Source: [Lactobacillus] rogosae (GTDB taxonomy: Bacteria > Bacillota > Clostridia > Lachnospirales > Lachnospiraceae). From it: a DNA stretch of 64,000 bases. The stretch lies in contig FONU01000017.1 of the NCBI GenBank assembly GCA_900112995.1, forward strand, positions 1-64,000. Reading direction: 5' to 3'. The position numbers and the translations under genes were made by a program. Of this stretch, positions 1 to 64,000 are shown in pieces. The notes under the pieces are model-generated. The model saw nothing but the letters and a program-made list of their open reading frames with translations, did no database searches and was not told the DNA's origin. Numbering within the stretch: position 1 is the stretch's first letter; each line of letters starts with the position of its first letter.

Positions 1-36
1 GCAAAGTTACTTGATAAAGTGGCAGGCAACGACTAA
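1..36 (+). CDS. 3' end of a gene cut by the window edge
   Basis: The first bases read in frame as AKLLDKVAGND followed by TAA, and a strong hairpin starts a few bases after the stop. This is consistent with the tail of a plus-strand gene that begins outside the window. Eleven residues are too few to identify it, and the frame could be fortuitous. Confidence 0.4.
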   Translation, partial: AKLLDKVAGND

Positions 37-42
37 ATAAAA

Positions 43-97
43 CTTTCCCTTATTTCCCTTACGATTATCTCATAAGGGCAAAAATAAGGGAAAATAC
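43..97 (+). terminator. hairpin terminator after the edge gene
   Basis: TTTCCCTTATTTCCCTTA pairs with TAAGGGCAAAAATAAGGGAAA across a short loop, giving a stem of about 18 bp. A further copy of the arm (AGGGAAAGTT near 141-150) could pair alternatively with AACTTTCCCT at 41-50. It separates the plus-strand edge gene from the convergent ftsH gene and may serve both. Confidence 0.55.
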
Positions 98-265
98 ATA
101 TCATTTCACTAATGAATGGGCTGAAAAGCCTGTAAAATAGGGAAAGTTAGAAAGATATTTCAGCAAACTTGAATTTGTCCGCTCCTTTATATAAAATAAT
201 TCCATTTTTCAGAACTACTAACTATTTTTCTTATCTAAATGACATTGATTATCTAATTAACTACT

Positions 266-2080
266 TTATTTTCTGTCTAAAATATCCATAAATTCGTCAC
301 CTGTAATTGTTTCCTTCTCATACAGGTACATAGCCAGTTCGTCCAGTTTTTCCCTGTTTTCAGCAAGGATTTTTCTTGCTTTTTCATGCTCTGCTTTTAC
401 GAGCTGCACGACTTTTTCATCAATTTCCTTCTGTGTATCTGCAGAACAGGAAAGAGACGTATCGCCGCCAAGATACTGGTTGGTCACGTTTTCCATTGCC
501 ACCATGTCGAATTCATCTGTCATGCCGTAGCGGGTGATCATCGCTCTTGCAATTTTTGTTGCCTGTTCGATATCATTGGAGGCTCCGGTCGTGATCTCAC
601 CAAATACGATCTCCTCTGCTGCACGTCCGCCTGTAAATGTAGCAATCTTATTCTCAAGTTCTTTTTTCGTCATCAGATATTTATCACCCTGCTCAACCTG
701 CATAGTGTAGCCGAGTGCACCTGAGGTACGCGGGATGATCGTAATCTTCTGGACCGGTGCTGAATGACTCTGTAATGCAGCTACCAGAGCGTGTCCGATC
801 TCATGATATGCAACAACCTTCTTCTCTTGATCTGAAAGTACCGCATTCTTCTTCTGATATCCTGCAATAACCACTTCTATACTTTCTTCGAGATCAGATT
901 CATTTACAACGGTCCTTCCACTACGGACAGCACGTAATGCTGCTTCATTTATAATATTGGCAAGCTCCGCACCGGATGCACCCGATGCCATACGTGCAAT
1001 CGTATGCAGGTCAACATCATCAGATGCTTTTATCTTCTTTGCATGAACCTTTAAAATTGCTTCACGGCCTGCAAGATCCGGCAGTTCAACCGGCACACGT
1101 CTGTCAAAACGTCCCGGACGTGTAAGTGCCGGATCTAACGACTCCGGACGGTTCGTTGCAGCAAGAATGATGACACCATTATTTCCTTCAAATCCATCCA
1201 TCTCTGTAAGAAGCTGATTTAAGGTCTGCTCCCTCTCATCATTTCCGCCAATTTGTCCGTCACGCTTTTTACCAATGGCATCAATTTCATCAATAAACAC
1301 GATACATGGTGCCTTTTCCTTTGCCTGTCTGAAAAGATCTCGAACCTTGGAAGCTCCCATACCGACAAACATCTCTACGAATTCTGATCCGGACATTGAG
1401 AAAAATGGTACATTTGATTCACCTGCAACTGCTTTTGCAAGCATTGTTTTGCCGGTTCCCGGAGGTCCTACAAGAAGGACACCTTTTGGCATAGACGCAC
1501 CTACATCGGTATACTTCTTCGGATTGTGAAGATAATCAACGATCTCTGAAAGGTTTTCTTTCGCCTCATCTTCTCCTGCAACGTCTGAAAAACGGATTCC
1601 CTCACTGGATTGCACATAAATCTTCGCATTGCTTTTTCCCATTCCAAAAGCCATCGAATTTTTTCCTCCGGCATGCTCCATCAGTTTCTTCGCCATATAA
1701 TTTCCCAGTGCGATAAAAAGGATCAATGGCAAAACCCCGGTCAGCAGGAAGCTGATGATCGGTGACATCTGCTTATCGATATCTTTTGCGAATACTGCTC
1801 CACATTCATATAGCCTGTCCGTCAGGTTCGGATCGTTCATCAGACCTGTTTTATAAATATTTTTTTGATCTTTATCTGTAAAGATGATCTGATTGTCATT
1901 AACTTCTACTTCACCGATATTCTTCTTCTCGATCATGCTCATAAAAGTTCCATAATCCGTTTCCTTTACCTGATGCTCCATAAGGATTGGTGTGACAACC
2001 AGATTAAATACGATCAGCACTATTAACACAATCCCATAATAATATGCCAGTGGTTTTTTCGGTGTTTTAACTTCTTTCAT
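266..2080 (-). CDS. ftsH: ATP-dependent zinc metalloprotease FtsH
   Basis: This is a membrane-bound AAA+ protease that extracts and degrades misfolded or regulatory membrane proteins. Residues 13-34 and 108-128 are transmembrane segments flanking a short external domain. The AAA module has Walker A GPPGTGKT (205-212), Walker B VFIDEID (261-267) and the second region of homology with arginine fingers RPGRFDRR (about 321-328). The zinc site is HEIGH (426-430) with the third ligand likely Asp503. At 604 residues it has normal family length. It lies 50 bp downstream of the hydrolase gene on the same strand, with an AGGAGGAAAG ribosome site, so the two are probably cotranscribed. Codons look more G+C rich than in most of the window, suggesting transfer, and it may be a second FtsH beside the housekeeping copy. 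Confidence 0.95.
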
Positions 2081-2130
2081 GGTCTTTCCTCCTGTTGTTC
2101 TGCGTTATGCTTTCTCCGTGCATTTTCGTA

Positions 2131-3120
2131 TTATTTATTCTGCCATCTGACTTCGCCCTTGGACAGAAGCGGATAACAGATCAGCTGATCTGAATCCAGA
2201 TTTTCCGCATGCATGTCAACCGCTGTGATCTGATGATTATCATAAGTCGTATAATAATAAATACCTTTTGCTGTATTACAACAGGACGTGTATATCGTGA
2301 TCTCATATTTGCCTTCTGTCACCTCACAGCATCCACGCTGCTGATCTACGGATCCTAAGATATGGAAGAACTGGCTTACACTCTCATCCTCTTCTTCACC
2401 GGAGATCGAATTTAATTTTGTAAAGGCAACTTTCACAAATCTTGACTGGCTGGAAAGATCTCCAGGTATTCCCATTCCACCCATTCCTCTGCTATATGCA
2501 TCAAGCTGTAATACTCCTGCAAAAGTACTCTCCGGCTGTTTTCTGGATACTCCGGCATAATTATTCAGTGCAAACATCTGACCCGGGAATGGTGGATTAT
2601 TGGTAAGCACTCCTACCTGATTATCATATACATGCAGCCCATCTTTCATAGACTCAACAACGATACAAGAGTCTTTGTCTGCAATGATCCAGTGAAGCTG
2701 TGCTGTCGGCAGCTGTTCACTGAATGCTGTACCTGTCAGTCTCATTGCTGCCAGCTTCTCTCTCGCCTCTGCTACAGTAGCACACTGTGTAAGGATCCAT
2801 GGGATGAACTCGAACTGTGCCACCTGGCTGACTTCTGTTTCATCTTCCGGCAAAGCCTCTTCATATGCCGCATTTCCGACAAAATTAAGACCTGCCATTC
2901 CAAGGCCTTTTTCATTAACAGCATCATAATAAAGCGGATAACCTTCTGCAACAAATGCCATTCCGATCAAAGCATAATGGCTTTTTATCTTCCCGGCAAA
3001 CCGGAAATCAAATTCGTAATTTCTTGGCGTTATCGTGATCTGTTCCCCATAGGAAAATTCATAATCAAGCGTTCTGCCCATATAAAAATCTTTTGTTTTG
3101 TAAGTTGCTGCTGTACACAT
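2131..3120 (-). CDS. choloylglycine hydrolase family (bile salt hydrolase / penicillin V acylase)
   Basis: This is an Ntn-hydrolase that cleaves linear amide bonds, most likely of conjugated bile acids or of acyl amides such as penicillin V. I start at the second methionine because this gives MCTA, where Cys2 becomes the N-terminal nucleophile after methionine removal. A start 9 bp upstream would bury it. The family signatures are present: the MGRTLDYEFSYGE block with Arg and Asp near residues 16-20, the LTNNPPF motif carrying the catalytic-site Asn, and SSQSRFVKVAF carrying the conserved Arg. Length is 329 residues, normal for the family. No signal peptide is visible, so it is cytoplasmic. 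It immediately follows a decayed cardiolipin synthase tail and precedes ftsH. Bile salt versus penicillin preference cannot be decided from sequence. Confidence 0.9.
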   Translation of the reverse strand: MCTAATYKTKDFYMGRTLDYEFSYGEQITITPRNYEFDFRFAGKIKSHYALIGMAFVAEGYPLYYDAVNEKGLGMAGLNFVGNAAYEEALPEDETEVSQVAQFEFIPWILTQCATVAEAREKLAAMRLTGTAFSEQLPTAQLHWIIADKDSCIVVESMKDGLHVYDNQVGVLTNNPPFPGQMFALNNYAGVSRKQPESTFAGVLQLDAYSRGMGGMGIPGDLSSQSRFVKVAFTKLNSISGEEEDESVSQFFHILGSVDQQRGCCEVTEGKYEITIYTSCCNTAKGIYYYTTYDNHQITAVDMHAENLDSDQLICYPLLSKGEVRWQNK

Positions 3121-3141
3121 ATCGAACACCTCTTCTTTCTG

Positions 3142-3287
3142 CTATAATAGTCCTGCAAACAATCTCATAAACAACTGTCCGATCCGTAAATATGCACTCC
3201 GTCCTGTGCGGTACTTTTCGGTCACTTCCCTGCATTCATTTATTGTTGCTCCAAGATCATCTCTTATATCCAAAACTGTCTGACTAC
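3142..3287 (-). pseudogene. 3' fragment of a second cardiolipin synthase gene
   Basis: Translation of this strand gives a C-terminus ending in GRSAYLRIGQLFMRLFAGLL then TAG, nearly identical to the last 48 residues of the intact cardiolipin synthase at 10524-12083. Similarity stops abruptly around 3287 at an element also found beside the IS4 remnant. It is therefore a decayed paralogue tail left by a duplication and deletion. It lies only 21 bp upstream of the hydrolase start, so the original order was cardiolipin synthase then hydrolase. Confidence 0.85.
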
Positions 3288-3334
3288 CATTATACTGCAT
3301 TATAAGGCAGATAAGTAATCTGTCTTTTTGTCAT
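3286..3334 (+). repeat. about 49-bp block shared with the IS4 remnant boundary
   Basis: The block beginning ACCATTATACTGCATTA and ending CTGTCTTTTTGTCAT recurs with only a few differences at 13718-13766, directly after the IS4 transposase stop. Here it abuts the truncated cardiolipin synthase tail. It is either the right end of the same insertion sequence or common flanking DNA at two sites where deletions ended. Confidence 0.6.
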
Positions 3335-3341
3335 AAAAAAC

Positions 3342-3385
3342 CTTATCTAAATGACATTGAATGATTTATTTTCTATCTAAAATTT
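3342..3385 (-). pseudogene. ftsH 3' tail remnant with its flanking repeat
   Basis: A 19-bp perfect repeat, CTTATCTAAATGACATTGA, occurs at 3342-3360 and at 230-248, just beyond the ftsH stop. In both places it is followed by codons reading ILDRK and TAA on the minus strand; here these are at 3366-3383. Only about six codons of the ftsH-like tail remain. The two copies bracket the hydrolase-ftsH pair. Confidence 0.6.
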
Positions 3386-3484
3386 TATTAAACCGACTAA
3401 AGACTCCATAGTTTGTGTGTTTGACTTACTGTTTATATCTATCTTCTCCTAAATATTTTTCTAGTCATTGCAATATAAAATTGC

Positions 3485-4057
3485 TTATACCGTCTCTCCC
3501 TTAAGAGTCCTGGTATTCTGGATAATATACAGAGCGACCGATATGACCATCATTATAGCGCACAAACCCATCAACAGATCTGATACCATCGGTGTAATTT
3601 GGAACCATATAATATGAACCGCTGCAGTTCCATATAATAAAAAGGTTACTATCTTTCCATGCCAGTCTGCACCATGTACTTTTCCTGTCTTTCGTATCAC
3701 AAGACATCCACTGACTACCATATACAGTTCCTTACCTGCCATTATTACGATTAAAAGAAGCATATGCGGAAAACGAGTAAACAGACAGATTAACATCGCT
3801 GCCTGTGTCAGCTTATCAGCCACCGGATCAAGTATTTTTCCTAAATTACTAATCCTATGGAATCTTCTTGCGATATATCCATCAGCAAGATCCGTAAGAC
3901 CAGACAGCAATAAGATTTCACCAGCTAACAGAGGATTTTTCTTTACACAATAACTCCATATAATTACCGGAATCAGACAAAGCCGAAAAAAAGAAAGAAG
4001 ATTAGGAACCGTAATAATTCTATTCAAATTTTCTTCCTGATTCACTTCACTCTGCAT
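3485..4057 (-). CDS. pgsA: CDP-alcohol phosphatidyltransferase, PgsA-like
   Basis: It is predicted to make phosphatidylglycerol phosphate from CDP-diacylglycerol and glycerol 3-phosphate at the inner face of the membrane. The full family signature D-x2-DG-x2-AR-x8-G-x3-D-x3-D is present at residues 56-81, as DLADGYIARR followed by GKILDPVAD. The rest is hydrophobic with about five membrane segments, and 190 residues is typical. It overlaps the upstream FUSC-family gene by 11 bp and is the last gene of the operon that runs from the phospholipase-D protein through the two-component system. That context links it to envelope-stress phospholipid remodelling. It may be a paralogue of the housekeeping PgsA rather than the only copy. 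Confidence 0.88.
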   Translation of the reverse strand: MQSEVNQEENLNRIITVPNLLSFFRLCLIPVIIWSYCVKKNPLLAGEILLLSGLTDLADGYIARRFHRISNLGKILDPVADKLTQAAMLICLFTRFPHMLLLIVIMAGKELYMVVSGCLVIRKTGKVHGADWHGKIVTFLLYGTAAVHIIWFQITPMVSDLLMGLCAIMMVISVALYIIQNTRTLKGETV

Positions 4058-5111
4058 GTACGATCACATCACTTTCCTTTTTTTTAGACATAAACCAATA
4101 AAATATAACACAAAATGCTAAAGCAAACACAACACCAAAAACATTTTGAATCACTCTAAGACTAACCGCTCCTTGTAGTCCATAAGTCTCTGCAGCAATG
4201 GCTAAAGCACCAAATGTGTTAAATACTGCCTGCCAGCCATATTGTGCTGAAAATCCTACACCGATTCCTCCAAGAATTCCTATATATGCATAGATTGACG
4301 AAGGAAGCAGAAAATATAACACTGTAAAACATATAACACCTGCAATATTTCCGACAATCCTTTTACGGACTCTGTAGTGCATATCTTCCATAAATGGCAA
4401 AATCGCGGACATGGCTGCAATACCAGCCCACATTGCACGTGGCATATTACAAAGTTCTGCAATGCAAAGGACAATCGGCACGCATAAAATCTGACATATC
4501 TGCCATTTTGTTCTGGAAGAAGTGATATCAAATTCTTGTATCAGATCTTTCAGATTTCTTTTATAAGTTCTGTTTTTATGATTTCGATAAAATACGAAGC
4601 AGGTAAGTGCTGCACCTAAAGCCATTCCGACTAATCGCATCTGATAGCTTTTTCCCGTAACATCATAACCATATAGCAGTAGATACCCAAGAACCAATGT
4701 AGATTGATTAAACATGAATGGATTATGGCATCCGAACAGAATCAACACAGCCAGTGCCGCAATATTTAACAGCATTCCCAATACCGGTGAAAACTGATTT
4801 GCTAAATGCGGACATACAGTCATAATTACAAAGAACAAAGCCAAAAGCATCGTAGATTGTCCGGTGTGGATCCCCAGATCCGCATTCCGAAATACCATAA
4901 GGCATAATAAAACTACTACACCCACAATACTATTCTCATTTCCAAATAAGATACTGAAAATAGTAACAAATAAAAAACAAAATGCCATTGTAACAGCTAT
5001 CTTTACCAAATATACCAGTATATGATATGATTTTTCTTTCGCTGTTTCACTCTTTTTCAACAGATTTTTAGAACCTGCCTGATTTAACTGCAATTCCTGA
5101 TAAAATGTCAT
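4047..5111 (-). CDS. FUSC-family integral membrane protein, probable exporter
   Basis: The 354-residue protein has two clusters of membrane segments (roughly residues 30-160 and 200-345) separated by a basic stretch near 170-195 (YRNHKNRTYKRNLKDL). This is the duplicated layout of FUSC/aromatic-acid-exporter-like proteins related to AaeB and YhfK. The substrate is unknown. The start has a consensus GGAGG seven bases upstream. It lies between the histidine kinase and pgsA in one minus-strand operon, so it is likely controlled by the adjacent two-component system. The long cytoplasmic C-terminal domain of YgaE/ArAE-type members is absent. Assignment to the superfamily is fairly secure; a transport role is inference. 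Confidence 0.72.
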   Translation of the reverse strand: MTFYQELQLNQAGSKNLLKKSETAKEKSYHILVYLVKIAVTMAFCFLFVTIFSILFGNENSIVGVVVLLCLMVFRNADLGIHTGQSTMLLALFFVIMTVCPHLANQFSPVLGMLLNIAALAVLILFGCHNPFMFNQSTLVLGYLLLYGYDVTGKSYQMRLVGMALGAALTCFVFYRNHKNRTYKRNLKDLIQEFDITSSRTKWQICQILCVPIVLCIAELCNMPRAMWAGIAAMSAILPFMEDMHYRVRKRIVGNIAGVICFTVLYFLLPSSIYAYIGILGGIGVGFSAQYGWQAVFNTFGALAIAAETYGLQGAVSLRVIQNVFGVVFALAFCVIFYWFMSKKKESDVIVHAE

Positions 5112-5142
5112 GTAATTCCTCCTCTATCTGTTTTTCTTAAAC

Positions 5143-6186
5143 TTATATGGCCTCATCTTTCTGTATTGGAAGCTCTACAACAAATCTGCATCCACCATAT
5201 TCACGTTTTTCTGCTTTGATTGTTCCTCCGGCACTATCTACAATCCGTTTTACAAGTGCAAGACCTAGGCCATTTCCTTCTGCTTTATGAGATCCATCTA
5301 CCTGATAGAACTTGTCAAATATTCTGGATTTTACATCATCCTCTATTCCTGGTCCTTCATCTTCCAGAATGAACTTAACAGAATCCTGTTCTTGTTTCAG
5401 AAACATCGTAATTGTCCCCTTTGAAGGGCTGAACTTAATCGCATTATCCAAAAGATTTATCCAGATATGCATAAAAAGTCCTTCATTCCCAGTATATTTA
5501 ACTTCCTCCAATTCTACCTGAAAACCAATTTCTTTTTCTGTCCATTTTGTCTCCAGGGAAAGAAATGCCTGACGGATCTGTTCATCCAAACGATATTCTG
5601 TTTTTTTCATTGGTATGTTCTGATTCTCTAACTTGGATAACAGCAAAATATTTCCAACCAATCCGGAAAGCCTTTGGGTATTAAACAGGATTTTTTCTAC
5701 ATATTCCTCTTGCTCCTGAGACAGTTCTTCTCCCTGAAGAAGCATTGTATACCCTTCAATGGCATTAATCGGGGTCTTAAACTCATGAGAAACATTAGAT
5801 ACAAAATCCATCTGCAGCACCTCTGTTGCACGAAGCTCTTTTGTCATCACATTAAAACTCTGATAAGATTCTCCAACTTCTGCTATACGGCTGTTCGTTT
5901 CCAAATGCTGTTCAAAATCTCCCCGAGAAACTTCCTTCATTGCTTTACTAAGTCTGGTAATTGGTTCCAGTAACTTTGCATTAATAAAGGAAGTGATCAG
6001 CCCTGCAATCAATGTATTGAAAATCAAAAGCCAGCCAAGCACAGGTATACTGCCCGGCAGATTAAAAAAATGATTTAAAATAGCAAATAATAAAGCAGAT
6101 ATAACTGTTGAAAATACAAGTGCCAGCCAGATTGCACCAGTCAGACAGGATCGGATCCGCAATCCTTTTTCTTTCTTTTGTTCCAT
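5143..6186 (-). CDS. sensor histidine kinase
   Basis: It is a membrane sensor kinase of 347 residues. Two hydrophobic segments near 17-39 and 48-68 are separated by only about ten residues, so there is almost no extracellular domain. HAMP follows at about 70-120, then HisKA with SHEFKTPINAIEG (His134), and a HATPase domain with the N-box LLDNAIKFS, DEGPGI and GNGLGLALVKRI. The minimal outer loop is typical of intramembrane-sensing kinases that detect membrane perturbation or partner transporters. Its start codon overlaps the stop of the response regulator (TAATG), implying translational coupling. Confidence 0.93.
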   Translation of the reverse strand: MEQKKEKGLRIRSCLTGAIWLALVFSTVISALLFAILNHFFNLPGSIPVLGWLLIFNTLIAGLITSFINAKLLEPITRLSKAMKEVSRGDFEQHLETNSRIAEVGESYQSFNVMTKELRATEVLQMDFVSNVSHEFKTPINAIEGYTMLLQGEELSQEQEEYVEKILFNTQRLSGLVGNILLLSKLENQNIPMKKTEYRLDEQIRQAFLSLETKWTEKEIGFQVELEEVKYTGNEGLFMHIWINLLDNAIKFSPSKGTITMFLKQEQDSVKFILEDEGPGIEDDVKSRIFDKFYQVDGSHKAEGNGLGLALVKRIVDSAGGTIKAEKREYGGCRFVVELPIQKDEAI

Positions 6187-6857
6187 TATTTTTTCACCAC
6201 CTTGTATCCAATTCCACGCATTGTTACGATTTCAAAATCAGGGTTATCTTTAAAACGCTCTCTGATTCTTCCTATATGTACCTCTATCGTATGTGGGTCT
6301 GCCTCCGTCTCGTATCCCCATACTTCATCCATCAACTGTTGTTTTGTAAATGTTCTGTCTAGCGAAGCTGCAAGCTTATATAAAAGCAGGAATTCTTTTT
6401 TAGGCAAAACAAGACTTTCCTTATCAGTTGTAACCGTCATTGCATCATAATCAAACTCTGTTGAACCGATCACAATTTTGTGTTCATTCAGTATCTGTGC
6501 ACGGCGAAGCAGTGCTCCGACTCTTAAAACCATTTCATTCACATTTACCGGTTTTACCATATAATCGTCACTTCCCGAAAGAAATCCCTGGCGCATATCA
6601 TCAAAGGAACCTTTCGCAGTGATCATAAGCACTGGTATCTGATATCCTGCTGAACGAAGTTCTGACACCAGTTCATAGCCATCCATAACCGGCATCATAA
6701 TATCAGAAATGATCAGATCAATATATTCCTTATCCAATACTTCCAATGCCTGTGCTCCATCCGATGCACTTCTGACTTGATATCCATTCTTCTCAAGCAC
6801 TTTTTGGAATAGCTGGCTTAATTCTTTATCATCTTCTACAATCAATATTTGAAACAC
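6186..6857 (-). CDS. OmpR-family response regulator
   Basis: It has an N-terminal receiver with the acidic pair near residues 8-10, phospho-acceptor Asp52 (LIISDIMMP) and Lys in YMVKPVN. A C-terminal winged-helix DNA-binding domain ends GRIRERF...MRGIGYKV. I choose a GTG start at 6855-6857 because AGGAGGAAGG lies six bases upstream. The longer ATG reading would overlap the upstream phospholipase-D gene and adds an unconserved leader. It is cotranscribed with the kinase. The 11-bp-spaced TTGAG repeats upstream of this operon and of citrate synthase are candidate binding sites. Confidence 0.92.
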   Translation of the reverse strand: MFQILIVEDDKELSQLFQKVLEKNGYQVRSASDGAQALEVLDKEYIDLIISDIMMPVMDGYELVSELRSAGYQIPVLMITAKGSFDDMRQGFLSGSDDYMVKPVNVNEMVLRVGALLRRAQILNEHKIVIGSTEFDYDAMTVTTDKESLVLPKKEFLLLYKLAASLDRTFTKQQLMDEVWGYETEADPHTIEVHIGRIRERFKDNPDFEIVTMRGIGYKVVKK

Positions 6858-6874
6858 GTTTTCCTTCCTCCTTA

Positions 6875-8308
6875 TTAAAACAGATACCTTGCCCATCCAA
6901 GCAGATGCTGTACCAAAAATATTTTTCTCTGACGTTTCTTTGTTAATTCGATTGGCTCTACATGATATGGATCACGATAGGTTCCATCTTCCAATACCTG
7001 GCGGGACACTCTTTCATATTCCATCATGCCCTCTTCCAACTGTTTATTAATATCTTTACTGCGAATTACAAGCATCAGTTCCGTATCCAGATATGCACTT
7101 CTCATGTCCATATTAAAGGAACCGATTACAGACAGATCATCGTCAATCAGAATACTTTTTCCGTGGTATGAATAACCGCCTTCATATTCCCAGATATTAA
7201 TTCCTGTACTTAAGATTCTATTTCTGTTTTTCGCATAATCGGCAGCCCCAAATGGATTCCCATTATTCGCAACTGAATTTGTCATGATAGAAAAATCTGA
7301 AACGTTCTCTGCAATCTCCTCCCATGTATTATACATCATATCATTACAGATAATATATGGCGTGTGGATCTTCACACGATTTTTTGCATTTTTCATCAAT
7401 TCTCCCAACTGATACCACACTACTGGTTCTTTGGAACCTGTGTGAATAGGATTTGACACTAATGCAATCTTTTCTGTCTCAAAAGTTTCGTCCGTGTAAT
7501 CGGTATCGCAGATTCTTTCCTTATTCTCTTCAAAATATTTCTGATAGCCGTTCTGCAGCTCTAAAACTGCGTTCTTTACAGATTTTCTATTTGCCAGTTT
7601 TTTATTGTCATGAAAATAACCACTGTCTTCTTGTTCCCATATCGTTTCAAAATACTCTAACAACTGGTTAACTGAATTTTCTTTCTCAGGTTCATCGCAA
7701 ACCACTAACACGTCTCTGTCATAGTTCTTATGTCCCGGAAAATCACCCAAGAAATAATTGTATGTATTTCTTCCCCCAAGAATATATCTCTTTCCATCTG
7801 CAATCAAATATTTATCATGCATTCTACCCATCATCTTCCATGGTTTCAACGGATTGGCCTTATTATACAGTTTAATTTCAACATTCTCATGGGAAGATAA
7901 TCCATAGAAATACGGATTTCCTTCCATATCAATCCAGCTCTCCATTCCATCTACTAACAGACGAATATGTACACCTCTGTCTGCCGCATCATGCAGTGCT
8001 CCTAAAATCAATTTTCCACTTTCATCGGATTGAAATGCAAAAGTAGAAAGAATAATTTCCTTTTTTGCATTCTTGATCAAACGCACTCTTTGTAAAAGCG
8101 CTTCTGGATTCTTTTCTATGATTACTGCCCGTTCTGTATTTTCACTGCATTCGTTCCATGACCCATTTTTTGTTTCTTTTTTGGTTGTATTGGACACTTC
8201 CGGCTGCTTTTTATATGCAATGCAGATTCCGATCAATTCATAAAAAGCCACACATAAAAAAATTGCCAGTATAACAAGAAGGATTTTACATATTTTATAC
8301 TTTTTCAT
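6875..8308 (-). CDS. membrane-anchored phospholipase D-like protein
   Basis: A single membrane segment (about 9-31) is followed by two HKD catalytic motifs: H-x-K-x4-D at 164-171 (MHDKYLIAD) and at 382-389 (YHGKSILID, followed by GSFNMD). Two HKD halves make one active site, as in cardiolipin synthases and phosphatidyltransferases. Unlike the canonical enzyme at 10524-12083 it has one membrane segment and a long lysine-rich linker, so it could be a cardiolipin synthase variant or a phospholipase/nuclease of the Ymt class. It is the first gene of the operon whose promoter carries the duplicated TTGAG operator. Its stop is 17 bp before the response-regulator start. Confidence 0.82.
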   Translation of the reverse strand: MKKYKICKILLVILAIFLCVAFYELIGICIAYKKQPEVSNTTKKETKNGSWNECSENTERAVIIEKNPEALLQRVRLIKNAKKEIILSTFAFQSDESGKLILGALHDAADRGVHIRLLVDGMESWIDMEGNPYFYGLSSHENVEIKLYNKANPLKPWKMMGRMHDKYLIADGKRYILGGRNTYNYFLGDFPGHKNYDRDVLVVCDEPEKENSVNQLLEYFETIWEQEDSGYFHDNKKLANRKSVKNAVLELQNGYQKYFEENKERICDTDYTDETFETEKIALVSNPIHTGSKEPVVWYQLGELMKNAKNRVKIHTPYIICNDMMYNTWEEIAENVSDFSIMTNSVANNGNPFGAADYAKNRNRILSTGINIWEYEGGYSYHGKSILIDDDLSVIGSFNMDMRSAYLDTELMLVIRSKDINKQLEEGMMEYERVSRQVLEDGTYRDPYHVEPIELTKKRQRKIFLVQHLLGWARYLF

Positions 8309-8342
8309 TGTACATCACCTGATTCCTTTTTATTTCATACTT

Positions 8343-8391
8343 ATACAATACAAAGTCAATCTCAATTTAACCTCAACAAAATTTATTTTTC
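8343..8391 (-). promoter_or_regulatory. operator/promoter of the PLD-TCS-FUSC-pgsA operon
   Basis: On the minus strand TTGTTGAGGTTAAATTGAG is followed about six bases later by TTGTATTGTAT. TTGAG occurs twice with exactly 11-bp spacing, the usual phasing for OmpR-family dimers. The same block, with the same spacing, lies upstream of citrate synthase (10360-10413). A clear -35 is missing, which fits an activator-dependent promoter. Confidence 0.6.
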
Positions 8392-8394
8392 ATA

Positions 8395-8440
8395 AAAAAA
8401 TATGACAGGCTTCTTTTTAAAGAAACAGTCATATTTTTGT
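8395..8440 (-). terminator. terminator after the MarR gene
   Basis: AAAATATGACAGGCTTCTTT pairs imperfectly with AAAGAAACAGTCATATTTTT and is flanked by T and A runs on either strand. It lies between the MarR stop and the next promoter, so it should end the citrate synthase-MarR transcript. Confidence 0.65.
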
Positions 8441-8483
8441 TCTAATATATGAAGGAGCTTTTCTTACTCCGTTTTATTAATCA

Positions 8484-8909
8484 CTATTTTATTTCTTCCA
8501 TAAGCTGTCGGATTTTTCTCAATGTACACCGTGTAACTGCCAGGTCATCTTCTTGTATATTCGATATGATTTTTTCATAAGCTTCTATCATTTTTTCTTT
8601 CTGACAATTACTTAATTCAATTGCCTTGTTCGTCAAAACAAGGTACGTTCTTTCTTTTTTCTCATCTAATTTCCAGATAATATATCCTTTATTTTCAAGA
8701 CTTTTTACCATCTTAGATGTTTCTGGAATCGATAATTTCATGTATTCTGCCACTTCTGAAAGATATACTCCTTCATGACAGTCTGATTTTTCAACACATT
8801 CCTTTATACTATAAAGGAACAAATAATCTGTTCTTTCGACAAATTCAAATATGCTTTCAACATTGATGCTCTTTAAAAAAAACTCCTCTGCACTGGTTCC
8901 TGCTCCCAT
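8484..8909 (-). CDS. MarR-family winged-helix regulator
   Basis: At 141 residues it has the MarR layout: an N-terminal dimerisation helix, then a winged helix-turn-helix (about 45-100) with YLSEVAEYMKLSIPETSKMVKSLENKGYI and a wing containing DEKKERTYLVLT. The ligand is unknown. It follows citrate synthase by one base pair between stop and start codons, with GAGGAACG inside the citrate synthase tail serving as ribosome site. The two are therefore cotranscribed and probably translationally coupled. It may autoregulate the pair. Confidence 0.85.
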   Translation of the reverse strand: MGAGTSAEEFFLKSINVESIFEFVERTDYLFLYSIKECVEKSDCHEGVYLSEVAEYMKLSIPETSKMVKSLENKGYIIWKLDEKKERTYLVLTNKAIELSNCQKEKMIEAYEKIISNIQEDDLAVTRCTLRKIRQLMEEIK

Positions 8910-8910
8910 A

Positions 8911-10257
8911 TTATCGTTCCTCTCTTTCTATATATTCTTTTTTGCTGACTAGACTCTTATATGCCGGGCGAATGATCTTATCTGTAGTTATCAATTCTTC
9001 CAGGCGATGTGCACTCCAACCAGCAATTCTTGCTATCGCAAATAATGGCGTGTACAATTCTCTTGGAATATTCAACATGTCATACACAAAACCACTATAG
9101 AAATCTATATTAGGACTTACTCCTTTGAATATCTGACGCTGCTTTGCAATCAACTTAGGTGCAATCTTCTCAATATTGTTATAAAGGGTCATATCTTTCT
9201 CACGTCCTTTATCCCTTGCGAGTTGTTCTACAAAGCCTTTGAACACCATTTCTCTCGGATCGGAAATAGAATATACAGCATGTCCCATTCCATAAATAAG
9301 TCCTTTCTGATCAAACGCCTCTTTCTTCAAAATCTTACTCAGATATGATGCAATTTCCTCTTCGTCTTCATAATCTTTCACATGACTTTTAATATCATCC
9401 ATCATATTCATTACCATCAGATTTGCACCGCCATGTTTTTTTCCTTTTAAGGATGACATTGCTGCTGAAATAACAGAATAAGTATCTGAACCTGAAGATG
9501 TTACTACCCGTGTAGTGAATGTAGAATTGTTACCACCACCATGTTCCATATGTAACAATAATGCTATATCCAGTACTCTTGCTTCCAGTTCTGTGAATTT
9601 TGTATCTGGTCTTAATAGGCGCAGGAAATTTTCAGCAATAGATAAATCTTTTTCAGGTCTATGAATATACATACTTTCGTTTTTTTCATAATGACAATAA
9701 GCATGGTATGCATATACTGCTAACATAGGAAATACTGCGATCAACTGCATACTCTGCCTTAGCACATTCGGAATTTCAAGACTTTCTTTCTCCTTATCGT
9801 AAGAGCCCAATGTAAGAATACTTCGAGTCATAGAACCCATAATATCTGATGTAGGTGCTTTCATAATGACATCTCTGGTAAAGTTAGTCGGTAGTTCCAT
9901 ACAATCAGATAGTCTTCCCTGAAATTCCATTAACTGTGTATCAGTTGGCAATTCTCCGAATAAAAGAAGATATGCTCCTTCTTCAAAGACAAACCTTTTT
10001 CCTTTACTTCCTGTTACTAAATCTTTTATATTATAACCACGATAAGATAACTCGCCATCACATGGACTCTTTACTCCATCATGATATTCAAAAGCTTTTA
10101 TATCAGAAATATTTGTAAGCCCCGTCAACACACCTTGGCCTTTTTCATCTCGTAAGCCTCTTTTTACACCATACTCTGAATACAGATTCTTACTAATGCT
10201 ATCATTTTGTTCACAAAAAATTGCTTGCCGTTTCATATAATTTTCCAAATTGCTCAT
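8911..10257 (-). CDS. citrate synthase
   Basis: This enzyme condenses acetyl-CoA and oxaloacetate to citrate. Conserved active-site segments are visible: HMEHGGGNNSTF and KKHGGANLMV with the catalytic histidines, GMGHAVY, and PNIDFYSGF with the catalytic aspartate. Length is about 448 residues. I use the ATG at 10255-10257 because AAAGGAG lies just upstream; the ATG six codons earlier is part of that ribosome site. The protein shares an operon with MarR and an operator-like block with the neighbouring two-component operon. A citrate synthase controlled together with envelope genes is odd. It could also be a 2-methylcitrate synthase. Confidence 0.9.
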   Translation of the reverse strand: MSNLENYMKRQAIFCEQNDSISKNLYSEYGVKRGLRDEKGQGVLTGLTNISDIKAFEYHDGVKSPCDGELSYRGYNIKDLVTGSKGKRFVFEEGAYLLLFGELPTDTQLMEFQGRLSDCMELPTNFTRDVIMKAPTSDIMGSMTRSILTLGSYDKEKESLEIPNVLRQSMQLIAVFPMLAVYAYHAYCHYEKNESMYIHRPEKDLSIAENFLRLLRPDTKFTELEARVLDIALLLHMEHGGGNNSTFTTRVVTSSGSDTYSVISAAMSSLKGKKHGGANLMVMNMMDDIKSHVKDYEDEEEIASYLSKILKKEAFDQKGLIYGMGHAVYSISDPREMVFKGFVEQLARDKGREKDMTLYNNIEKIAPKLIAKQRQIFKGVSPNIDFYSGFVYDMLNIPRELYTPLFAIARIAGWSAHRLEELITTDKIIRPAYKSLVSKKEYIEREER

Positions 10258-10359
10258 TTGAATCGCTCCTTTCATTCTGTTACGAACTTACATACTATAC
10301 TCAGATATTCTTGTTTCCAGAGCATTCAGCATTGTCTGTTCTTATTCTTATTCATTAGC

Positions 10360-10413
10360 AATACAATACAATGGAAAACTCAATTTAACCTCAACAAGGT
10401 TTGTTTTTTCATC
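10360..10413 (-). promoter_or_regulatory. operator/promoter of the citrate synthase-MarR operon
   Basis: The minus strand carries TTGTTGAGGTTAAATTGAG followed by TTGTATTGTAT at the same spacing as in the block at 8343-8391, including the two TTGAG units 11 bp apart. The flanks also match (ATGAAAAA upstream). This is too long and too well positioned for chance and suggests one regulator for both operons. Confidence 0.6.
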
Positions 10414-10456
10414 CATGCAAAATCTTCTTTGTACAACAGACTGTTAGATATAGCAA

Positions 10457-10513
10457 AAACGGCCTTTCAAAAACAGTTAACTTCTAAATCAACTGTTTTT
10501 TGAAAGGTCGTTT
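10457..10513 (-). terminator. terminator after cardiolipin synthase
   Basis: AAACGGCCTTTCAAAAACAGTT pairs with AACTGTTTTTTGAAAGGTCGTTT through a 12-base loop. It is placed 10 bp beyond the cardiolipin synthase stop and should end the alarmone synthetase-cls transcript. Confidence 0.75.
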
Positions 10514-10523
10514 CATCAGATTC

Positions 10524-12083
10524 TTATAGCAATCCAGCAAATAATCTCATAAATAATTGTCCCAGTCGCAAATATGCACTTCGTCCGGTTTGATATTGGT
10601 CTGTCACATCACGACATTCTCCCATCGTTCTTATCAGATCATTTTTTATATCCACAACTGCCTGACAATCTGCCATAAAACAGCCGTTTTCAAAATGGTG
10701 ATATAAACTTCGATAATCCAGATTAATTGTTCCACAAGTTGCCATACAGTCATCTGCCACACTCATTTTTGCATGACAGAAACCAGGAGTCCACTCATAA
10801 ACACGAACACCATGTTTAACTAATCCATGATAAAAAGAACGAGTTATATTATAAATGAATTTTTTATCAGGGATACCAGGTGTGATAATTCTTACGTCTA
10901 CCCCTCGCTTAGCAGCCAGACATAACGCATGCGTCATTTCATCTGTTATGATTAGATACGGAGTCATAAACCAACAATATTTTTCAGCTTTATTTATCAT
11001 ACTGATATAAACTTCTTCTCCTACTTGTTCATTATCCACAGGGCTGTCTGCATAAGGTTGAACAAACCCAGTTTGCTGTGCCGCATAATCATAGTGGAAA
11101 AGGTATTTACTAAAATCAGGATCATTAGCATCCTTAGCACTTACTGCATTCCACATTTCCAAAAATGTCACCGTAAGCGACTGAACAGCATCTCCTTCTA
11201 AACGAATACCTGTATCTTTCCACTGTCCATACGGGTGTGTGTAATTAAAATATTCGTTTGCTAGATTATATCCACCTGTAAATCCGACTTTTCCATCAAT
11301 AACTGTTATTTTTCTATGATCACGATTGTTCAAAAACAGATTTAAACCTGGCATAAACGGATTGAATACACGGCAATGAATTCCTATTGCCTCCATCTTT
11401 TTCACAAAATCTGTGTTAATAAAGCCTATAGAACCCATATCATCGTAGAGTACTCTAACTTCCACACCTGCTTTTACTCGCTCTTCCAGAACATCTTGAA
11501 TCTTATGCCATGCTTCAGCGTCTTCTATCGCATGATATTCCATAAAGATAAACTTCTGTGCTTTCTCCAAATCCTTAAGCTGTGCCTCTAATCCTTTCAC
11601 TGCTTCATCAAAATACACAATATCCGTATTCTGATAGATTGGATACTGCGAATTTCTTTGTATGTAACTTGCTATATTTCCTGCTTTCGGAATTGTTTCT
11701 TTTATTCTGCTCAAACACTCCTGACTGTCCGGAAGCATTGGTAACAATTTGCTATCAATTTCTGCATATCGCTCACGCATTTTATGTGTGCCACCATTCA
11801 AACCAATCAGCAAATACAGGCCTACACCCATAATTGGGAAAATTAGAATTAAGATGACCCAAGGCATTTTCATAGAGGATGTCTTATTTGATGCGTACAA
11901 TCCCAAAACCAAGATCCCACTCAAAATCCTTGTAAATAAATTTATGATTTCTGCATATTCATTCAAGCGTGTTACGATAGTAATAATAAAAATCACTTCC
12001 AGAAGAATGCAGATTATGGAAAAACACAGCCGTTTTACCCCATTTTTTGTTTTTGCTTTGCCCTCTAAAGTATCTTGTTTCAT
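10524..12083 (-). CDS. cls: cardiolipin synthase
   Basis: This membrane enzyme makes cardiolipin from two phosphatidylglycerol molecules. N-terminal membrane segments lie near 18-38, 45-63 and 72-94. The PLD motifs are HRKITVID with His256 and HAKMSVAD with His437, each followed by the usual GG or GTxN stretch. The 519-residue length fits Firmicute ClsA. It is 35 bp downstream of the small alarmone synthetase and likely cotranscribed with it. A nearly identical C-terminal tail survives as a fragment at 3142-3287, so the gene was once duplicated. Confidence 0.94.
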   Translation of the reverse strand: MKQDTLEGKAKTKNGVKRLCFSIICILLEVIFIITIVTRLNEYAEIINLFTRILSGILVLGLYASNKTSSMKMPWVILILIFPIMGVGLYLLIGLNGGTHKMRERYAEIDSKLLPMLPDSQECLSRIKETIPKAGNIASYIQRNSQYPIYQNTDIVYFDEAVKGLEAQLKDLEKAQKFIFMEYHAIEDAEAWHKIQDVLEERVKAGVEVRVLYDDMGSIGFINTDFVKKMEAIGIHCRVFNPFMPGLNLFLNNRDHRKITVIDGKVGFTGGYNLANEYFNYTHPYGQWKDTGIRLEGDAVQSLTVTFLEMWNAVSAKDANDPDFSKYLFHYDYAAQQTGFVQPYADSPVDNEQVGEEVYISMINKAEKYCWFMTPYLIITDEMTHALCLAAKRGVDVRIITPGIPDKKFIYNITRSFYHGLVKHGVRVYEWTPGFCHAKMSVADDCMATCGTINLDYRSLYHHFENGCFMADCQAVVDIKNDLIRTMGECRDVTDQYQTGRSAYLRLGQLFMRLFAGLL

Positions 12084-12118
12084 ATATATTCCACCTTCCT
12101 ACTTGCTCAGTTTTCTCC

Positions 12119-12799
12119 CTAAATTTCGTAGAACATACCAATTTTGTCTTTTATTCTCTGCATTTCATTATCTGCTTCAATGATAGCTCTTGCAGAATGA
12201 AGTAATTCTTCACTTATCTCATCATAGCCAGGCATTTCTTCAATTCCTTTTTTATAGCGAAGTTGATGTTCCAATGTTGCCCAGAAATCCATACCATTGG
12301 TTCGAATCTGTAATTCTACACGCATAGGTGTTTTACCCTTAGCAAAAAATACTGGTATTTCAACAATCATATGATAGCTTCGATAACCATTCGATTTTGG
12401 ATTTTTTATATAATCTTTTATTTCAATAACTTTAATATCATCCTGTTGGGTAATCAAATCTGATATCATATAAATATCGTCAATAAACGCACAAACTATT
12501 CTAACGCCTGCTACATCATTGAGATATGTCTGTATATTTTCTGTTGTAAACTCATATCCCATCTTCTGCAGTTTATCGTAAATACTATTGGGCTGCTTAA
12601 TTCTTGTTTTTATAAAAGAAATAGGATTTCGATTGTTCTCAACTGAAAATTCATCATCCAAAACCTCAAGTTTAGTTTGTATCTCCCGAATAGCACAACG
12701 ATACATCATCATTAAATTATAAAATTTTGTAGCATTATTTAAAAACTGTAGTGATTCCGGACTGTTCATCCTGAGTTTTTTTACTTCATCTTTTGTCAT
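12119..12799 (-). CDS. small alarmone synthetase (RelQ-like)
   Basis: This is a single-domain (p)ppGpp synthetase of 226 residues with no HD hydrolase or ACT/TGS domains. The RelA/SpoT synthetase motifs are visible: IKTRIKQPNSIYDKLQKMG, DVAGVRIVCAFIDDIY, GYRSYHMIVEIPVFF, and VELQIRTNGMDFWATLEHQLRYKK. It transfers pyrophosphate from ATP to GDP, GTP or GMP. The start has AAAGGAAAG nearby. A paralogue is at 44787-45575. Upstream sits the tail of a second choloylglycine hydrolase gene, and downstream is cardiolipin synthase. Confidence 0.92.
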   Translation of the reverse strand: MTKDEVKKLRMNSPESLQFLNNATKFYNLMMMYRCAIREIQTKLEVLDDEFSVENNRNPISFIKTRIKQPNSIYDKLQKMGYEFTTENIQTYLNDVAGVRIVCAFIDDIYMISDLITQQDDIKVIEIKDYIKNPKSNGYRSYHMIVEIPVFFAKGKTPMRVELQIRTNGMDFWATLEHQLRYKKGIEEMPGYDEISEELLHSARAIIEADNEMQRIKDKIGMFYEI

Positions 12800-12841
12800 G
12801 GAACTTTCCTTTCTACCTCATCCCTGATTTCAAAACATTAT

Positions 12842-12970
12842 TTATTTTGATAGTTGATTCGTTCTCCTTGAATTACTGGATAACAAATCATTTTATCACT
12901 ATCCAGATTTTCTATATGCATATCTACTGCACTGATCTGATGTTTTTCATAAGTATTGTAATAATACCAT
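12842..12970 (-). pseudogene. 3' fragment of a second choloylglycine hydrolase gene
   Basis: On the minus strand the segment reads a hydrolase C-terminus (YEKHQISAVDMHIENLDSDK then MICYPVI, ending YQNK and TAA) that matches the tail of the intact gene at 2131-3120. Similarity ends near 12970 where transposase sequence begins. With the cls tail upstream of the intact hydrolase, it shows that hydrolase, alarmone synthetase and cls once formed a tandemly repeated unit. Confidence 0.85.
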
Positions 12971-13709
12971 CCTTATGGCAGACAGTGGTTACGAAAGTTT
13001 TAATACCTTTGCACACCTGATCCGGAAGGGAATGTATTTCGTTATCCGCATGAAGGATATCAACAGTAATGGTATCCTTTCCTCTTATGATTTGCCTGAC
13101 AGCGAATTTGATACTCATATAAGGACAACACTTACCAGACGCCATACGAAAGAAACACTGGGGAATCCTAACACCTATACCATACTTCAGCCTTCTACCG
13201 ATTTTGATTTTCTTGATGAAAACTGCATGTATTACGATATTGAATTCCGTATTGTACGTGTTCGCCTTGATAATGGAACCTATATCTGTATTGCCACCAA
13301 TCTTTCAGAAGAACTTCCTCTGGAAGAAATCAATAAACTTTACCGGATGCGCTGGAGCGAGGAAACAAGCTTCCGTGAACTCAAATACACCATCGGTCTG
13401 ATCAACTGGCACAGCAGCAAATATGATGGAATCCTTCAGGAAATCAATGCCCATATGATTCTGTATAATTTCTGTGAATTAGTGACTTCTCACGCTATGG
13501 TAAAAAAATCTAAAAATACCAAACACATCTATAAAATTAATTTCGCCATCGCAGTAAACATATGCAGGGCGTATCTCAAACACGGTGGTAACGAAACAGA
13601 GACCATGCTTCTCATACAAAAGTATCTGACACCTGTCAGGTACAATCGAAAATATCCTATTCACCTCCGTCCAAAGAGAAATAGGGATTTCATGTATCGG
13701 GTTGCATAA
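12967..13709 (+). mobile_element. 5'-truncated IS4-family transposase
   Basis: The frame begins at a junction with hydrolase DNA and lacks the transposase N-terminus including the first catalytic aspartate. What remains starts ILMADSGYES, the second-Asp region, and includes the IS4 signature Y-x2-R-x3-E-x6-K as YRMRWSEETSFRELK (about codon 119), carrying the catalytic glutamate. The open frame of 244 codons ends FMYRVA and TAA. G+C content looks higher than that of adjacent DNA. It is inert unless complemented. A 49-bp block just after the stop is repeated at 3286. Confidence 0.88.
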
Positions 13710-13717
13710 ATCTCGTT

Positions 13718-13766
13718 ACCATTATACTGCATTATGAGGCAGATATGCAATCTGTCTTTTTGTCAT
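13718..13766 (+). repeat. block following the IS4 remnant, copy of 3286-3334
   Basis: The sequence starting ACCATTATACTGCATTA and ending TCTGTCTTTTTGTCAT matches 3286-3334 with a handful of substitutions. The following shared stretch (CATAAAAAACC then TTATCTAAAT) resumes at 13893-13913, so about 125 bp was inserted here or lost from the other copy. Confidence 0.55.
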
Positions 13767-13857
13767 ACACAAAAAAATGATTTGAACTCATCATACACCT
13801 GCTTTCTACGCATTAGTGCACCAAAAAAATACAGCATTTCTTAACTGAACAGTATTT

Positions 13858-14004
13858 TCAATGCATGAACGCATATGATATACTGTTTTCATCATAAAAA
13901 ACCTTATCTAAATACAGTTCATCACTCTCTGCCTTAACTTTCATAAGACAGTAGAGAACCACTGTACTAATAATGATTACGAACCAAATTAACACTTTGC
14001 CCAT
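13858..14004 (-). CDS. small single-pass membrane protein
   Basis: The ATG at 14002-14004 has GAGAGGAG eight bases upstream and opens a 48-codon frame: MGKVLIWFVIIISTVVLYCL, then a charged tail. The first 20 residues form one membrane helix. The last codons overlap the repeat shared with 3332-3352, so the original C-terminus may have been replaced by recombination. No homologue is recognised; it could be a decayed gene. Confidence 0.45.
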   Translation of the reverse strand: MGKVLIWFVIIISTVVLYCLMKVKAESDELYLDKVFYDENSISYAFMH

Positions 14005-14067
14005 TCGACCACTCCTCTCAAATAAATAGAGGATCAAACCAGCTGATGGAATATTCCATCTCAAGTG

Positions 14068-14283
14068 CTAATTTAGTCCTCACTAAATGTTTTAATATAA
14101 AATTGTACCTAATCTAAGCACACAGATTCACTCTCAGACTGATTGCGGACATCTGTGATACTGACTTGGATTTTCGGTTTTGATATAACAGCGCTGCCTT
14201 ATCTACCGCTAAATTGGTATAAAAATAAGGACTAAATTAGGCATAACCCCTTGATTTTACTGGGTTTCATCTAACTTGGTCCT
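14068..14283. repeat. three copies of a 13-bp motif, MITE-like or operator-like
   Basis: CTAATTTAGTCCT at 14068-14080 is the perfect inverse of AGGACTAAATTAG at 14228-14240, delimiting 173 bp. A third, imperfect copy CTAACTTGGTCCT is at 14271-14283, directly beside the broken XRE gene. No gene is seen inside. It could be a miniature inverted-repeat element or a set of repressor sites. Confidence 0.45.
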
Positions 14284-14291
14284 ATTATAAC

Positions 14292-14420
14292 TCAAACACC
14301 TGTTTCCCATCTAGAAACCGTTCGGCCTGAAACTTTTATCTTTTCGGCAAGCTGTTCCTGTGTAATAACCTTTTCTTTCCTAAGTTCTTTTAAGAAACGT
14401 CCAATCTTTTTCTGATCCAT
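14292..14420 (-). pseudogene. N-terminal fragment of an XRE-family regulator
   Basis: The frame has a strong AAGGAGGAAAC ribosome site and encodes MDQKKIGRFLKELRKEKVIT, then QEQLAEKIKVSGRTVSRWETGV and a stop. This is the first four helices of a Cro/CI helix-turn-helix domain, cut where family members continue with KNMPD or similar. It ends next to the 13-bp repeats, so an insertion or deletion probably truncated it. Confidence 0.75.
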
Positions 14421-14699
14421 ACTGTTTCCTCCTTTCATTGACAGAGTAATATTATTCTACTAAACATAACACGACACAAAGCGAGAAAATGCCGTATTTA
14501 CGCTATTGGACAAACCTGTCTAGTATTATTTATATTGGCTTTAGCCCTAAAAACTTCGATTGATCTAAGTATTCTCAGTTACACCTTCTTGCCCTTCGGA
14601 CAAGAAGTATCCCTCGCTCAAAGAGCTCGGTCAATACCGATTTTCCCATACATATACTGCCTTTATAGTATAAGAACTGTTATCATGTCTTTTTAAGCA

Positions 14700-15326
14700 C
14701 TAAATTTTTAATCCTTCTCTTAAAGTAACCCCATACTTATCCAAAAGAAGTGCTTCAAGCTCTGCCCTTCCTTTTTTACCTAAATTTCTTACCCTCAATA
14801 AATCACATCTGGAACAGAGAACCAATTATTTTAACGAATTTATTCCGGAACGCCTGAGTGCATTCTCGACTCTGACACTAAATCCTATCTCATGTAAGGG
14901 TACATCTTTCACCTTGAATAATTCATCGGATATCCCGCTAGTTAAAAATGCTTCCTGAATTTTAATAATTATATTCTTCTTTGCATTAATTATTTCCTCA
15001 TCAAAAGAGTCCGGATATAATGCGCAGTACACAACCCGCACATCATCAACTTCTGTATCATTTTTAAGATCACTGCAGCTCTCTATCTTTTCAATATTTA
15101 GCTGGTTCCTTTTTCCTGCACTTGTACTTTTCGTCTCCACAAATCCAAGACAATACTCACCTTCCGGGAATCCCTTTAGTTTTAAGAGTTCCGGCTTAAA
15201 ATTATACTTTTCATGTGCATCTTTCGTATCCTTTACATATGAACCTCCGTTTTTTGGCTCATCTTTTCCCGGAACAATTCCCTTATAATAATCCATCCAT
15301 GCAATGTTACAAAACAGTATTCTCAA
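14700..15326 (-). pseudogene. protein with RpoA-CTD-like C-terminus, interrupted by an in-frame stop
   Basis: The first 166 codons (15326 down to 14829) encode an unrecognised protein starting MRILFCNIAWMDYYKG that ends NSLK at a TAA (14826-14828). The same frame continues without interruption for 41 more codons, LVLCSRCDLLRVRNLGKKGR and onward, to a TAG at 14700-14702. Joining the two parts gives VRVENALRRSGINSL + LVLCSRCDLLRVRNLGKKGR, a good match to the helix-hairpin-helix of the RNA polymerase alpha C-terminal domain. The TAA therefore looks like a nonsense mutation (or recoded codon) inside a conserved domain. Either a 166-residue truncated protein is made or the gene is dead. Starts of this type resemble restriction-associated hypothetical proteins, but I do not assign a function. 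Confidence 0.7.
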
Positions 15327-15521
15327 AAAATAGCCCCCGTTTCCTATCCGTTTAGTTTATACATTATTGCTTCTGAAATATTATACCACATAAACAAATA
15401 TTTTTTTCTTTTTTGTCGTAATTTGTCAATTAATGTCATTTCAAGTTCTGCTCTTCCTATTTTCATATTAACATAAAAAATAATAACAGTAATTCAAATA
15501 GAAACCTCCTGACATAAAAAA

Positions 15522-15557
15522 TCAGCCATTTGATCCTTTTCAAATCCAAACGGCTGA
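15522..15557 (-). terminator. terminator after the DUF4268 gene
   Basis: TCAGCCATTTG pairs with CAAACGGCTGA (one G-T pair) and, on the minus strand, is followed by a T-run. It sits 16 bp after the DUF4268 stop codon. Confidence 0.7.
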
Positions 15558-15572
15558 CACTCATTTTATTTT

Positions 15573-16505
15573 TTATTTCATATATTTTTTAAATACACTT
15601 ATAAACTTAACCGCCTTGTCTATCATCTCATTCATTAATTCACCATAATTTGAATGATCATCAAAATTAAGTCCATAAATCTTATGCATTATTCTTGAAG
15701 CCTTCTTATCATCCAGTCTGCGCCACTCCAATGGAAGATTAAGCTTTGCTTCTATTTCTTCCTTTTGCGATTCCAGAGAATCATATAATTCCTTATCATC
15801 ATTTATGTACAATTCAACAACAACACAGCCTTCTTTATTTACCAGATTAAGAGCAACATGTCCAACACTAGTTCCAATGGCAATATCATACCAGTGATCC
15901 GTAGAAGCCTTTCTAATCTTAAATGGCTTTCCCCGCTCCACTATAACATCATTAAACTGCGTCCAGAATTCAAGTCTTTCAGACTGCGATTTATTAAGAT
16001 CCGAAGAACCCGACTGATTTTTGGCATTTTTAATAAAGCCGTTAGGCTTTTCGACTACCTCAAACATAGGAGCCGGATTAGAATCGCCAATTTTGTATGC
16101 ATGAACCTCAATAAGAAAGAAGTTAATATTTGTAGATGTATTATTATTAAGCCATTCTACAGCACTTCTGTGTTCTTCTCTCGCTTCCTTTACAATCCAT
16201 ACAATTACATTGGCATCAAGTCCTGACGCATATGTAATAATTTTCCCCAAATGGTCATGGTTTGAAGCTTCCAGCTGGTTTTCAATAATAACCTTTTCAC
16301 CAGTAACCTCATCTTTTCCCACCAAGTCACATCTGTAAGCACCGACATATACTTCTGTCTCAACCTCTGTTAATGAAAGCCCAATGGCATCATTAAGTAG
16401 TTCCAGATTTTCTTTATCTGAAAGCCATTTAGAAAAATCATACTGCTCATGCTCCCAGAGCTTTCTTATATCAACTTCAACAAGTTTTCCCATTTTAGCA
16501 ATTGC
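15573..16505 (-). CDS. DUF4268 / PD-(D/E)XK-like protein
   Basis: This approximately 310-residue protein has an N-terminal half resembling a nuclease-fold core: ETEVYVGAYRCDLVG, then KVIIENQLEASNHDHLGKII, in which D and E-x-Q occupy the PD-(D/E)XK positions. The C-terminal half fits DUF4268 (GHVALNLVN, EWRRLDDKKASRI). Such proteins occur near restriction and other defence genes, but no biochemical role is established and none is assumed. I start at 16505 (MAIAKMGKLVEVD) because GGGG lies upstream and relatives begin near MGKL; a start at 16532 is possible. Neighbouring fragments suggest an old defence or mobile island. Confidence 0.75.
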   Translation of the reverse strand, partial: AIAKMGKLVEVDIRKLWEHEQYDFSKWLSDKENLELLNDAIGLSLTEVETEVYVGAYRCDLVGKDEVTGEKVIIENQLEASNHDHLGKIITYASGLDANVIVWIVKEAREEHRSAVEWLNNNTSTNINFFLIEVHAYKIGDSNPAPMFEVVEKPNGFIKNAKNQSGSSDLNKSQSERLEFWTQFNDVIVERGKPFKIRKASTDHWYDIAIGTSVGHVALNLVNKEGCVVVELYINDDKELYDSLESQKEEIEAKLNLPLEWRRLDDKKASRIMHKIYGLNFDDHSNYGELMNEMIDKAVKFISVFKKYMK

Positions 16506-16684
16506 CATGGTTTTTATGCCCCGCTTATTCATTATATATTAATGAATAGCAATGCTTCCCCCATTCTTTAAAATGCTTATTAAATTTAATTTGTTTCGCT
16601 AATTCGCATTACACAACTTTATAAAGTATATTCTTTATTATTATGCAATGCCAATTTATTTAAAATAAGCTATTTAGTCGGTTT

Positions 16685-17674
16685 TTATGCCTGTATCTCA
16701 CCATCAAATATCATATTCCAGCTCATACGGATATCATACATCAGCCTTGTAAGTGCAATACTATCTTCCGGTGTATAAATAGCACTGGCACTATTTCCTG
16801 ATGCTATGCATCTGCCTGCTTCACGAATCTCATATTCAAATCCATTTATATCAACCGGGTACTCGATTGTTTCAGGTTCTTTACCATCCACCTCAAGTAT
16901 CAAGGTCTTTGCGTGTTGAAAATCCGGCAAAAATATACTTCCCTTTGTTCCCTCAATTCTGGCATTACGTTTTAATTCCTCTCCTATTGTCTGGACTGAT
17001 TCTGCAATACATCCATCATTATATGTCAGTTTGAGACAACTGTAATCATCTGTTCCATTCTCATTAATATGTACTTTTGTGGTTTCTACATTCTGCGGAT
17101 CACACCCTGTAACAATACGCAAAAATCCCAGATTGTAAATTCCTATATCCAACAGAGCACCTCCACCAAGTGCAGAGTTAAATTTACGCTCTTTTCTGGC
17201 ACCCGTTGCAACAAATCCATACTGACAGGAAATATGTTTAATTTCTCCTATTGTTCCCTGAAGCAGGATATTACGCAGACGATTATACAATGGCAGAAAC
17301 CATATCCATAATCCCTCCATAATAAAAAGATGCTTATCCTTTGCCAGCCTGTACAGCTCCTGTGCCTGTTTCTCATTTATTGTAAATGGCTTTTCACAAA
17401 GTACATGCTTACCATGCTCAAGACAAAGTCTGCAATTCTCATAATGCAGACTATTCGGTGTTGCTACATAAACAGCCTCAACATCAGGATCATTTACCAA
17501 TGCTTCATAAGAATCATAATATCGTGGAATATCATACTCCCTGGCAAAAGCTTTTGCACTATCCATGTGCCGTGAGCCTACTGCTGCAAGCTGTTCATTT
17601 TCCTTACTCATCTGATTTATAGTTGATGCAAATTTTTTTGCAATATTACCTGTAGCCAGAATTCCCCACTTCAT
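16685..17674 (-). CDS. Gfo/Idh/MocA family NAD(P)-dependent oxidoreductase
   Basis: An N-terminal Rossmann domain begins KWGILATGNIAKKF with the dinucleotide-binding glycine pattern. The family lysine is in CEKPFT (about residues 94-99), the catalytic base in most members. The C-terminal domain (from about 125) includes GGGALLDIGIYNL with the conserved active-site Asp and Tyr. At 329 residues it is normal size. Substrates in this family are sugars, inositols or trans-dihydrodiols; specificity cannot be read here. The start has AGGAGG at good spacing. The gene stands alone, divergent from no obvious partner. Confidence 0.9.
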   Translation of the reverse strand: MKWGILATGNIAKKFASTINQMSKENEQLAAVGSRHMDSAKAFAREYDIPRYYDSYEALVNDPDVEAVYVATPNSLHYENCRLCLEHGKHVLCEKPFTINEKQAQELYRLAKDKHLFIMEGLWIWFLPLYNRLRNILLQGTIGEIKHISCQYGFVATGARKERKFNSALGGGALLDIGIYNLGFLRIVTGCDPQNVETTKVHINENGTDDYSCLKLTYNDGCIAESVQTIGEELKRNARIEGTKGSIFLPDFQHAKTLILEVDGKEPETIEYPVDINGFEYEIREAGRCIASGNSASAIYTPEDSIALTRLMYDIRMSWNMIFDGEIQA

Positions 17675-17804
17675 ATCATTTTCCTCCTAATAACATAATT
17701 GCATTTCACATTCATATCTTGTTAATAATTATATACTATTTTACTACATACACCAACACAAAATAGCAAGTCAAATTCCCAATACTTGATAAAATAAATA
17801 TGAC

Positions 17805-17848
17805 ATAAAATGTCGCTTATCCATTGTCAGACGGATAGGCGACATTTT
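17805..17848 (+). terminator. hairpin ahead of the DUF2798 remnant
   Basis: AAAATGTCGC-TATCC pairs with GGATA-GCGACATTTTT around a nine-base loop and is followed by T-rich sequence. It precedes the fossil DUF2798 start (17895), just as an analogous hairpin precedes the intact DUF2798 gene at 21220. It may be a fossil leader attenuator or simply a terminator. Confidence 0.55.
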
Positions 17849-17894
17849 TGTGTTTATATGAAACTTTTTATTATTTTTATAAGGAGGGCTTACT

Positions 17895-17951
17895 ATGCCA
17901 AAAACAAAATTTCAGGAATTCATTTTTACCCTTATCACATCCGGCTGTTAA
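17895..17951 (+). pseudogene. DUF2798 N-terminal remnant
   Basis: After AAGGAGGG there is an ATG and MPKTKFQEFIFTLITSGC followed by a stop. This resembles the first residues of the intact DUF2798 protein at 20741-21220 (MPKNKFQDVVFTII). Nothing recognisable follows, and the stop lies 2 bp before the stop of the convergent lactate dehydrogenase. It is a truncated relic with an intact translation start. Confidence 0.7.
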
Positions 17952-17953
17952 AA

Positions 17954-18934
17954 CTACATAACCTCCAGACTATTGTCACCATTTTCCAAACCTAGTATTC
18001 CCTTTATTGAATTCTCAACCATATCGGACACCGCCTGCTCTGTATAGAATGCCATATGAGGTGAGAGTATTACATTAGGAAAGCTCTTTAAAACTGCCAT
18101 ATTGTCATTATCAAGCTTTTCAGTTTCCTTATTAAGATAGTATAAGCCTGCCTCTCCCTCAAAAGTATCAAGTGCGGCAAATCCTACCTTTCCACTCTTT
18201 AATGCAGCTATAAGTGCCTGTGTATCCACTATAAGGCCTCTGGCTGTATTGACTATTATTACTCCATCCTTCATTTTCTTAAATGCTGCCTCATCAATAA
18301 GATGTGTATTTTCAGCATTTCCAGGAACGTGTAATGTTATAATATCTGAATTCGTAAGAAGTTCATCAAAGCTTACATACTCTGCATACTTTTTCACTTC
18401 TTCATCCTCATAACATGAATATGCTAATATACGGCATCCAAAGCCAGATAAATGCTTAACCACCGTCTTACCTATATTACCCGTTCCTATTATTCCAACT
18501 GTTGATGTTGATAATTCTTTTCCGACTTTTCCCTTTAATGAGTAGTCCTGACAATCCGCTTTTTTCATTATCCAAGGCATATTGCGACAGGCCATAAGCA
18601 TAAGCATAATCGCATAATTCGCAACACTATTTGGTGAATACACTACGTGGGCTGCTCTCATACCTATTGAATGTGCATACTTAATATCAATATGCTCATA
18701 ACCTATGCTTCTTGTTGATATGTACTTAACTCCCTTCTTATGAAATGCATTAAGTATTTCCGGGTACATGGGATTGGTTATTATTGATATTGCATCATAG
18801 CCTTCAGCCAGTTCTACATTATCCATTGAAGGATAATCTGATGTAAAACCATACTCAAATGAATACTGCTCTGCGAATTTCTCAACATATTTCTTCTCAT
18901 CATATTCCCTAAGGGCATAAAAAAATATTTTCAT
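17954..18934 (-). CDS. ldhA: D-lactate dehydrogenase-type 2-hydroxyacid dehydrogenase
   Basis: It is predicted to reduce pyruvate to D-lactate with NADH, a fermentative step. The NAD-binding glycine motif is GIIGTGNIGKTV. The catalytic Arg is in NTARGLIVD, the Glu in EGEAGLY and the His in LSPHMAFYT. I begin at MKIFFYALREYDEKKY (18932-18934, GGGAGATT upstream), giving 326 residues, the usual LdhA/VanH length. The longer reading would translate the upstream hairpin element. The leader carries a structured repeat also found before pfkA. VanH-like roles are possible but no vancomycin genes are nearby. Confidence 0.9.
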   Translation of the reverse strand: MKIFFYALREYDEKKYVEKFAEQYSFEYGFTSDYPSMDNVELAEGYDAISIITNPMYPEILNAFHKKGVKYISTRSIGYEHIDIKYAHSIGMRAAHVVYSPNSVANYAIMLMLMACRNMPWIMKKADCQDYSLKGKVGKELSTSTVGIIGTGNIGKTVVKHLSGFGCRILAYSCYEDEEVKKYAEYVSFDELLTNSDIITLHVPGNAENTHLIDEAAFKKMKDGVIIVNTARGLIVDTQALIAALKSGKVGFAALDTFEGEAGLYYLNKETEKLDNDNMAVLKSFPNVILSPHMAFYTEQAVSDMVENSIKGILGLENGDNSLEVM

Positions 18935-19035
18935 AATAATCTCCCATTCTTGCGTGTGAAAAATCCTATTTTTCACACTAATCTCCATTTCTGCGTGTTT
19001 TTACGCATATCGAATCTGTGTCAGGTGTGCGCATA
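18935..19035 (-). repeat. structured leader repeat, copy A (ldhA)
   Basis: On the minus strand the element reads GCGCACACCTGACACAG, then GATATG, hairpin TGCGT-AAAAAC-ACGCA, then GAAATGGAGATTA. A second hairpin GTGTGAAAAAT-AGG-ATTTTTCACAC, GCAAGAATGGGAGATTATT and the ldhA ATG follow. Copies B (33309-33410) and C (49801-49900) share both hairpin modules and the GATATG and GGAGATTA flanks, with stem bases that differ yet still pair. Confidence 0.7.
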
Positions 19036-19155
19036 TTTTTGTTGTAAGTAAGTATAGCACCCGTCATTACGAAATGCACTATATTGAAGATAAAAAACAT
19101 AAAAAAGCTAATAAATAAAGCAAAACTGTACAAATCTAAAACTGCATTTACGCTC

Positions 19156-19184
19156 TTTACTTATCAATATAAACGTGTTATAAT
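19156..19184 (+). promoter_or_regulatory. promoter of the MarR-TauE genes
   Basis: TTTACT is followed 17 bp later by TATAAT with an extended TG dinucleotide. It lies 64 bp before the MarR start. Confidence 0.65.
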
Positions 19185-19247
19185 ACTTCAAATTTGAATT
19201 ATTCATTTTTGTAATTTATATTTCACTACAAGGAGGCTGATTCTCTT

Positions 19248-19679
19248 ATGAACTCAGGAATTGAATTCGCACAAAAAATCAATCTTGCATATAACTTTGT
19301 ATGCAAGCCGCTTTTACATAAGTTTAATCTTCCACAGACAGCTTTCGATATTCTTATGTTTCTTGCAAATAATCCAGAATATACCACTGCAAGAGATATT
19401 GTGGAGATAAGAAAAATCAAAGCCAATCTTGTTTCTGTCAATATTGACAGACTTGTGTGCGATGGTTATATCATACGAAAAGAAATCAAAGGTGACCGAA
19501 GAAAAACACAGCTTATATGCACATCTGCGGCAGAGAAAATAATTAAAGAAGGTCAGGCTTTACAGAAAGATTTTCTTGAACATCTTTTTGATAATATGGA
19601 CACTGCCACTAAAGAGGCTTTTTTTACGGGTATGAAACAGATAGAAGATAATCTTGATAAGATACTTGAAGACAACTAG
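19248..19679 (+). CDS. MarR-family winged-helix regulator
   Basis: The 143-residue protein has the MarR fold: helix 1 with IEFAQKINLAYNFV, a recognition region around ARDIVEIRKIKANLVSVNIDRLVCDGY and a basic wing EIKGDRRKTQLI. The start has AAGGAGG ten bases upstream. It precedes the TauE-like transporter by 232 bp, an interval filled by 55-bp repeats, and probably regulates it. The ligand is unknown. Confidence 0.85.
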   Translation: MNSGIEFAQKINLAYNFVCKPLLHKFNLPQTAFDILMFLANNPEYTTARDIVEIRKIKANLVSVNIDRLVCDGYIIRKEIKGDRRKTQLICTSAAEKIIKEGQALQKDFLEHLFDNMDTATKEAFFTGMKQIEDNLDKILEDN

Positions 19680-19732
19680 GGTCGGTGTGCACCTGACACC
19701 AAACTATTTTTATTAGAATTGTGCACAGAAAA

Positions 19733-19897
19733 GAGGTAAATACCTCTGCTCCTGCATGAGCAGTCGCATTTTGCTTTGCAAAACAAGGAGGTAAATACCT
19801 CTGCCCCTGCATGGGCAGTCGCATTTTGCTTCGCAAAACAAGGAGGTAAATACCTCTGCTCCTGCATGGGCAGTCGCATTTTGCTTCGCAAAACAAG
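19733..19897 (+). repeat. three tandem 55-bp structured units in the tauE leader
   Basis: Units start at GAGGT in 19733, 19788 and 19843, with a fourth partial unit at 19898; the period is exactly 55 bp. Each unit folds as GAGGTAAATACCTC, then CTGCYC-CTGCAT-GRGCAG, then TTTTGC-TTY-GCAAAA. The middle stem is CTGCTC/GAGCAG in unit 1, CTGCCC/GGGCAG in unit 2 and CTGCTC/GGGCAG in unit 3, so a base pair changed on both sides. In each later unit AAGGAGG is paired with CCTC. In the partial last unit the pairing partner is missing and AAGGAGG becomes the transporter's ribosome site. Confidence 0.85.
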
Positions 19898-19911
19898 GAG
19901 GTATATAAATT

Positions 19912-20691
19912 ATGTCATCATTATTTTTAACTATTATTGTAACTTTTTTTGCAGGTATGGGTGCCGGTCTTGGAACTGGATTTGCCGGCATGAGTGCCGC
20001 TGCCGTAATCAGCCCTATGCTTATCACATTTTTAGGAATGGACCCATATATGGCTGTCGGCATCGCACTCTCTTCTGATGTGCTTGCCAGTGCCATATCA
20101 GCATATACATATGGAAAAAACAAGAATCTAGATATTAAAAATGGACTTATTATGATGGTCAGTGTTCTTATATTCACTGTTGTAGGAAGTTATGTATCAA
20201 GCCTTGTTCCATCAGCTACAATGGGAAACTTCTCTGTATTTATGACTTTCCTTCTTGGAATCAAATTCATCATAAGACCTGTTATGACTACAAAGGAAGC
20301 CATGGAGGGTGTATCTGCTAAGAAACGTGCCATTCAGTCAGTTGTGTGCGGCATATTAATTGGCTTTATATGTGGCTTCATCGGTGCCGGCGGCGGTATG
20401 ATGATGCTGCTTATCCTTACCTCCGTACTTGGATATGAACTTAAAACTGCTGTCGGAACTAGTGTATTTATTATGGCTTTTACAGCACTCACCGGCGCTG
20501 TATCACACTTTGCGATTGGTGGAATACCTGATATAACTGTGTGGCTATTATGTATCGTATTTACACTTATATGGGCAAGAATAGCAGCTATCTTTGCAAA
20601 CAAAGCTACTCCTGAAACACTTAACCGTGCAACAGGAGTCATACTTGTTATACTAGGCATAGTAGTTATGCTTTTCTCATACCTTGGATAA
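19912..20691 (+). CDS. TauE/SafE-family sulfite/organosulfonate exporter-like membrane protein
   Basis: This 259-residue membrane protein has about eight hydrophobic segments in two halves. Each half carries a glycine-rich turn: GAGLGTGFAGMSAAAV near the N-terminus and GFIGAGGGMMMLLILTSVLG in the middle, the TauE pattern. Transport of sulfite, sulfoacetate or another small anion is a family-level inference. AAGGAGGT precedes the start by 9 bases and is the end of the tandem-repeat array. It is convergent with the DUF2798 gene. Confidence 0.85.
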   Translation: MSSLFLTIIVTFFAGMGAGLGTGFAGMSAAAVISPMLITFLGMDPYMAVGIALSSDVLASAISAYTYGKNKNLDIKNGLIMMVSVLIFTVVGSYVSSLVPSATMGNFSVFMTFLLGIKFIIRPVMTTKEAMEGVSAKKRAIQSVVCGILIGFICGFIGAGGGMMMLLILTSVLGYELKTAVGTSVFIMAFTALTGAVSHFAIGGIPDITVWLLCIVFTLIWARIAAIFANKATPETLNRATGVILVILGIVVMLFSYLG

Positions 20692-20740
20692 TATCACCAG
20701 ACTAAATATCTCAATAAATGCTGTACTAACGCAGCAGGAA

Positions 20741-21220
20741 TTATGCTTCTATGGCTTCTTTCTGCCTGCTGTCTTTTCTTTCAAATATTGCTCTGAAGAT
20801 AAGACGTACAAATGGTCCACAGTAAAACATCTGATAAAGTATTGCCATAGGGAAATTCATAGCCCATGTCTTAACCCACATACCAAAAGATGGTTCCTTA
20901 AAAAGTATTGTTGCAACAAGACTCATAACAGGACACATAATACAGCATATGCATATAGATATTGCATATGTGATAAACTGTGGTCTGTCTGTTGGCTTCA
21001 TAACAGTAAATGCCAGCAGCCTTGCCAGCCTTCCAACTATAAAGAACTCAAGAATGAAAGCAACTGGCACCATTATTGGTAACTCGTGTAATGCTGCAAT
21101 AAAAGTTGTTCCATCAACTGTTCCTGTGTTAAGAGCTATATTATAAACAACCATCCCGTACACCATAATAGCTGCCATAATAATTGTGAATACTACGTCC
21201 TGAAATTTGTTTTTTGGCAT
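20741..21220 (-). CDS. DUF2798 membrane protein
   Basis: The 159-residue protein has four predicted membrane helices arranged as two similar halves. Each half starts with an F-T-I/V-x2-A-x-M-V-like helix (VFTIIMAAIMVYGMVVYN; FITYAISICICCIMCPVMS), as expected for the duplicated DUF2798 family. Function is unknown. It has its own promoter and a leader hairpin that covers its ribosome site. A dead copy of its first exon-like segment is at 17895-17951. Confidence 0.8.
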   Translation of the reverse strand: MPKNKFQDVVFTIIMAAIMVYGMVVYNIALNTGTVDGTTFIAALHELPIMVPVAFILEFFIVGRLARLLAFTVMKPTDRPQFITYAISICICCIMCPVMSLVATILFKEPSFGMWVKTWAMNFPMAILYQMFYCGPFVRLIFRAIFERKDSRQKEAIEA

Positions 21221-21227
21221 AAAAAAA

Positions 21228-21282
21228 ATCCTCCTTAATGATAACTTAACTCAATGTGTTGTTCGTTATCATCCAGGAGGAT
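21228..21282 (-). promoter_or_regulatory. hairpin sequestering the DUF2798 ribosome site, terminator-like
   Basis: On the minus strand ATCCTCCTGGATGATAAC pairs with GTTATCATTAAGGAGGAT: two 8-bp helices with a 2-nt internal loop and a 19-nt apical loop. The 3' arm contains the Shine-Dalgarno AAGGAGG. Eight T residues follow and then the ATG. The same structure could thus block translation and terminate transcription, so expression probably needs an unfolding signal. Confidence 0.8.
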
Positions 21283-21317
21283 GTTTCGTTTCCAATAAAA
21301 CCATTTAAAGCCTGCAT

Positions 21318-21347
21318 ATTCTATCATATAAAAAGCTGTACAGTCAA
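21318..21347 (-). promoter_or_regulatory. promoter of DUF2798
   Basis: TTGACT and TAGAAT are separated by 18 bp on the minus strand. This would start a leader of about 90 nt containing the sequestering hairpin. Confidence 0.65.
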
Positions 21348-21350
21348 GTG

Positions 21351-21436
21351 TTTTTACTCTATTGTAATAATGTCGTAATAATGTACTATTGTAATAATGC
21401 GTAATAATGTATTTTTACTCTATCGTAATAATGTCC
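21351..21436. repeat. duplicated end of the BMP gene with GTAATAATG repeats
   Basis: TTTTTACTCTATYGTAATAATG occurs at 21412-21433 (covering the BMP stop codon) and again at 21351-21372. GTAATAATG-type units lie between them. It looks like slippage or short tandem duplication of the gene end. Confidence 0.6.
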
Positions 21437-22656
21437 TTTAATATATAGTTAAACGATGGTGCTGAGCTGTCTTTATTTTCCACAAAGCCTTCACTAAGGT
21501 CTATGATATCATTTGGATTGTCAGTATTTACGCCTATGTAGTCACCTTTAAACACAGTAAGCCTATCCTTCTTAAACTGCTCGATAACATCTGCTACCAT
21601 TTCCTTAGTGCCATCTGCCACAACAATATCATTAAACTCAAGCATTGAAACCCAGCCTTCATCAAAGCCGGCTCCCACATCATTACCATGTATATTACCT
21701 CTGATGTTCTTTTCTACCACCTTTCCATTAAGAACTGCATCAACGGCAGCCTTCATATATGGCTTCCAGTTAATCTTACACCCCGTAAGATATGTAGTTG
21801 GTGCTACATCAAACATACTCTGGTTATAGCTCACATTAAAAACAGGTACATCTGAGGATGTTTCCTCACAGGCAGTCGCTGGTCCTGCTGTATCTGAATG
21901 CTGTGATATAATAACACACTTCTCATTTATGAGTTCTCTTGCATACTTCTTTTCAGTACGATAATCATTCCACTTATATGTGTACTTTACCGTCATGGTA
22001 GTATTCCCCACAACTGATCTTGCTCCAAGCAAAAAGGCTGTATACCCTGATATAACCTCCGCATTAGGATACGCTGCAACATATCCTATCTTAGCCTCAT
22101 TTTCTGTTATTATCCCTTCTGATATAAGCTCCTTCAGTTTTATGCCTGCCGCGACTCCTGCTGCATATCTTCCTTCATATATGGCACCCATAAATGTATG
22201 ATAATTAGCATTGTATGGCTCCTCATTAGCATTAGAGCAGGTTGCCATGCAAAACTGCACATCTGGATACCTGCCAGCCAGCTCCTTAGTTGTTTCACCA
22301 TAGTTATAGCTTGTAGAAAATATCAGATTACAGCCTGCATTTACAAGTCTTTCAAGATATTCTCTTTCTGTTCCCTCGGCAACATTATACATATGCATAA
22401 CTTCTACCTTATCGCCATACTCTTCCTTAATGTCAGCAAGTGCCTCTATGAAATTGTCTGTATATGCAGTACTTGCATCACCTACATATATTATCCCTAC
22501 CTTGATGCTCTTATCTTCATCTTTTCTTGAATAAACCATACAGGCACCTATGATGATGCTTACTGCAACACATGTTATAAGAGTTATGATACTCTCCCTG
22601 CTTACTATATAAGACAATACCCTGCCGGATATTTTCTTAATATTACTTATCTTCAT
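21415..22656 (-). CDS. BMP-family substrate-binding protein
   Basis: It is an extracytoplasmic binding protein of the basic membrane protein/PnrA class, whose members bind nucleosides or similar ligands. After a basic N-terminus, a hydrophobic stretch around residues 24-42 ends IIGAC, which may be a lipobox or a simple anchor. The binding core begins KVGIIYVGDASTAYTDNF and includes GCNLIFSTSYNYG and a ligand-hinge segment VGAGFDEGW. I start at MKISNIKK (22654-22656). The start overlaps the end of the large HD-GYP receptor gene, so the two are translationally coupled. No ABC permease or ATPase for it is present, suggesting a sensory rather than transport role. Confidence 0.83.
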   Translation of the reverse strand: MKISNIKKISGRVLSYIVSRESIITLITCVAVSIIIGACMVYSRKDEDKSIKVGIIYVGDASTAYTDNFIEALADIKEEYGDKVEVMHMYNVAEGTEREYLERLVNAGCNLIFSTSYNYGETTKELAGRYPDVQFCMATCSNANEEPYNANYHTFMGAIYEGRYAAGVAAGIKLKELISEGIITENEAKIGYVAAYPNAEVISGYTAFLLGARSVVGNTTMTVKYTYKWNDYRTEKKYARELINEKCVIISQHSDTAGPATACEETSSDVPVFNVSYNQSMFDVAPTTYLTGCKINWKPYMKAAVDAVLNGKVVEKNIRGNIHGNDVGAGFDEGWVSMLEFNDIVVADGTKEMVADVIEQFKKDRLTVFKGDYIGVNTDNPNDIIDLSEGFVENKDSSAPSFNYILKDIITIE

Positions 22657-25600
22657 CTGCTTCACCATCCTTATACAGATTATCAATGTCTATCCTGCCA
22701 CTATCAATAAGTCTAAGCATAATATCCACAAGCTCCGGGTCAAACTGTGTGCCGCTGCCTCTTCGTATTTCCCCTAAAACATAGTCCTTATCAAGCTTCT
22801 TTCTATACACCCTGTTAGCCGTCATAGCATCAAATGCATCCGCTATTCCGATAATCCTTGCATTAAGAGGTATCTCTTCACCCTTAAGACCATGCATATA
22901 TCCTTTTCCATCATATCTCTCATGATGATAAAGTGCTCCTTCCTCAACGTGATTTACAAGAGTAAAGCTTTTAAGTATTTCTGCTCCTTTTTCAACATGT
23001 GATTTCATAATGGCATACTCTTCATCTGTAAGTCTTTCCGGTTTGTTAAGTATTCTGTCTGGAATACCTATCTTTCCTATATCGTGAAGCAATGCCGCTT
23101 TTCTAAGGTTTTCACATTCTTCATCACTATATCCAAGCTCCTTTGCTATCATAACTGAATACTCAGATACTCTTAGTGAATGTTGGCTTGTATTAACATC
23201 CTTTGCATCAACAGTCCTTGCAATAGTAAGAACTGTTTCATTTCCCATCTCAAGCTGTTTCTTTACGAATTCGAGCTCTTTCTTCTGAAAATCAAGGGTT
23301 CTTTTAATCTGTGTATGGAATATTATCCACGTAAGATATGCAACTGTAAGTGCAAATATTCCGACCATATACACCTTAAACCACCAATAGTCATATATCT
23401 TTGCTTCCTTAATAATTGTATATGTGTTTTCAGATATTGGCACCCTGCCATTTTCATCAAGAACTGACAAATGAAATGTATATGTGCCTACAGGTATGTT
23501 CATATATATTATATTAGTTAGATCACTTTGCAATATTATCCTCGGTTCGGCATCATACCCTTCCAGATATATGCTTACATAAGGTGTATTAACAGAATAG
23601 TTTATAATCTCTGGGAACATCTCTATCATCTGTGCTTTGCTGTCAATATAAAGCTCTTCCCCTCTTTTTACCCTGAGACTTTCTCCATCTACCTTTACGG
23701 ACTTCATCTGTATACGATATGATCTTATTCTGGCACTATAATCATTGAGATTGACTATCATTACACCATCATCTGTTGACATGTACAAATTATTATTCAC
23801 ATCAATATAATCCCATGCATTTGGTGTTAATGCATTTTCAAGTCCGCAATCCCCATTAAGCAGCTTATAATCAAGTTCTTTTCCAGAAAGTAAGGCACTC
23901 TTATCAACAACATATATTCCGGCTGAGCCCAGCACAAAAAGATTATCATTGTTCCCATTAACTACATTGTAATTATTATAGTAAGGAAAATTATCCAATA
24001 TTCTTATAATGCCTGTCTTATCCATATAACACAGACTGTTACTTGTTACTATGAATACACCCTCGCCAGAAGCATCCTTTACCATTCTTAATATAACCGC
24101 TGAGCTAAGACCATCATCCTTATCATAATTATCTATTACTCTTCCATCACTAATAACTTCTATTCCATTGCCATCTGTTCCTGCAAGTATAACTCTTCCA
24201 TAATCTTGTATATCTGTTTCAAGTGTACATAAAACCTTACTGTTTTTCATAGAATAACCTATATTGCCAATGACAGCTTCATCTACAATATAACTAAGTC
24301 CTGTATCACCTGCTGCAAGCATTGTATTATCACTTAACTCTGTTATAGTCCTGTATCTGTTTCCACTTAGTCCGTTATTCTCATCATATCTTATAATTTC
24401 ACCACTATATGTAACCTCATATATTCCTTTGCCTGTTGTGCATATCCACATATTATTTTTACTGTCCGTTGTTATGCACCTTATTCTTACGTTATCAAGC
24501 TCTTTTACAAGTTTATTCACAAGCTCCTTTAAATCGCTGTCCAGCTTTTGAATATAATCACTATCAGCTGTAATACTGCCTGCAGCTGCATATGAAACGG
24601 CAATTCCACTATCTGTACCTATATAATAATTTCCATTCCACATTGTAACTGTATTTACAACCAGCTTTTCATCACTATGTTCATAATTAAGCTGTGTAAA
24701 CGCTGATCTGCTTAATCTTAACAGCCCAAGTCTTGATGATGTAAACCAGAGATTTCCCTGATAATCTGCTGTCATATGATCTATTGAATTATTAAAGCTG
24801 CCTGTATCAATGTTTATAAATTGATTCTGACTGTCATAATATCCTGTACCATTATCTGCACATACAAAAAGTGTGCCATTTTCTGTTAATGTGTTATCTA
24901 CAAAATATATTTCTTTAATATTATTAAGCTCATTACAGCTTACACTTTCCTTAAGTACATAAGCGTTATTATATAAATCATATTCATATTTATCTATATT
25001 TCCTTTTGATGTTCCCACATAAAGCATACCCGCATCATCAAATGAACACGTTGTATATCTTCCACCATCTGATGCACTATATTCTGAAATAACTGCTGCA
25101 TTTTTTACAATACTTAGCTGTCCATTATCGCTGACAACTGCTATGTTACCATTCTTATCAGAGTCTGCACTTACAGCATATTTTATATCATCTATATAGC
25201 TTTTAACTGTTAATCCATCTGCAAGAGAAACTATTGACATAGCACCTGTCGTACCAATATAGTAATCACCATCAGAACCCTGTGTTATACACTTTACGGA
25301 ATCAGCTGATAATCCCTCCTTTTCTGATACAACATTTATGATTGTTTCATCAATCATTATCGATACGCCGCCATCATTGGTTCCTATCCATAATCTGCCC
25401 TCTTCATCTTTATACAGACAGTTTACAGTCTTAACAGAGGCATATTCATCCACCCATTTAAACTCTGTACCATTATACCTGTATAAACCACCATAGGTTC
25501 CTATCCATAGTATTCCATCATTAGTCTGTGCTATATCATTGGCACAGCCGCCTGGTATTCCGTTTTCTCTTCCGTAAACTGTCTGCAGATAAGTATTATA

Positions 25601-26296
25601 ATCCGGTGTTTCTTCTATATTATTCTGGTTATTCCTACTGTTATCAAAAGCTGCATACACGCACTTAGGTGTATTAACTTCTATAAGCTGTACTGCTGCC
25701 ATAGCAGCTATCCCGATATATATACAGGCTGTCATTATCCTTTTATCAAATCTGTTCTTTCCCTTGTCATACCTTACAAATATATAGAGTGCAAGCACAG
25801 TTATGATCTTATCAGGAAAATCAATATAAAATTGTCCTGCAACGTGACTTAATAAATCATTAAATCCTATTCCTAAAAGCGACTCAATAACTCCATCACC
25901 CCATATATTATTGGTATAACCATTAAAAAACATATAATTAAAAATCACGGAAATAGAACACGAAACAAGTGCAATATAAAAGCTTGATGTCAGTGCACCA
26001 AGCAGTGTTTTCATATAATCCTTACTTATGCAAATTCCAGCAACAACTGCTATAGAAACACTTACTATGGCATAACAGGCATATGTCCACGAATATATTA
26101 TAGAATAAAGAATATTGAGAGTAACTCCAACGATAACACCGCATACCGGTCCGCATACATAAGTGGCCGCAACTGTACCTAGTGAATCAAGCCATAATGG
26201 AAGCCTGAAATACCCAGCAATACACTTTCCTGCCAGATTCAGCAATACACATATTATTATAAACACGCTTATTGTATACCACTTATTTTTCTTCAT
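22643..26296 (-). CDS. HD-GYP receptor with ECF-S-like membrane domain and sensor propeller
   Basis: The 1217-residue protein is modular. Residues 1-190 are multi-spanning and resemble the substrate-binding subunit of ECF transporters (WLDSLGTVAATYVCGPVCGVIVG). A large external region (about 225-900) has repeated two-component-regulator propeller blades, for example DGILWIGTYGGLYRYNG, EGRLWIGTNDGGVSI and QGNLWFTSSRLGLLRL. A Y_Y_Y-like domain follows (about 905-975), then a membrane helix near 985-1005 and a helical linker. The C-terminal HD-GYP phosphodiesterase domain has HD at 1071-1072 and HHERYDGKGYM near 1124-1134. The normal GYP is GYM here. Its product is expected to degrade c-di-GMP in response to an external ligand. 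The BMP protein is translated from an overlapping frame immediately downstream. Confidence 0.9.
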   Translation of the reverse strand: MKKNKWYTISVFIIICVLLNLAGKCIAGYFRLPLWLDSLGTVAATYVCGPVCGVIVGVTLNILYSIIYSWTYACYAIVSVSIAVVAGICISKDYMKTLLGALTSSFYIALVSCSISVIFNYMFFNGYTNNIWGDGVIESLLGIGFNDLLSHVAGQFYIDFPDKIITVLALYIFVRYDKGKNRFDKRIMTACIYIGIAAMAAVQLIEVNTPKCVYAAFDNSRNNQNNIEETPDYNTYLQTVYGRENGIPGGCANDIAQTNDGILWIGTYGGLYRYNGTEFKWVDEYASVKTVNCLYKDEEGRLWIGTNDGGVSIMIDETIINVVSEKEGLSADSVKCITQGSDGDYYIGTTGAMSIVSLADGLTVKSYIDDIKYAVSADSDKNGNIAVVSDNGQLSIVKNAAVISEYSASDGGRYTTCSFDDAGMLYVGTSKGNIDKYEYDLYNNAYVLKESVSCNELNNIKEIYFVDNTLTENGTLFVCADNGTGYYDSQNQFINIDTGSFNNSIDHMTADYQGNLWFTSSRLGLLRLSRSAFTQLNYEHSDEKLVVNTVTMWNGNYYIGTDSGIAVSYAAAGSITADSDYIQKLDSDLKELVNKLVKELDNVRIRCITTDSKNNMWICTTGKGIYEVTYSGEIIRYDENNGLSGNRYRTITELSDNTMLAAGDTGLSYIVDEAVIGNIGYSMKNSKVLCTLETDIQDYGRVILAGTDGNGIEVISDGRVIDNYDKDDGLSSAVILRMVKDASGEGVFIVTSNSLCYMDKTGIIRILDNFPYYNNYNVVNGNNDNLFVLGSAGIYVVDKSALLSGKELDYKLLNGDCGLENALTPNAWDYIDVNNNLYMSTDDGVMIVNLNDYSARIRSYRIQMKSVKVDGESLRVKRGEELYIDSKAQMIEMFPEIINYSVNTPYVSIYLEGYDAEPRIILQSDLTNIIYMNIPVGTYTFHLSVLDENGRVPISENTYTIIKEAKIYDYWWFKVYMVGIFALTVAYLTWIIFHTQIKRTLDFQKKELEFVKKQLEMGNETVLTIARTVDAKDVNTSQHSLRVSEYSVMIAKELGYSDEECENLRKAALLHDIGKIGIPDRILNKPERLTDEEYAIMKSHVEKGAEILKSFTLVNHVEEGALYHHERYDGKGYMHGLKGEEIPLNARIIGIADAFDAMTANRVYRKKLDKDYVLGEIRRGSGTQFDPELVDIMLRLIDSGRIDIDNLYKDGEADEDK

Positions 26297-26608
26297 AGGC
26301 TTTTCTCCGTTCAGTATGCTGTATTATCCGTTGGCTGTTATGTTTAATCCATCCTGACTGCTATGCATATTTTCAATACATAATCTAAGCATATCAGTAA
26401 TGATTTAACTTTTACACTCTACCATAATAAAATTATAATTATTATATCAAAAAAATATATAACTGACAATGTATAAACGATTATTCTTTTGTATTGTAAG
26501 TTGCTATAATTTCATCCAGAATAATGTGGAAAAAGAATATTATTAAGGTTGTTGATAAAGAAGAAAATGCCGATTAATATATATATAAATATATAAATGG
26601 AGGCTGCT
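26297..26608. other. intergenic region, divergent starts
   Basis: This AT-rich interval of about 310 bp separates the minus-strand HD-GYP gene from the plus-strand GH13 gene. A TATAAT at 26505-26510 could be the GH13 -10 box, but no convincing -35 is placed before it. No other structure is seen. Confidence 0.5.
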
Positions 26609-27916
26609 ATGTGGGCTTACGAAAGTGTTTTTTATCAAATATATCCTCTTGGGTTTTCAGGAGCACCCTTTGAGAATGATGGTGTGCTTAACCACCGCAT
26701 TTTAAAGGTTAATGACTGGATACCACATATTAAAAGATTAGGTGCTGATGCTATATATTTTTCTCCTGTGTTTGAATCTGACACTCACGGATATAATACA
26801 AGAGATTATACAAAGATAGACACAAGGCTTGGTACTAATAAAGATTTTGCCAACGTGTGCTATAATCTTCATAATGAAGGAATAAAGGTTGTTCTTGACG
26901 GCGTATTTAATCATGTTGGCAGAGGCTTCTGGGCTTTTCAGGATGTGTTAAAGAACAGGGAAAGTTCCCCTTATATCAACTGGTTTGCAAGAATAGATTT
27001 TAATGGTAATTCTAATTATAATGACGGGCTCTGGTATGAGGGCTGGGAAGGCTGTTATGACCTTGTAAAGCTTAACCTGTATAATGAAGATGTTATACAA
27101 CATATTTTTAATGCTATCAAAGGCTGGGTTACGGAATTTGATATTGACGGCTTAAGACTTGATGTTGCTTACTGCCTCAATCACGATTTTCTTAAAAGAT
27201 TAAGAAGCTTCTGTGACAGCTTAAAACCAGACTTTTTCCTGTTAGGAGAAACACTGCACGGCGATTATAACCAGATTATGAACGACGAAATGCTTCATTC
27301 AGTTACTAATTATGAGTGCTACAAGGGTCTTTATTCAAGCTTTAATTCAATGAATATGTTTGAAATTAACCATTCACTTTTAAGGCAGTTCGGACCTGAG
27401 AACTGGACACTTTACAAAGGTAAGCATTTATTATCTTTTGTTGACAATCACGATGTCACAAGAGTTGCAAGCATACTGAATAACATCCGTCACCTTCCTT
27501 TAATATATGCTCTTGCTTTTGGTATGCCAGGAATACCTTGTGTATATTATGGAAGTGAATGGGGTGCAACTGGGCGTAAAGAAGATGGTGACCCTGCCTT
27601 AAGAGCCTGCTTTGACACGCCTGTCTTTAATGAATTATCTGACTGGATTGCAAAGCTTGCCAATGCTAAAAAGACATCACCAGCATTACAATATGGTAAC
27701 TTCTCATCTATAGTCCTCACTAATGAACAATGCGTATTCTTAAGAGAGTGGCGGGGTGAGCGTGTACTTGTTGCAATAAATGCCGCTGACTACAATTATT
27801 CTGCCTCATTTAATATGGGCTGTGACAAAGCATATGACCTTATAACCGATAGAGAAATACAGTTAAATAATGGATTGGAATTACCGGGATATAGTGCATT
27901 TTTCTTAAAATTATAA
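26609..27916 (+). CDS. GH13 alpha-glucosidase/cyclomaltodextrinase-like amylase
   Basis: It is an intracellular GH13 enzyme hydrolysing alpha-glucans or maltodextrins. The (beta/alpha)8 motifs are DGVFNHVG (97-104), GLRLDVA with nucleophile Asp185, GETL with acid/base Glu214 and VDNHD with Asp282. A C-terminal beta domain ends at residue 435. No signal peptide or N-terminal CBM34 is present, so it is shorter than typical neopullulanases. I start at ATG 26609 because GGAGG ends five bases upstream; the ATG four codons earlier overlaps that site. It stands alone, ending at a strong bidirectional terminator. Confidence 0.92.
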   Translation: MWAYESVFYQIYPLGFSGAPFENDGVLNHRILKVNDWIPHIKRLGADAIYFSPVFESDTHGYNTRDYTKIDTRLGTNKDFANVCYNLHNEGIKVVLDGVFNHVGRGFWAFQDVLKNRESSPYINWFARIDFNGNSNYNDGLWYEGWEGCYDLVKLNLYNEDVIQHIFNAIKGWVTEFDIDGLRLDVAYCLNHDFLKRLRSFCDSLKPDFFLLGETLHGDYNQIMNDEMLHSVTNYECYKGLYSSFNSMNMFEINHSLLRQFGPENWTLYKGKHLLSFVDNHDVTRVASILNNIRHLPLIYALAFGMPGIPCVYYGSEWGATGRKEDGDPALRACFDTPVFNELSDWIAKLANAKKTSPALQYGNFSSIVLTNEQCVFLREWRGERVLVAINAADYNYSASFNMGCDKAYDLITDREIQLNNGLELPGYSAFFLKL

Positions 27917-27969
27917 CTACCCTGTCACACCACACAATATCTTTTAATATGTTGCGTAATAATAAAATC

Positions 27970-28036
27970 AAAACAGAGAATAGAAAGTATAACCGGAGCT
28001 TCTCCTCCAATATACAACTTTCTATTCTCTGTTTTT
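27970..28036. terminator. bidirectional terminator between GH13 and potD
   Basis: AACAGAGAATAGAAAGT pairs perfectly with ACTTTCTATTCTCTGTT, with a T-run after and an A-run before the stem. It can end both convergent transcripts. Confidence 0.85.
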
Positions 28037-28070
28037 ATAATAATATTCTCTCTAAAAATATCCTATACAT

Positions 28071-29660
28071 CTATATTTTCTTATGTCTTATGACATCCGC
28101 AATTCTTAGTGCTATAACTCCTACGATAGCAACGGCTGCGGCAATCCATACCCAGACTGGTACATTATGAATATTAAAACATCTTACATTTATCCACATC
28201 TGATTAATTCTCGCTGTTTCGTCATTATCAAAATACTGCATAATAGCACTTCTATGCATTACTTCTTCCGTTGGATACTGTGCTGACAACATTCCTTCTG
28301 TCTGCGCCTTAGATGTTCTTAATATATATCTTGAATCATTAGATACTCCTGAGAAGAAATATCCTAAAGAATAATCTATTGCATCAGCCTCACTTATTGT
28401 ATCATCCTCTTCCATAAGTGACTCAAGACCATAATTCCATTTTAAATAATCATATATAACAGGACTCTGACCACCTGATATAACTGATGTATAGCCAATA
28501 TAGTACATATTTCTTACTGCATTTTCTGGCATAGATACGAAATTAACAAATGCTTCTGCTACCTTCTTCTTTTCTGAATTGCCATTAATTCCTGATTTTA
28601 ACATTGCCCAGCCATCAAAATACATATTAGTACATTCTTCTGGAATAGCAAAATTAAGATCGACATCATTAGCTTCTGCCTGCTGCATTATGTATACAGC
28701 ATCACCTGACCACTGATAGCCAGCACTGATCTTACCTGTAATAGCATCAATCTTACCACTGTCAGTTTCAAATGAATATACATTATCTTTAACCTGCTGA
28801 AGATATTCTAATACTTCATCAACTGTATCCTTTGATGTGTCATTCATCACCTCTGCCAGCTTATCAGTATAATCTGCCTGCTTGGTAAAATCCTGCGACC
28901 TTAACTTATCAGACTTGATTGCACCAATTGCCGCAAACATAGTATCTCTTACATTATCCTTAACAGTAATCTTACGTCTGAACTTATCATTATTAATAAT
29001 CTTCCATGTCGATGCCTCTTCCTTTGTAACATATTCTGGATTATATATAATACCTGTAACACCCCACATATATCCAGCCGCATATTTACTCCAAGGTTCA
29101 CCATTGATTGTATTATTATCAAAAGTCTGCTTTATAAATGGTGAAACCCCTTTTGCATAATAATTCTCTTTGATTCCCGTGTCGTAAAATTCATCAGAAA
29201 ATGGTTCAAGCCAGCCCTCAGTCATAAGCTTCATAAACATATATTCTGAAGGACATATTAAATCATACTCATCACCTAATGTAAGCATATTGTAAAGTTC
29301 TTCATTAGTTCCAAGACAGCTATATTCGACATTAACCTTCTTGCCATATGTCTTATAATACCATTCAGCAAAATCATCAACCATAGAATTATCGCCCCTG
29401 ATATCTGTGCTCTCAAGATCTATTGTTTCATCAGCGTTCCAGCCGCCTTCATCTATATACTCTTCCCAGTTACATATTCTAAGTGTAATTGTATCGTTAT
29501 CTGCCGCCTCTGCTTTAGTAGAATTAAATCCTTTCCACACTCCTGTTATACTTCCAGACAGCATTTCAACAACCAAAATCATAGCAAGCGAAACTTTTAT
29601 AACCTTTTTAGTCAAATGTCTGATATAAGATGTAATATCTATAATCACATTTTTATTCAT
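28071..29660 (-). CDS. potD: spermidine/putrescine-type substrate-binding protein with C-terminal anchor
   Basis: It is the extracytoplasmic binding component of the polyamine ABC transporter. The N-terminal hydrophobic segment (about 18-37) has no clear lipobox. The binding domain carries LRICNWEEYID and DLICPSEYMFMKLM near the start and GYQWSGDAVYIMQQA later, typical of PotD. At 529 residues it is far longer than usual (about 350), partly due to insertions and a second membrane helix at about 505-525 followed by RHKKI. The protein may thus be anchored at both ends. It is the last gene of a potABCD operon; its ATG overlaps the potC stop. Confidence 0.88.
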   Translation of the reverse strand: MNKNVIIDITSYIRHLTKKVIKVSLAMILVVEMLSGSITGVWKGFNSTKAEAADNDTITLRICNWEEYIDEGGWNADETIDLESTDIRGDNSMVDDFAEWYYKTYGKKVNVEYSCLGTNEELYNMLTLGDEYDLICPSEYMFMKLMTEGWLEPFSDEFYDTGIKENYYAKGVSPFIKQTFDNNTINGEPWSKYAAGYMWGVTGIIYNPEYVTKEEASTWKIINNDKFRRKITVKDNVRDTMFAAIGAIKSDKLRSQDFTKQADYTDKLAEVMNDTSKDTVDEVLEYLQQVKDNVYSFETDSGKIDAITGKISAGYQWSGDAVYIMQQAEANDVDLNFAIPEECTNMYFDGWAMLKSGINGNSEKKKVAEAFVNFVSMPENAVRNMYYIGYTSVISGGQSPVIYDYLKWNYGLESLMEEDDTISEADAIDYSLGYFFSGVSNDSRYILRTSKAQTEGMLSAQYPTEEVMHRSAIMQYFDNDETARINQMWINVRCFNIHNVPVWVWIAAAVAIVGVIALRIADVIRHKKI

Positions 29661-30484
29661 TAATGTTTCTCCTTCTGGGCTTCATTCTTTATAGGTGCAA
29701 AATTCATAACAACTTCAACTATAACTACAATCAGGAATATAATTGTCGATAATGCCCATAATGCAGTCTTAATATTAGTCTGCGAACCCTTTGTTGCATT
29801 AACAACATATGTACTTATTGTATCAAATGTTGCCGGTTTCGTATAAGTTGCCACAAAATAATCATCAAGTGATAAAGTAACTGCCATAACGAATCCTGAA
29901 ACAATACCTGATGCAATCTGAGGTATAATAATATGAATTAACGTATATCCCGGTGTTGCTCCAAGGTCAAGTGCAGCCTCATAAAGACTTGGGTCCATCT
30001 GCTTTAACTTGGGAACAACCGCAAGATATACAAATGGTGCACTAAGCACTGTATGTCCTATTACAAGTGGAATATAAGTATTCTTGCTTACCCCGAATAC
30101 AACAACCAGAAGAATACATAATGAAAAACCTGTCACGACATCGGCATTAACAACTGGTATCTGGTTAAGAACTGACATTGTACCATTAACATTTTTCTTA
30201 GAATAAAATGCTCCAATTGCACCTGTTGTTCCAAGTATTGTAGCAAGCACCGCACTTCCAATTGCAAGTGCAATTGAACCTATAATCATATCTATAAGCT
30301 CTGGTGTTGTAAATAATGTCACATAATTATGGAACGAAAATGAATGAATAGCCCCAATATTAGGTGAATCTGTAAAACTATATACTGCTAATATAAGAAT
30401 CGGAACATACATAAATATAAGTACAAGACCGATAATTGCATATTTAACACATTTTTTAAACATACCTGTCCTCTTTCCCGTCAC
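29660..30484 (-). CDS. potC: polyamine ABC transporter permease
   Basis: This 274-residue permease has six membrane helices and the EAA cytoplasmic loop, seen as YEAALDLGATPGYTLIHIIIPQI, which contacts the ATPase. The start MTGKRTGMFKKC is supported by its position just after potB. It pairs with PotB as the second channel subunit. It sits between potB (6 bp gap) and potD (1-bp overlap). Confidence 0.92.
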   Translation of the reverse strand: MTGKRTGMFKKCVKYAIIGLVLIFMYVPILILAVYSFTDSPNIGAIHSFSFHNYVTLFTTPELIDMIIGSIALAIGSAVLATILGTTGAIGAFYSKKNVNGTMSVLNQIPVVNADVVTGFSLCILLVVVFGVSKNTYIPLVIGHTVLSAPFVYLAVVPKLKQMDPSLYEAALDLGATPGYTLIHIIIPQIASGIVSGFVMAVTLSLDDYFVATYTKPATFDTISTYVVNATKGSQTNIKTALWALSTIIFLIVVIVEVVMNFAPIKNEAQKEKH

Positions 30485-30490
30485 ATATAT

Positions 30491-31276
30491 CTACAGCCTG
30501 CGTCCTGAACCTTCATTATCGCTGTCTGCTGATATAAGACTGATTATACATATAATTATAAGAAGTATAAGTGCTATCATTGAACCATTGTTCCAGTCGT
30601 ATGCACTAAAATAGCTTCCTATAAGACTACCCATAATATATGTACTGTTATAAAGCATATCAAGCACTACATAATTAGTCATCGCTGGCAGGAACACCAT
30701 TGATATTCCACTTATAATTCCCGGTACAGATAATGGCAATATAATCCTTATAAATGTCTGAAAATTATTAGCCCCCAGATCATTTGCTGCTTCTATAATG
30801 CTGTTATCCATTTTCGATAATGTTGTATATAATGGGAGTATCATAAATGGAAGAAAATCGTAAGTCATTCCAATAACTGTATTAATAAATGGATAAAATG
30901 CAAGATTACCTTCTATTAATGAAAGAACTTCCTTAAGTGCTGTAATTCTAAGTGTAAAGTTAATCCACATTGGAAGCACAAAAAGCATAAGAATAACTGC
31001 TTTTCTTTTAATCTCGCTCTGTGCAAGTATGTATGCAACTGGATACGCTATTAAAAGACACACTATAGTTACAACAAATGCCAGTGCAAAACTGTAACAC
31101 AATGTTCCAAGTGTGTTAGGATCTGTAAAGAAATTACAGAGATTACTTACTGTAAACTGTCCCTGTCCATTGGTAAATGCATAATATATCAATACAAGCA
31201 AAGGGGCTGCAACAAATAATAAAAGGAATATCCCATAAGGAATTCCAAGCTGCTTACGCGATAATACATTATTCAT
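30491..31276 (-). CDS. potB: polyamine ABC transporter permease
   Basis: This 261-residue membrane protein has about six helices and an EAA loop IEAANDLGANNFQTFIRIILPLS. It is the PotB-type subunit of a spermidine/putrescine importer. The C-terminus ends in DSDNEGSGRRL, a short polar tail. The gene follows potA by 24 bp in the same operon. Confidence 0.92.
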   Translation of the reverse strand: MNNVLSRKQLGIPYGIFLLLFVAAPLLVLIYYAFTNGQGQFTVSNLCNFFTDPNTLGTLCYSFALAFVVTIVCLLIAYPVAYILAQSEIKRKAVILMLFVLPMWINFTLRITALKEVLSLIEGNLAFYPFINTVIGMTYDFLPFMILPLYTTLSKMDNSIIEAANDLGANNFQTFIRIILPLSVPGIISGISMVFLPAMTNYVVLDMLYNSTYIMGSLIGSYFSAYDWNNGSMIALILLIIICIISLISADSDNEGSGRRL

Positions 31277-31300
31277 CTTTATTAATTCCTTTCCCTTTAC

Positions 31301-32734
31301 TTACTTTTTTAACTGGAACTTCATCTTGTCTTCTAGCATAACAAGCCCTACAGCATCGTCCATATTCCACAGGTACTCATCATCTACAATAAGGTCGTGT
31401 CCATATTCTGTTCTTATAACGTAACTGTAATGGTCACCCTTATAGATAAGGTTGATAATATGTCCAGATACAAGACCTTCCTCCACATTATCACTCATTC
31501 TTATATCATATGGCTGGATTGAAACCATAACCTTTAACTTAGCCGTATCAATAGCCTCATTATTCTCATCAACTAAAACATTGTTCTTCATACTTGATTT
31601 AGGAATAACTTTTGTTAAATCGCAATTAATAACCTTGCCATTAAAATCAAGTGTATAATCACTATTAATATTAGTAACAAAGCTTGTTGTATGGTCCTCA
31701 GCAAGCATAATATGAATTCCGTCCGGCTCAAGCTTCATACCAATTCTTTCACCGACAGAATAACATTTGGTCGTTCTTATAACCATTTCGTACTTGCCCG
31801 ATTCAACAGTAACCTCATAGTGCATACCTTTGAATATAACCGACACAACTTCGCCCTCAATAATTCCGTCCTCTGGCTTAGTTATAATTACATCTTCCGG
31901 TCTTACAACAACATCGACAAGTGTACCCTCTGGAACATCGTCCATTCCTATGAATTCACCACCGCAAAATCTTACTTTCATATGTCCTGTCATAATACCT
32001 TTGAAAATGTTACTTTCACCGATAAAGTCAGCTACAAATGCATTCTGCGGCTCATTATATATATCCTCAGGCGTACCAATCTGCTGTATCCTGCCTTCTG
32101 AAAGAACAACAATCTTATCAGACATTGTAAGTGCTTCTTCCTGATCGTGTGTTACATATATAAATGTAATTCCAAGTTCATCGTGCATATGCTTCAATTC
32201 AATCTGCATTTCCTGACGCATTTTCAAATCGAGTGCACCTAACGGCTCATCAAGCATAAGAATTTCCGGCTCATTAACCAAGGCTCTTGCAATTGCAATT
32301 CTTTGCTGCTGTCCACCTGATAAGGTAGATATCTTTCTATTCTCAAACCCCTCAAGGTCAACTATATCAAGAACTCTCTTTACTTTCTTTCTAATCTCCT
32401 CTTTTGGCAGCTTTTTAAGTTTAAGTCCAAATGCTATATTGTCATATATATTCATATGTGGAAATAAAGCATATCGCTGGAATACTGTATTAATAGGCCT
32501 TTTGTTTGCTGGAAGCTGTGATATATCTTCTCCATTAAGAAGTATTTCTCCACTTGTTGGCATCTCAAATCCTGCTATCATTCTTAATGTAGTAGTCTTA
32601 CCACATCCGGATGGTCCAAGAAAAGTGACGAACTCTCCTCTTTTTACTTCAAGATTAAAATCGTCTACAGCCTTAAATCCATTATCACTATATACTTTAC
32701 TAATATGTCTTAATTCTATTATATTATCTGCCAT
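31301..32734 (-). CDS. potA: polyamine ABC transporter ATPase with duplicated C-terminal domain
   Basis: This ATPase energises polyamine uptake. Walker A is GPSGCGKTT (about 38-46), the signature is LSGGQQQR and Walker B is ILMLDEPLGALD, followed by the switch histidine in THDQEEA. After about residue 235 a TOBE-type regulatory domain occurs. The protein continues to 477 residues instead of about 350-370. The extra part includes VMVSIQPYDIRMSDN and GHIINLIYKGDHYSYVI, which resembles a second TOBE repeat. This suggests extra substrate or protein regulation. It is the first gene of the operon. Confidence 0.92.
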   Translation of the reverse strand: MADNIIELRHISKVYSDNGFKAVDDFNLEVKRGEFVTFLGPSGCGKTTTLRMIAGFEMPTSGEILLNGEDISQLPANKRPINTVFQRYALFPHMNIYDNIAFGLKLKKLPKEEIRKKVKRVLDIVDLEGFENRKISTLSGGQQQRIAIARALVNEPEILMLDEPLGALDLKMRQEMQIELKHMHDELGITFIYVTHDQEEALTMSDKIVVLSEGRIQQIGTPEDIYNEPQNAFVADFIGESNIFKGIMTGHMKVRFCGGEFIGMDDVPEGTLVDVVVRPEDVIITKPEDGIIEGEVVSVIFKGMHYEVTVESGKYEMVIRTTKCYSVGERIGMKLEPDGIHIMLAEDHTTSFVTNINSDYTLDFNGKVINCDLTKVIPKSSMKNNVLVDENNEAIDTAKLKVMVSIQPYDIRMSDNVEEGLVSGHIINLIYKGDHYSYVIRTEYGHDLIVDDEYLWNMDDAVGLVMLEDKMKFQLKK

Positions 32735-32891
32735 CGTTCTCCTTTTGCACCTCGTGGTTAATTTATTAATTCAGCATATATGCCTTATTACTTCTATCTG
32801 TTATTTTAATAATTATACATAGATTTATCAATAATAATCTTCAATATCTCATTATATTGTTACTTTATTGCCTTATTATTCTATTACTTTA

Positions 32892-33308
32892 TTATTTAGT
32901 CTGCCTGTCAGGTACGTTGACTATACTATCTATCTTCTGCTTTAATATTGACAGGCTTCCCATTCTCTTTAATGCCATATCAGACTGCTCCTCCATCTGC
33001 TTTAGCTTCTGCGTATTTCCCATTGTCTTATATACATTTTTATAAAATTCCGCATTATAATACTCTGCAACCGCTATGCTTTCATCCAGTTCATTGTCCT
33101 GAATATTATCTATCACAATCTTATCCCTGCTGGCATAATCTACTGCCCTGCCATATTCATCATTCTTATACAGGTTCATAAACCAGCGTGTATTATATGT
33201 CCTGTTCTCATCATTATAATTCTCTGCTACCGCTATTATCATCGCAGCATTAAGAACAACAAGAATTACAATAATTATATCCATAATAATTAATCTGCTT
33301 TTCTTCAT
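32892..33308 (-). CDS. small membrane protein, gene IV of the zinc-ribbon operon
   Basis: I start at MKKSRLIIMDIIIVILVVLN (33306-33308), preceded by GAGGATTATT; the longer frame would translate the leader repeat. One membrane helix (about 6-28) is followed by a 105-residue polar helical domain. It contains LYKNDEYGRAVDYASRD, which parallels YLDSSSYKELSDYSDEI and YWENEDYYDFFNYSDSI in the two upstream paralogues. Function unknown. It is separated from gene III by about 95 bp carrying leader repeat copy B, so it may have extra control. Confidence 0.72.
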   Translation of the reverse strand: MKKSRLIIMDIIIVILVVLNAAMIIAVAENYNDENRTYNTRWFMNLYKNDEYGRAVDYASRDKIVIDNIQDNELDESIAVAEYYNAEFYKNVYKTMGNTQKLKQMEEQSDMALKRMGSLSILKQKIDSIVNVPDRQTK

Positions 33309-33410
33309 AATAATCCTCATTCCTGCGCACATTTTGCGCATATCGGCTTTGTGTCAAATGTATACAAACATAAATCCTGCGTATAAAAAATCCATTTTCA
33401 CATCTATCCT
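33309..33410 (-). repeat. structured leader repeat, copy B
   Basis: The minus strand carries GTGAAAATGGATTTTTTATAC and GCAGGATTTATG, then GTATACATTTGACACAAAGC, GATATG, hairpin TGCGCA-AAATG-TGCGCA and GGAATGAGGATTATT before the ATG. Both modules match copies A and C. It spans the end of gene III and the whole gap to gene IV. Confidence 0.7.
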
Positions 33411-34072
33411 CTTTGTATAAGGCACTGCTCAATTCGTGCGCTTGAAAATGTATCAATAGCCTCTAAATCCTCATCTGTAATGTGATAATATTTCTTAAGC
33501 AGTACTCCCATATCTTCCCGCATTTTGTTAAGATACTTTTCATTGTCTGATGTCATAGTTACTTCTTTATCTTTATATGCCGATAACTGTGTATAGTAGT
33601 AAAACTGCGAAAGATAATATGCCAGATTAGACACATCTGACTGTGTAAGATTATAATTATCACTATCGTTAGTATTCATAAATCCCACTGACCACACATA
33701 ATATCTTACACCCATAAGAACCGAATATTCTTTATCAAATGCTTTATTATCAAGAGCATCTATCTCATCACTATAATCCGATAATTCCTTATAACTACTG
33801 CTATCAAGATATGAATATATTTTATTACTTATTTCTGTATAATTATTCGTTATTGCTGATTTCTTTACAGCCTTTTTTACAGAGCCAGTTAATGCAATAC
33901 CAATAAATGCTATAAGAAGCAGTGCAATAACAACTGCGGGTATTGCAAATGCGTAAGCTTTCTTTGAATTACTGTCCGCCTTATTATGTACATTCTTTTC
34001 TGTATTATTGAAATCTTTATCATACCTGTCTATGGCTTTTTTATGACTTTCTGTATAATACTTATCTTCCAT
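33404..34072 (-). CDS. membrane-anchored protein, gene III of the zinc-ribbon operon
   Basis: The 222-residue protein has a charged cytoplasmic head, a membrane helix at about 43-66 and a 150-residue external helical domain. The C-terminus (LLKKYYHITDEDLEAIDTFS) aligns with gene I (ILKTYFYVSDEQVQAIRTAD), and the YxxxxxYxxLxDYSDEI motif is shared with genes I and IV. It lacks the zinc ribbon that precedes the helix in gene I. Its start overlaps the end of gene II by 11 bp. No function is recognised. Confidence 0.75.
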   Translation of the reverse strand: MEDKYYTESHKKAIDRYDKDFNNTEKNVHNKADSNSKKAYAFAIPAVVIALLLIAFIGIALTGSVKKAVKKSAITNNYTEISNKIYSYLDSSSYKELSDYSDEIDALDNKAFDKEYSVLMGVRYYVWSVGFMNTNDSDNYNLTQSDVSNLAYYLSQFYYYTQLSAYKDKEVTMTSDNEKYLNKMREDMGVLLKKYYHITDEDLEAIDTFSSARIEQCLIQRG

Positions 34073-34388
34073 CTATTATCTCTTTTCTTATATTATTAAC
34101 GGCAATGCTTTCGTTGTGTCTGTCAATTGCTTTTACAGAAAATATAGCTGCCACCAGTATGATTACAACCGCCAGTACAAGGACAAGCACTTTTACAGCC
34201 TCTTCTACAATTATTTTTTTATTAATATCAGCAAGTTCTGCCAGCCTTTGCCTAAGTCCTGCCAGTCCTTTCATATATGATTTTTCCTGTCCATAATAAT
34301 TGGAATTGCCACAATATGGACACTGGCTGAGATTTTTATTAAATTCTGCGCCACACGAAGGACATATCACATTCATTTTATTATTCAT
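34062..34388 (-). CDS. zinc-ribbon membrane protein, gene II
   Basis: A 108-residue protein: zinc ribbon CPSCGAEFNKNLSQCPYCG (residues 10-28, two CxxC pairs), a linker, and a membrane helix at about 70-92, ending in a short tail. It resembles the first half of gene I without the external domain. It overlaps gene I by 8 bp and gene III by 11 bp, so the three are translationally coupled. Confidence 0.78.
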   Translation of the reverse strand: MNNKMNVICPSCGAEFNKNLSQCPYCGNSNYYGQEKSYMKGLAGLRQRLAELADINKKIIVEEAVKVLVLVLAVVIILVAAIFSVKAIDRHNESIAVNNIRKEIIDGR

Positions 34389-35124
34389 ACTTATTTTTCA
34401 CACTTTCTTCTATAATAAGTTGGATTTGCGTACTATCCGCCGTCCTTATAGCCTGCACCTGTTCATCACTCACATAAAAATATGTCTTTAATATTGCATC
34501 CATATTCTTATAAATCTGTTCTACCTTCTCATCAGACGTATCTCCAACCGCAAGCTTTCCATATATATAATGAAGGTTATCCAAATCATAAAATTCATCC
34601 AGCAGACCACAAATATCCGTCAGTGCCTTATTCTTATCAAATATATTATCCGTGGCAAGATATTCACTTATATAATTATTCACAAATATGTATATCTGTG
34701 CAGCCTCTATCTGTGGGTGATAATCAAGATACGGACCATCTGACCAGCCTGATATATTAATGCTGTCACTATAATTAAAGAAATCATAGTAATCTTCATT
34801 CTCCCAATATCTGTCTAACGTGGCTGTCACCGTATCATATTCACTAACAGCATTTTTCTGCTTAATAAAATACCAGTCGTGTGTAAGCATATACACCACC
34901 AGACCAATAAACATTGCAAGAAGCACCGCTATAGCCACTCCACGCACAAGCACTTTTACTGTATACAGCTGCTGTGCGCTTATTGATTTTTCCGCCGTAT
35001 TAACTTTTGACTGATATTTGTCATAATCTTTTTTATAGGCTTCCCCTGCCCTATTCTTCCTGCCACAATGCGGACACACCTCATCGGTCAGATTAAGCAC
35101 TGCCCCACAATACTGACATTTCAT
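34381..35124 (-). CDS. zinc-ribbon membrane protein with external helical domain, gene I
   Basis: With the ATG at 35122-35124 the protein starts MKCQYCGAVLNLTDEVCPHC, a double-CxxC zinc ribbon. A GTG start 17 codons upstream (35175) is also possible since neither has an ideal ribosome site. A lysine-rich linker leads to a membrane helix (about 60-82), then a 165-residue outside domain rich in aromatic and acidic residues. The domain is shared with genes III and IV. This is the first gene of the operon. Zinc ribbons at the N-terminus of single-pass proteins are often membrane-proximal scaffolds, but no function is known here. Confidence 0.75.
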   Translation of the reverse strand: MKCQYCGAVLNLTDEVCPHCGRKNRAGEAYKKDYDKYQSKVNTAEKSISAQQLYTVKVLVRGVAIAVLLAMFIGLVVYMLTHDWYFIKQKNAVSEYDTVTATLDRYWENEDYYDFFNYSDSINISGWSDGPYLDYHPQIEAAQIYIFVNNYISEYLATDNIFDKNKALTDICGLLDEFYDLDNLHYIYGKLAVGDTSDEKVEQIYKNMDAILKTYFYVSDEQVQAIRTADSTQIQLIIEESVKNKYE

Positions 35125-35338
35125 ATTAAATGTACTGCCTTTATAAATATTCTCCCTTTCCACGCTTTCCCTCACTTTTTCTCTCTTTTATGCTATTTAT
35201 AGATAATTATTTATTGTATATACGAATAAAATGTATTATTTTATACTATACTTTAATATAATATATATTTTTCATATTAACTAAGCGTAATATGCTAAAA
35301 TCTTCTTTGATGAAATATTCTTTAATGAAACATACGTT

Positions 35339-35430
35339 ATTATAATATATAATCAGTCTTATTGCATTAGTTTATATTTTGTTTTTATAATTCACATTTT
35401 ACTCACATCTTTTACATATCACGTTCACAT
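35339..35430 (-). promoter_or_regulatory. four phased operator repeats and putative promoter of the zinc-ribbon operon
   Basis: On the plus strand TCACAT begins at 35392, 35403 and 35425, and a variant ACATAT at 35414, giving four units with exact 11-bp period. Downstream on the minus strand a TATAAT (35339-35344) lacks a good -35. Phased direct repeats before a weak promoter suggest activation by an OmpR-type regulator. The leader would be about 200 nt. A hairpin with ATAACTAC and GTAGTTAT arms lies at about 35501-35530. Confidence 0.5.
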
Positions 35431-35540
35431 TTTCCCTCTAATATAATCATTGTTGAAAGACATATGACATTGCTTTCAATAAACTTTTTCATAAACAGAT
35501 AACTACCTACTCCCTTAAATTTGTAGTTATCACTCTCCCA

Positions 35541-35604
35541 AAAAGAACCTGAATGATAATCATATCAATTGCCACTTGATATCATTATCATTCAGGTTCT
35601 TTTA
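35541..35604 (-). terminator. terminator after tcdA
   Basis: AAGAACCTGAATGATAAT pairs with ATTATCATTCAGGTTCTT, with an inner ATCA/TGAT pair. On the minus strand it is followed by T residues, ending the tcdA transcript. Confidence 0.85.
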
Positions 35605-35676
35605 GTTTATTTATTAAATATTGTAATCACTTTAATTACTTTGCTGTTTCTATCAAAATATTTTATCCTATAAGTC

Positions 35677-36441
35677 CTACTTTGCATTAACCCCTGCGAT
35701 ATCCTTAATCACCTCTCCAGCAATTATAAGCCCTACAACAGATGGCACAAATGCCACGCTTCCCGGAATATCACGTCTTTCTGTACATTTGTGTTCTGCT
35801 CCTGGTGGGCATATGCAGTTAGTACGACAGCTTATCGACATATCCTCGATTGGCCTTGTTGGCTGTTCTTCTGAATATACAACCTTAAGCTTCTTAACGC
35901 CACGTTTCTTAAGTTCACGGCGCATAACCTTTGCAAGAGGACACACCCTTGTCTTATATATATCTGCAACCCTGAATGCTGTCGGGTCCAGCTTATTACC
36001 AGCTCCCATACTGCTTATAACAGGAATTCCAAGTTCATTTGCTTTCATAATAATTGAAATCTTAGCTGTAACAGTATCTACCGCATCAATTATATAGTCA
36101 TATTCATCAAATGGAAATTCATCAGCATTTTCTGGAAGAAAGAAACAATTATGAATTCTTACATCAACATTTGGATTAATCTCCAACATTCTCTCTTTCA
36201 TAACCTCTGTCTTATACTTTCCAACAGTTTTTCTTGTTGCTATAATCTGTCTGTTAAGATTGGTAAGACATACTTTATCATCATCTATAAGGTCAAATGC
36301 GCCTATGCCGCTTCTTACAAGTGCTTCACAGGCATATCCGCCTACTCCGCCTATTCCAAATACAGCAACTCTCTTATTAGCTAGTTCCTGCATTGCACTT
36401 TCACCTAGCAATAATTGTGTTCTTGAAAACTGATTTAACAT
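35677..36441 (-). CDS. tcdA: tRNA threonylcarbamoyladenosine dehydratase
   Basis: This E1-like ATP-dependent enzyme cyclises t6A to ct6A at position 37 of ANN-decoding tRNAs. It starts MLNQFSRTQLLLGESAM and has the nucleotide-binding glycine motif GIGGVGGYACEALVRSG, the adenylation Arg in NLNRQI, and Asp in DAVDTVTAK. CPLAKVMRRELKKRG and CICPPG segments are typical of TcdA. I start at 36441 because GGAG lies six bases upstream, within the four codons of the longer frame. Length 254 is normal. It stands alone. Confidence 0.9.
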   Translation of the reverse strand: MLNQFSRTQLLLGESAMQELANKRVAVFGIGGVGGYACEALVRSGIGAFDLIDDDKVCLTNLNRQIIATRKTVGKYKTEVMKERMLEINPNVDVRIHNCFFLPENADEFPFDEYDYIIDAVDTVTAKISIIMKANELGIPVISSMGAGNKLDPTAFRVADIYKTRVCPLAKVMRRELKKRGVKKLKVVYSEEQPTRPIEDMSISCRTNCICPPGAEHKCTERRDIPGSVAFVPSVVGLIIAGEVIKDIAGVNAK

Positions 36442-36667
36442 CTTTATCTCCATTCCGAATTATTAATTACTAAACCTACCATTATGGTAGTATTTCAATA
36501 AGAGATTATATTATAATCAGAAGTTTCTGTCAAAGCAATACTTTTATTACTCTTCCATACATTTTCTTCTATATATTTATACCTATATATTTTCTTCTAT
36601 AGTATATTCATGTCTATATATTTTTATTTATATATTCGTATTTTTATATTTACATCAATACATTTAT

Positions 36668-39331
36668 TTATATATTCTCATTTCTTATTGTTTCTATAAT
36701 ATTCTGCTTTCTTATCTGTGCTATCGAATATTTCATAATTCCAAGAAGCAGTATAATTACAACAATAACCGACATAACTATAGCTAGTAATGGTAAAGTG
36801 TATTTTAACTGCGATTCTCCTGCCGAAATATATATGACATAAGAAAGTATTGTTCCTGACACTACACCAATTATAAGGGCTTTACTTCCATAAAATACAC
36901 TTTCCATCCTTATCATTTTATCAAATTCTCTCTTTGTCATACCTATCGACTGAAGCATTGCAAACTCTTTGCCTCTTAATTCCATTCCGGTTGTAACAGT
37001 ATTAAATATATTTGTAATTCCAATCAATGAAACAACAGCAATAAATCCATATAAGAATATCTTGATTGTCAGAATTAGATTTTCATTGTTTCTTCTTTCC
37101 TGTGCCGCATTAACTATGTTATTCTTCCCAATATCAAATTCATTCACAAGTATATCCTGTGCTTTATCAGGGTCGTCACAGTTAATATTAAGAAGTACAC
37201 TGCAATCAATATCCCCGGGATTAAACTGATTCATATAATCATCACTTACAATAAGATAGCCATAAGAAGTATAAGCATTTTCATATCCGAATGGCCTTTC
37301 ATTGCTAAGTGCCACAATCTTTATATCGTAAAATGTTGTATCATCTGACGATTTACTATTATCCAATGATTTACTGCTGTTTGAAGTATCAATTCTATAA
37401 GTTAATACATCACCAGCTTTATAACCATCATATACATTAAAATATTTTACGTTATTTCCATTATTAATGTACTGATATGTATTATCTACAAGTATTCCTC
37501 CGCTCTGTGCAGTTTCCTTGCTTATACCAAGCTTTTTAATATACTTTTCATATTCTTCATTACCTAATGAAATAATACTTATATAGTAACCAGTATTTTC
37601 TGATAAACCTGCCTCATATTTATTTACTTCCTTATAATCACTACTATACTTTGGTTCATCTTTTAATGAAGCATAAAAGCCTCTTGCAAATGTAAAATCA
37701 GTTATATTCGTTTCATTATTTATCCTGTTCACAATATCACTTACTTTTTTATCAGCCTCATCTACAGACATACTTTTATATGAAGACATATACACCCTTA
37801 AATCTATATTGCCATTAGCGTATCTGTTGGCTGAATCTGTTAATAAACTCATAAATCCATATAAAGCAATAAATGTCATTACACTAAGCGCAATAGAAAT
37901 AGTGATTACCCTGTATTTTCTCTTGTTACGCTTCATATTCTTATAGGCAAGGACACCTCCTTCACCCCATACTTTACTGACTAATTCCGGTGTCCTTAAT
38001 GACTTAGATTTTATCTTGATATCTTCACTATGATTGATAGCCATTATTGGTGACATTCGCGAAGCCCTTATTGCTGGTACTAATGCCGACAATACAATCG
38101 TAACTATCGCAAGTACAATTGATAAAAGCACTCCTAATAAAGATGGTGCATACACAATGCTCATTTCTAATGTATCAATAAGCATTTTGTTACTCAATAT
38201 GACAAGAATATAACTTGCTGACAGACCCACGACTATGCCTGCTGCAACACCTATTACACCCATAAACGCAGCTTCAAAAAAAACATTTTTTCTAATCTGG
38301 CGTGGCGTAGCACCAATTGAAGCTAACATTCCGTACTGTTTAGTCTTCTGGTTAATAGATATAGCAAAGCTGTTACTTATACATACCGCTGAAGTTATAA
38401 TAATTATAACCATAACAACAGCCGCCATATTATATACAAATGCAACACTTGAATCATAAAACACTTCATACTTTATAAGACTGTTATTAATGTAATATGA
38501 ATGTGCCTTATCAAGCTGGTTCTTTAATATCTCTGCCTCTTCATCTGTTGGGCTGCCTGAATACTGCTTGTTAAATAAAATTCTATCGACACCTAATATA
38601 TCCGCAGTTATATTATATCTGTCTTTAAGTACCTTTTTATGAAACCTGATATATATGTCCGATTTATTCAAAGATGTATCTGACTTATTTGCAAATGTAA
38701 TGACTGAATAACCCGGTGCAGTTCTTGGTTCTTCACCATATGGAAGCCTGTCACATATTCCCACAACCTTATACGTCTTAGTCTTCTTTACATCAAGCAG
38801 CTCATCTTCTCTATAATCATCATTCTGATAAAGCTTTTTACCATTATATGTCCTGTCGCCTACATCAAATGTAATCTCATCTCCAAGATTGTATTTAACA
38901 CCGCCATTGGTCTTAATATGACTTGATATAACTATTTCGCTGTCATCTTCTGGAAGTCTTCCTGATGTTACATTTATTTCTGCCTTTTCAAATGTATCAC
39001 TATCAAGTGCTTCAATATAAACATAAGGTTTACTGTCATTAACACAGCCGTCAAGCACTGCATAACCAACTTCGTGCATTTCGTAATAACTTTCCACCTG
39101 CCTGTTATTAATAACTGACTCCTTTTCCTTATCAGTCATATCATATAAGAGAAGATGAAAATCTCCATCTACCTTCTTTGCTCTTAACGTTATGCTTTCT
39201 TTTAAACTTACCGCCATAGCTGCAACCGCAGTCAGAAGTGCCGTTGCAAGTATAATACCAATAATTGTAACAATTGTTCTTTTTTTATTAAGCTTTAGAT
39301 TCCTTATTGTCAACCTGTTAAGTATCTGCAT
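36668..39331 (-). CDS. FtsX-family ABC transporter permease
   Basis: The 887-residue permease has one membrane helix at about 18-42, a large external domain, three helices at about 295-420, another helix near 470-495, a second external domain and three helices at about 765-880. This is the eight-helix duplicated FtsX layout of lipoprotein or antimicrobial-peptide transporters. YGMLASIGATPRQIRKNVFFEA and FAMLQSIGMTKREFDKMI are the paired cytoplasmic motifs. It lies 109 bp downstream of its ATPase and next to a two-component system, a grouping used for peptide-antibiotic sensing and resistance. Confidence 0.9.
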   Translation of the reverse strand: MQILNRLTIRNLKLNKKRTIVTIIGIILATALLTAVAAMAVSLKESITLRAKKVDGDFHLLLYDMTDKEKESVINNRQVESYYEMHEVGYAVLDGCVNDSKPYVYIEALDSDTFEKAEINVTSGRLPEDDSEIVISSHIKTNGGVKYNLGDEITFDVGDRTYNGKKLYQNDDYREDELLDVKKTKTYKVVGICDRLPYGEEPRTAPGYSVITFANKSDTSLNKSDIYIRFHKKVLKDRYNITADILGVDRILFNKQYSGSPTDEEAEILKNQLDKAHSYYINNSLIKYEVFYDSSVAFVYNMAAVVMVIIIITSAVCISNSFAISINQKTKQYGMLASIGATPRQIRKNVFFEAAFMGVIGVAAGIVVGLSASYILVILSNKMLIDTLEMSIVYAPSLLGVLLSIVLAIVTIVLSALVPAIRASRMSPIMAINHSEDIKIKSKSLRTPELVSKVWGEGGVLAYKNMKRNKRKYRVITISIALSVMTFIALYGFMSLLTDSANRYANGNIDLRVYMSSYKSMSVDEADKKVSDIVNRINNETNITDFTFARGFYASLKDEPKYSSDYKEVNKYEAGLSENTGYYISIISLGNEEYEKYIKKLGISKETAQSGGILVDNTYQYINNGNNVKYFNVYDGYKAGDVLTYRIDTSNSSKSLDNSKSSDDTTFYDIKIVALSNERPFGYENAYTSYGYLIVSDDYMNQFNPGDIDCSVLLNINCDDPDKAQDILVNEFDIGKNNIVNAAQERRNNENLILTIKIFLYGFIAVVSLIGITNIFNTVTTGMELRGKEFAMLQSIGMTKREFDKMIRMESVFYGSKALIIGVVSGTILSYVIYISAGESQLKYTLPLLAIVMSVIVVIILLLGIMKYSIAQIRKQNIIETIRNENI

Positions 39332-39440
39332 ATAAACTCTCCTTTCCAGCCCGTTTCATGAATTTACATAATTCTATATCTTATAAAATCCTATAAAATT
39401 ATGAAACTATTTATATAAGACTCGTGCCTGTTCATAATCT

Positions 39441-40103
39441 TTATACAAGCCTGCCATCTTCAATTCGTAATATTCTGTCTGCAATCTTTGCAATTTCAAG
39501 ATTGTGGGTAATCATTACAATTGTCTGATTATATTTCTGATTAGAGAGTTTTAATAATTCTACGATTTCATCACTTGAGCGTGAGTCAAGATTTCCTGTC
39601 GGCTCATCCGCAAGAAGTATTGCCGGGTGATTAATAAGTGCCCTGCCAATTGATACCCTCTGCTGTTGTCCACCTGATAACTGATTAGGCAGATGTGACA
39701 CCCTGTCCTTTAAACCAAGAGTATTAATAAGATCACAAAGTTCTTTTTTATCTGGTGTCCTGCCATCAAGCTCACAAGGTAAAGTAATATTTTCCTTAAC
39801 ATTAAGAATTGGTATAAGGTTATAGAACTGATATATAAGCCCTACCTGTCTTCTTCTGAATATCGCTATCTTATCACTATTCAGTGAATATATATCCTCA
39901 CCCTGTATATATACCTTTCCACTTGTAGGTCTGTCCACACCGCCAAGCAAGTGAAGAAGTGTTGATTTACCACTTCCTGAACTTCCCACTATAGCTACGA
40001 ACTCGCCTTGTTCCACGCTGAATGAAATGTCATTTACTGCAAGTACAGCATTGTCACCTTTGCCATATTGTTTAACAAGATGTTCTACCTTTAATATCTC
40101 CAT
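39441..40103 (-). CDS. ABC transporter ATPase of the LolD/MacB type
   Basis: This is a 220-residue ATP-binding subunit. Walker A is GSSGSGKST, the signature LSGGQQQR and Walker B ILLADEPTGNLDS. EDIYSLNSDKIAIFRRRQVGLIYQF is the usual Q-loop region of MacB/LolD-type subunits. I start at MEILKVEHLVKQYGKGD (40101-40103) with GAGAGGC upstream. It energises the adjacent FtsX-type permease. Confidence 0.94.
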   Translation of the reverse strand: MEILKVEHLVKQYGKGDNAVLAVNDISFSVEQGEFVAIVGSSGSGKSTLLHLLGGVDRPTSGKVYIQGEDIYSLNSDKIAIFRRRQVGLIYQFYNLIPILNVKENITLPCELDGRTPDKKELCDLINTLGLKDRVSHLPNQLSGGQQQRVSIGRALINHPAILLADEPTGNLDSRSSDEIVELLKLSNQKYNQTIVMITHNLEIAKIADRILRIEDGRLV

Positions 40104-40200
40104 ATACTGCCTCTCTTTCTGTCGTAAATATAGATTATAAATATGCATTGATTTATTACATATCTCAATATACACAGATAAAATGACATTTCGGTGACAT

Positions 40201-41469
40201 TTATTTTATGTATTTAACTATAAATACTGTTTCTTCATCATCGGACTCCACACTTATATATCCTCCCTGCTTCTCAATTACTGCCTTAGCAAGAGGAAGT
40301 CCTATTCCCATACTGTTATCTTCGTATTTAGCTTCACTGTAATATCGTTCAAATATCTGCTTCTGTCGTTGGTCACTCAGTTTATCACCTCTGTTAGTTA
40401 TATACACTGCTGTATACACATCATTATCTGTTATATTTATCTTTACAGTACCTTTATGTCTACTATGTTCAATTGCATTTTTAATAATATTCTGTAATGC
40501 TTCCCTGTTCCAGTTGTAATCGCCATTTATATAGATGTCCGATTTATTCAATTCATCTTCATTGCGATTATCGATATTCTTTTCTATATTTACATTTTTA
40601 ATTTCTGCTATAACCTCAAGATTACCGACAGCTTCTTCTATAATCTTATTAATAGAAATGTTCTCATTATTGAACTCAACTACACCTGCATCAATTCTTG
40701 ACAGCTTAAGCATAGACACAATCATCCAGCTCATTCCATTAACCTGATTTAAAGCTTCATATATGAATTTCTTTCTTGTAGAATAGTCCATATCCGGATT
40801 GTCATTAAGATTATCCAATAGAACCTGCGTTGAAGTAAGCGGTGTCTTTAACTGGTGTGATATGTCCGATACAGACTGCGCTAACATAACCTTTTTTATT
40901 CTGGCTGAGTCCGCCTGTTCTTTCATATATACCATAATTTTATATAGCGAATTCTTAAGACTGCTAAGCTCGTCTTCTGAATTATCATTTATTTCCAGCT
41001 CATAATTACCGCGTGATATTTTATCCATATAATCCTGCAACTCGAAAATGTCTTTCTTCCTTCTCCTTAAATACATACAAAAACATATAATAAACAATAC
41101 CGACATCACGCCTATAATCGAAGTGCTGACTATGATATTGACATTTCTTATGTCACTCATATCTTTAATGTAAAATGTATTATCTGTTATTCCATTTTTT
41201 CTTAATATACTGTCAAATTCTTCTGATGTCGTACTACTTTCAAGCTCACTGTAGGACTTATTTAATATAATCGCAATTTCTTCCATATCAAGGTCTGGAT
41301 ATTGGTTAATAACATTTTCCATAATACATCTTATATATGTATTCTCCATATTCTTATACTTATGTGTATACCAGCTTATCCAGGAAATATATGTCACTAC
41401 ACTGACAACCAGCACTACACCTATTAATAGCAGGCTTTTAACCGCCTGCTTATTCTTATATGCACCCAT
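40201..41469 (-). CDS. sensor histidine kinase of the ABC module
   Basis: The 422-residue kinase has membrane helices at about 11-31 and 113-134 flanking an 80-residue external domain, then HAMP. The HisKA motif is VSDISHQLKTPLTSTQ. The ATP-binding domain has N-box NIIKNAIEHS, and MGIGLPLAKAVIEKQGG. The gene is 29 bp downstream of its response regulator. It likely senses a peptide or envelope signal and controls the transporter. The DKSDIYINGDYNW segment is a variable insert in the ATPase domain. Confidence 0.92.
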   Translation of the reverse strand: MGAYKNKQAVKSLLLIGVVLVVSVVTYISWISWYTHKYKNMENTYIRCIMENVINQYPDLDMEEIAIILNKSYSELESSTTSEEFDSILRKNGITDNTFYIKDMSDIRNVNIIVSTSIIGVMSVLFIICFCMYLRRRKKDIFELQDYMDKISRGNYELEINDNSEDELSSLKNSLYKIMVYMKEQADSARIKKVMLAQSVSDISHQLKTPLTSTQVLLDNLNDNPDMDYSTRKKFIYEALNQVNGMSWMIVSMLKLSRIDAGVVEFNNENISINKIIEEAVGNLEVIAEIKNVNIEKNIDNRNEDELNKSDIYINGDYNWNREALQNIIKNAIEHSRHKGTVKINITDNDVYTAVYITNRGDKLSDQRQKQIFERYYSEAKYEDNSMGIGLPLAKAVIEKQGGYISVESDDEETVFIVKYIK

Positions 41470-41498
41470 ATTCTCTCCAATCTGTTATCATATTCTTT

Positions 41499-42209
41499 CT
41501 AATCTGACAATCTGTAACCTACGCCCCTGACCGTCACAATAATATTTCCTTCTTTATCGCCTATCTTATCACGAAGTCTTTTCATTGTAACTGTAAGTGT
41601 ATTATCATTTACAAAGTTGCCTGCTGAGTCCCATATATGTGATAATATTTCTTCTCTTGTAAATACTTTTTTAGGATTTTGTAACAGTATTTTTAATATC
41701 TCAAATTCAAGCTTTGTGAGCTTAACTTCATTATCCGCCTTGTACAATTTTCTTATATCAACGTCCATCTTTAAATCTGCAAATGTAAGCTCATTGCCGC
41801 TCCGGTTTCTTCTTAGCACATTCTTAATTCTCGATAGAAGTTCCATATTGCGGAATGGCTTTATAACATAATCATCTGCACCTAACTCCAACCCCATTAC
41901 AACATCTTTCTCCTCATCTTTAGCTGTAAGAAATATGACAGGGGCTATATCATCAGCTTTAATCTTTCTGCAAAGCGAAAAGCCATCCCCATCAGGAAGC
42001 ATTACATCAAGTATGACAATATCTATGTTCCATACATCACCAGCTCCAATTAAAGTTCTATATTTTTCAGTGTCCTTTGCATTCTCTAATATCTCCTTTG
42101 CCTGATATGCACTTCTTGCAACCCTGACATTATAACCATTATTGGTAAAAAGGTATTCCAGCCCCATAATTATTGCTTCGTTATCCTCTATTAATAAAAT
42201 ATTACTCAT
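41499..42209 (-). CDS. OmpR-family response regulator of the ABC module
   Basis: The receiver domain has acidic residues near 7-8, phospho-acceptor Asp in DIVILDVMLPDGDG and Lys in YVIKPF. The winged helix covers about 140-235 (FTREEILSHIWD, TVTMKRLRDKIG, VRGVGYRLSD). Receiver and effector are separated by an unusual insert near residues 43-60 (ENAKDTEKYRTLIGAGDV). It is the first gene of the four-gene regulator-kinase-ATPase-permease operon. Confidence 0.93.
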   Translation of the reverse strand: MSNILLIEDNEAIIMGLEYLFTNNGYNVRVARSAYQAKEILENAKDTEKYRTLIGAGDVWNIDIVILDVMLPDGDGFSLCRKIKADDIAPVIFLTAKDEEKDVVMGLELGADDYVIKPFRNMELLSRIKNVLRRNRSGNELTFADLKMDVDIRKLYKADNEVKLTKLEFEILKILLQNPKKVFTREEILSHIWDSAGNFVNDNTLTVTMKRLRDKIGDKEGNIIVTVRGVGYRLSD

Positions 42210-42459
42210 ATCTTTTCTCCAATCTTAATTCTTAATTACACAGTTATCATAATACTACTGTTTAATACACTTTATTATTTAATCAGCTATTTTTCTTATT
42301 TTTCTTAAGTTCACATTATTATATAATATATACAATAAAATATTTTAATTGTATACCCTGTTTAATATATCCATACAAATATAGTTTCATTATTAAATAA
42401 TATTTATCAATTTTGTCTGGGATTGAATTATTTTGATTGTATTTGAATTATTTTATGAA
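42210..42459. other. intergenic region, divergent starts
   Basis: Very AT-rich DNA separates the response-regulator and EAL genes. The EAL promoter lies at its right edge. No stable hairpin or additional gene is visible. Confidence 0.5.
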
Positions 42460-42488
42460 TTGTATAAACAATAATTTTCGTGTATAAT
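42460..42488 (+). promoter_or_regulatory. promoter of the EAL gene
   Basis: TTGTAT and TATAAT are spaced 17 bp apart with TG one base before the -10. The GGGGG ribosome site and ATG follow at 42526. Confidence 0.7.
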
Positions 42489-42525
42489 ACATACTTGTAG
42501 TTTATACTATCAGGGGGAAACTTAT

Positions 42526-44460
42526 ATGTTAATAGGGAATTGTAACGTAACTGCTGAACTTGTAAGCTTAATTGTGGCCGGATTTTTGACATTTCTTATG
42601 TTATACTCCAATCCAAGAAAGACGAGTTCGTACCAAATCATTCATTATGGAATACTTTTATCGATGATATCTATCGCCACGCAGCTTGCATTTTTTTATA
42701 GTCAGGCTCATACCGATATGTTTAACAGAGAATTAAGATTATTCCTGTCGTTAGCATTTTTAGCAGAATACCTTGCATTACTAATGATGCTCTATGTGTA
42801 TATATGTCTTCTTTCAACAAGGACATTACATCACACGAAAAATCTGCAATCAAAAGTATTATCATTCGGCTGTACTTATGCTATAGCTGTTTTTGCATTT
42901 GCAGTATCTGGTAAATTACCGGATATAATTGATGGTTTATTGCCATTAGAATATTATATTAATTTTTATGCTATCTTTGGCATAATAACCTGTTTAATAT
43001 GCCTTTTATCCATATTATTAAATAAACATTCAATTCCAAAGGTAGTCAATAAATATGCTTTAATATTTATTCCAGTAGATTTCATAATGCTTTCAGTTCA
43101 ATTTATGACAAGCAATATAATATTTTCAAGTCTCACATATGTATTACCATTTTTAATATATTATATATTATTTCACAGCAATCCATATGATGAACTTATT
43201 GGCTGTCAGAATATGCACTCCTTTGAAGCAAGATTTACAGACAGTGTATCAATGAAACGTAAATTTCTTGTTGTATACCTTAACTTTCCTCAGCTTAAAA
43301 ATGTAAATTATGCTATTCATAATGAAAAAGTTGAAGAAACAGCCGCTAATGTATGCAGACGAATTGAAAAGCTTCATCATATGGTTCATATTTACCGATT
43401 TACCAATGATGAATTTGCTATGATTTTATATATCAAGGATGAAAACAAAATAAAGCAGTTTCTCAATAATGTGGAGATGGCAATAATTGATTATATGACT
43501 GCTTCATCTTACACAATTAACTACAGAATAGCTGCTATCCAGAGCAATCCTGTTGTATCATCAACACATAAGTTAAGCTCAATGTCAGCCTACCTTTTTA
43601 ATAAAATTGCCAATGAACCGGGCAATCAGTGTTATCTTGCTACAGATAAGGATTACAAGGAATTTCACGAGGCATACAAGATTGAACAGCTTCTTCTTGA
43701 TATCCGCAATAAGAATGACCTTGATGACGAACGTGTATTATGCTATGCACAGCCTATATTCAGTGTTAATAACAACAGCTTTAGAACAGCCGAGGCACTT
43801 ATGCGCCTCTCACTTGATGGAACAATCATATATCCGGATAAGTTCATACCTATTGCTGAGAAGAATAACTGTATTCATACTTTAACGCGAATAATTCTTA
43901 ACAAGGTATGTAAGATTGTAGCTGAATTTGAGAAGAAATATGACTTTGATGCAATAACTATCAATTGTTCATCATCAGAATTATCTAATCGTAATCTTTT
44001 TGATGAACTTATGGCTATAATTAATTCCAATAATATTATGCCAGAACATATCCGTCTTGAACTTACAGAAAGTGCTATGTTTGATGATTTCAATATGGTT
44101 ATTCACAATATGGAAAAGCTTAATGAGTCAGGTATCAAGTTCTATCTTGATGACTTCGGAACTGGATACTCTAACCTTGAAAGAATAATTGGCTGTCCAT
44201 TTAACACAATCAAGTTCGATAAAACACTGCTTTACAAATCTCTTGATAACTCCGCTGTATCGGATATTGTATCTCACCTTACAAGCGTATTCAAGGAACA
44301 GGGATTTGTATTATTAATTGAAGGCGTTGAAAATGAAGAGCAGGCATCTTACAGCATAGATAAAGGCTTTGATTATATTCAGGGTTACAAATATGCTAAG
44401 CCACAGCCTGTTATTAATTTGAAAGACTACTTTGATAAGCTGGAAAGGGCTATATCCTAA
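42526..44460 (+). CDS. membrane protein with degenerate GGDEF and active-type EAL domain
   Basis: It is a predicted c-di-GMP phosphodiesterase of 644 residues. About seven membrane helices occupy residues 10-225. A GGDEF-like domain follows (about 245-370) but its signature is TNDEF, so cyclase activity is unlikely. The EAL domain has EALMRL, INCSSSEL, RLELTESA, YLDDFGTGYSNL, IKFDK and LIEGVENEEQ, with metal-binding and catalytic residues retained. With the HD-GYP receptor it suggests active c-di-GMP turnover. Confidence 0.92.
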   Translation: MLIGNCNVTAELVSLIVAGFLTFLMLYSNPRKTSSYQIIHYGILLSMISIATQLAFFYSQAHTDMFNRELRLFLSLAFLAEYLALLMMLYVYICLLSTRTLHHTKNLQSKVLSFGCTYAIAVFAFAVSGKLPDIIDGLLPLEYYINFYAIFGIITCLICLLSILLNKHSIPKVVNKYALIFIPVDFIMLSVQFMTSNIIFSSLTYVLPFLIYYILFHSNPYDELIGCQNMHSFEARFTDSVSMKRKFLVVYLNFPQLKNVNYAIHNEKVEETAANVCRRIEKLHHMVHIYRFTNDEFAMILYIKDENKIKQFLNNVEMAIIDYMTASSYTINYRIAAIQSNPVVSSTHKLSSMSAYLFNKIANEPGNQCYLATDKDYKEFHEAYKIEQLLLDIRNKNDLDDERVLCYAQPIFSVNNNSFRTAEALMRLSLDGTIIYPDKFIPIAEKNNCIHTLTRIILNKVCKIVAEFEKKYDFDAITINCSSSELSNRNLFDELMAIINSNNIMPEHIRLELTESAMFDDFNMVIHNMEKLNESGIKFYLDDFGTGYSNLERIIGCPFNTIKFDKTLLYKSLDNSAVSDIVSHLTSVFKEQGFVLLIEGVENEEQASYSIDKGFDYIQGYKYAKPQPVINLKDYFDKLERAIS

Positions 44461-44533
44461 TATCTTACTTATCAATGACATACTTATATAATATTATAAT
44501 CGGTACTAAATTCCAATAAAATGGATTGTAATC

Positions 44534-44592
44534 AAATACCGACCTATAATTGTTATGATTGATAATCTAACTATTATAGGTTGGTATTTTTT
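44534..44592 (+). terminator. terminator of the EAL gene
   Basis: AAATACCGACCTATAAT pairs with ATTATAGGTTGGTATTT (one G-T pair) and is followed by T residues. Confidence 0.85.
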
Positions 44593-44698
44593 ATATATGT
44601 AAATTGATGTTTTCCATAAATAAATATTTTTAATAATTACTTTTTCTTCTAATTATTAATATATTAATCCGCAATTCCTTATAAGCTAAATATAAAAA

Positions 44699-44737
44699 AT
44701 GACCATTATACTTACCAATAATAAGTATAATGGTCAT
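44699..44737. terminator. hairpin before the alarmone synthetase stop
   Basis: ATGACCATTATACTTA pairs with TAAGTATAATGGTCAT. It lies 50 bp beyond the minus-strand alarmone synthetase stop and probably ends that transcript. There is no strong T-run, so it may instead be a processing site. Confidence 0.6.
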
Positions 44738-44786
44738 TATATATATGGGGATTTTAAATATAATCGTATAATAATACTACCACTAA

Positions 44787-45575
44787 TTATTTAATCAATC
44801 CATTAATCCTATTCTTAATCAACATCCCACCAATCGTTGGCAGAGGTCTTTTCCTGTCACCCTTAGGTGCTGATTCTTTCTCAGCCTCAACAATTCGTTT
44901 CTTAATCTGTTCCATTTTATCATCTAACTGTGCAAGCTGGTTAGCACAATCTGATAATTCCAATGCAAGTATTTCAGCTTCGCTGTCTGGAATATTCTTC
45001 TTATATCTTAGCTTATGCTCAACACTTGCCCAAAAATCCATAGCAATAGTCCTAAGCTGAACTTCAACCTTCATTCTTCGTTTCTCATTCTGTAAGAATA
45101 TCGGTATCTCAATGATAAGATGAAGACTTCTATAACCACTCTCTTTAGGATTCTTGATATAGTCCTTTTTCTCGATAAGTATTATATCGTCCTGCTGTAA
45201 AAGACAATCAGCAAGCATATATATGTCCTCTGTAAATGAGCATATTACTCTTATTCCTGCAATATCCCTTATATTCTGCTCAATAGATTCCATTGTAAAT
45301 GGAATATTCTTCTTGTTAGCTTTCTTGATAATTCCTTCTGTTGACTTTATTCTTGTCTTAATAGTCTCTATAGGATTACGGTCATACTGTAAAGAAAACT
45401 GCTCATTAAGAACCTTGAACTTAGTCTCAACTTCCATAATTGCACATCTGTAATAAGCCATAAGTTCATTAAATGGCATTGTATTCTCTCTTATAAAATC
45501 AAAAACTTCATCTGACATAAGATTTTCTCGTATAAATCTCTGTTCTTCCTGTTTTAAAAAATCTTCAATACCCAT
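44787..45575 (-). CDS. small alarmone synthetase, second copy
   Basis: The 262-residue protein has the same synthetase core as the enzyme at 12119-12799: IKTRIKSTEGIIKKANKKN, DIAGIRVICSFTEDIYML, ESGYRSLHLIIEIPIFL and VEVQLRTIAMDFWASVEHKLRYKKN. There is an extra C-terminal helix and lysine-rich tail. No hydrolase domain is present. The two copies are clearly diverged. It follows the DUF5662 gene by 58 bp on the same strand. Possible redundancy or distinct nucleotide preference is inference. Confidence 0.92.
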   Translation of the reverse strand: MGIEDFLKQEEQRFIRENLMSDEVFDFIRENTMPFNELMAYYRCAIMEVETKFKVLNEQFSLQYDRNPIETIKTRIKSTEGIIKKANKKNIPFTMESIEQNIRDIAGIRVICSFTEDIYMLADCLLQQDDIILIEKKDYIKNPKESGYRSLHLIIEIPIFLQNEKRRMKVEVQLRTIAMDFWASVEHKLRYKKNIPDSEAEILALELSDCANQLAQLDDKMEQIKKRIVEAEKESAPKGDRKRPLPTIGGMLIKNRINGLIK

Positions 45576-45633
45576 TAGTTATTATAAGTTCCTTCCTGCT
45601 ATTTGCTTGTAAAATGCTTTATCAACAGCACAA

Positions 45634-46203
45634 TTATCCATTATGCAGTATATTCCTTCTAATATAAGCAAATGTATAATCTTCACCTTTCTCTGACAAC
45701 ATAACAAGTAATGAATACAATAATTCCTTAGTATTAGAATTAATTATATAATGATCCATTCCTCTCTTAAAATAATTCAAAGAATCTGCATCTGTATACT
45801 TATCTTTATTATATATCTTACTTGCAGCTACCCTGTCACAAAACATTTCAATAACATAATTAACAGGCATTTCCATTCCTATAAGACTTCCATCACCACC
45901 TTTAGCTGGATAATCTATCCAGTATTCATAGTGGTGCTTATTTCTTCCTTTATGATGAAGCCACGCTGTTGAACAGCCCTCTGCTTCCCTCTGTGCATTA
46001 TTCGGACTTCTGTTACCATCCTGATAATACTTTACACCTGGAATAAACTCTGAAAAGCTATATTTGGATAAGTCGTGCAATAGTCCCTGCTTATACAGAC
46101 CCACACGAAAACAATTCTTCATAACCTCTAACTTATGCGTATTAATAGTATGCAAATGTCCAAAAAAATTATGAAAAAACTTACCCGGCTTCATTACTGT
46201 CAA
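45634..46203 (-). CDS. DUF5662 family protein
   Basis: This 189-residue protein starts MKPGKFFHNFFGHLHTINTH and contains several His/Asp motifs: GLLHDLSKYS (about 60-69), TAWLHHKGRNKHHYEYW, and MFCDRVAAS. The pattern resembles HD-like metal-binding phosphohydrolases, and the family DUF5662 is common in Clostridia. Function is not known. It probably shares a transcript with the alarmone synthetase, which makes a nucleotide-related role conceivable but unproved. Confidence 0.75.
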   Translation of the reverse strand: MTVMKPGKFFHNFFGHLHTINTHKLEVMKNCFRVGLYKQGLLHDLSKYSFSEFIPGVKYYQDGNRSPNNAQREAEGCSTAWLHHKGRNKHHYEYWIDYPAKGGDGSLIGMEMPVNYVIEMFCDRVAASKIYNKDKYTDADSLNYFKRGMDHYIINSNTKELLYSLLVMLSEKGEDYTFAYIRRNILHNG

Positions 46204-46384
46204 TCCTCCATGCCTGATTTTATCCTAACAGTCCGTTTGTTAGAAATTGTTAATTATTAAACTATCTTACCACGCACATTATACAGTATTCATATAAGCA
46301 AATTCAAGCATTACAGCAAGTCTTAATACGAAAAATCGAAAAACTTAATAACTTTATATATTCTTTATTGATTAATCTCACATA

Positions 46385-48748
46385 TTACCTTGATGCCTTT
46401 ATCGCTTCATCATAAAAGTATTCCTGTGAGTTAATCGACTCTTCACCTTCTTTAATACCTTTATGGTAATAGTTGCCGTCACTTCCCATAATTCTTGCTT
46501 TAACATTATCTTTAAGCATTATATTAAACATATGTAATATACGCTCTTTAATACTTTCATCATATACCGGTCCAGCAACTTCGACCCTCTTAAGAGTATT
46601 ACGTGTCATAAAATCTGCTGAGGAAATATACATCTTCATATCTGCACCCTTTCCGAATATATATATTCTTGAGTGCTCAAGAAATCTACCAACAATACTT
46701 GTGATTGTAATGTTATCTGTATATCCGGTTATTCCTGCAACCATACAGCTAATCCCTCTTATAATCATATCAATCTTTACCCCGCTCATAGATGCCTCAA
46801 CAAGCTTCTCTATTATAACCTTATCTGTGAGCGAATTAATCTTTATTCCTATATAAGCTTCCTTTCCTTCTTTTGCAATAGCAATCTGCTCATCAATTAA
46901 TGAAAGGATTTTATTCTGTAAGCACTTAGGTGCAACGAGCAAATGCTCTGTATTGTCAACAACATCTCCAAGTCCGAGATTATTGAATACATCTGCTGTC
47001 TCCTTGGCAATAGCTTCACTTGAAGTAAATAAAGCAAGATCTGTATATAATTTGGCAGTTTTTTCGTTAAAATTACCTGTTCCAATATGTGTTATATAAC
47101 GAAAATCTTCTCCGTCTTTATATGTTATAAGACAAAGCTTTGAATGAACCTTGATATGGTCTATTCCGTATATAATCTTACAGCCTGCTTCTTCAAGCCT
47201 GCGTGACCATTCAATATTATTCTCCTCATCAAATCTTGCCCTCAGTTCAACAAGTACAACAACCTCCTTGCCATTCTCAGCCGCATCAATAAGTGCCTCT
47301 ACTATCTGCGAATTCTTGGCAACACGGTATAATGTCATCTTAATTGACAGAACCCTGTCATCACCTCCTGCTTCATTAAGAAGCCTTATTAATGGATGCA
47401 TACTCTCATATGGATAACTGAGCAATAAATCCTTCTTAGCAAGCTGGTCTATAAGCGGCTGCTTAATATCAATATTACTTGAATTCTGTGGTACGCGTCT
47501 TTCATAGAACAACTCTCTCCTGCTTCTTAAGTCATCCTGTATCTTTGATATAAATGACATCTCAAGAGGTGACTCAGAATAAAATACCTGCTTCTTATCA
47601 AGCTTAAGTTCCTTACATAAAGCAGATATTACTTTATCATCAAGCACTCTTGAATATTCAAGCTTTACAGGACACAGCTTCCTTCTTTCCTTAATTAGCT
47701 GTTCCATAGTATCCCTGTAATCCATCTCTTCATCATAGAATGCTTCGTCCATATCTATATCTGCATTTCTTATAATTCTAATCAAAGACTTACTCTTAAC
47801 ACTATATTTCTTAAATATCTTTGGAAGAAAATGCAGTATAAGTTCTTCAATAAGCATATACTTATGACTGTCTGATGGTATTGGAATAAGTCTGTCAAAT
47901 ACGCCATTACTGCACGGAACAACACCTATCTTGTCATTGTTCTTTGAACCAAGAAGTGCCACTGCATATATTTCTTTATTCTTAAGAAATGGAAATGGAT
48001 TCTTCTTGCTTATAACCTGTGGTGATAATATAGGAAGAATTGAATTATTAAAATATTCCTCTAAATATACAGCATCTGAATATTCAACATCATTAAAACT
48101 TATAAGCTTTACTCCCTGCTCCTCAAATCTATACATAAGCTGCTGATATATCTTATCTTTCTTATGCAGTAATTCCCTTGTCTCACTAAAGACAGCATCA
48201 AGCTGCTCTCTTGCTGTCATAAGTGTCTTATTATCAAATCCTGCATTCTTATCGTGCTTATTTCCCTTAGCAAGCAACATCTGGTCATATAATGAACCAA
48301 CTCTTACCATATAGAATTCATCAAGATTACTATTAAATATAGATACAAATGTTAATCTCTCACATAAAGGCACTTTTAAATCCGCAGCCTCATCAATTAC
48401 TCTCTCATTGAACTTAAGCCAAGACAACTCTCGGTTAGCAAAATATGGCTTTGGTACATCAGCACCTGAAGCGTTGCTCTTAATATCTCCGAATAAAGCA
48501 CTGCCATTTATCTCACCAACTAAAACATTACTCTTAACCTCATCGGCTGAAGTATTATTCTTAACCTCTGCCTGATATACATCTTTATTAATATATGCGT
48601 TATCTGAATTAATCTCTTTAAACTCTGGTTGATTCATCTCTTTATTATCACTGATATTCTTCTTATTATTAACTTCTTTATTGTCATCATTATTAATAGT
48701 CATATGAGCCTCTTTATCTTTCTTCCAAAATCCTAGTCTCCAAAACAT
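46385..48748 (-). CDS. ppk1: polyphosphate kinase 1 with a low-complexity N-terminal extension
   Basis: It polymerises the gamma phosphate of ATP into polyphosphate. The core begins YFANRELSWLKFNERV at about residue 103. The catalytic histidine segment is KVHSKLCLI, and the RAxFDEEN motif (LRARFDEENNIEWSRRLEEAG) follows LVELRARF. The first 100 residues are Asn/Lys/Glu/Asp-rich and absent from most Ppk1 proteins, perhaps a disordered targeting tail. The start overlaps the end of pfkA by 16 bp; an alternative ATG at 48698-48700 has AGAGGC upstream. The overlap implies coordinate synthesis of a glycolytic enzyme and polyphosphate kinase. Confidence 0.92.
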   Translation of the reverse strand: MFWRLGFWKKDKEAHMTINNDDNKEVNNKKNISDNKEMNQPEFKEINSDNAYINKDVYQAEVKNNTSADEVKSNVLVGEINGSALFGDIKSNASGADVPKPYFANRELSWLKFNERVIDEAADLKVPLCERLTFVSIFNSNLDEFYMVRVGSLYDQMLLAKGNKHDKNAGFDNKTLMTAREQLDAVFSETRELLHKKDKIYQQLMYRFEEQGVKLISFNDVEYSDAVYLEEYFNNSILPILSPQVISKKNPFPFLKNKEIYAVALLGSKNNDKIGVVPCSNGVFDRLIPIPSDSHKYMLIEELILHFLPKIFKKYSVKSKSLIRIIRNADIDMDEAFYDEEMDYRDTMEQLIKERRKLCPVKLEYSRVLDDKVISALCKELKLDKKQVFYSESPLEMSFISKIQDDLRSRRELFYERRVPQNSSNIDIKQPLIDQLAKKDLLLSYPYESMHPLIRLLNEAGGDDRVLSIKMTLYRVAKNSQIVEALIDAAENGKEVVVLVELRARFDEENNIEWSRRLEEAGCKIIYGIDHIKVHSKLCLITYKDGEDFRYITHIGTGNFNEKTAKLYTDLALFTSSEAIAKETADVFNNLGLGDVVDNTEHLLVAPKCLQNKILSLIDEQIAIAKEGKEAYIGIKINSLTDKVIIEKLVEASMSGVKIDMIIRGISCMVAGITGYTDNITITSIVGRFLEHSRIYIFGKGADMKMYISSADFMTRNTLKRVEVAGPVYDESIKERILHMFNIMLKDNVKARIMGSDGNYYHKGIKEGEESINSQEYFYDEAIKASR

Positions 48749-49803
48749 ATTCCCATCGCCTTTGCTTCTGTAATTATTCCCGCCTGTGGATCTACAGTCT
48801 TTAATCTGCCCGCAACTTTATTTAATTCAATCTTATCTATCTGATTATTGCGGACACATACCATATATCCATATTCTTTATTCATTATAAGTTCTGCTGC
48901 TTTAGCTCCTAACCTTGAAGCTAATACCCTGTCATAAGCACAAGGGCTTCCACCTCTTTGTACATGACCTGGTACAGTAACCCTTACTTCCTGACCTGTT
49001 CTATCCATAATACCTGCACCAATTCTGTATGCTGCTGATGGATAATGCTCCTTCTTTCTTACTTCTTTAAGTTCTTTCTTACTATATAACATTTCCTCTT
49101 TGGATATTATACCTTCTGCAACTGCAAGAATTGTAAAATGCTTTTTATCATTAATTCTTTTATTAATTGCTTCTACAACCTTATCTAAATCGTATGGTAT
49201 CTCTGGTATAAGTATTACATCAGATCCACCTGCTATGCCCGCATGCAGTGTAAGCCAGCCTGTCTTATGTCCCATAAGTTCAACTATAAATACCCGGCTG
49301 TGTGATGCCGCAGTTGTATGTATACAATCTATGGTATTCGTTGCTATATCAACTGCTGACTGGAAACCAAAGCTTACATCTGTCCCAACCAGATCATTAT
49401 CAATCGTCTTAGGAAGTGTTACAACATTAAGTCCTTCTTTATATAAAAGATTGGCTGTCTTATGTGTACCATTACCTCCCAATATTACAAGACAATCAAG
49501 CCCTAACTCCTTATATGTGTGCTTCATTGCCTCAACCTTGTCCTTACCATTCTCATCAGGTTCATTAATCTTCTTAAATGGTGTTCTTGATGTTCCAAGT
49601 ATGGTTCCACCTATAGTTAATATCCCTGAAAAATCATTAATATCCATAAGCTTATATGTATTATTAATAAGTCCTCTATACCCGTCAAGAAAACCATATA
49701 TCTGAACATCATCCACTTTATTGTAAAGACTTTTAGCTACACCTCTCATAGCGGCATTAAGTGCCTGACAGTCACCACCGCTTGTCAACATTCCTATTCT
49801 CAT
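48733..49803 (-). CDS. pfkA: 6-phosphofructokinase
   Basis: It phosphorylates fructose 6-phosphate. The protein begins MRIGMLTSGGDCQALNAAMR and is 356 residues long. TPKTIDNDLVGTD-type residues hold the catalytic Asp (PKTIDNDL, 131-138), and PGHVQRGGSP and MGHKTGW contact the sugar. The nucleotide/phosphoryl region reads GGNGT (109-113) where the ATP-type bacterial enzyme has GGDGS. The phosphoryl donor (ATP or pyrophosphate) is therefore not certain. The longer reading frame to 49869 covers leader repeat copy C and is not used. Confidence 0.9.
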   Translation of the reverse strand: MRIGMLTSGGDCQALNAAMRGVAKSLYNKVDDVQIYGFLDGYRGLINNTYKLMDINDFSGILTIGGTILGTSRTPFKKINEPDENGKDKVEAMKHTYKELGLDCLVILGGNGTHKTANLLYKEGLNVVTLPKTIDNDLVGTDVSFGFQSAVDIATNTIDCIHTTAASHSRVFIVELMGHKTGWLTLHAGIAGGSDVILIPEIPYDLDKVVEAINKRINDKKHFTILAVAEGIISKEEMLYSKKELKEVRKKEHYPSAAYRIGAGIMDRTGQEVRVTVPGHVQRGGSPCAYDRVLASRLGAKAAELIMNKEYGYMVCVRNNQIDKIELNKVAGRLKTVDPQAGIITEAKAMGICFGD

Positions 49804-49900
49804 ATTAATCTCCATTCCTGCACACATTTTTGTACATATCAAGCTTATGTCTAGTGTGCACAGACACAACCTCGCGTGTAAAAATTTATTTTTACACTTA
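49801..49900 (-). repeat. structured leader repeat, copy C (pfkA)
   Basis: The minus strand has hairpin GTGTAAAAAT-AA-ATTTTTACAC, then GCGAGGTTGTGTC, GTGCACACTAGACATAAGC, GATATG, hairpin TGTACA-AAAATG-TGTGCA, GGAATGGAGATTAAT and the pfkA ATG. It shares both hairpins and flanks with copies A and B. The ribosome site is part of the element. Confidence 0.7.
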
Positions 49901-50210
49901 TATCTTTATCTTTGTTACTTATTATTTTCTATTGTACATTAAACAACTATCTAATATCTTCATTCTTGATATATTTCAATAAATTGCTTCATAGTTTTGC
50001 AATTTCTGACATTATATTATAGTAGTTATGTAAAGTTTAACGAACTTATATGTAAAATCTATGTAAATTAAATATACTATACAATGTATTCACATCTATA
50101 CCAAATTAATATATTTATAGTATATCACACTATATTTTTACTGTACATATATATTTTAAAACTTATATACTTTTTATATATTCAATTAGATAAATTTCAA
50201 CTAATACTAA
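49901..50210. other. AT-rich intergenic region
   Basis: This 310-bp stretch between the pfkA leader and the DUF4317 promoter is extremely AT rich with no open frame or stable hairpin of note. Promoters for pfkA probably lie here but none stands out. Confidence 0.4.
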
Positions 50211-50239
50211 TTACATTTTTCAATGCATTATGATACAAT
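50211..50239 (+). promoter_or_regulatory. promoter of the DUF4317 gene
   Basis: TTACAT and TACAAT are spaced 17 bp apart, 58 bp upstream of the ATG. Confidence 0.6.
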
Positions 50240-50296
50240 AAGAAGCACTGAATTAGTATGCCGTTATCTATACACCGGCATTTATGGAGGATTAAT

Positions 50297-51472
50297 ATGA
50301 CAAGAAAAGAGATTAATGAAATCAAATCACAATTCAATATAGAAGACTGTGGAATTCTTAAATTATGCGGATGTTATGTTGATGGTGAGAAGAATAAAGT
50401 CACAACTATTAATGAAACATTCCTCAATCTTCCTGAGGAAGAACGCCATAAATATATAGATATATTTAAAAAATGTCTTTCTGGCACACCAGGACGTAAC
50501 CTTATTGATATGCAGTTTACTCTTGATGCCTACGGCGATAAACAGCCTCACGATTTTCTGCTTGAGCTAAGAGACAGCGAATTAAAAGACGAGAATAAAC
50601 TCAATGAATTATATGATAAAATAATCGCCAACTATTATTATCCTGGCAACTACTTAATTCTTGTAATCAATCAGGCATATGATGTTCCGGGTATGACTGC
50701 AGATAATATTGCTATGGAAGACGCTTCTGATGAAGTGTATAACTACATTTTATGCTGTATCTGTCCGGTTACTCTCTCTAAACCTGGGCTTGGATATTTT
50801 GAAAATGATAAGACTTTCCACAATCAGGTTCAAAGCCATATGGTTGACAATCCTGACATAGCATTTCTTTTCCCAGCCTTTAATAATCGGAGTTCTGATG
50901 ATGAAAAAATTCTGTATCACTGTAAAGATATAGATGATTTCCAACAGAATTTTCTTACATATGTACTTAGCTGTGAAATTCCACTTCCAGCCAATGTACA
51001 GAAAGAAACCTTCAATGCATTAGTAACTGAAACACTTGGTGATGATTGTAACTATGAAACTGTTAAAAATATTCACGACAACCTCAATGAAATAATTGAT
51101 GAACACAAAGCTGTTTCAAGCGCTCCTGTAATGCTTGATAAGACTGAAGTTAAGGAAATTCTTGAAAAAAGCGGCGTAAAAGAAGAAAAGCTTGCTGACT
51201 TTGAAGAACATTTTGAGATGGCTGCTGGAGAAAATGGAAAACTTGCCGCTAACAATATCACACCTTCAAGAAAATTTGAAGTAAAGACACCCGATGTTGT
51301 AATCAAAATCAATCCTGATAAAACCGACCTTGTAGAAACCCGTGTAATTGACGGAAAGCAGTGCCTCGTTATCCAGATTGATGAACATCTTGAAGTAAAT
51401 GGAATTTCTGTTAATCCTGATACCGGCGAAGTAATTGACCGCAATGAAAATACTAATAACAATATATACTAG
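50297..51472 (+). CDS. DUF4317 family protein
   Basis: The 391-residue protein starts MTRKEINEIKSQFNIEDCGI and continues with IEKLCGCYVDGEKNK-like sequence characteristic of DUF4317. No membrane helix or signal peptide is present, so it is cytoplasmic. An acidic second half contains LDKTEVKEILEKSGVKEEKL. The ATG at 50297 has GGAGG six bases upstream; 13 further codons are in frame but unsupported. Function is unknown; it is widespread in Clostridia. Confidence 0.85.
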   Translation: MTRKEINEIKSQFNIEDCGILKLCGCYVDGEKNKVTTINETFLNLPEEERHKYIDIFKKCLSGTPGRNLIDMQFTLDAYGDKQPHDFLLELRDSELKDENKLNELYDKIIANYYYPGNYLILVINQAYDVPGMTADNIAMEDASDEVYNYILCCICPVTLSKPGLGYFENDKTFHNQVQSHMVDNPDIAFLFPAFNNRSSDDEKILYHCKDIDDFQQNFLTYVLSCEIPLPANVQKETFNALVTETLGDDCNYETVKNIHDNLNEIIDEHKAVSSAPVMLDKTEVKEILEKSGVKEEKLADFEEHFEMAAGENGKLAANNITPSRKFEVKTPDVVIKINPDKTDLVETRVIDGKQCLVIQIDEHLEVNGISVNPDTGEVIDRNENTNNNIY

Positions 51473-51521
51473 ATTAATTATTCAATAAAATAAGCATTAT
51501 TGTATACAATAATACTTATAA

Positions 51522-51590
51522 TAAAAAATACCGCATTAATGTGTAACATATTCCAAGTTATGGAATATCCACATTAATGCGGTATTTTTT
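51522..51590. terminator. bidirectional terminator between DUF4317 and the chemoreceptor
   Basis: AATACCGCATTAATGTG pairs with CACATTAATGCGGTATT, and inside, ATATTCC pairs with GGAATAT. A- and T-runs flank the stem, so it serves both convergent genes. Confidence 0.88.
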
Positions 51591-51640
51591 ATTATTTATG
51601 CACTAAACAGATGATTATAATTCACATATCTGCTTATGTA

Positions 51641-53599
51641 CTATATCTTAAAGAACTTCATTTCTGAGTTAAGCTTCTCTGATATCTTCATCAAATCATT
51701 AGCAGTTGTTGAAAGCATACTAATTGTAGCTGTAAGCTCCTGCATTGAAGCTGTTGTTTCCTCAGCTGATGCAGCATTCTGTTCAGAAATAGCGGAAAGA
51801 TTAGCTATTACGTCATTAACCTGTTGTCTTGCGTCATCACAGGAACCTACATTAACCTCAATTGCTGCTGTCTCCTGTCTTGATACATTAATGCCATCAC
51901 TAACATCAACAAAACTGTCCCTTGTCGCATTAAGCTTAACGACCTGCTCATTAATAAGAAGCTTTGTAGAATTCATCTCTTCAACAGTCTTTTCTGATTC
52001 CTGCTTAAGATTTTCAATTATCTGCTTAATCTCACCAGCCGCTTCATCTGACTGTGATGCAAGCTTCTGTATCTCAGATGCAACAACTGCAAATCCTTTT
52101 CCCGCTTCACCAGCCCTTGCTGATTCGATTGAAGCATTTAGTGCTAAAAGACTTGTCTGGTCTGCTATATTAGTAATGAATGCAGCTGCTTCTCCAATCT
52201 TGCCAACCGATTCATTAGTAAGCTCAATCTGATCTGCAATCTTATTAACTGCTTCTGTAGTATGGTCATTAGACTCAGATAACTCAACCATAGTATTCAT
52301 TGAAGTATCACCTGCGTTACCCATAACATTAGCCGCCTGTGTAAGATTAGATACCTTCTCAACAATATCCTCAATAAGCTTGCCCATATTAGCAATATAT
52401 GATGAAGCATTCTGGATTTCCTCTGCCTGCGACACAGCTCCTTTTGATATATCTTCAACTGCACTTGATATTTCTTCTGTAGCCTTACTTGACTGGCTCG
52501 CTGTAGCCGCCATCTCATCTCCAGACTTATATAACTGATCTGCTGATTCTGTAAGTCCTGTCACAATACCATTAAGTTTGCTGATAAGTGCCTGTACAGA
52601 ACCCGCCATCTCTCCAATCTCATCATTACGCTTTAACATATTAGGATCAACCTTCATAGTTAAATCACCATTAGACAGGGAAACAAATAATCTGTTGACT
52701 GTCACTAAAGCATTAGCAATTTTTCTGGAAAGCATCAATGATATCACTGCTATTACTAAAAGAACAATAATTGTTACTCCCACAAGTGCTATAACCTTCT
52801 GTATAATAAATGATGTTATAGCTGTTCTTGGTTCTCCAGCAAATAACATACCCACAATATTGCCGTTATAATTCTTTAATGGAAGATATACACCTGTATA
52901 ATCAACTCCATCAATATCGATATGATCTGCTTTATATGTCTCTCCTGTCTTAACCTTTTCCCATACTGAATCTGGTGCTTTAAGGCTCAACATTCTCTTA
53001 TTATTAGAATCTCTTAATGATGTTACCTTGGAATCAACACCATAAAAGATTGCAATATCTGCATCATTATCATCTGTAAACTTATCAATTCCGTCCTGCT
53101 TCTGTGAAAGATTAGTATCACCTTTAAAAATGTTACCATTATTATCGACACGCCAATCACCAGAATATGTATTATCATAACTTGACTTTGTTGCCTCTGC
53201 TAGAAGCACAAGTCCATTAGATGCCTCTGCATTCATACCAGCTGACATATTAACAATTGCAATAATAAGCACTACTGTAATACCCACAACTGTAGGAAGA
53301 ACAGAACTAGCTATAAGTCTTGCTTTAATACTCATCTTAAGTCCCGGCTGTCTATACTCATTCGATGTGTTATTATCATTAGAAATATCCTTATTCTTAA
53401 CTGACTTCTTAGACTTACTCTTAACAACCTTAGGCTTGTCAGCTTTCAATTTATCTTTTACAGGCTGCTTAGCTGATTCCTTCTTTCCAAATCTTTTAGA
53501 CTTTGGAACTTTTACCTTCTTATCCACTTCTGATACAGCTTCCTCGCTATCTGCTTCAGGCATCGTAGATTCAGCATCAACCTTTGTTGTATCTTCCAT
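51641..53599 (-). CDS. methyl-accepting chemotaxis protein with long basic N-terminus
   Basis: This is a transmembrane chemoreceptor of about 652 residues. A Lys/Glu/Ser-rich cytoplasmic segment of about 95 residues ([20 protein letters not shown]) precedes the first membrane helix, which is unusual. An sCache-like sensor domain follows ([44 protein letters not shown]). Then come a second membrane helix, HAMP and the signalling hairpin tip with [19 protein letters not shown]. The start at 53599 has AGGAGG. Flagellar genes are absent here, so the receptor may use a chromosomal chemotaxis array. Confidence 0.92.
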
Positions 53600-53765
53600 A
53601 CCATAACCTCCTAGTTTCTTATATAACATAGAATATATCATTTCATATCGTTGAAGTATTATAACATAAATAAATATAAATGTTCTACATTTTTCTACTC
53701 TTTTTGCACATATTTTCCTGTATTATTAGATATAAATTAATCCCATTCAGCAAGTGTTCTATAAA

Positions 53766-53945
53766 TAAAAAAGTTCCCCGGTCTGGGGTGACCGGGGATG
53801 AGTAGAGGGGATAGAAATATAGTCAAGTATATTGGCTTTGGAGATTGTCCAATATACTTTCGTCCAAATTAAACTTAGTATCAGGTTCTCAAAAATATAA
53901 CCAAACAAACATCATCTAACTTTCAAATATCATAACCTGACACAA
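53766..53945 (-). ncRNA. candidate structured RNA or attenuator leader upstream of the chemoreceptor
   Basis: A perfect promoter (53949-53976) would start a transcript near 53942 on the minus strand. GTGTCAGGTT near its 5' end can pair with AACCTGATAC 60 nt later. The next hairpin is AAGTATATTGG / CCAATATACTT. The last is CCCCGGTC-ACCCCA-GACCGGGG followed by AAC and six T, an intrinsic terminator at 53766-53797. The product would be about 175 nt. It could be a stand-alone small RNA or a terminated leader of the chemoreceptor gene starting 167 bp later. No known family is recognised. Confidence 0.6.
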
Positions 53946-53948
53946 TCT

Positions 53949-53976
53949 ATTATAATATCTTATTAAATATTGTCAA
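53949..53976 (-). promoter_or_regulatory. consensus sigma-A promoter of the RNA candidate
   Basis: TTGACA and TATAAT, both perfect consensus hexamers, are spaced 16 bp apart on the minus strand. Nothing in the following 175 bp is an obvious coding frame. Confidence 0.8.
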
Positions 53977-54169
53977 TTAATAATTAACCTAAATTAACAT
54001 TAAATAATAAAATCTTTCTCATCAGTTAAATATCAATATGCAAAACAATTATTAATATCTACCTGACACTTTTACATATTATAATAGGTTACTTTTAATA
54101 TAGCAACTGAAAAATTGTATTTTTTATACTTTTTTAATGATTTATTGTCCTGTGTTATTATTATAATAA

Positions 54170-55048
54170 TTAATCTGTCACTTTGTCAAGCTCTCTTTTA
54201 ATTAATTCTGCCGTTGGTGTTATAGCAAGACCTTCTCTGGCTGTTTCTTTTAAACTTGATGGCATTGCCGCACCAATTCTCTGCATTGAATCAATAACTT
54301 CATCTGGTGATATTACACTTTTAATACCTGCCATAGACATCTGTGCAGCCGTTATTGCATTCATAGCTCCCGCAACATTTCTTTTAATACAAGGAACTTC
54401 TACAAGTCCACATACCGGATCACATGCAAGACCTAACATACTCTTTAATGCCAATGCACTCGAATTAACTATCTGCAGGCTATCTCCTCCCTGAAGAAAT
54501 GTCAACCCTGCCGCCGCCATTGCACTTGCACTTCCAATCTCTGCCTGACAGCCTCCTGATGCCCCGGCTATAGAAGCATTTTCTGCTATAACTGCTCCAA
54601 TTCCTGAAGCAATCAGCAACGCCTTAACCATATCATCTTCAAGTGCCTTAAAATATGTTTCATATGATATAAATACCGCTGGAATTACTCCGCAAGACCC
54701 CGCTGTAGGTGCAGCTACTATTCTACGCATACACGCATTAGACTCTCCCATTTTAAGAGCTTTTTCCATAACCATTCCTACAAAATCTCCACATATATTC
54801 CTGCCTGATTTGTTATATTGATACATCAGCTCTCCGTCACCACCTGCCATCCGGCTTGGTGACTTAAGAGATTTATCATAATTATTATCTGCAGTTTTCA
54901 TAGCTTTATACATCAGACGCATATTTTCAAAAATCTTATCTTCTGAAACCATACGCTCGTGTGCATTATCCATCATAATAACCTGCCATATCTGTGCATT
55001 GTTCTTATGACATAATTCCACCAAATCATTTATAGAATGATAATTCAT
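54170..55048 (-). CDS. sdaAA: L-serine dehydratase, alpha subunit
   Basis: This subunit of the iron-sulfur serine deaminase converts L-serine to pyruvate and ammonia. It has the Fe-S ligand segments AAPTAGSCGVIPAVF and CDPVCGLVEVPCIKRN. EIGSASAMAAAGLTFLQGG is also characteristic. At 292 residues it matches the two-subunit Firmicute enzyme. It follows the beta subunit by 3 bp. Confidence 0.95.
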   Translation of the reverse strand: MNYHSINDLVELCHKNNAQIWQVIMMDNAHERMVSEDKIFENMRLMYKAMKTADNNYDKSLKSPSRMAGGDGELMYQYNKSGRNICGDFVGMVMEKALKMGESNACMRRIVAAPTAGSCGVIPAVFISYETYFKALEDDMVKALLIASGIGAVIAENASIAGASGGCQAEIGSASAMAAAGLTFLQGGDSLQIVNSSALALKSMLGLACDPVCGLVEVPCIKRNVAGAMNAITAAQMSMAGIKSVISPDEVIDSMQRIGAAMPSSLKETAREGLAITPTAELIKRELDKVTD

Positions 55049-55051
55049 TAT

Positions 55052-55717
55052 TTAATCTCCCTTTTGCGATAAATATGTTACTTTAGTTATTCCTTCAACC
55101 TTTTTGAGCCATTCTATGCCTTCGCGTGGTATCTCCTGATCACATTCCAGAACCATTACTGCATTACCGCCCCTGTTAGAACGATACAACTGCATACTTG
55201 CAATATTCACGGATTTGTGTGCAAGCATTGATGTCACTTCACTAACGTGACCCGGCTGATCCTGATTATGCACAACTAAAGTTGGATAATCTCCCGAAAA
55301 ATTCGTTGTTATTCCATCAATCTGTGCGATATTTATTCTTGAACCACCAAGTGACTCACCTACAACCTCAAGCTGCTTTCCAGAAATACCTGTTAATATA
55401 ATCTGTGCACTATTAGGATGTGCTTCTTTCAGCGTTGATTTTCCAAATGTCACCTTTATTCCTTTTTTTTCGGCAATCTCCATACTATGTGGTATTCTCA
55501 TATCATCAGGCTGCATTCCAAGTAGTCCTGCAACTATAGCCTTATTAGTTCCGTGTCCCTTTCCTGTATCAAGAAAAGAACCATACAGCAAAATATTTGC
55601 TTCCTTTATCTGTTCTCCCATCAACTTCTGGGATATATATCCAATCCTTACCGCACCCGCTGTATGTGAACTTGATGGTCCAACCATAACCGGACCAATT
55701 ATATCAAATATATCCAT
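55052..55717 (-). CDS. sdaAB: L-serine dehydratase, beta subunit
   Basis: The 221-residue subunit has the conserved GPVMVGPSSSHTAGAVRIG near the start and GTGKGHGTNKA-like residues (TGKGHGTNKAIVAGLLGM). A C-terminal ACT domain (PTLVVHNQDQPGHVSEVTSM) probably binds serine. The gene precedes sdaAA in a two-gene operon. Confidence 0.95.
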   Translation of the reverse strand: MDIFDIIGPVMVGPSSSHTAGAVRIGYISQKLMGEQIKEANILLYGSFLDTGKGHGTNKAIVAGLLGMQPDDMRIPHSMEIAEKKGIKVTFGKSTLKEAHPNSAQIILTGISGKQLEVVGESLGGSRINIAQIDGITTNFSGDYPTLVVHNQDQPGHVSEVTSMLAHKSVNIASMQLYRSNRGGNAVMVLECDQEIPREGIEWLKKVEGITKVTYLSQKGD

Positions 55718-55837
55718 TAAATCCTCCGTGAATCCAGATGCTTAAAATATATTTAATAATATTTACTCTGAATTATTGTGAACTTGGTATTAATAATTTT
55801 GTCTATCATTCTATTTGCATTGTTTTATTTGAAATAT

Positions 55838-56047
55838 TTACTTCTTTCCTACTATATTAGAAAATGTATCTTCTAAGCTCTTTCCTACTGATTTCATTGC
55901 ATCACCAAATTCATCAGCCATACTTTTAGCCTTCTTATCCAGTTCATTTTCTTTTACATAATCTGTAACCTTATCCGCCGCATTATTAGTGACGTCAACA
56001 GCTTTACCAACACCTCTTAAGACCTTTTCTTTATTAATAAATCCCAT
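55838..56047 (-). CDS. small charged helical protein
   Basis: This 69-residue protein (MGFINKEKVLRGVGKAVDVT...) is a single amphipathic alpha-helical stretch rich in Lys, Asp, Glu and Val, without a membrane segment. ATAATAATGGG follows AGGAGCTGATA, so translation is well supported. It could be a stress-associated or nucleoid-like small protein, but I do not recognise a family. Its leader lies beside a tandem structured repeat. Confidence 0.7.
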   Translation of the reverse strand: MGFINKEKVLRGVGKAVDVTNNAADKVTDYVKENELDKKAKSMADEFGDAMKSVGKSLEDTFSNIVGKK

Positions 56048-56240
56048 TATTATCAGCTCCTCTTTTATTTATTAATCTATCAATCTGTTAGCTTTTAAAT
56101 TATAAATCCATTAATCAATTTCTAACTATATTTAAGTTTATATATCAATAACTGGTCTAATCGTAAACTACTCTGTTCAATCAATTTCTAACTGTATTTA
56201 AGCTTATATTGTTATTATACATTTATTTTATAATTTATAT

Positions 56241-56399
56241 TATATCATAATTTCTACGTTGCTTTTCCACGCATATGAAGTTTCGAAGAAACTTCTAAGT
56301 GACTACGAAGTAGTCATATTATATCATATTTTTTGTGCAGCTTTTCAGCACATATAAAGTTCCGTAAGGAACTTTTAAGATGAGCACTCTTGTGCTCAT
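56241..56399. repeat. two tandem 79/80-bp units, each with three hairpins
   Basis: Both units begin TATATCAT and contain three stem-loops. The middle is AAGTTTC-GAA-GAAACTT in unit 1 and AAGTTCC-GTAA-GGAACTT in unit 2. The last is TGACTAC-GAA-GTAGTCA in unit 1 and TGAGCAC-TCTT-GTGCTCA in unit 2. Stem bases differ between units yet remain paired, strong evidence for selected RNA or DNA structure. The first stem is weaker (TGTGC/GCACA in unit 2). The orientation is unknown. Confidence 0.8.
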
Positions 56400-56574
56400 T
56401 ATATCATCTATTTTATCATTTAAAGATAATGTTTATATTACAATATATTCTTTAATACAATATTGGATTTATGTCACATAATATAGTTTTATATTACAAA
56501 TACAGTTATATACTGTGATTTCAACATAATTATACTTTTTAATTTCAACAGTATTACTTTTTCTATATAGTTAC

Positions 56575-57321
56575 CTATAATAATTTCAATTCAACTACTG
56601 CATTCATTTTATTATCTGTTTCAAATATGACAAGGCAGTTATAATTATTATCTGTAAGACATTTTATTTTTATGTTATCATTCTGCATAATTTCTTTTTT
56701 ATATTCAATTCTTATATAGTTAAAATCTACATTTTTATAAATATCTTCTGGAACAGCTTCTAATGCTGCTTCCAAATAGCTGACATTATGTAAATGTCCA
56801 TTAATATCAATATCTCTTCTCTGTATTAAATATGGCTTTTCTGTAACCATAATGTTATCTGGCAGATTATCCAAATCAGGAAGCTCTATCTTCTTTATCT
56901 CCTCATCGAATACATTTTTTTCTGTTTCAGTACCGTATATATCGTTCATTTTGTTGTCTAAAATAATAGGTCTGCGTCTTACCAAATCCATATATAGCCA
57001 TCTTGAAGTACCTATTGCACATAACTCACCATTCTGGTCGTATAATTCAAAATCCCTAAATGCACATAGTCTATCAGACTTTCTAGACCATGTGCTTGCA
57101 TCTATATATTCATTGTAAGCTGGTCTTTTAAGGATTTTTATCTTCCAATCCAGCAATACCCACGCCTTTTTATTAATAGCAGATGCCGATACCCCCAATC
57201 CAACCTTATCTGAATGAGAACCAGCAATATCCTCCATAATCGTAACGATTCTTTTGTTGTCTATCTTATTCTCTCTTCCAATATCCTCTAACTCTACTTT
57301 ATATCTTTCTTTATATATCAT
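56575..57321 (-). CDS. acyl-ACP thioesterase
   Basis: It hydrolyses acyl-ACP to free fatty acid. Two hotdog-fold halves are visible in 248 residues, starting RYKVELEDIGRENKID and with the second half near VTEKPYLIQRRDIDINGHLHNVSYLEA, containing the conserved Asn/His region (NGHLHN) of FatA-type enzymes. WSRKSDRLCAFRDFEL is the typical first-domain motif. It is isolated on the minus strand beside the centromere-like region. Confidence 0.88.
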   Translation of the reverse strand: MIYKERYKVELEDIGRENKIDNKRIVTIMEDIAGSHSDKVGLGVSASAINKKAWVLLDWKIKILKRPAYNEYIDASTWSRKSDRLCAFRDFELYDQNGELCAIGTSRWLYMDLVRRRPIILDNKMNDIYGTETEKNVFDEEIKKIELPDLDNLPDNIMVTEKPYLIQRRDIDINGHLHNVSYLEAALEAVPEDIYKNVDFNYIRIEYKKEIMQNDNIKIKCLTDNNYNCLVIFETDNKMNAVVELKLL

Positions 57322-57753
57322 TATCTATATTCCTCAATATATTCATTATATGTTAACTATGTGTATGTTTAAATAAAAGCATATCAGCTGATTAGTATTA
57401 GTTAATTTATATTAATATTTTAGTGATTATCACTTGTTACACCTGTAAATACAAGCTTTAACTATTAGAATTTTTTAGTATTTATTCTAATTATCAACGC
57501 CTAATCTATATGTATTAATGCTCATATTATACATTTAATAATACTTTATTGTTTTACAGTACGGCCGTCTGATGTGTGCTTTATCTAATAATTATTATTG
57601 TTCATCAGCCAATATCTGTTAGTGTTCTTATATTATAAATGTTATGAGTTGAAATATCCATAAAAAATGAATTAAATGTGTGTGGTAGTTACATAATTGC
57701 AAATATAATCTGCAACTATATATGATTATTTAATAATCTAAAAGCAATATAAA

Positions 57754-57769
57754 TGTTTCACGTGGAACT
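57754..57769. other. chromosomal-type parS-like site
   Basis: TGTTTCACGTGGAACT matches the Firmicute chromosomal parS consensus TGTTNCACGTGNAACA at all but the last base. It differs entirely from the TGAACT palindromes nearby. It could recruit the host chromosomal ParB. Confidence 0.6.
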
Positions 57770-57843
57770 TAAAACATTTGTTTGTAATATCGTTACTAAT
57801 TACTATAATTGTATAGATTATATAAGTTTCATTAGTTATAATA

Positions 57844-57895
57844 TTTTAGATTTAATTATATTGTTTTAGATTTAATTATATTGTTTTAGATTTAT
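57844..57895 (+). repeat. 20-bp tandem repeat
   Basis: TTTTAGATTTAATTATATTG occurs twice in succession (57844 and 57864) and starts again at 57884. This is a simple tandem within the centromere-like region. Confidence 0.8.
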
Positions 57896-57957
57896 TATAA
57901 TTAAATATATTATTGATATTATGTATTATTAATCACTTTTCAATAATAGTACTCAAA

Positions 57958-57980
57958 TAAAGTGAACTCAGTTCACTTTA
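57958..57980. promoter_or_regulatory. partition palindrome 1
   Basis: TGAACTCAGTTCA is extended to a 23-bp perfect palindrome by TAAAG / CTTTA arms. It is the longest of the four copies and a likely ParB (centromere) site. Confidence 0.7.
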
Positions 57981-58288
57981 TTATATTCCTTATAATATAT
58001 GTCTTATCAATATGTATAATACCACTTTATGAATTAATTCAATTATATTTAATAATATATTTGCTGTAATTTTTTTATTTATAATTATATATAGATATTA
58101 AAGCATTATCCAATAATCATATATAACAATTAAACTAGATTATTAATATTGATAAACAAATTCAAATTGATAACTTAATATTATGTATGTGCATAATGCT
58201 TTGTTTATATAGAATTATAATTGAATATCAAATATATAATTTGGACATAGAATCCCACCATATAATTCATATAGATAATTTTATTTAT

Positions 58289-58301
58289 TGAACTCAGTTC
58301 A
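58289..58301. promoter_or_regulatory. partition palindrome 2
   Basis: A perfect 13-bp TGAACTCAGTTCA; only the core is palindromic. Confidence 0.7.
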
Positions 58302-58351
58302 CTTTTAGCTGTGTATAATATTATAAATACTCATTTATATCATTATAATTT

Positions 58352-58364
58352 TGAACTCAGTTCA
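58352..58364. promoter_or_regulatory. partition palindrome 3
   Basis: A perfect 13-bp TGAACTCAGTTCA, 63 bp from copy 2 (six helical turns). Confidence 0.7.
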
Positions 58365-58912
58365 TAATTTTTCATAAATCATTTTATTATTTTTGTATTC
58401 TTTCTATTTTATTTATGCGTAAATACTCACTTAATCCATCAATTATATTATGCATATCTATATATGCTTTCTATGTCAGAGTTTTATTATATAGAATCTA
58501 AAAATCCTTAAAATTCTTTATAGCACTATCATTACAATCTATTATTACAATCATTACAATTTGATATCAATGTAAATCATAAAGGAAATGACTATATATT
58601 AATTATAATAATGAATTTATTATTAATTTCATATCTTTCGGCAAAATTGAATTAAGAAATAATTATATAAGAAATAATCTAAGCATATATAATAGATTAC
58701 TACAAAATAATATATATCAAAAATATTAAGTAATTTATTCTTATTTATTATATAAATATACCTTATTATATTTTAAATTTATCTATCAATATTTAGAAAC
58801 CTGTTTACTTATTACATAAAATTATTGGATAATGTTTTAATTTCTATATATAAATGTGAATAAACAAATAACAATAAAAATATTTTAAAATATTTTTCTA
58901 CATTTATAAAAT

Positions 58913-58925
58913 TGAACTGAGTTCA
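58913..58925. promoter_or_regulatory. partition palindrome 4, before the parA promoter
   Basis: TGAACTGAGTTCA, with C to G at the centre, lies 45 bp before the parA -35 box. Its position suggests it also acts as an operator for parAB autoregulation. Confidence 0.7.
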
Positions 58926-58970
58926 CAAAAAAACTCAACATAAATATTTTTAAATAATGTAACTTTTATA

Positions 58971-58998
58971 TTGATAAAACGTAATTTTGTTGTATAAT
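58971..58998 (+). promoter_or_regulatory. parAB promoter
   Basis: TTGATA and TATAAT are spaced 16 bp apart, 31 bp before the parA ATG; GAAAGAAGG is the ribosome site. Confidence 0.65.
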
Positions 58999-59029
58999 AA
59001 AATTAGATTTTAATGAAAGAAGGTCAATA

Positions 59030-59860
59030 ATGAGCGAAGTAATAAGTTTAATTAACGAAAAGGGGGGTGTTGGAAAATCATCCTCAGCCATAACAATTGC
59101 TCAGATTTTATCTATTTCTGGCTATTCTATATTATTGATAGACTTAGATCCACAGATGAATACAAGTAAAATGTTTGGCAAAAGTGAAGAAGGTAAGGAT
59201 ATTGACTATGAACAGCTGTTTTGTAGTAAATTTGATGATAAAGCTACTGTTATGAATTACATTTCTACAACAGACTATGAAAATATATCTATACTTTGTG
59301 CCTCAAGAGAATTAAACAATCTTATATATAAAATATACGATGAGAGTAAAGAATCTAATGTAGAATTATGTTTTAAACATAATCTTAGTCTATTAAAGGA
59401 TGATTACGACTATATTATAATAGACAACTCACCTTTTAAATCATACCTTACAACATGTGCTATGTGTGCCAGCAATAAAATCATCACACCTATATGTGTT
59501 GATAATTTTTCATATGATGGTTTAATGTCACTTTTTGATACGATTGAAGATCTCAATGCTAAATATGCACTTTCTATTGAATTTGCAGGTATGTTTATGA
59601 CCAGAGTGGCAGGAAGAACAACCTTATATAAACAAATGTTTGAAAGTTATGAGAATATGTTTGGTGACAAATTCCTTCCTGTGTCAATAAGAAATTGCAT
59701 TGCCGTCAATGAATCTAATACATTGTTTGAACCATTACTCACATATGATAAGAGAAGCACCGCAGCTCAAGATTACATAGAATTAGTTAATTATCTTGGA
59801 CTTATGGATAATAAACATTACAGAGAATTAGCAAAATATCTTAAAGGAGAGAAGAAATAA
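59030..59860 (+). CDS. parA: ParA-family partition ATPase
   Basis: It is a Walker-type partition ATPase of 276 residues. It begins MSEVISLINEKGGVGKSS with the deviant Walker A KGGVGKS (residues 11-17). It has LIDLDPQMN (Walker A' Asp) and YIIIDNSP (Walker B). No N-terminal DNA-binding domain is seen, so it is a type Ib-like size, or autoregulation depends on ParB. The stop overlaps the parB ATG (TAATG). Confidence 0.93.
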   Translation: MSEVISLINEKGGVGKSSSAITIAQILSISGYSILLIDLDPQMNTSKMFGKSEEGKDIDYEQLFCSKFDDKATVMNYISTTDYENISILCASRELNNLIYKIYDESKESNVELCFKHNLSLLKDDYDYIIIDNSPFKSYLTTCAMCASNKIITPICVDNFSYDGLMSLFDTIEDLNAKYALSIEFAGMFMTRVAGRTTLYKQMFESYENMFGDKFLPVSIRNCIAVNESNTLFEPLLTYDKRSTAAQDYIELVNYLGLMDNKHYRELAKYLKGEKK

Positions 59861-61065
59861 TGGCTAAGAAATCATTTACTGCTGGTGGTACTAAGACAGG
59901 TATCCTTAATTCTGACGGTGGAGAAAAACTTAAAGAAATTCAGGCAAAGACACAATACAATTTTAAATATATTCCTAAAGATAAAATTGTATCTAACCCT
60001 AAAAATGAAATGTATGCGCAGGATGGCATTAATGCACTCAAAGAAAGTATACTTGTTAACGGTCTAAGACACAATTTATCTGTATTATATGATTCTGACA
60101 AAGATATATATCGTCTTATCTCTGGTGAAAGAAGATATCACGCCATATCAGAAATGGATGAAAAGGATTACCAGACACTTTTTCCTGCTGGAATTCCCTG
60201 CAAAGTTGAAAAGTCTGATATTACTGAAATTGACGAAGAAATTATGCTTATCTCAGCCAACCACGATGTAAGAGAATCTTCAATGGAAGTTAAAAGATGG
60301 GAAGTAAGCCGTTTAAAAGAACTTTATGAAGCTAAAAAGTTAAACGGCGAAATAAAAAATATCAATGCAGAGATTGCCAAACAGCTTAATATATCAGAAA
60401 GACAAGCCCGCAAATATACAACAGCAGAAAAGCTTATTCCTGAATTAAGTGAATTACTCAATAACAATGGCATAGATCTTAACCAGGCTGATAAGTTTGG
60501 TAAGCTTGATGAGGATGCACAGAAGAGTATATTAAATATTCTTCAAAAAAATGGCAACATTGAAAATGCAGAATTTCAATCTATCAAGAAGATATCTGAA
60601 GAACGTGCTAAAGAAGCTGCCAAATATAAGCAGGAATTAGAAGAAGTAACCAGAGAGCTTAACAAAAAGAATGAAACTTTAGAAATTCTTGAAAATAAAA
60701 TAAATGAAATTTCTACAAATACTGATAAATCCAATTCCAAAATAGATATTGAAGAGGAACTTCGATATATGACTGAGGCTAAGAACAAAGCTGAAAAGGA
60801 AAAGGCACGTCTTGAAAGTAATATGGAAAAGATGAAGCAGCAGCAACGTGAGAAAGAACAACGCAAGACAACAATTTCAGATAACGAATTAAAAAGAATA
60901 TCTTCAATTGCTAAAACAGAACAGGCACTTGCATTATTTGAATCAAACTTTGATATCATTAAGAATAACAAGTCTATTATAAAAAATGATACTGATTTAA
61001 AAATAAGAGTAGAAATTTTAAATCAAAGATTAACTGATTTTATTAATTCACTAACCAATAATTAA
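59860..61065 (+). CDS. parB: ParB-family centromere-binding protein
   Basis: The 401-residue protein has the ParB N-terminal box IPKDKIVSNPKN, then ALKESILVNGLRHNL and SGERRYHAI, the CTP-binding arginine motif. A helix-turn-helix follows around NAEIAKQLNISERQARKY (about 170-190). From about residue 245 there is a long predicted coiled coil (KQELEEVTRELNKKNETLE) that is much longer than in chromosomal ParB. It probably binds the TGAACT palindromes and spreads on DNA. Confidence 0.92.
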   Translation: MAKKSFTAGGTKTGILNSDGGEKLKEIQAKTQYNFKYIPKDKIVSNPKNEMYAQDGINALKESILVNGLRHNLSVLYDSDKDIYRLISGERRYHAISEMDEKDYQTLFPAGIPCKVEKSDITEIDEEIMLISANHDVRESSMEVKRWEVSRLKELYEAKKLNGEIKNINAEIAKQLNISERQARKYTTAEKLIPELSELLNNNGIDLNQADKFGKLDEDAQKSILNILQKNGNIENAEFQSIKKISEERAKEAAKYKQELEEVTRELNKKNETLEILENKINEISTNTDKSNSKIDIEEELRYMTEAKNKAEKEKARLESNMEKMKQQQREKEQRKTTISDNELKRISSIAKTEQALALFESNFDIIKNNKSIIKNDTDLKIRVEILNQRLTDFINSLTNN

Positions 61066-61074
61066 TATATTATG

Positions 61075-61111
61075 TCCCCAATTCTAATAATATTAACATT
61101 GGAGTTGGGGA
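61075..61111 (+). terminator. parB terminator
   Basis: TCCCCAATTCTAAT pairs with ATTGGAGTTGGGGA using two G-T pairs, but only a weak T-rich tail follows. Confidence 0.6.
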
Positions 61112-61147
61112 TATATTATTATTATTATTAATCATAATCATATAAAT

Positions 61148-61193
61148 ATCTATCTATCTATCTATCTATTTATTTATCTATTTATCTATCTAT
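61148..61193. repeat. TATC/TATT microsatellite
   Basis: About eleven tetranucleotide TATC units with TATT variants occur in the intergenic region. Units of this kind can vary in length by slippage. Confidence 0.85.
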
Positions 61194-61666
61194 ATCCATA
61201 TTAATATATACAACAATACATATATTTAACATATATTGATAAATTAAATTAACATAGACACAGTATTTATAAGGCTTTCAACAATTTTTTATAGTTCATT
61301 AGTTACTAATTCAAAGTCGGATAATTTTTTTTGAAGAATAATTTTTTTATAAACAAGTCTATTAATTATTATTCTGGTCTATTATTTTCATAAAATGTCT
61401 TTTTAATAATTATTATAGTCGAAAAGGATAAAAAAAAGGTTGAAAAGTTTCCATATGTTAATAAATCTTCAATATAAATGTTATCAAAATTTGTTAAATT
61501 AGTATTTTAATTATATATTAAATAAATTATAAAAGGAATCATTCATAAAAATTGAAAAAAAGAAAATAAAAAAAATGAGCAGCCTGCTTTTTTATTAAAA
61601 TTAATTAAGAATATCACATATATTGATATAAAAATCGAATACAAGACACGAAAATAAGACTGCTTT

Positions 61667-62845
61667 TTAAGCAGCCTTTTTTAATTTACTAACATTAGCA
61701 CGAATTATCGTTGATACAAGACCAGGAATATTTTTTATGGATCGTTCATACACTATATATTGTCTATAGATATCTGCTAACGCATACATTAATAAATCGA
61801 AAGAGTAGTGAACAGCAATATTTGCTAAATCCTCCAAATCAAGTTTACTGATTTTAATCAATTTATAATTTGATATATTAGTGTCTATATTAATAAATTC
61901 TCTAAAACGTACAGGTGGAATATCACCTGAGTTAATGTTAGGAATTACTGTATTAAAATCATTAATAAATGACTTTAACCGGTCAATATTTTCTTCTAAT
62001 AGAATTTGTTTTTGCTTCTTAGCAATATATCTTGAAGAAATCTCAAATCTTATGATATTATCATTAATAGTGACATTAAAAATATCAGCATCTGAATTAG
62101 ACATATGTTGTTTTATAATGCAAGGCTTGCAATACTTAGGAAGCATATGTCTTATTTCAGATATTGATTTGTGATCCACGCTTGCCTGACCCTTAAGATT
62201 AGAACTATCAAGGTTGATAAGCTCACGCAAGTAAATTCTTAATGTTACAATTGAATTAATATCAAAAAGTTTAGTAATTAATTCCTTAGAAAGCACTAAA
62301 AATCCCCTGCCGTTTTTGTTAGCAGGAAGGTAATAATTCTCATAATCATTGATAAGCAATGAAATAATAGATGATGAAGTTTTGGAATATGATATATAAG
62401 TATAAGATGATAATATGTCAAGATTATTCCAAATCGTCTTTATGTTGCATTTAAGAATAGATGCCAATTCTTTGATATTAATTTCTTTTATAATCCCAAA
62501 ACGATCCGGATGATAAAAATGTAATAACATAAATAGCTTAAGTGCATTTGATTTTAACATAGGTCTATAGCCATAACGATTTTTTTCATTATGATATATC
62601 TTTTTAGTTACGTTCTTAGTTGTGAGAATTCTATGTGGACAATTGTTACAATTATCAATAGCCATTTTGTAGATATCATTATCGCTGGAGAAGGATTCGA
62701 TAATTGCTTTATATTTACAAGTAGAGCAGTTATCATTTGAGTAATCGGTAACTTCAACAGAAGAATCAATAATTGTTGTGTAATTTTGCTGAATACCAAG
62801 AGCCTGAATTAATACAGCTTTGCCTATATTTGTAAAATTATCCAA
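61667..62845 (-). CDS. rep: putative replication initiator
   Basis: I do not recognise a named family; the assignment rests on place and layout. The 392-residue product begins LDNFTNIGKAV from a TTG codon, with AAAGGAGGTGGG upstream; the GTG three codons earlier overlaps that ribosome site. Two CxxC clusters, CSTCK and CNNCPH, lie near residues 38-70. A winged-helix-like segment follows: NIKELASILKCNIKTIWNNL. The gene abuts an iteron and DnaA-box region, as plasmid initiators do. The basic C-terminus includes ANVSKLKKAA. Confidence 0.65.
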   Translation of the reverse strand: MDNFTNIGKAVLIQALGIQQNYTTIIDSSVEVTDYSNDNCSTCKYKAIIESFSSDNDIYKMAIDNCNNCPHRILTTKNVTKKIYHNEKNRYGYRPMLKSNALKLFMLLHFYHPDRFGIIKEINIKELASILKCNIKTIWNNLDILSSYTYISYSKTSSSIISLLINDYENYYLPANKNGRGFLVLSKELITKLFDINSIVTLRIYLRELINLDSSNLKGQASVDHKSISEIRHMLPKYCKPCIIKQHMSNSDADIFNVTINDNIIRFEISSRYIAKKQKQILLEENIDRLKSFINDFNTVIPNINSGDIPPVRFREFINIDTNISNYKLIKISKLDLEDLANIAVHYSFDLLMYALADIYRQYIVYERSIKNIPGLVSTIIRANVSKLKKAA

Positions 62846-62903
62846 AATTCCCACCTCCTTTTTATGGATAATTTAACAATATTATCAAATAAAATCAAAT
62901 TCT

Positions 62904-63360
62904 TGTTTTTACTCAAAATTTATCCACATAAGTGTATTTTTTAACTTGTTTTACTCTAAAATTGTCTACTTATCCACAAAATCAAAGTGTTTTACTCTAA
63001 AATTATCTACTTAATTTAATAAAATTTTTTTTGTAGAAGTCAAAATAAATATTTTGTGGATTTTACTACTTTTTTATCTACATATAGTTAACAGCTATCC
63101 ACATAGGGTAGTGGTATTTTAAGGAAAATCAGTATTTAAGCCCAAAATGTAGACATTGTGGATAAAATTTCAAAAAAAAAATGTAGAAAAAGTATTTATA
63201 TACAATATATAAATATATAAATAGAATAGAAAATTGGAGAAAAATCAATAAAAAAATGATATTTTACTCCAAAAATATCTACTTTTTAAAAATTTACTCT
63301 AAAAATATCTACATTGAAAAATAAAAACTAAGTTTTTTACTCTAAAAATATCTACATAAA
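62904..63360. other. origin: iteron array and DnaA boxes
   Basis: Seven direct repeats fit TTTTACTCTAAAA then TATCTACA (starts near 62906, 62949, 62989, 63061, 63263, 63294 and 63336). Some end in TTATCCACA instead. Perfect DnaA boxes TTATCCACA are at 62920-62928 and 62970-62978, and its complement TGTGGATAA at 63157-63165; CTATCCACA is at 63095-63103. The repeats are the likely initiator-binding iterons and the intervening AT-rich stretches the unwinding region. Confidence 0.8.
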
Positions 63361-63751
63361 TTTAACATATTATTTAAAAAATGCTGCTAGAAACAGTAAA
63401 ATTGTAATAAAAAAATAACAAATGCCTATTTTAAGGGATATATAAAAGATTTATCTGATAAAAATAAAAAAAACACGACAAAACTTAAAGAAATACAGAT
63501 AATTAAGTAAATAAAAAAAGTACAATAAAATTTTCTTAGTTATCAATTAATTATCTACACTTTAATTATGATGATAAATATGTAGACATTTATAGTTTCT
63601 GATTTGATTAAAATAGAGTGGCAGGCAAGTAATTATTCTATCTATCCACTACACCATCTGGCATACGGTTTCAGACAAAGGCAGTTCTTTGCATTGCACA
63701 TATTTTCAAAAGGAACTAGGAGAATGTATGCTATAAAATTTACGGAGCTTC
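63361..63751. other. AT-rich origin-flanking DNA
   Basis: No convincing gene is present. TATCTACA-like sequences occur at about 63550 and GTAGACATT at about 63580, so the iteron region may extend in degenerate form. Confidence 0.4.
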
Positions 63752-63826
63752 TTATGTGAGACTTACAGTGTACAAAAGGAACTTCATAGGGCTTACATAA
63801 GAGCTCTCTGTAAGGCTCACATAAAA
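63752..63826. repeat. inverted repeat with TTATGTGAG-CTTACAG arms
   Basis: TTATGTGAGACTTACAG pairs with CTGTAAGGCTCACATAA (one mismatch). An internal GGCTTACATAA resembles one arm. It lies next to the terminator of the window-edge gene. Confidence 0.65.
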
Positions 63827-63851
63827 AAGCCGTATGTAAAAACATACGGCA
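63823..63851 (-). terminator. terminator of the right-edge gene
   Basis: GCCGTATGT pairs perfectly with ACATACGGC around a five-base loop, and a T-run follows on the minus strand, 34 bp beyond the partial gene's stop. Confidence 0.85.
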
Positions 63852-63884
63852 AATAATTATAATAAAAAATCCCTATTTCGTCTA

Positions 63885-64000
63885 TTAATGAGCATTGTCT
63901 ATCATCTTAGTTTTATCAAAATTCAAATCCTGAATTTCAGCTTCCGATAATGGAAGGAAGTTAATAATAAATACACCATTTTTTAATTCAAAGCTATCGA
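63885..64000 (-). CDS. 3' end of a gene cut by the window edge
   Basis: The minus strand reads DSFELKNGVFIINFLPLSEA, EIQDLNFDKTKMIDNAH then TAA, followed by the strong terminator above. The protein is unidentified. Its start is outside the window. Confidence 0.65.
   Translation of the reverse strand, partial: DSFELKNGVFIINFLPLSEAEIQDLNFDKTKMIDNAH

What the first reader, a model, noticed from the sequence alone, without database searches (positions are those of the whole stretch)
32892..35124. Four-gene operon of zinc-ribbon and single-pass membrane proteins with a shared external domain
Genes I and II begin with double-CxxC ribbons and have one membrane helix. Genes I, III and IV share an external helical domain with a common YxxxxxYxxxxxYS-type motif, and I and III have similar C-termini. 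Parts appear to be distributed among proteins: II is I without the domain, and III is I without the ribbon. Genes I to III overlap by 8-11 bp. I know no described system of this form; it may be an envelope complex.
Basis: partly seen in the sequence, partly recalled or inferred. Interest (0 to 1): 0.8.

Follow-up and report, generated by a model that had tools for sequence, protein, structure and literature searches.

The report
Modular three-part membrane complex in Clostridia
The four small genes look like a re-cut version of a three-protein membrane set found in a number of gut and rumen Clostridia, in which a metal-binding piece inside the cell and a helical piece outside it are dealt out differently among the proteins; its job is unknown.

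Summary
The four genes are real. The order A-B-C was read in 41 distinct loci, one of them a second copy in the window's own genome; the three types are separable by sequence (117 of 117). By profile gene I is a B, II an A without its outer domain, III a B without its ribbon, and IV a C. The outer domains of A and B are clearly homologous; the link of C to them is weak. The window genes fall outside that clade, though not by a firm margin. Best explanation: one heteromeric envelope complex, ribbons inside, helical domains outside, TcaA-like in layout. Physical complex and function are inferred. None of the family libraries, PDB searches or paper searches made here describes it.

The parts
34381..35124 (-). 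Gene I, B-type protein: ribbon + one membrane helix + outer helical domain (247 aa)
   Evidence: B profile 144.5 bits vs A 73.1; AlphaFold2 mean pLDDT 90.7
35053..35124 (-). Zinc ribbon of gene I (residues 1-24)
   Evidence: C3, C6, C17, C20 nearly invariant in the B alignments
34885..34941 (-). Predicted membrane helix of gene I (residues 62-80)
   Evidence: hydropathy; more K/R before than after the helix in 76 of 98 B relatives, fewer in 9; gene I itself has 2 and 2
34384..34839 (-). Outer helical domain of gene I (residues 96-247)
   Evidence: AF2 helices 96-108, 112-121, 133-157, 161-189, 197-216, 220-226, 231-246
34062..34388 (-). Gene II, A-type protein reduced to ribbon + membrane helix (108 aa)
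   Evidence: A profile 92.4 bits vs B 39.9; C9, C12, C23, C26 invariant in the A alignment
33404..34072 (-). Gene III, B-type protein without ribbon: membrane helix + outer domain (222 aa)
   Evidence: B profile 84.3 bits vs A 46.8; ribbonless relative in the same genus, 29% identical
32892..33308 (-). Gene IV, C-type protein: membrane helix + outer helical domain (138 aa)
   Evidence: C profile 72.5 bits vs B 13.1; AlphaFold2 mean pLDDT 88.8, helices 2-31, 40-48, 52-61, 72-96, 99-115, 117-130
34381..34388 (-). 8 bp overlap of genes I and II
   Evidence: ORF coordinates
34062..34072 (-). 11 bp overlap of genes II and III
   Evidence: ORF coordinates
33304..33419 (-). Dispersed repeat / leader element between III and IV; its 3' part (33306-33341) carries a short hairpin and the ribosome-binding box of gene IV and stands before other genes of the genome

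Best explanation
The operon encodes a heteromeric single-pass membrane complex. It is a re-cut version of a conserved three-gene module (A, B, C) of some Lachnospiraceae and related Clostridia families. Zinc ribbons of A- and B-type subunits sit in the cytoplasm, one helix per subunit crosses the membrane, and helical domains of A, B and C types sit outside. In the window the usual parts list (two ribbons, two A/B-type outer domains, one C-type outer domain) is spread over four chains instead of three: I keeps ribbon and outer domain, II keeps only a ribbon, III only an outer domain, and IV is the C subunit. Shown: the module, its gene order, the domain content, the homology of A and B outer domains, and the fusion. 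Inferred: N-terminus inside, physical complex, and a role as an envelope scaffold or sensor that couples the outer domains to something the ribbons bind in the cytoplasm, comparable in layout to TcaA.
For: Order A-B-C in 41 distinct loci: 22, L056 and L070, 15, L137 and L138. They include the own genome and four other families (codes f24, f8, f2 of the order; f31 of the class). The types were first named by position and layout; five-fold cross-validation on 39 of the 41 then assigned 117 of 117 proteins to the right type by sequence. I saw no neighbour gene that recurs across most loci (by eye). Tight overlaps in the five-gene form: B1/C1 -8 bp in 28 of 32, B2/C2 -4, -8 or -11 bp in 32 of 32, A'/B2 -4 or -11 bp in 24 of 32. 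B1 and B2, and likewise C1 and C2, are sister groups, so the B-C pair was duplicated as a unit. In L108, L111 and L119 the A' ribbon is fused to a B2 without its own ribbon, natural evidence that A and B work together and that ribbons are exchangeable. Outer domains of A and B: hhalign 98.3%, score 83.7 vs 14.0 as the best of 60 shuffles. Positive-inside bias in B, 76 of 98. A-type proteins are bimodal in length, 36 of 86-132 aa and 23 of 224-285 aa of 59, window and repeat genomes included, i.e. with or without the whole outer domain.
Against: No interaction was tested and no multimer was predicted. The positive-inside bias is weak in A (31 vs 21 of 59) and C (43 vs 27 of 99), and the window's own I (2 vs 2) and III (3 vs 4) do not show it. 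The C link to A/B outer domains is weak. L075 has an A without outer domain but only one B, so loss of the A domain does not require a second B. L104 lacks A'. The second ribbonless locus (L167) has a frameshifted ribbon ORF and an in-frame stop in C, so it may be decaying or misassembled. Nothing seen in the neighbourhoods indicates a function.
Confidence: 0.6

Rival explanations
1. The proteins are independent TcaA/YvbJ-like envelope proteins that happen to be co-transcribed; each works alone and the domain losses are neutral decay.
For: 27 of 39 B rows hit the NCBIfam TcaA model at E<=0.05, best E 1.4e-7; II matches its positions 4-71 at 19.3 bits against a cut-off of 550. TcaA is described with an intracellular zinc finger, one membrane span and an outer bulk (PMC10328498, passages).
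Against: Fixed order in 41 loci, conserved overlaps, duplication of B with C, and the A'-B2 fusion.
Confidence: 0.2
2. A transmembrane regulator: the outer domains sense an envelope signal and the ribbons act on transcription or RNA in the cytoplasm.
For: Ribbons are common nucleic-acid binders (established knowledge); the layout connects outside to inside; the ribbon spacing is strictly conserved (156 of 157).
Against: No sigma factor, kinase or regulator recurs beside the module in the flanks read (by eye). The ribbon can be dropped from one chain, which only says that not every copy is needed.
Confidence: 0.25
3. An anti-phage or immunity module.
For: Patchy presence: 32 of 250 family genomes by my hand count at E<=1e-12 (own genome and a split one, G137, included); 11 of 22 genomes of the genus at E<=1e-6, of which 9 have a long match.
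Against: PADLOC: best E 0.002, to a restriction enzyme over the ribbon, in 8 proteins; no defence neighbourhood seen; no match in 72,556 plasmid or 50,697 phage records with one B protein.
Confidence: 0.08
4. The window operon is a degraded five-gene operon (B1-C1-A'-B2-C2) that lost C1, not an independent arrangement.
For: Same left-to-right plan of B, short A, B, C. The AU test does not reject I with B1 (p 0.076) and only just rejects III with B2 (p 0.047). With III left out, I falls at the base of a group with L060, L057 and the B1+B2 clade (82/78).
Against: I and III fall outside the B1+B2 clade in each tree made (100/96; 99/95; 98/95, 98/95 and 99/95) and IV outside the C1+C2 clade (98/90). 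With I left out, III and its same-genus relative join canonical B proteins of the genus, but only at 74/84.
Confidence: 0.2

Closest known systems
TcaA (NCBIfam NF053815; Staphylococcus aureus)
   Same: Short N-terminal zinc ribbon, one membrane helix, bulk outside; weak sequence match in 27 of 39 B rows, for gene II over ribbon to membrane helix. Layout per AlphaFold in PMC10328498 (passages).
   Different: One protein of 454 residues in tcaRAB with a MarR regulator and an MFS transporter (PMC10611510, passages); window proteins far below the 550-bit cut-off; here the outer domain is a short all-helical one, spread over several proteins.
YvbJ
   Same: Described as an uncharacterised membrane protein of Gram-positive bacteria with an N-terminal Zn ribbon (PMC13377840, passages).
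   Different: One protein; no sequence comparison was made here.
Helical domain of GH84 O-GlcNAcases
   Same: C: Foldseek best hit, prob 0.95 but E 0.14, VIA Z 5.3-6.4 over the GH84 rows. B: VIA Z 7.3 and 7.0 to residues about 410-581 of 5fl0 and 2j47, ranks 4 and 6 (5fl0 taken as the same enzyme from the matching range).
   Different: Z below the level the tool warns about for helical bundles, and other unrelated helical chains rank as high; no catalytic domain here. Only a hint that B and C share a fold.

Membership tests
TcaA family (NF053815) | Whole-protein score above the curated cut-off of 550 bits | tested here: not met
   II 19.3 bits; I, III and IV not listed for this model; best of 39 B rows E 1.4e-7
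TcaA family (NF053815) | Cytoplasmic ribbon, single membrane helix, outer bulk | tested here: inconclusive
   Layout present in I; orientation predicted only
TcaA family (NF053815) | Effect on teichoic acid retention and peptidoglycan cross-linking | not testable with these tools
   Needs cells; phenotype as described in PMC10328498 (passages)
Canonical A-B-C module (defined here) | A, B and C profiles each matched by adjacent genes in the order A, B, C | tested here: met
   II, III, IV best match A, B, C in that order; I is an extra B upstream
Canonical A-B-C module (defined here) | A and B each carry ribbon and outer domain | tested here: not met
   II lacks the outer domain and III lacks the ribbon
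Five-gene form B1-C1-A'-B2-C2 | Members fall inside the B1+B2 and C1+C2 clades | tested here: inconclusive
   Outside in the trees; but long branches and borderline AU tests
Known anti-phage systems (PADLOC) | Convincing match to a PADLOC model | tested here: not met
   8 proteins, best E 0.002 to a restriction enzyme over the ribbon
GH84 helical-domain fold | Confident structural match | tested here: inconclusive

The most novel reading that the evidence does not exclude
A-B-C is an undescribed transmembrane machine with a fixed parts list (cytoplasmic ribbons, single membrane helices, two related kinds of helical outer domain). Evolution has repeatedly re-cut it: outer domain lost from A in two or three settings (five-gene clade, L075, and the window if independent), ribbon lost from B, ribbon of A fused onto B, B-C pair doubled. 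This would mean that the ribbons act as one shared cytoplasmic cluster rather than as parts of particular chains.
Probability: 0.4. Interest if true: 0.75.

Novelty: new variant of a known kind. Interest (0 to 1): 0.55.

Why it matters
If the complex is real, it adds a conserved, unnamed envelope system to gut and rumen Clostridia. Natural split, duplicated and fused versions give ready-made tests of which parts must touch. It would also give context to TcaA- and YvbJ-like ribbon proteins, whose cytoplasmic ribbon has no assigned partner in the passages I read.

Tried and rejected
Family libraries gave only weak matches for the window proteins, mostly to ribbons; PADLOC nothing of weight. PDB by sequence: no hit at E<=1 for gene I; weak hits for the B profile (best 0.022, ribosomal L32 over the ribbon) and the C profile (best 0.022, a bacterial kinesin-light-chain-like protein, 30 positions). 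No known fold stood out: no Foldseek match at E<=0.001 for either model, and VIA Z values (best 8.4 and 6.9) were below the helical-bundle warning level. Such absences do not show that the fold is new. I considered an origin of the window operon from the five-gene form and hold it less likely (rival 4). I considered that I and III are sister genes (96/84 and 98/80), but the join did not survive leaving one out, so I do not claim it. Conserved genomic context was looked for by eye, from the first 40-45 residues of up to two genes on each side, and not found; a few pairs of loci share neighbours (for example L112/L117, L097/L131, L111/L125, L102/L121) (the script stopped on an error and was completed). 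Rfam gave nothing above a gathering score in 31500-36500. Promoter-like sites were 23 against 18.6 expected, so no operon promoter is claimed.

Rows dropped: one search left out L096, L098, L104, L113 and L132 and used a subset of the five-gene rows; searches used chosen subsets; one search left out L096, L104, L113, L132 and L136 as repeats; searches kept repeats, and one search excluded window rows; one search used 39 of the 41 canonical loci (L056 and L070 were not in that file). Of the 40 loci fetched held full A-B-C, 4 the doubled form, 1 (L075) a short A, 3 (L074, L076, L087) were partial in my script and 8 (L085, L086, L090-L095) held no module. Of 19, 15 held A-B-C, L167 the ribbonless form, L181 was incomplete in my script, and L169 and L170 held fragments or unrelated ribbon proteins. 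Of 43 loci parsed, 32 had five genes, 3 the fusion, L104 four, L098, L130 and L135 were cut, L114 showed B1-C1 only, and L136-L138 were canonical (L136 repeats L057). L139-L144 were not parsed.

Full report
What is there. On the minus strand at 32892-35124 lie four genes. I (34381-35124, 247 aa) has a C-x2-C-x10-C-x2-C ribbon, a membrane helix at residues 62-80 and an outer domain. II (34062-34388, 108 aa) has a ribbon and a membrane helix. III (33404-34072, 222 aa) has a membrane helix and outer domain without ribbon. IV (32892-33308, 138 aa) has a membrane helix and a shorter outer domain. I/II overlap by 8 bp, II/III by 11 bp, and III and IV are 95 bp apart. The window lies in a 2.8 Mb genome of 49 contigs. 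Downstream on the same strand is a PotA-like ATPase gene at 31301-32734 and upstream a ThiF/TcdA-like gene at 35677-36453 (names recalled from the sequences).

The wider picture. Searching 250 genomes of the family with gene I found 39 with a match at E<=0.001, and a profile of 28 B proteins found 147. Many of the latter are short, ribbon-only matches; counting by hand the listed matches at E<=1e-12 gives 32 of 250 genomes, the own genome and G137 (split over two frames) included. Reading the loci revealed a constant three-gene order: A (ribbon, membrane helix, outer domain, often with AExEYMxxL after the ribbon), B (ribbon, membrane helix, outer domain, often with KHxxDMxxYxxEF) and C (membrane helix and outer domain). 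Full A-B-C was read in 41 distinct loci: 22, two, 15 and two. The types were named at first by position and layout. Five-fold cross-validated profiles on 39 of these loci then put 117 of 117 proteins in the right type, so A, B and C are separable by sequence. At E<=1e-12 the B profile hit 12 of 295 order genomes, 5 of 291 class genomes and 1 of 299 phylum genomes, the own genome each time included. In the genus it hit 11 of 22 at E<=1e-6, nine of them with a long match. The own genome has a second, canonical copy on another contig (L056).

A doubled form. A scan of named genome contigs with four B1 proteins returned 49 loci. Of the 43 that I parsed (L096-L138), 32 carry B1-C1-A'-B2-C2, where A' is about 117 aa and lacks the outer domain. 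L104 has B1-C1-B2-C2. L108, L111 and L119 have B1-C1-(A' ribbon fused to B2 without ribbon)-C2. L098, L130 and L135 are cut, L114 shows only B1-C1 in my parse, and L136-L138 are canonical. L096, L104, L113, L132 and L136 repeat genomes already seen under G handles. Overlaps are nearly constant. B1 and B2 form one clade (100/96), and C1 and C2 do too (98/90), so the B-C pair doubled as a unit.

Where the window fits. With profiles built without window rows, II is an A (92.4 bits, B 39.9), I a B (144.5, A 73.1), III a B (84.3, A 46.8) and IV a C (72.5, B 13.1). I and III stay outside the B1+B2 clade in the trees made, and IV outside C1+C2. AU tests of I with B1 (p 0.076) and III with B2 (p 0.047) are borderline. 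The sister placement of I and III (96/84, 98/80) joins long branches and does not survive leaving one out: III with its ribbonless relative then joins canonical B proteins of the genus at 74/84, and I falls at the base of L060, L057 and the B1+B2 clade at 82/78. So an independent origin of the window operon is favoured, not settled. A relative of III without ribbon exists in the same genus (L167, 29% identity, E 2e-24 in a one-sequence comparison). There the ribbon ORF upstream is frameshifted before its membrane helix, the C gene has an in-frame stop and no gene I was seen, so that locus is decaying or poorly assembled. The net parts of the window operon (two ribbons, two A/B-type outer domains, one C-type) equal those of a canonical A-B-C.

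Do the outer domains belong together? A against B: hhalign probability 98.3%, score 83.7, best of 60 shuffles 14.0. B against C: 29.7%, 23.5 against 15.2. A against C: 6.0%, 18.5 against 12.9. The C alignments fall in the same helix pair. A smaller run with reversed controls agreed for A-B and B-C. AlphaFold2 models of I (pLDDT 90.7) and IV (88.8) both show two short helices after the membrane, followed by longer ones. The region reads like a TPR-type helix pair to me (recalled). The C profile touches a bacterial kinesin-light-chain-like PDB entry at E 0.022, over another part of the domain, but no TPR family was among the 12 Pfam families listed for 37 C rows or the 25 of 44 shown for 39 B rows, so this is a resemblance only.

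What it may do. B proteins have more positive charge before the membrane helix than after in 76 of 98 and less in 9, so the ribbon is probably inside and the helical domain outside; A, C and the window's own I and III show this weakly or not at all. The B proteins match the TcaA model below its cut-off (27 of 39 rows). TcaA is reported with an intracellular zinc finger, one membrane span and an outer bulk, and affects wall teichoic acid and peptidoglycan cross-linking (PMC10328498, passages). I therefore propose an envelope complex with TcaA-like layout in which the ribbons form a joint cytoplasmic face. The complex is supported by order, overlaps, pairwise duplication and fusion. The envelope role is analogy. 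By eye, no neighbouring gene recurs across most loci, though a few pairs of loci share neighbours. Defence, plasmid and phage links were not found.

Not in print as far as searched: four term combinations returned 0 papers in the open-access library. One search found three papers with TcaA and zinc ribbon, one search found 76 with TcaA and teichoic acid (8 listed), and one with YvbJ. Of these I saw passages of PMC10611510, PMC10328498 and PMC13377840, and of the others the listing only.

Noticed in passing
window 33304-33419, minus strand: A dispersed element lies between III and IV. Its 3' part, a short hairpin (TGCGC...GCGCA) and GAGGATTATTATG, abuts the start of IV and occurs 4 times in the genome, this copy included, with up to 3 mismatches (reversed-pattern control 0). 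Other copies stand before genes that read like MTA/SAH nucleosidase, adenosine deaminase and HisC (names recalled). It may be a shared leader or a mobile repeat that gave gene IV its own ribosome-binding site.
   Followed up: partly
L108 5669-6544, L111 5670-6545, L119 5664-6542: Natural fusion of the A' ribbon segment to a B2 that lacks its own ribbon.
   Followed up: yes
L056 2282-6670: The canonical copy in the own genome lies between a 409-aa protein and a galE-like epimerase gene; L061 has a nucleotidyltransferase-like gene overlapping A (names recalled). A possible link to sugar-nucleotide metabolism.
   Followed up: no
window 35538-35614: A long inverted repeat between the operon and the upstream gene, possibly a terminator (my terminator scan did not list it); weak Rfam hits there are below gathering scores.
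   Followed up: no
L169 2518-3200: In a same-genus genome an A-type ORF ends soon after its membrane helix and a second, overlapping ORF may hold the rest of the outer domain; apparently a broken gene.
   Followed up: no
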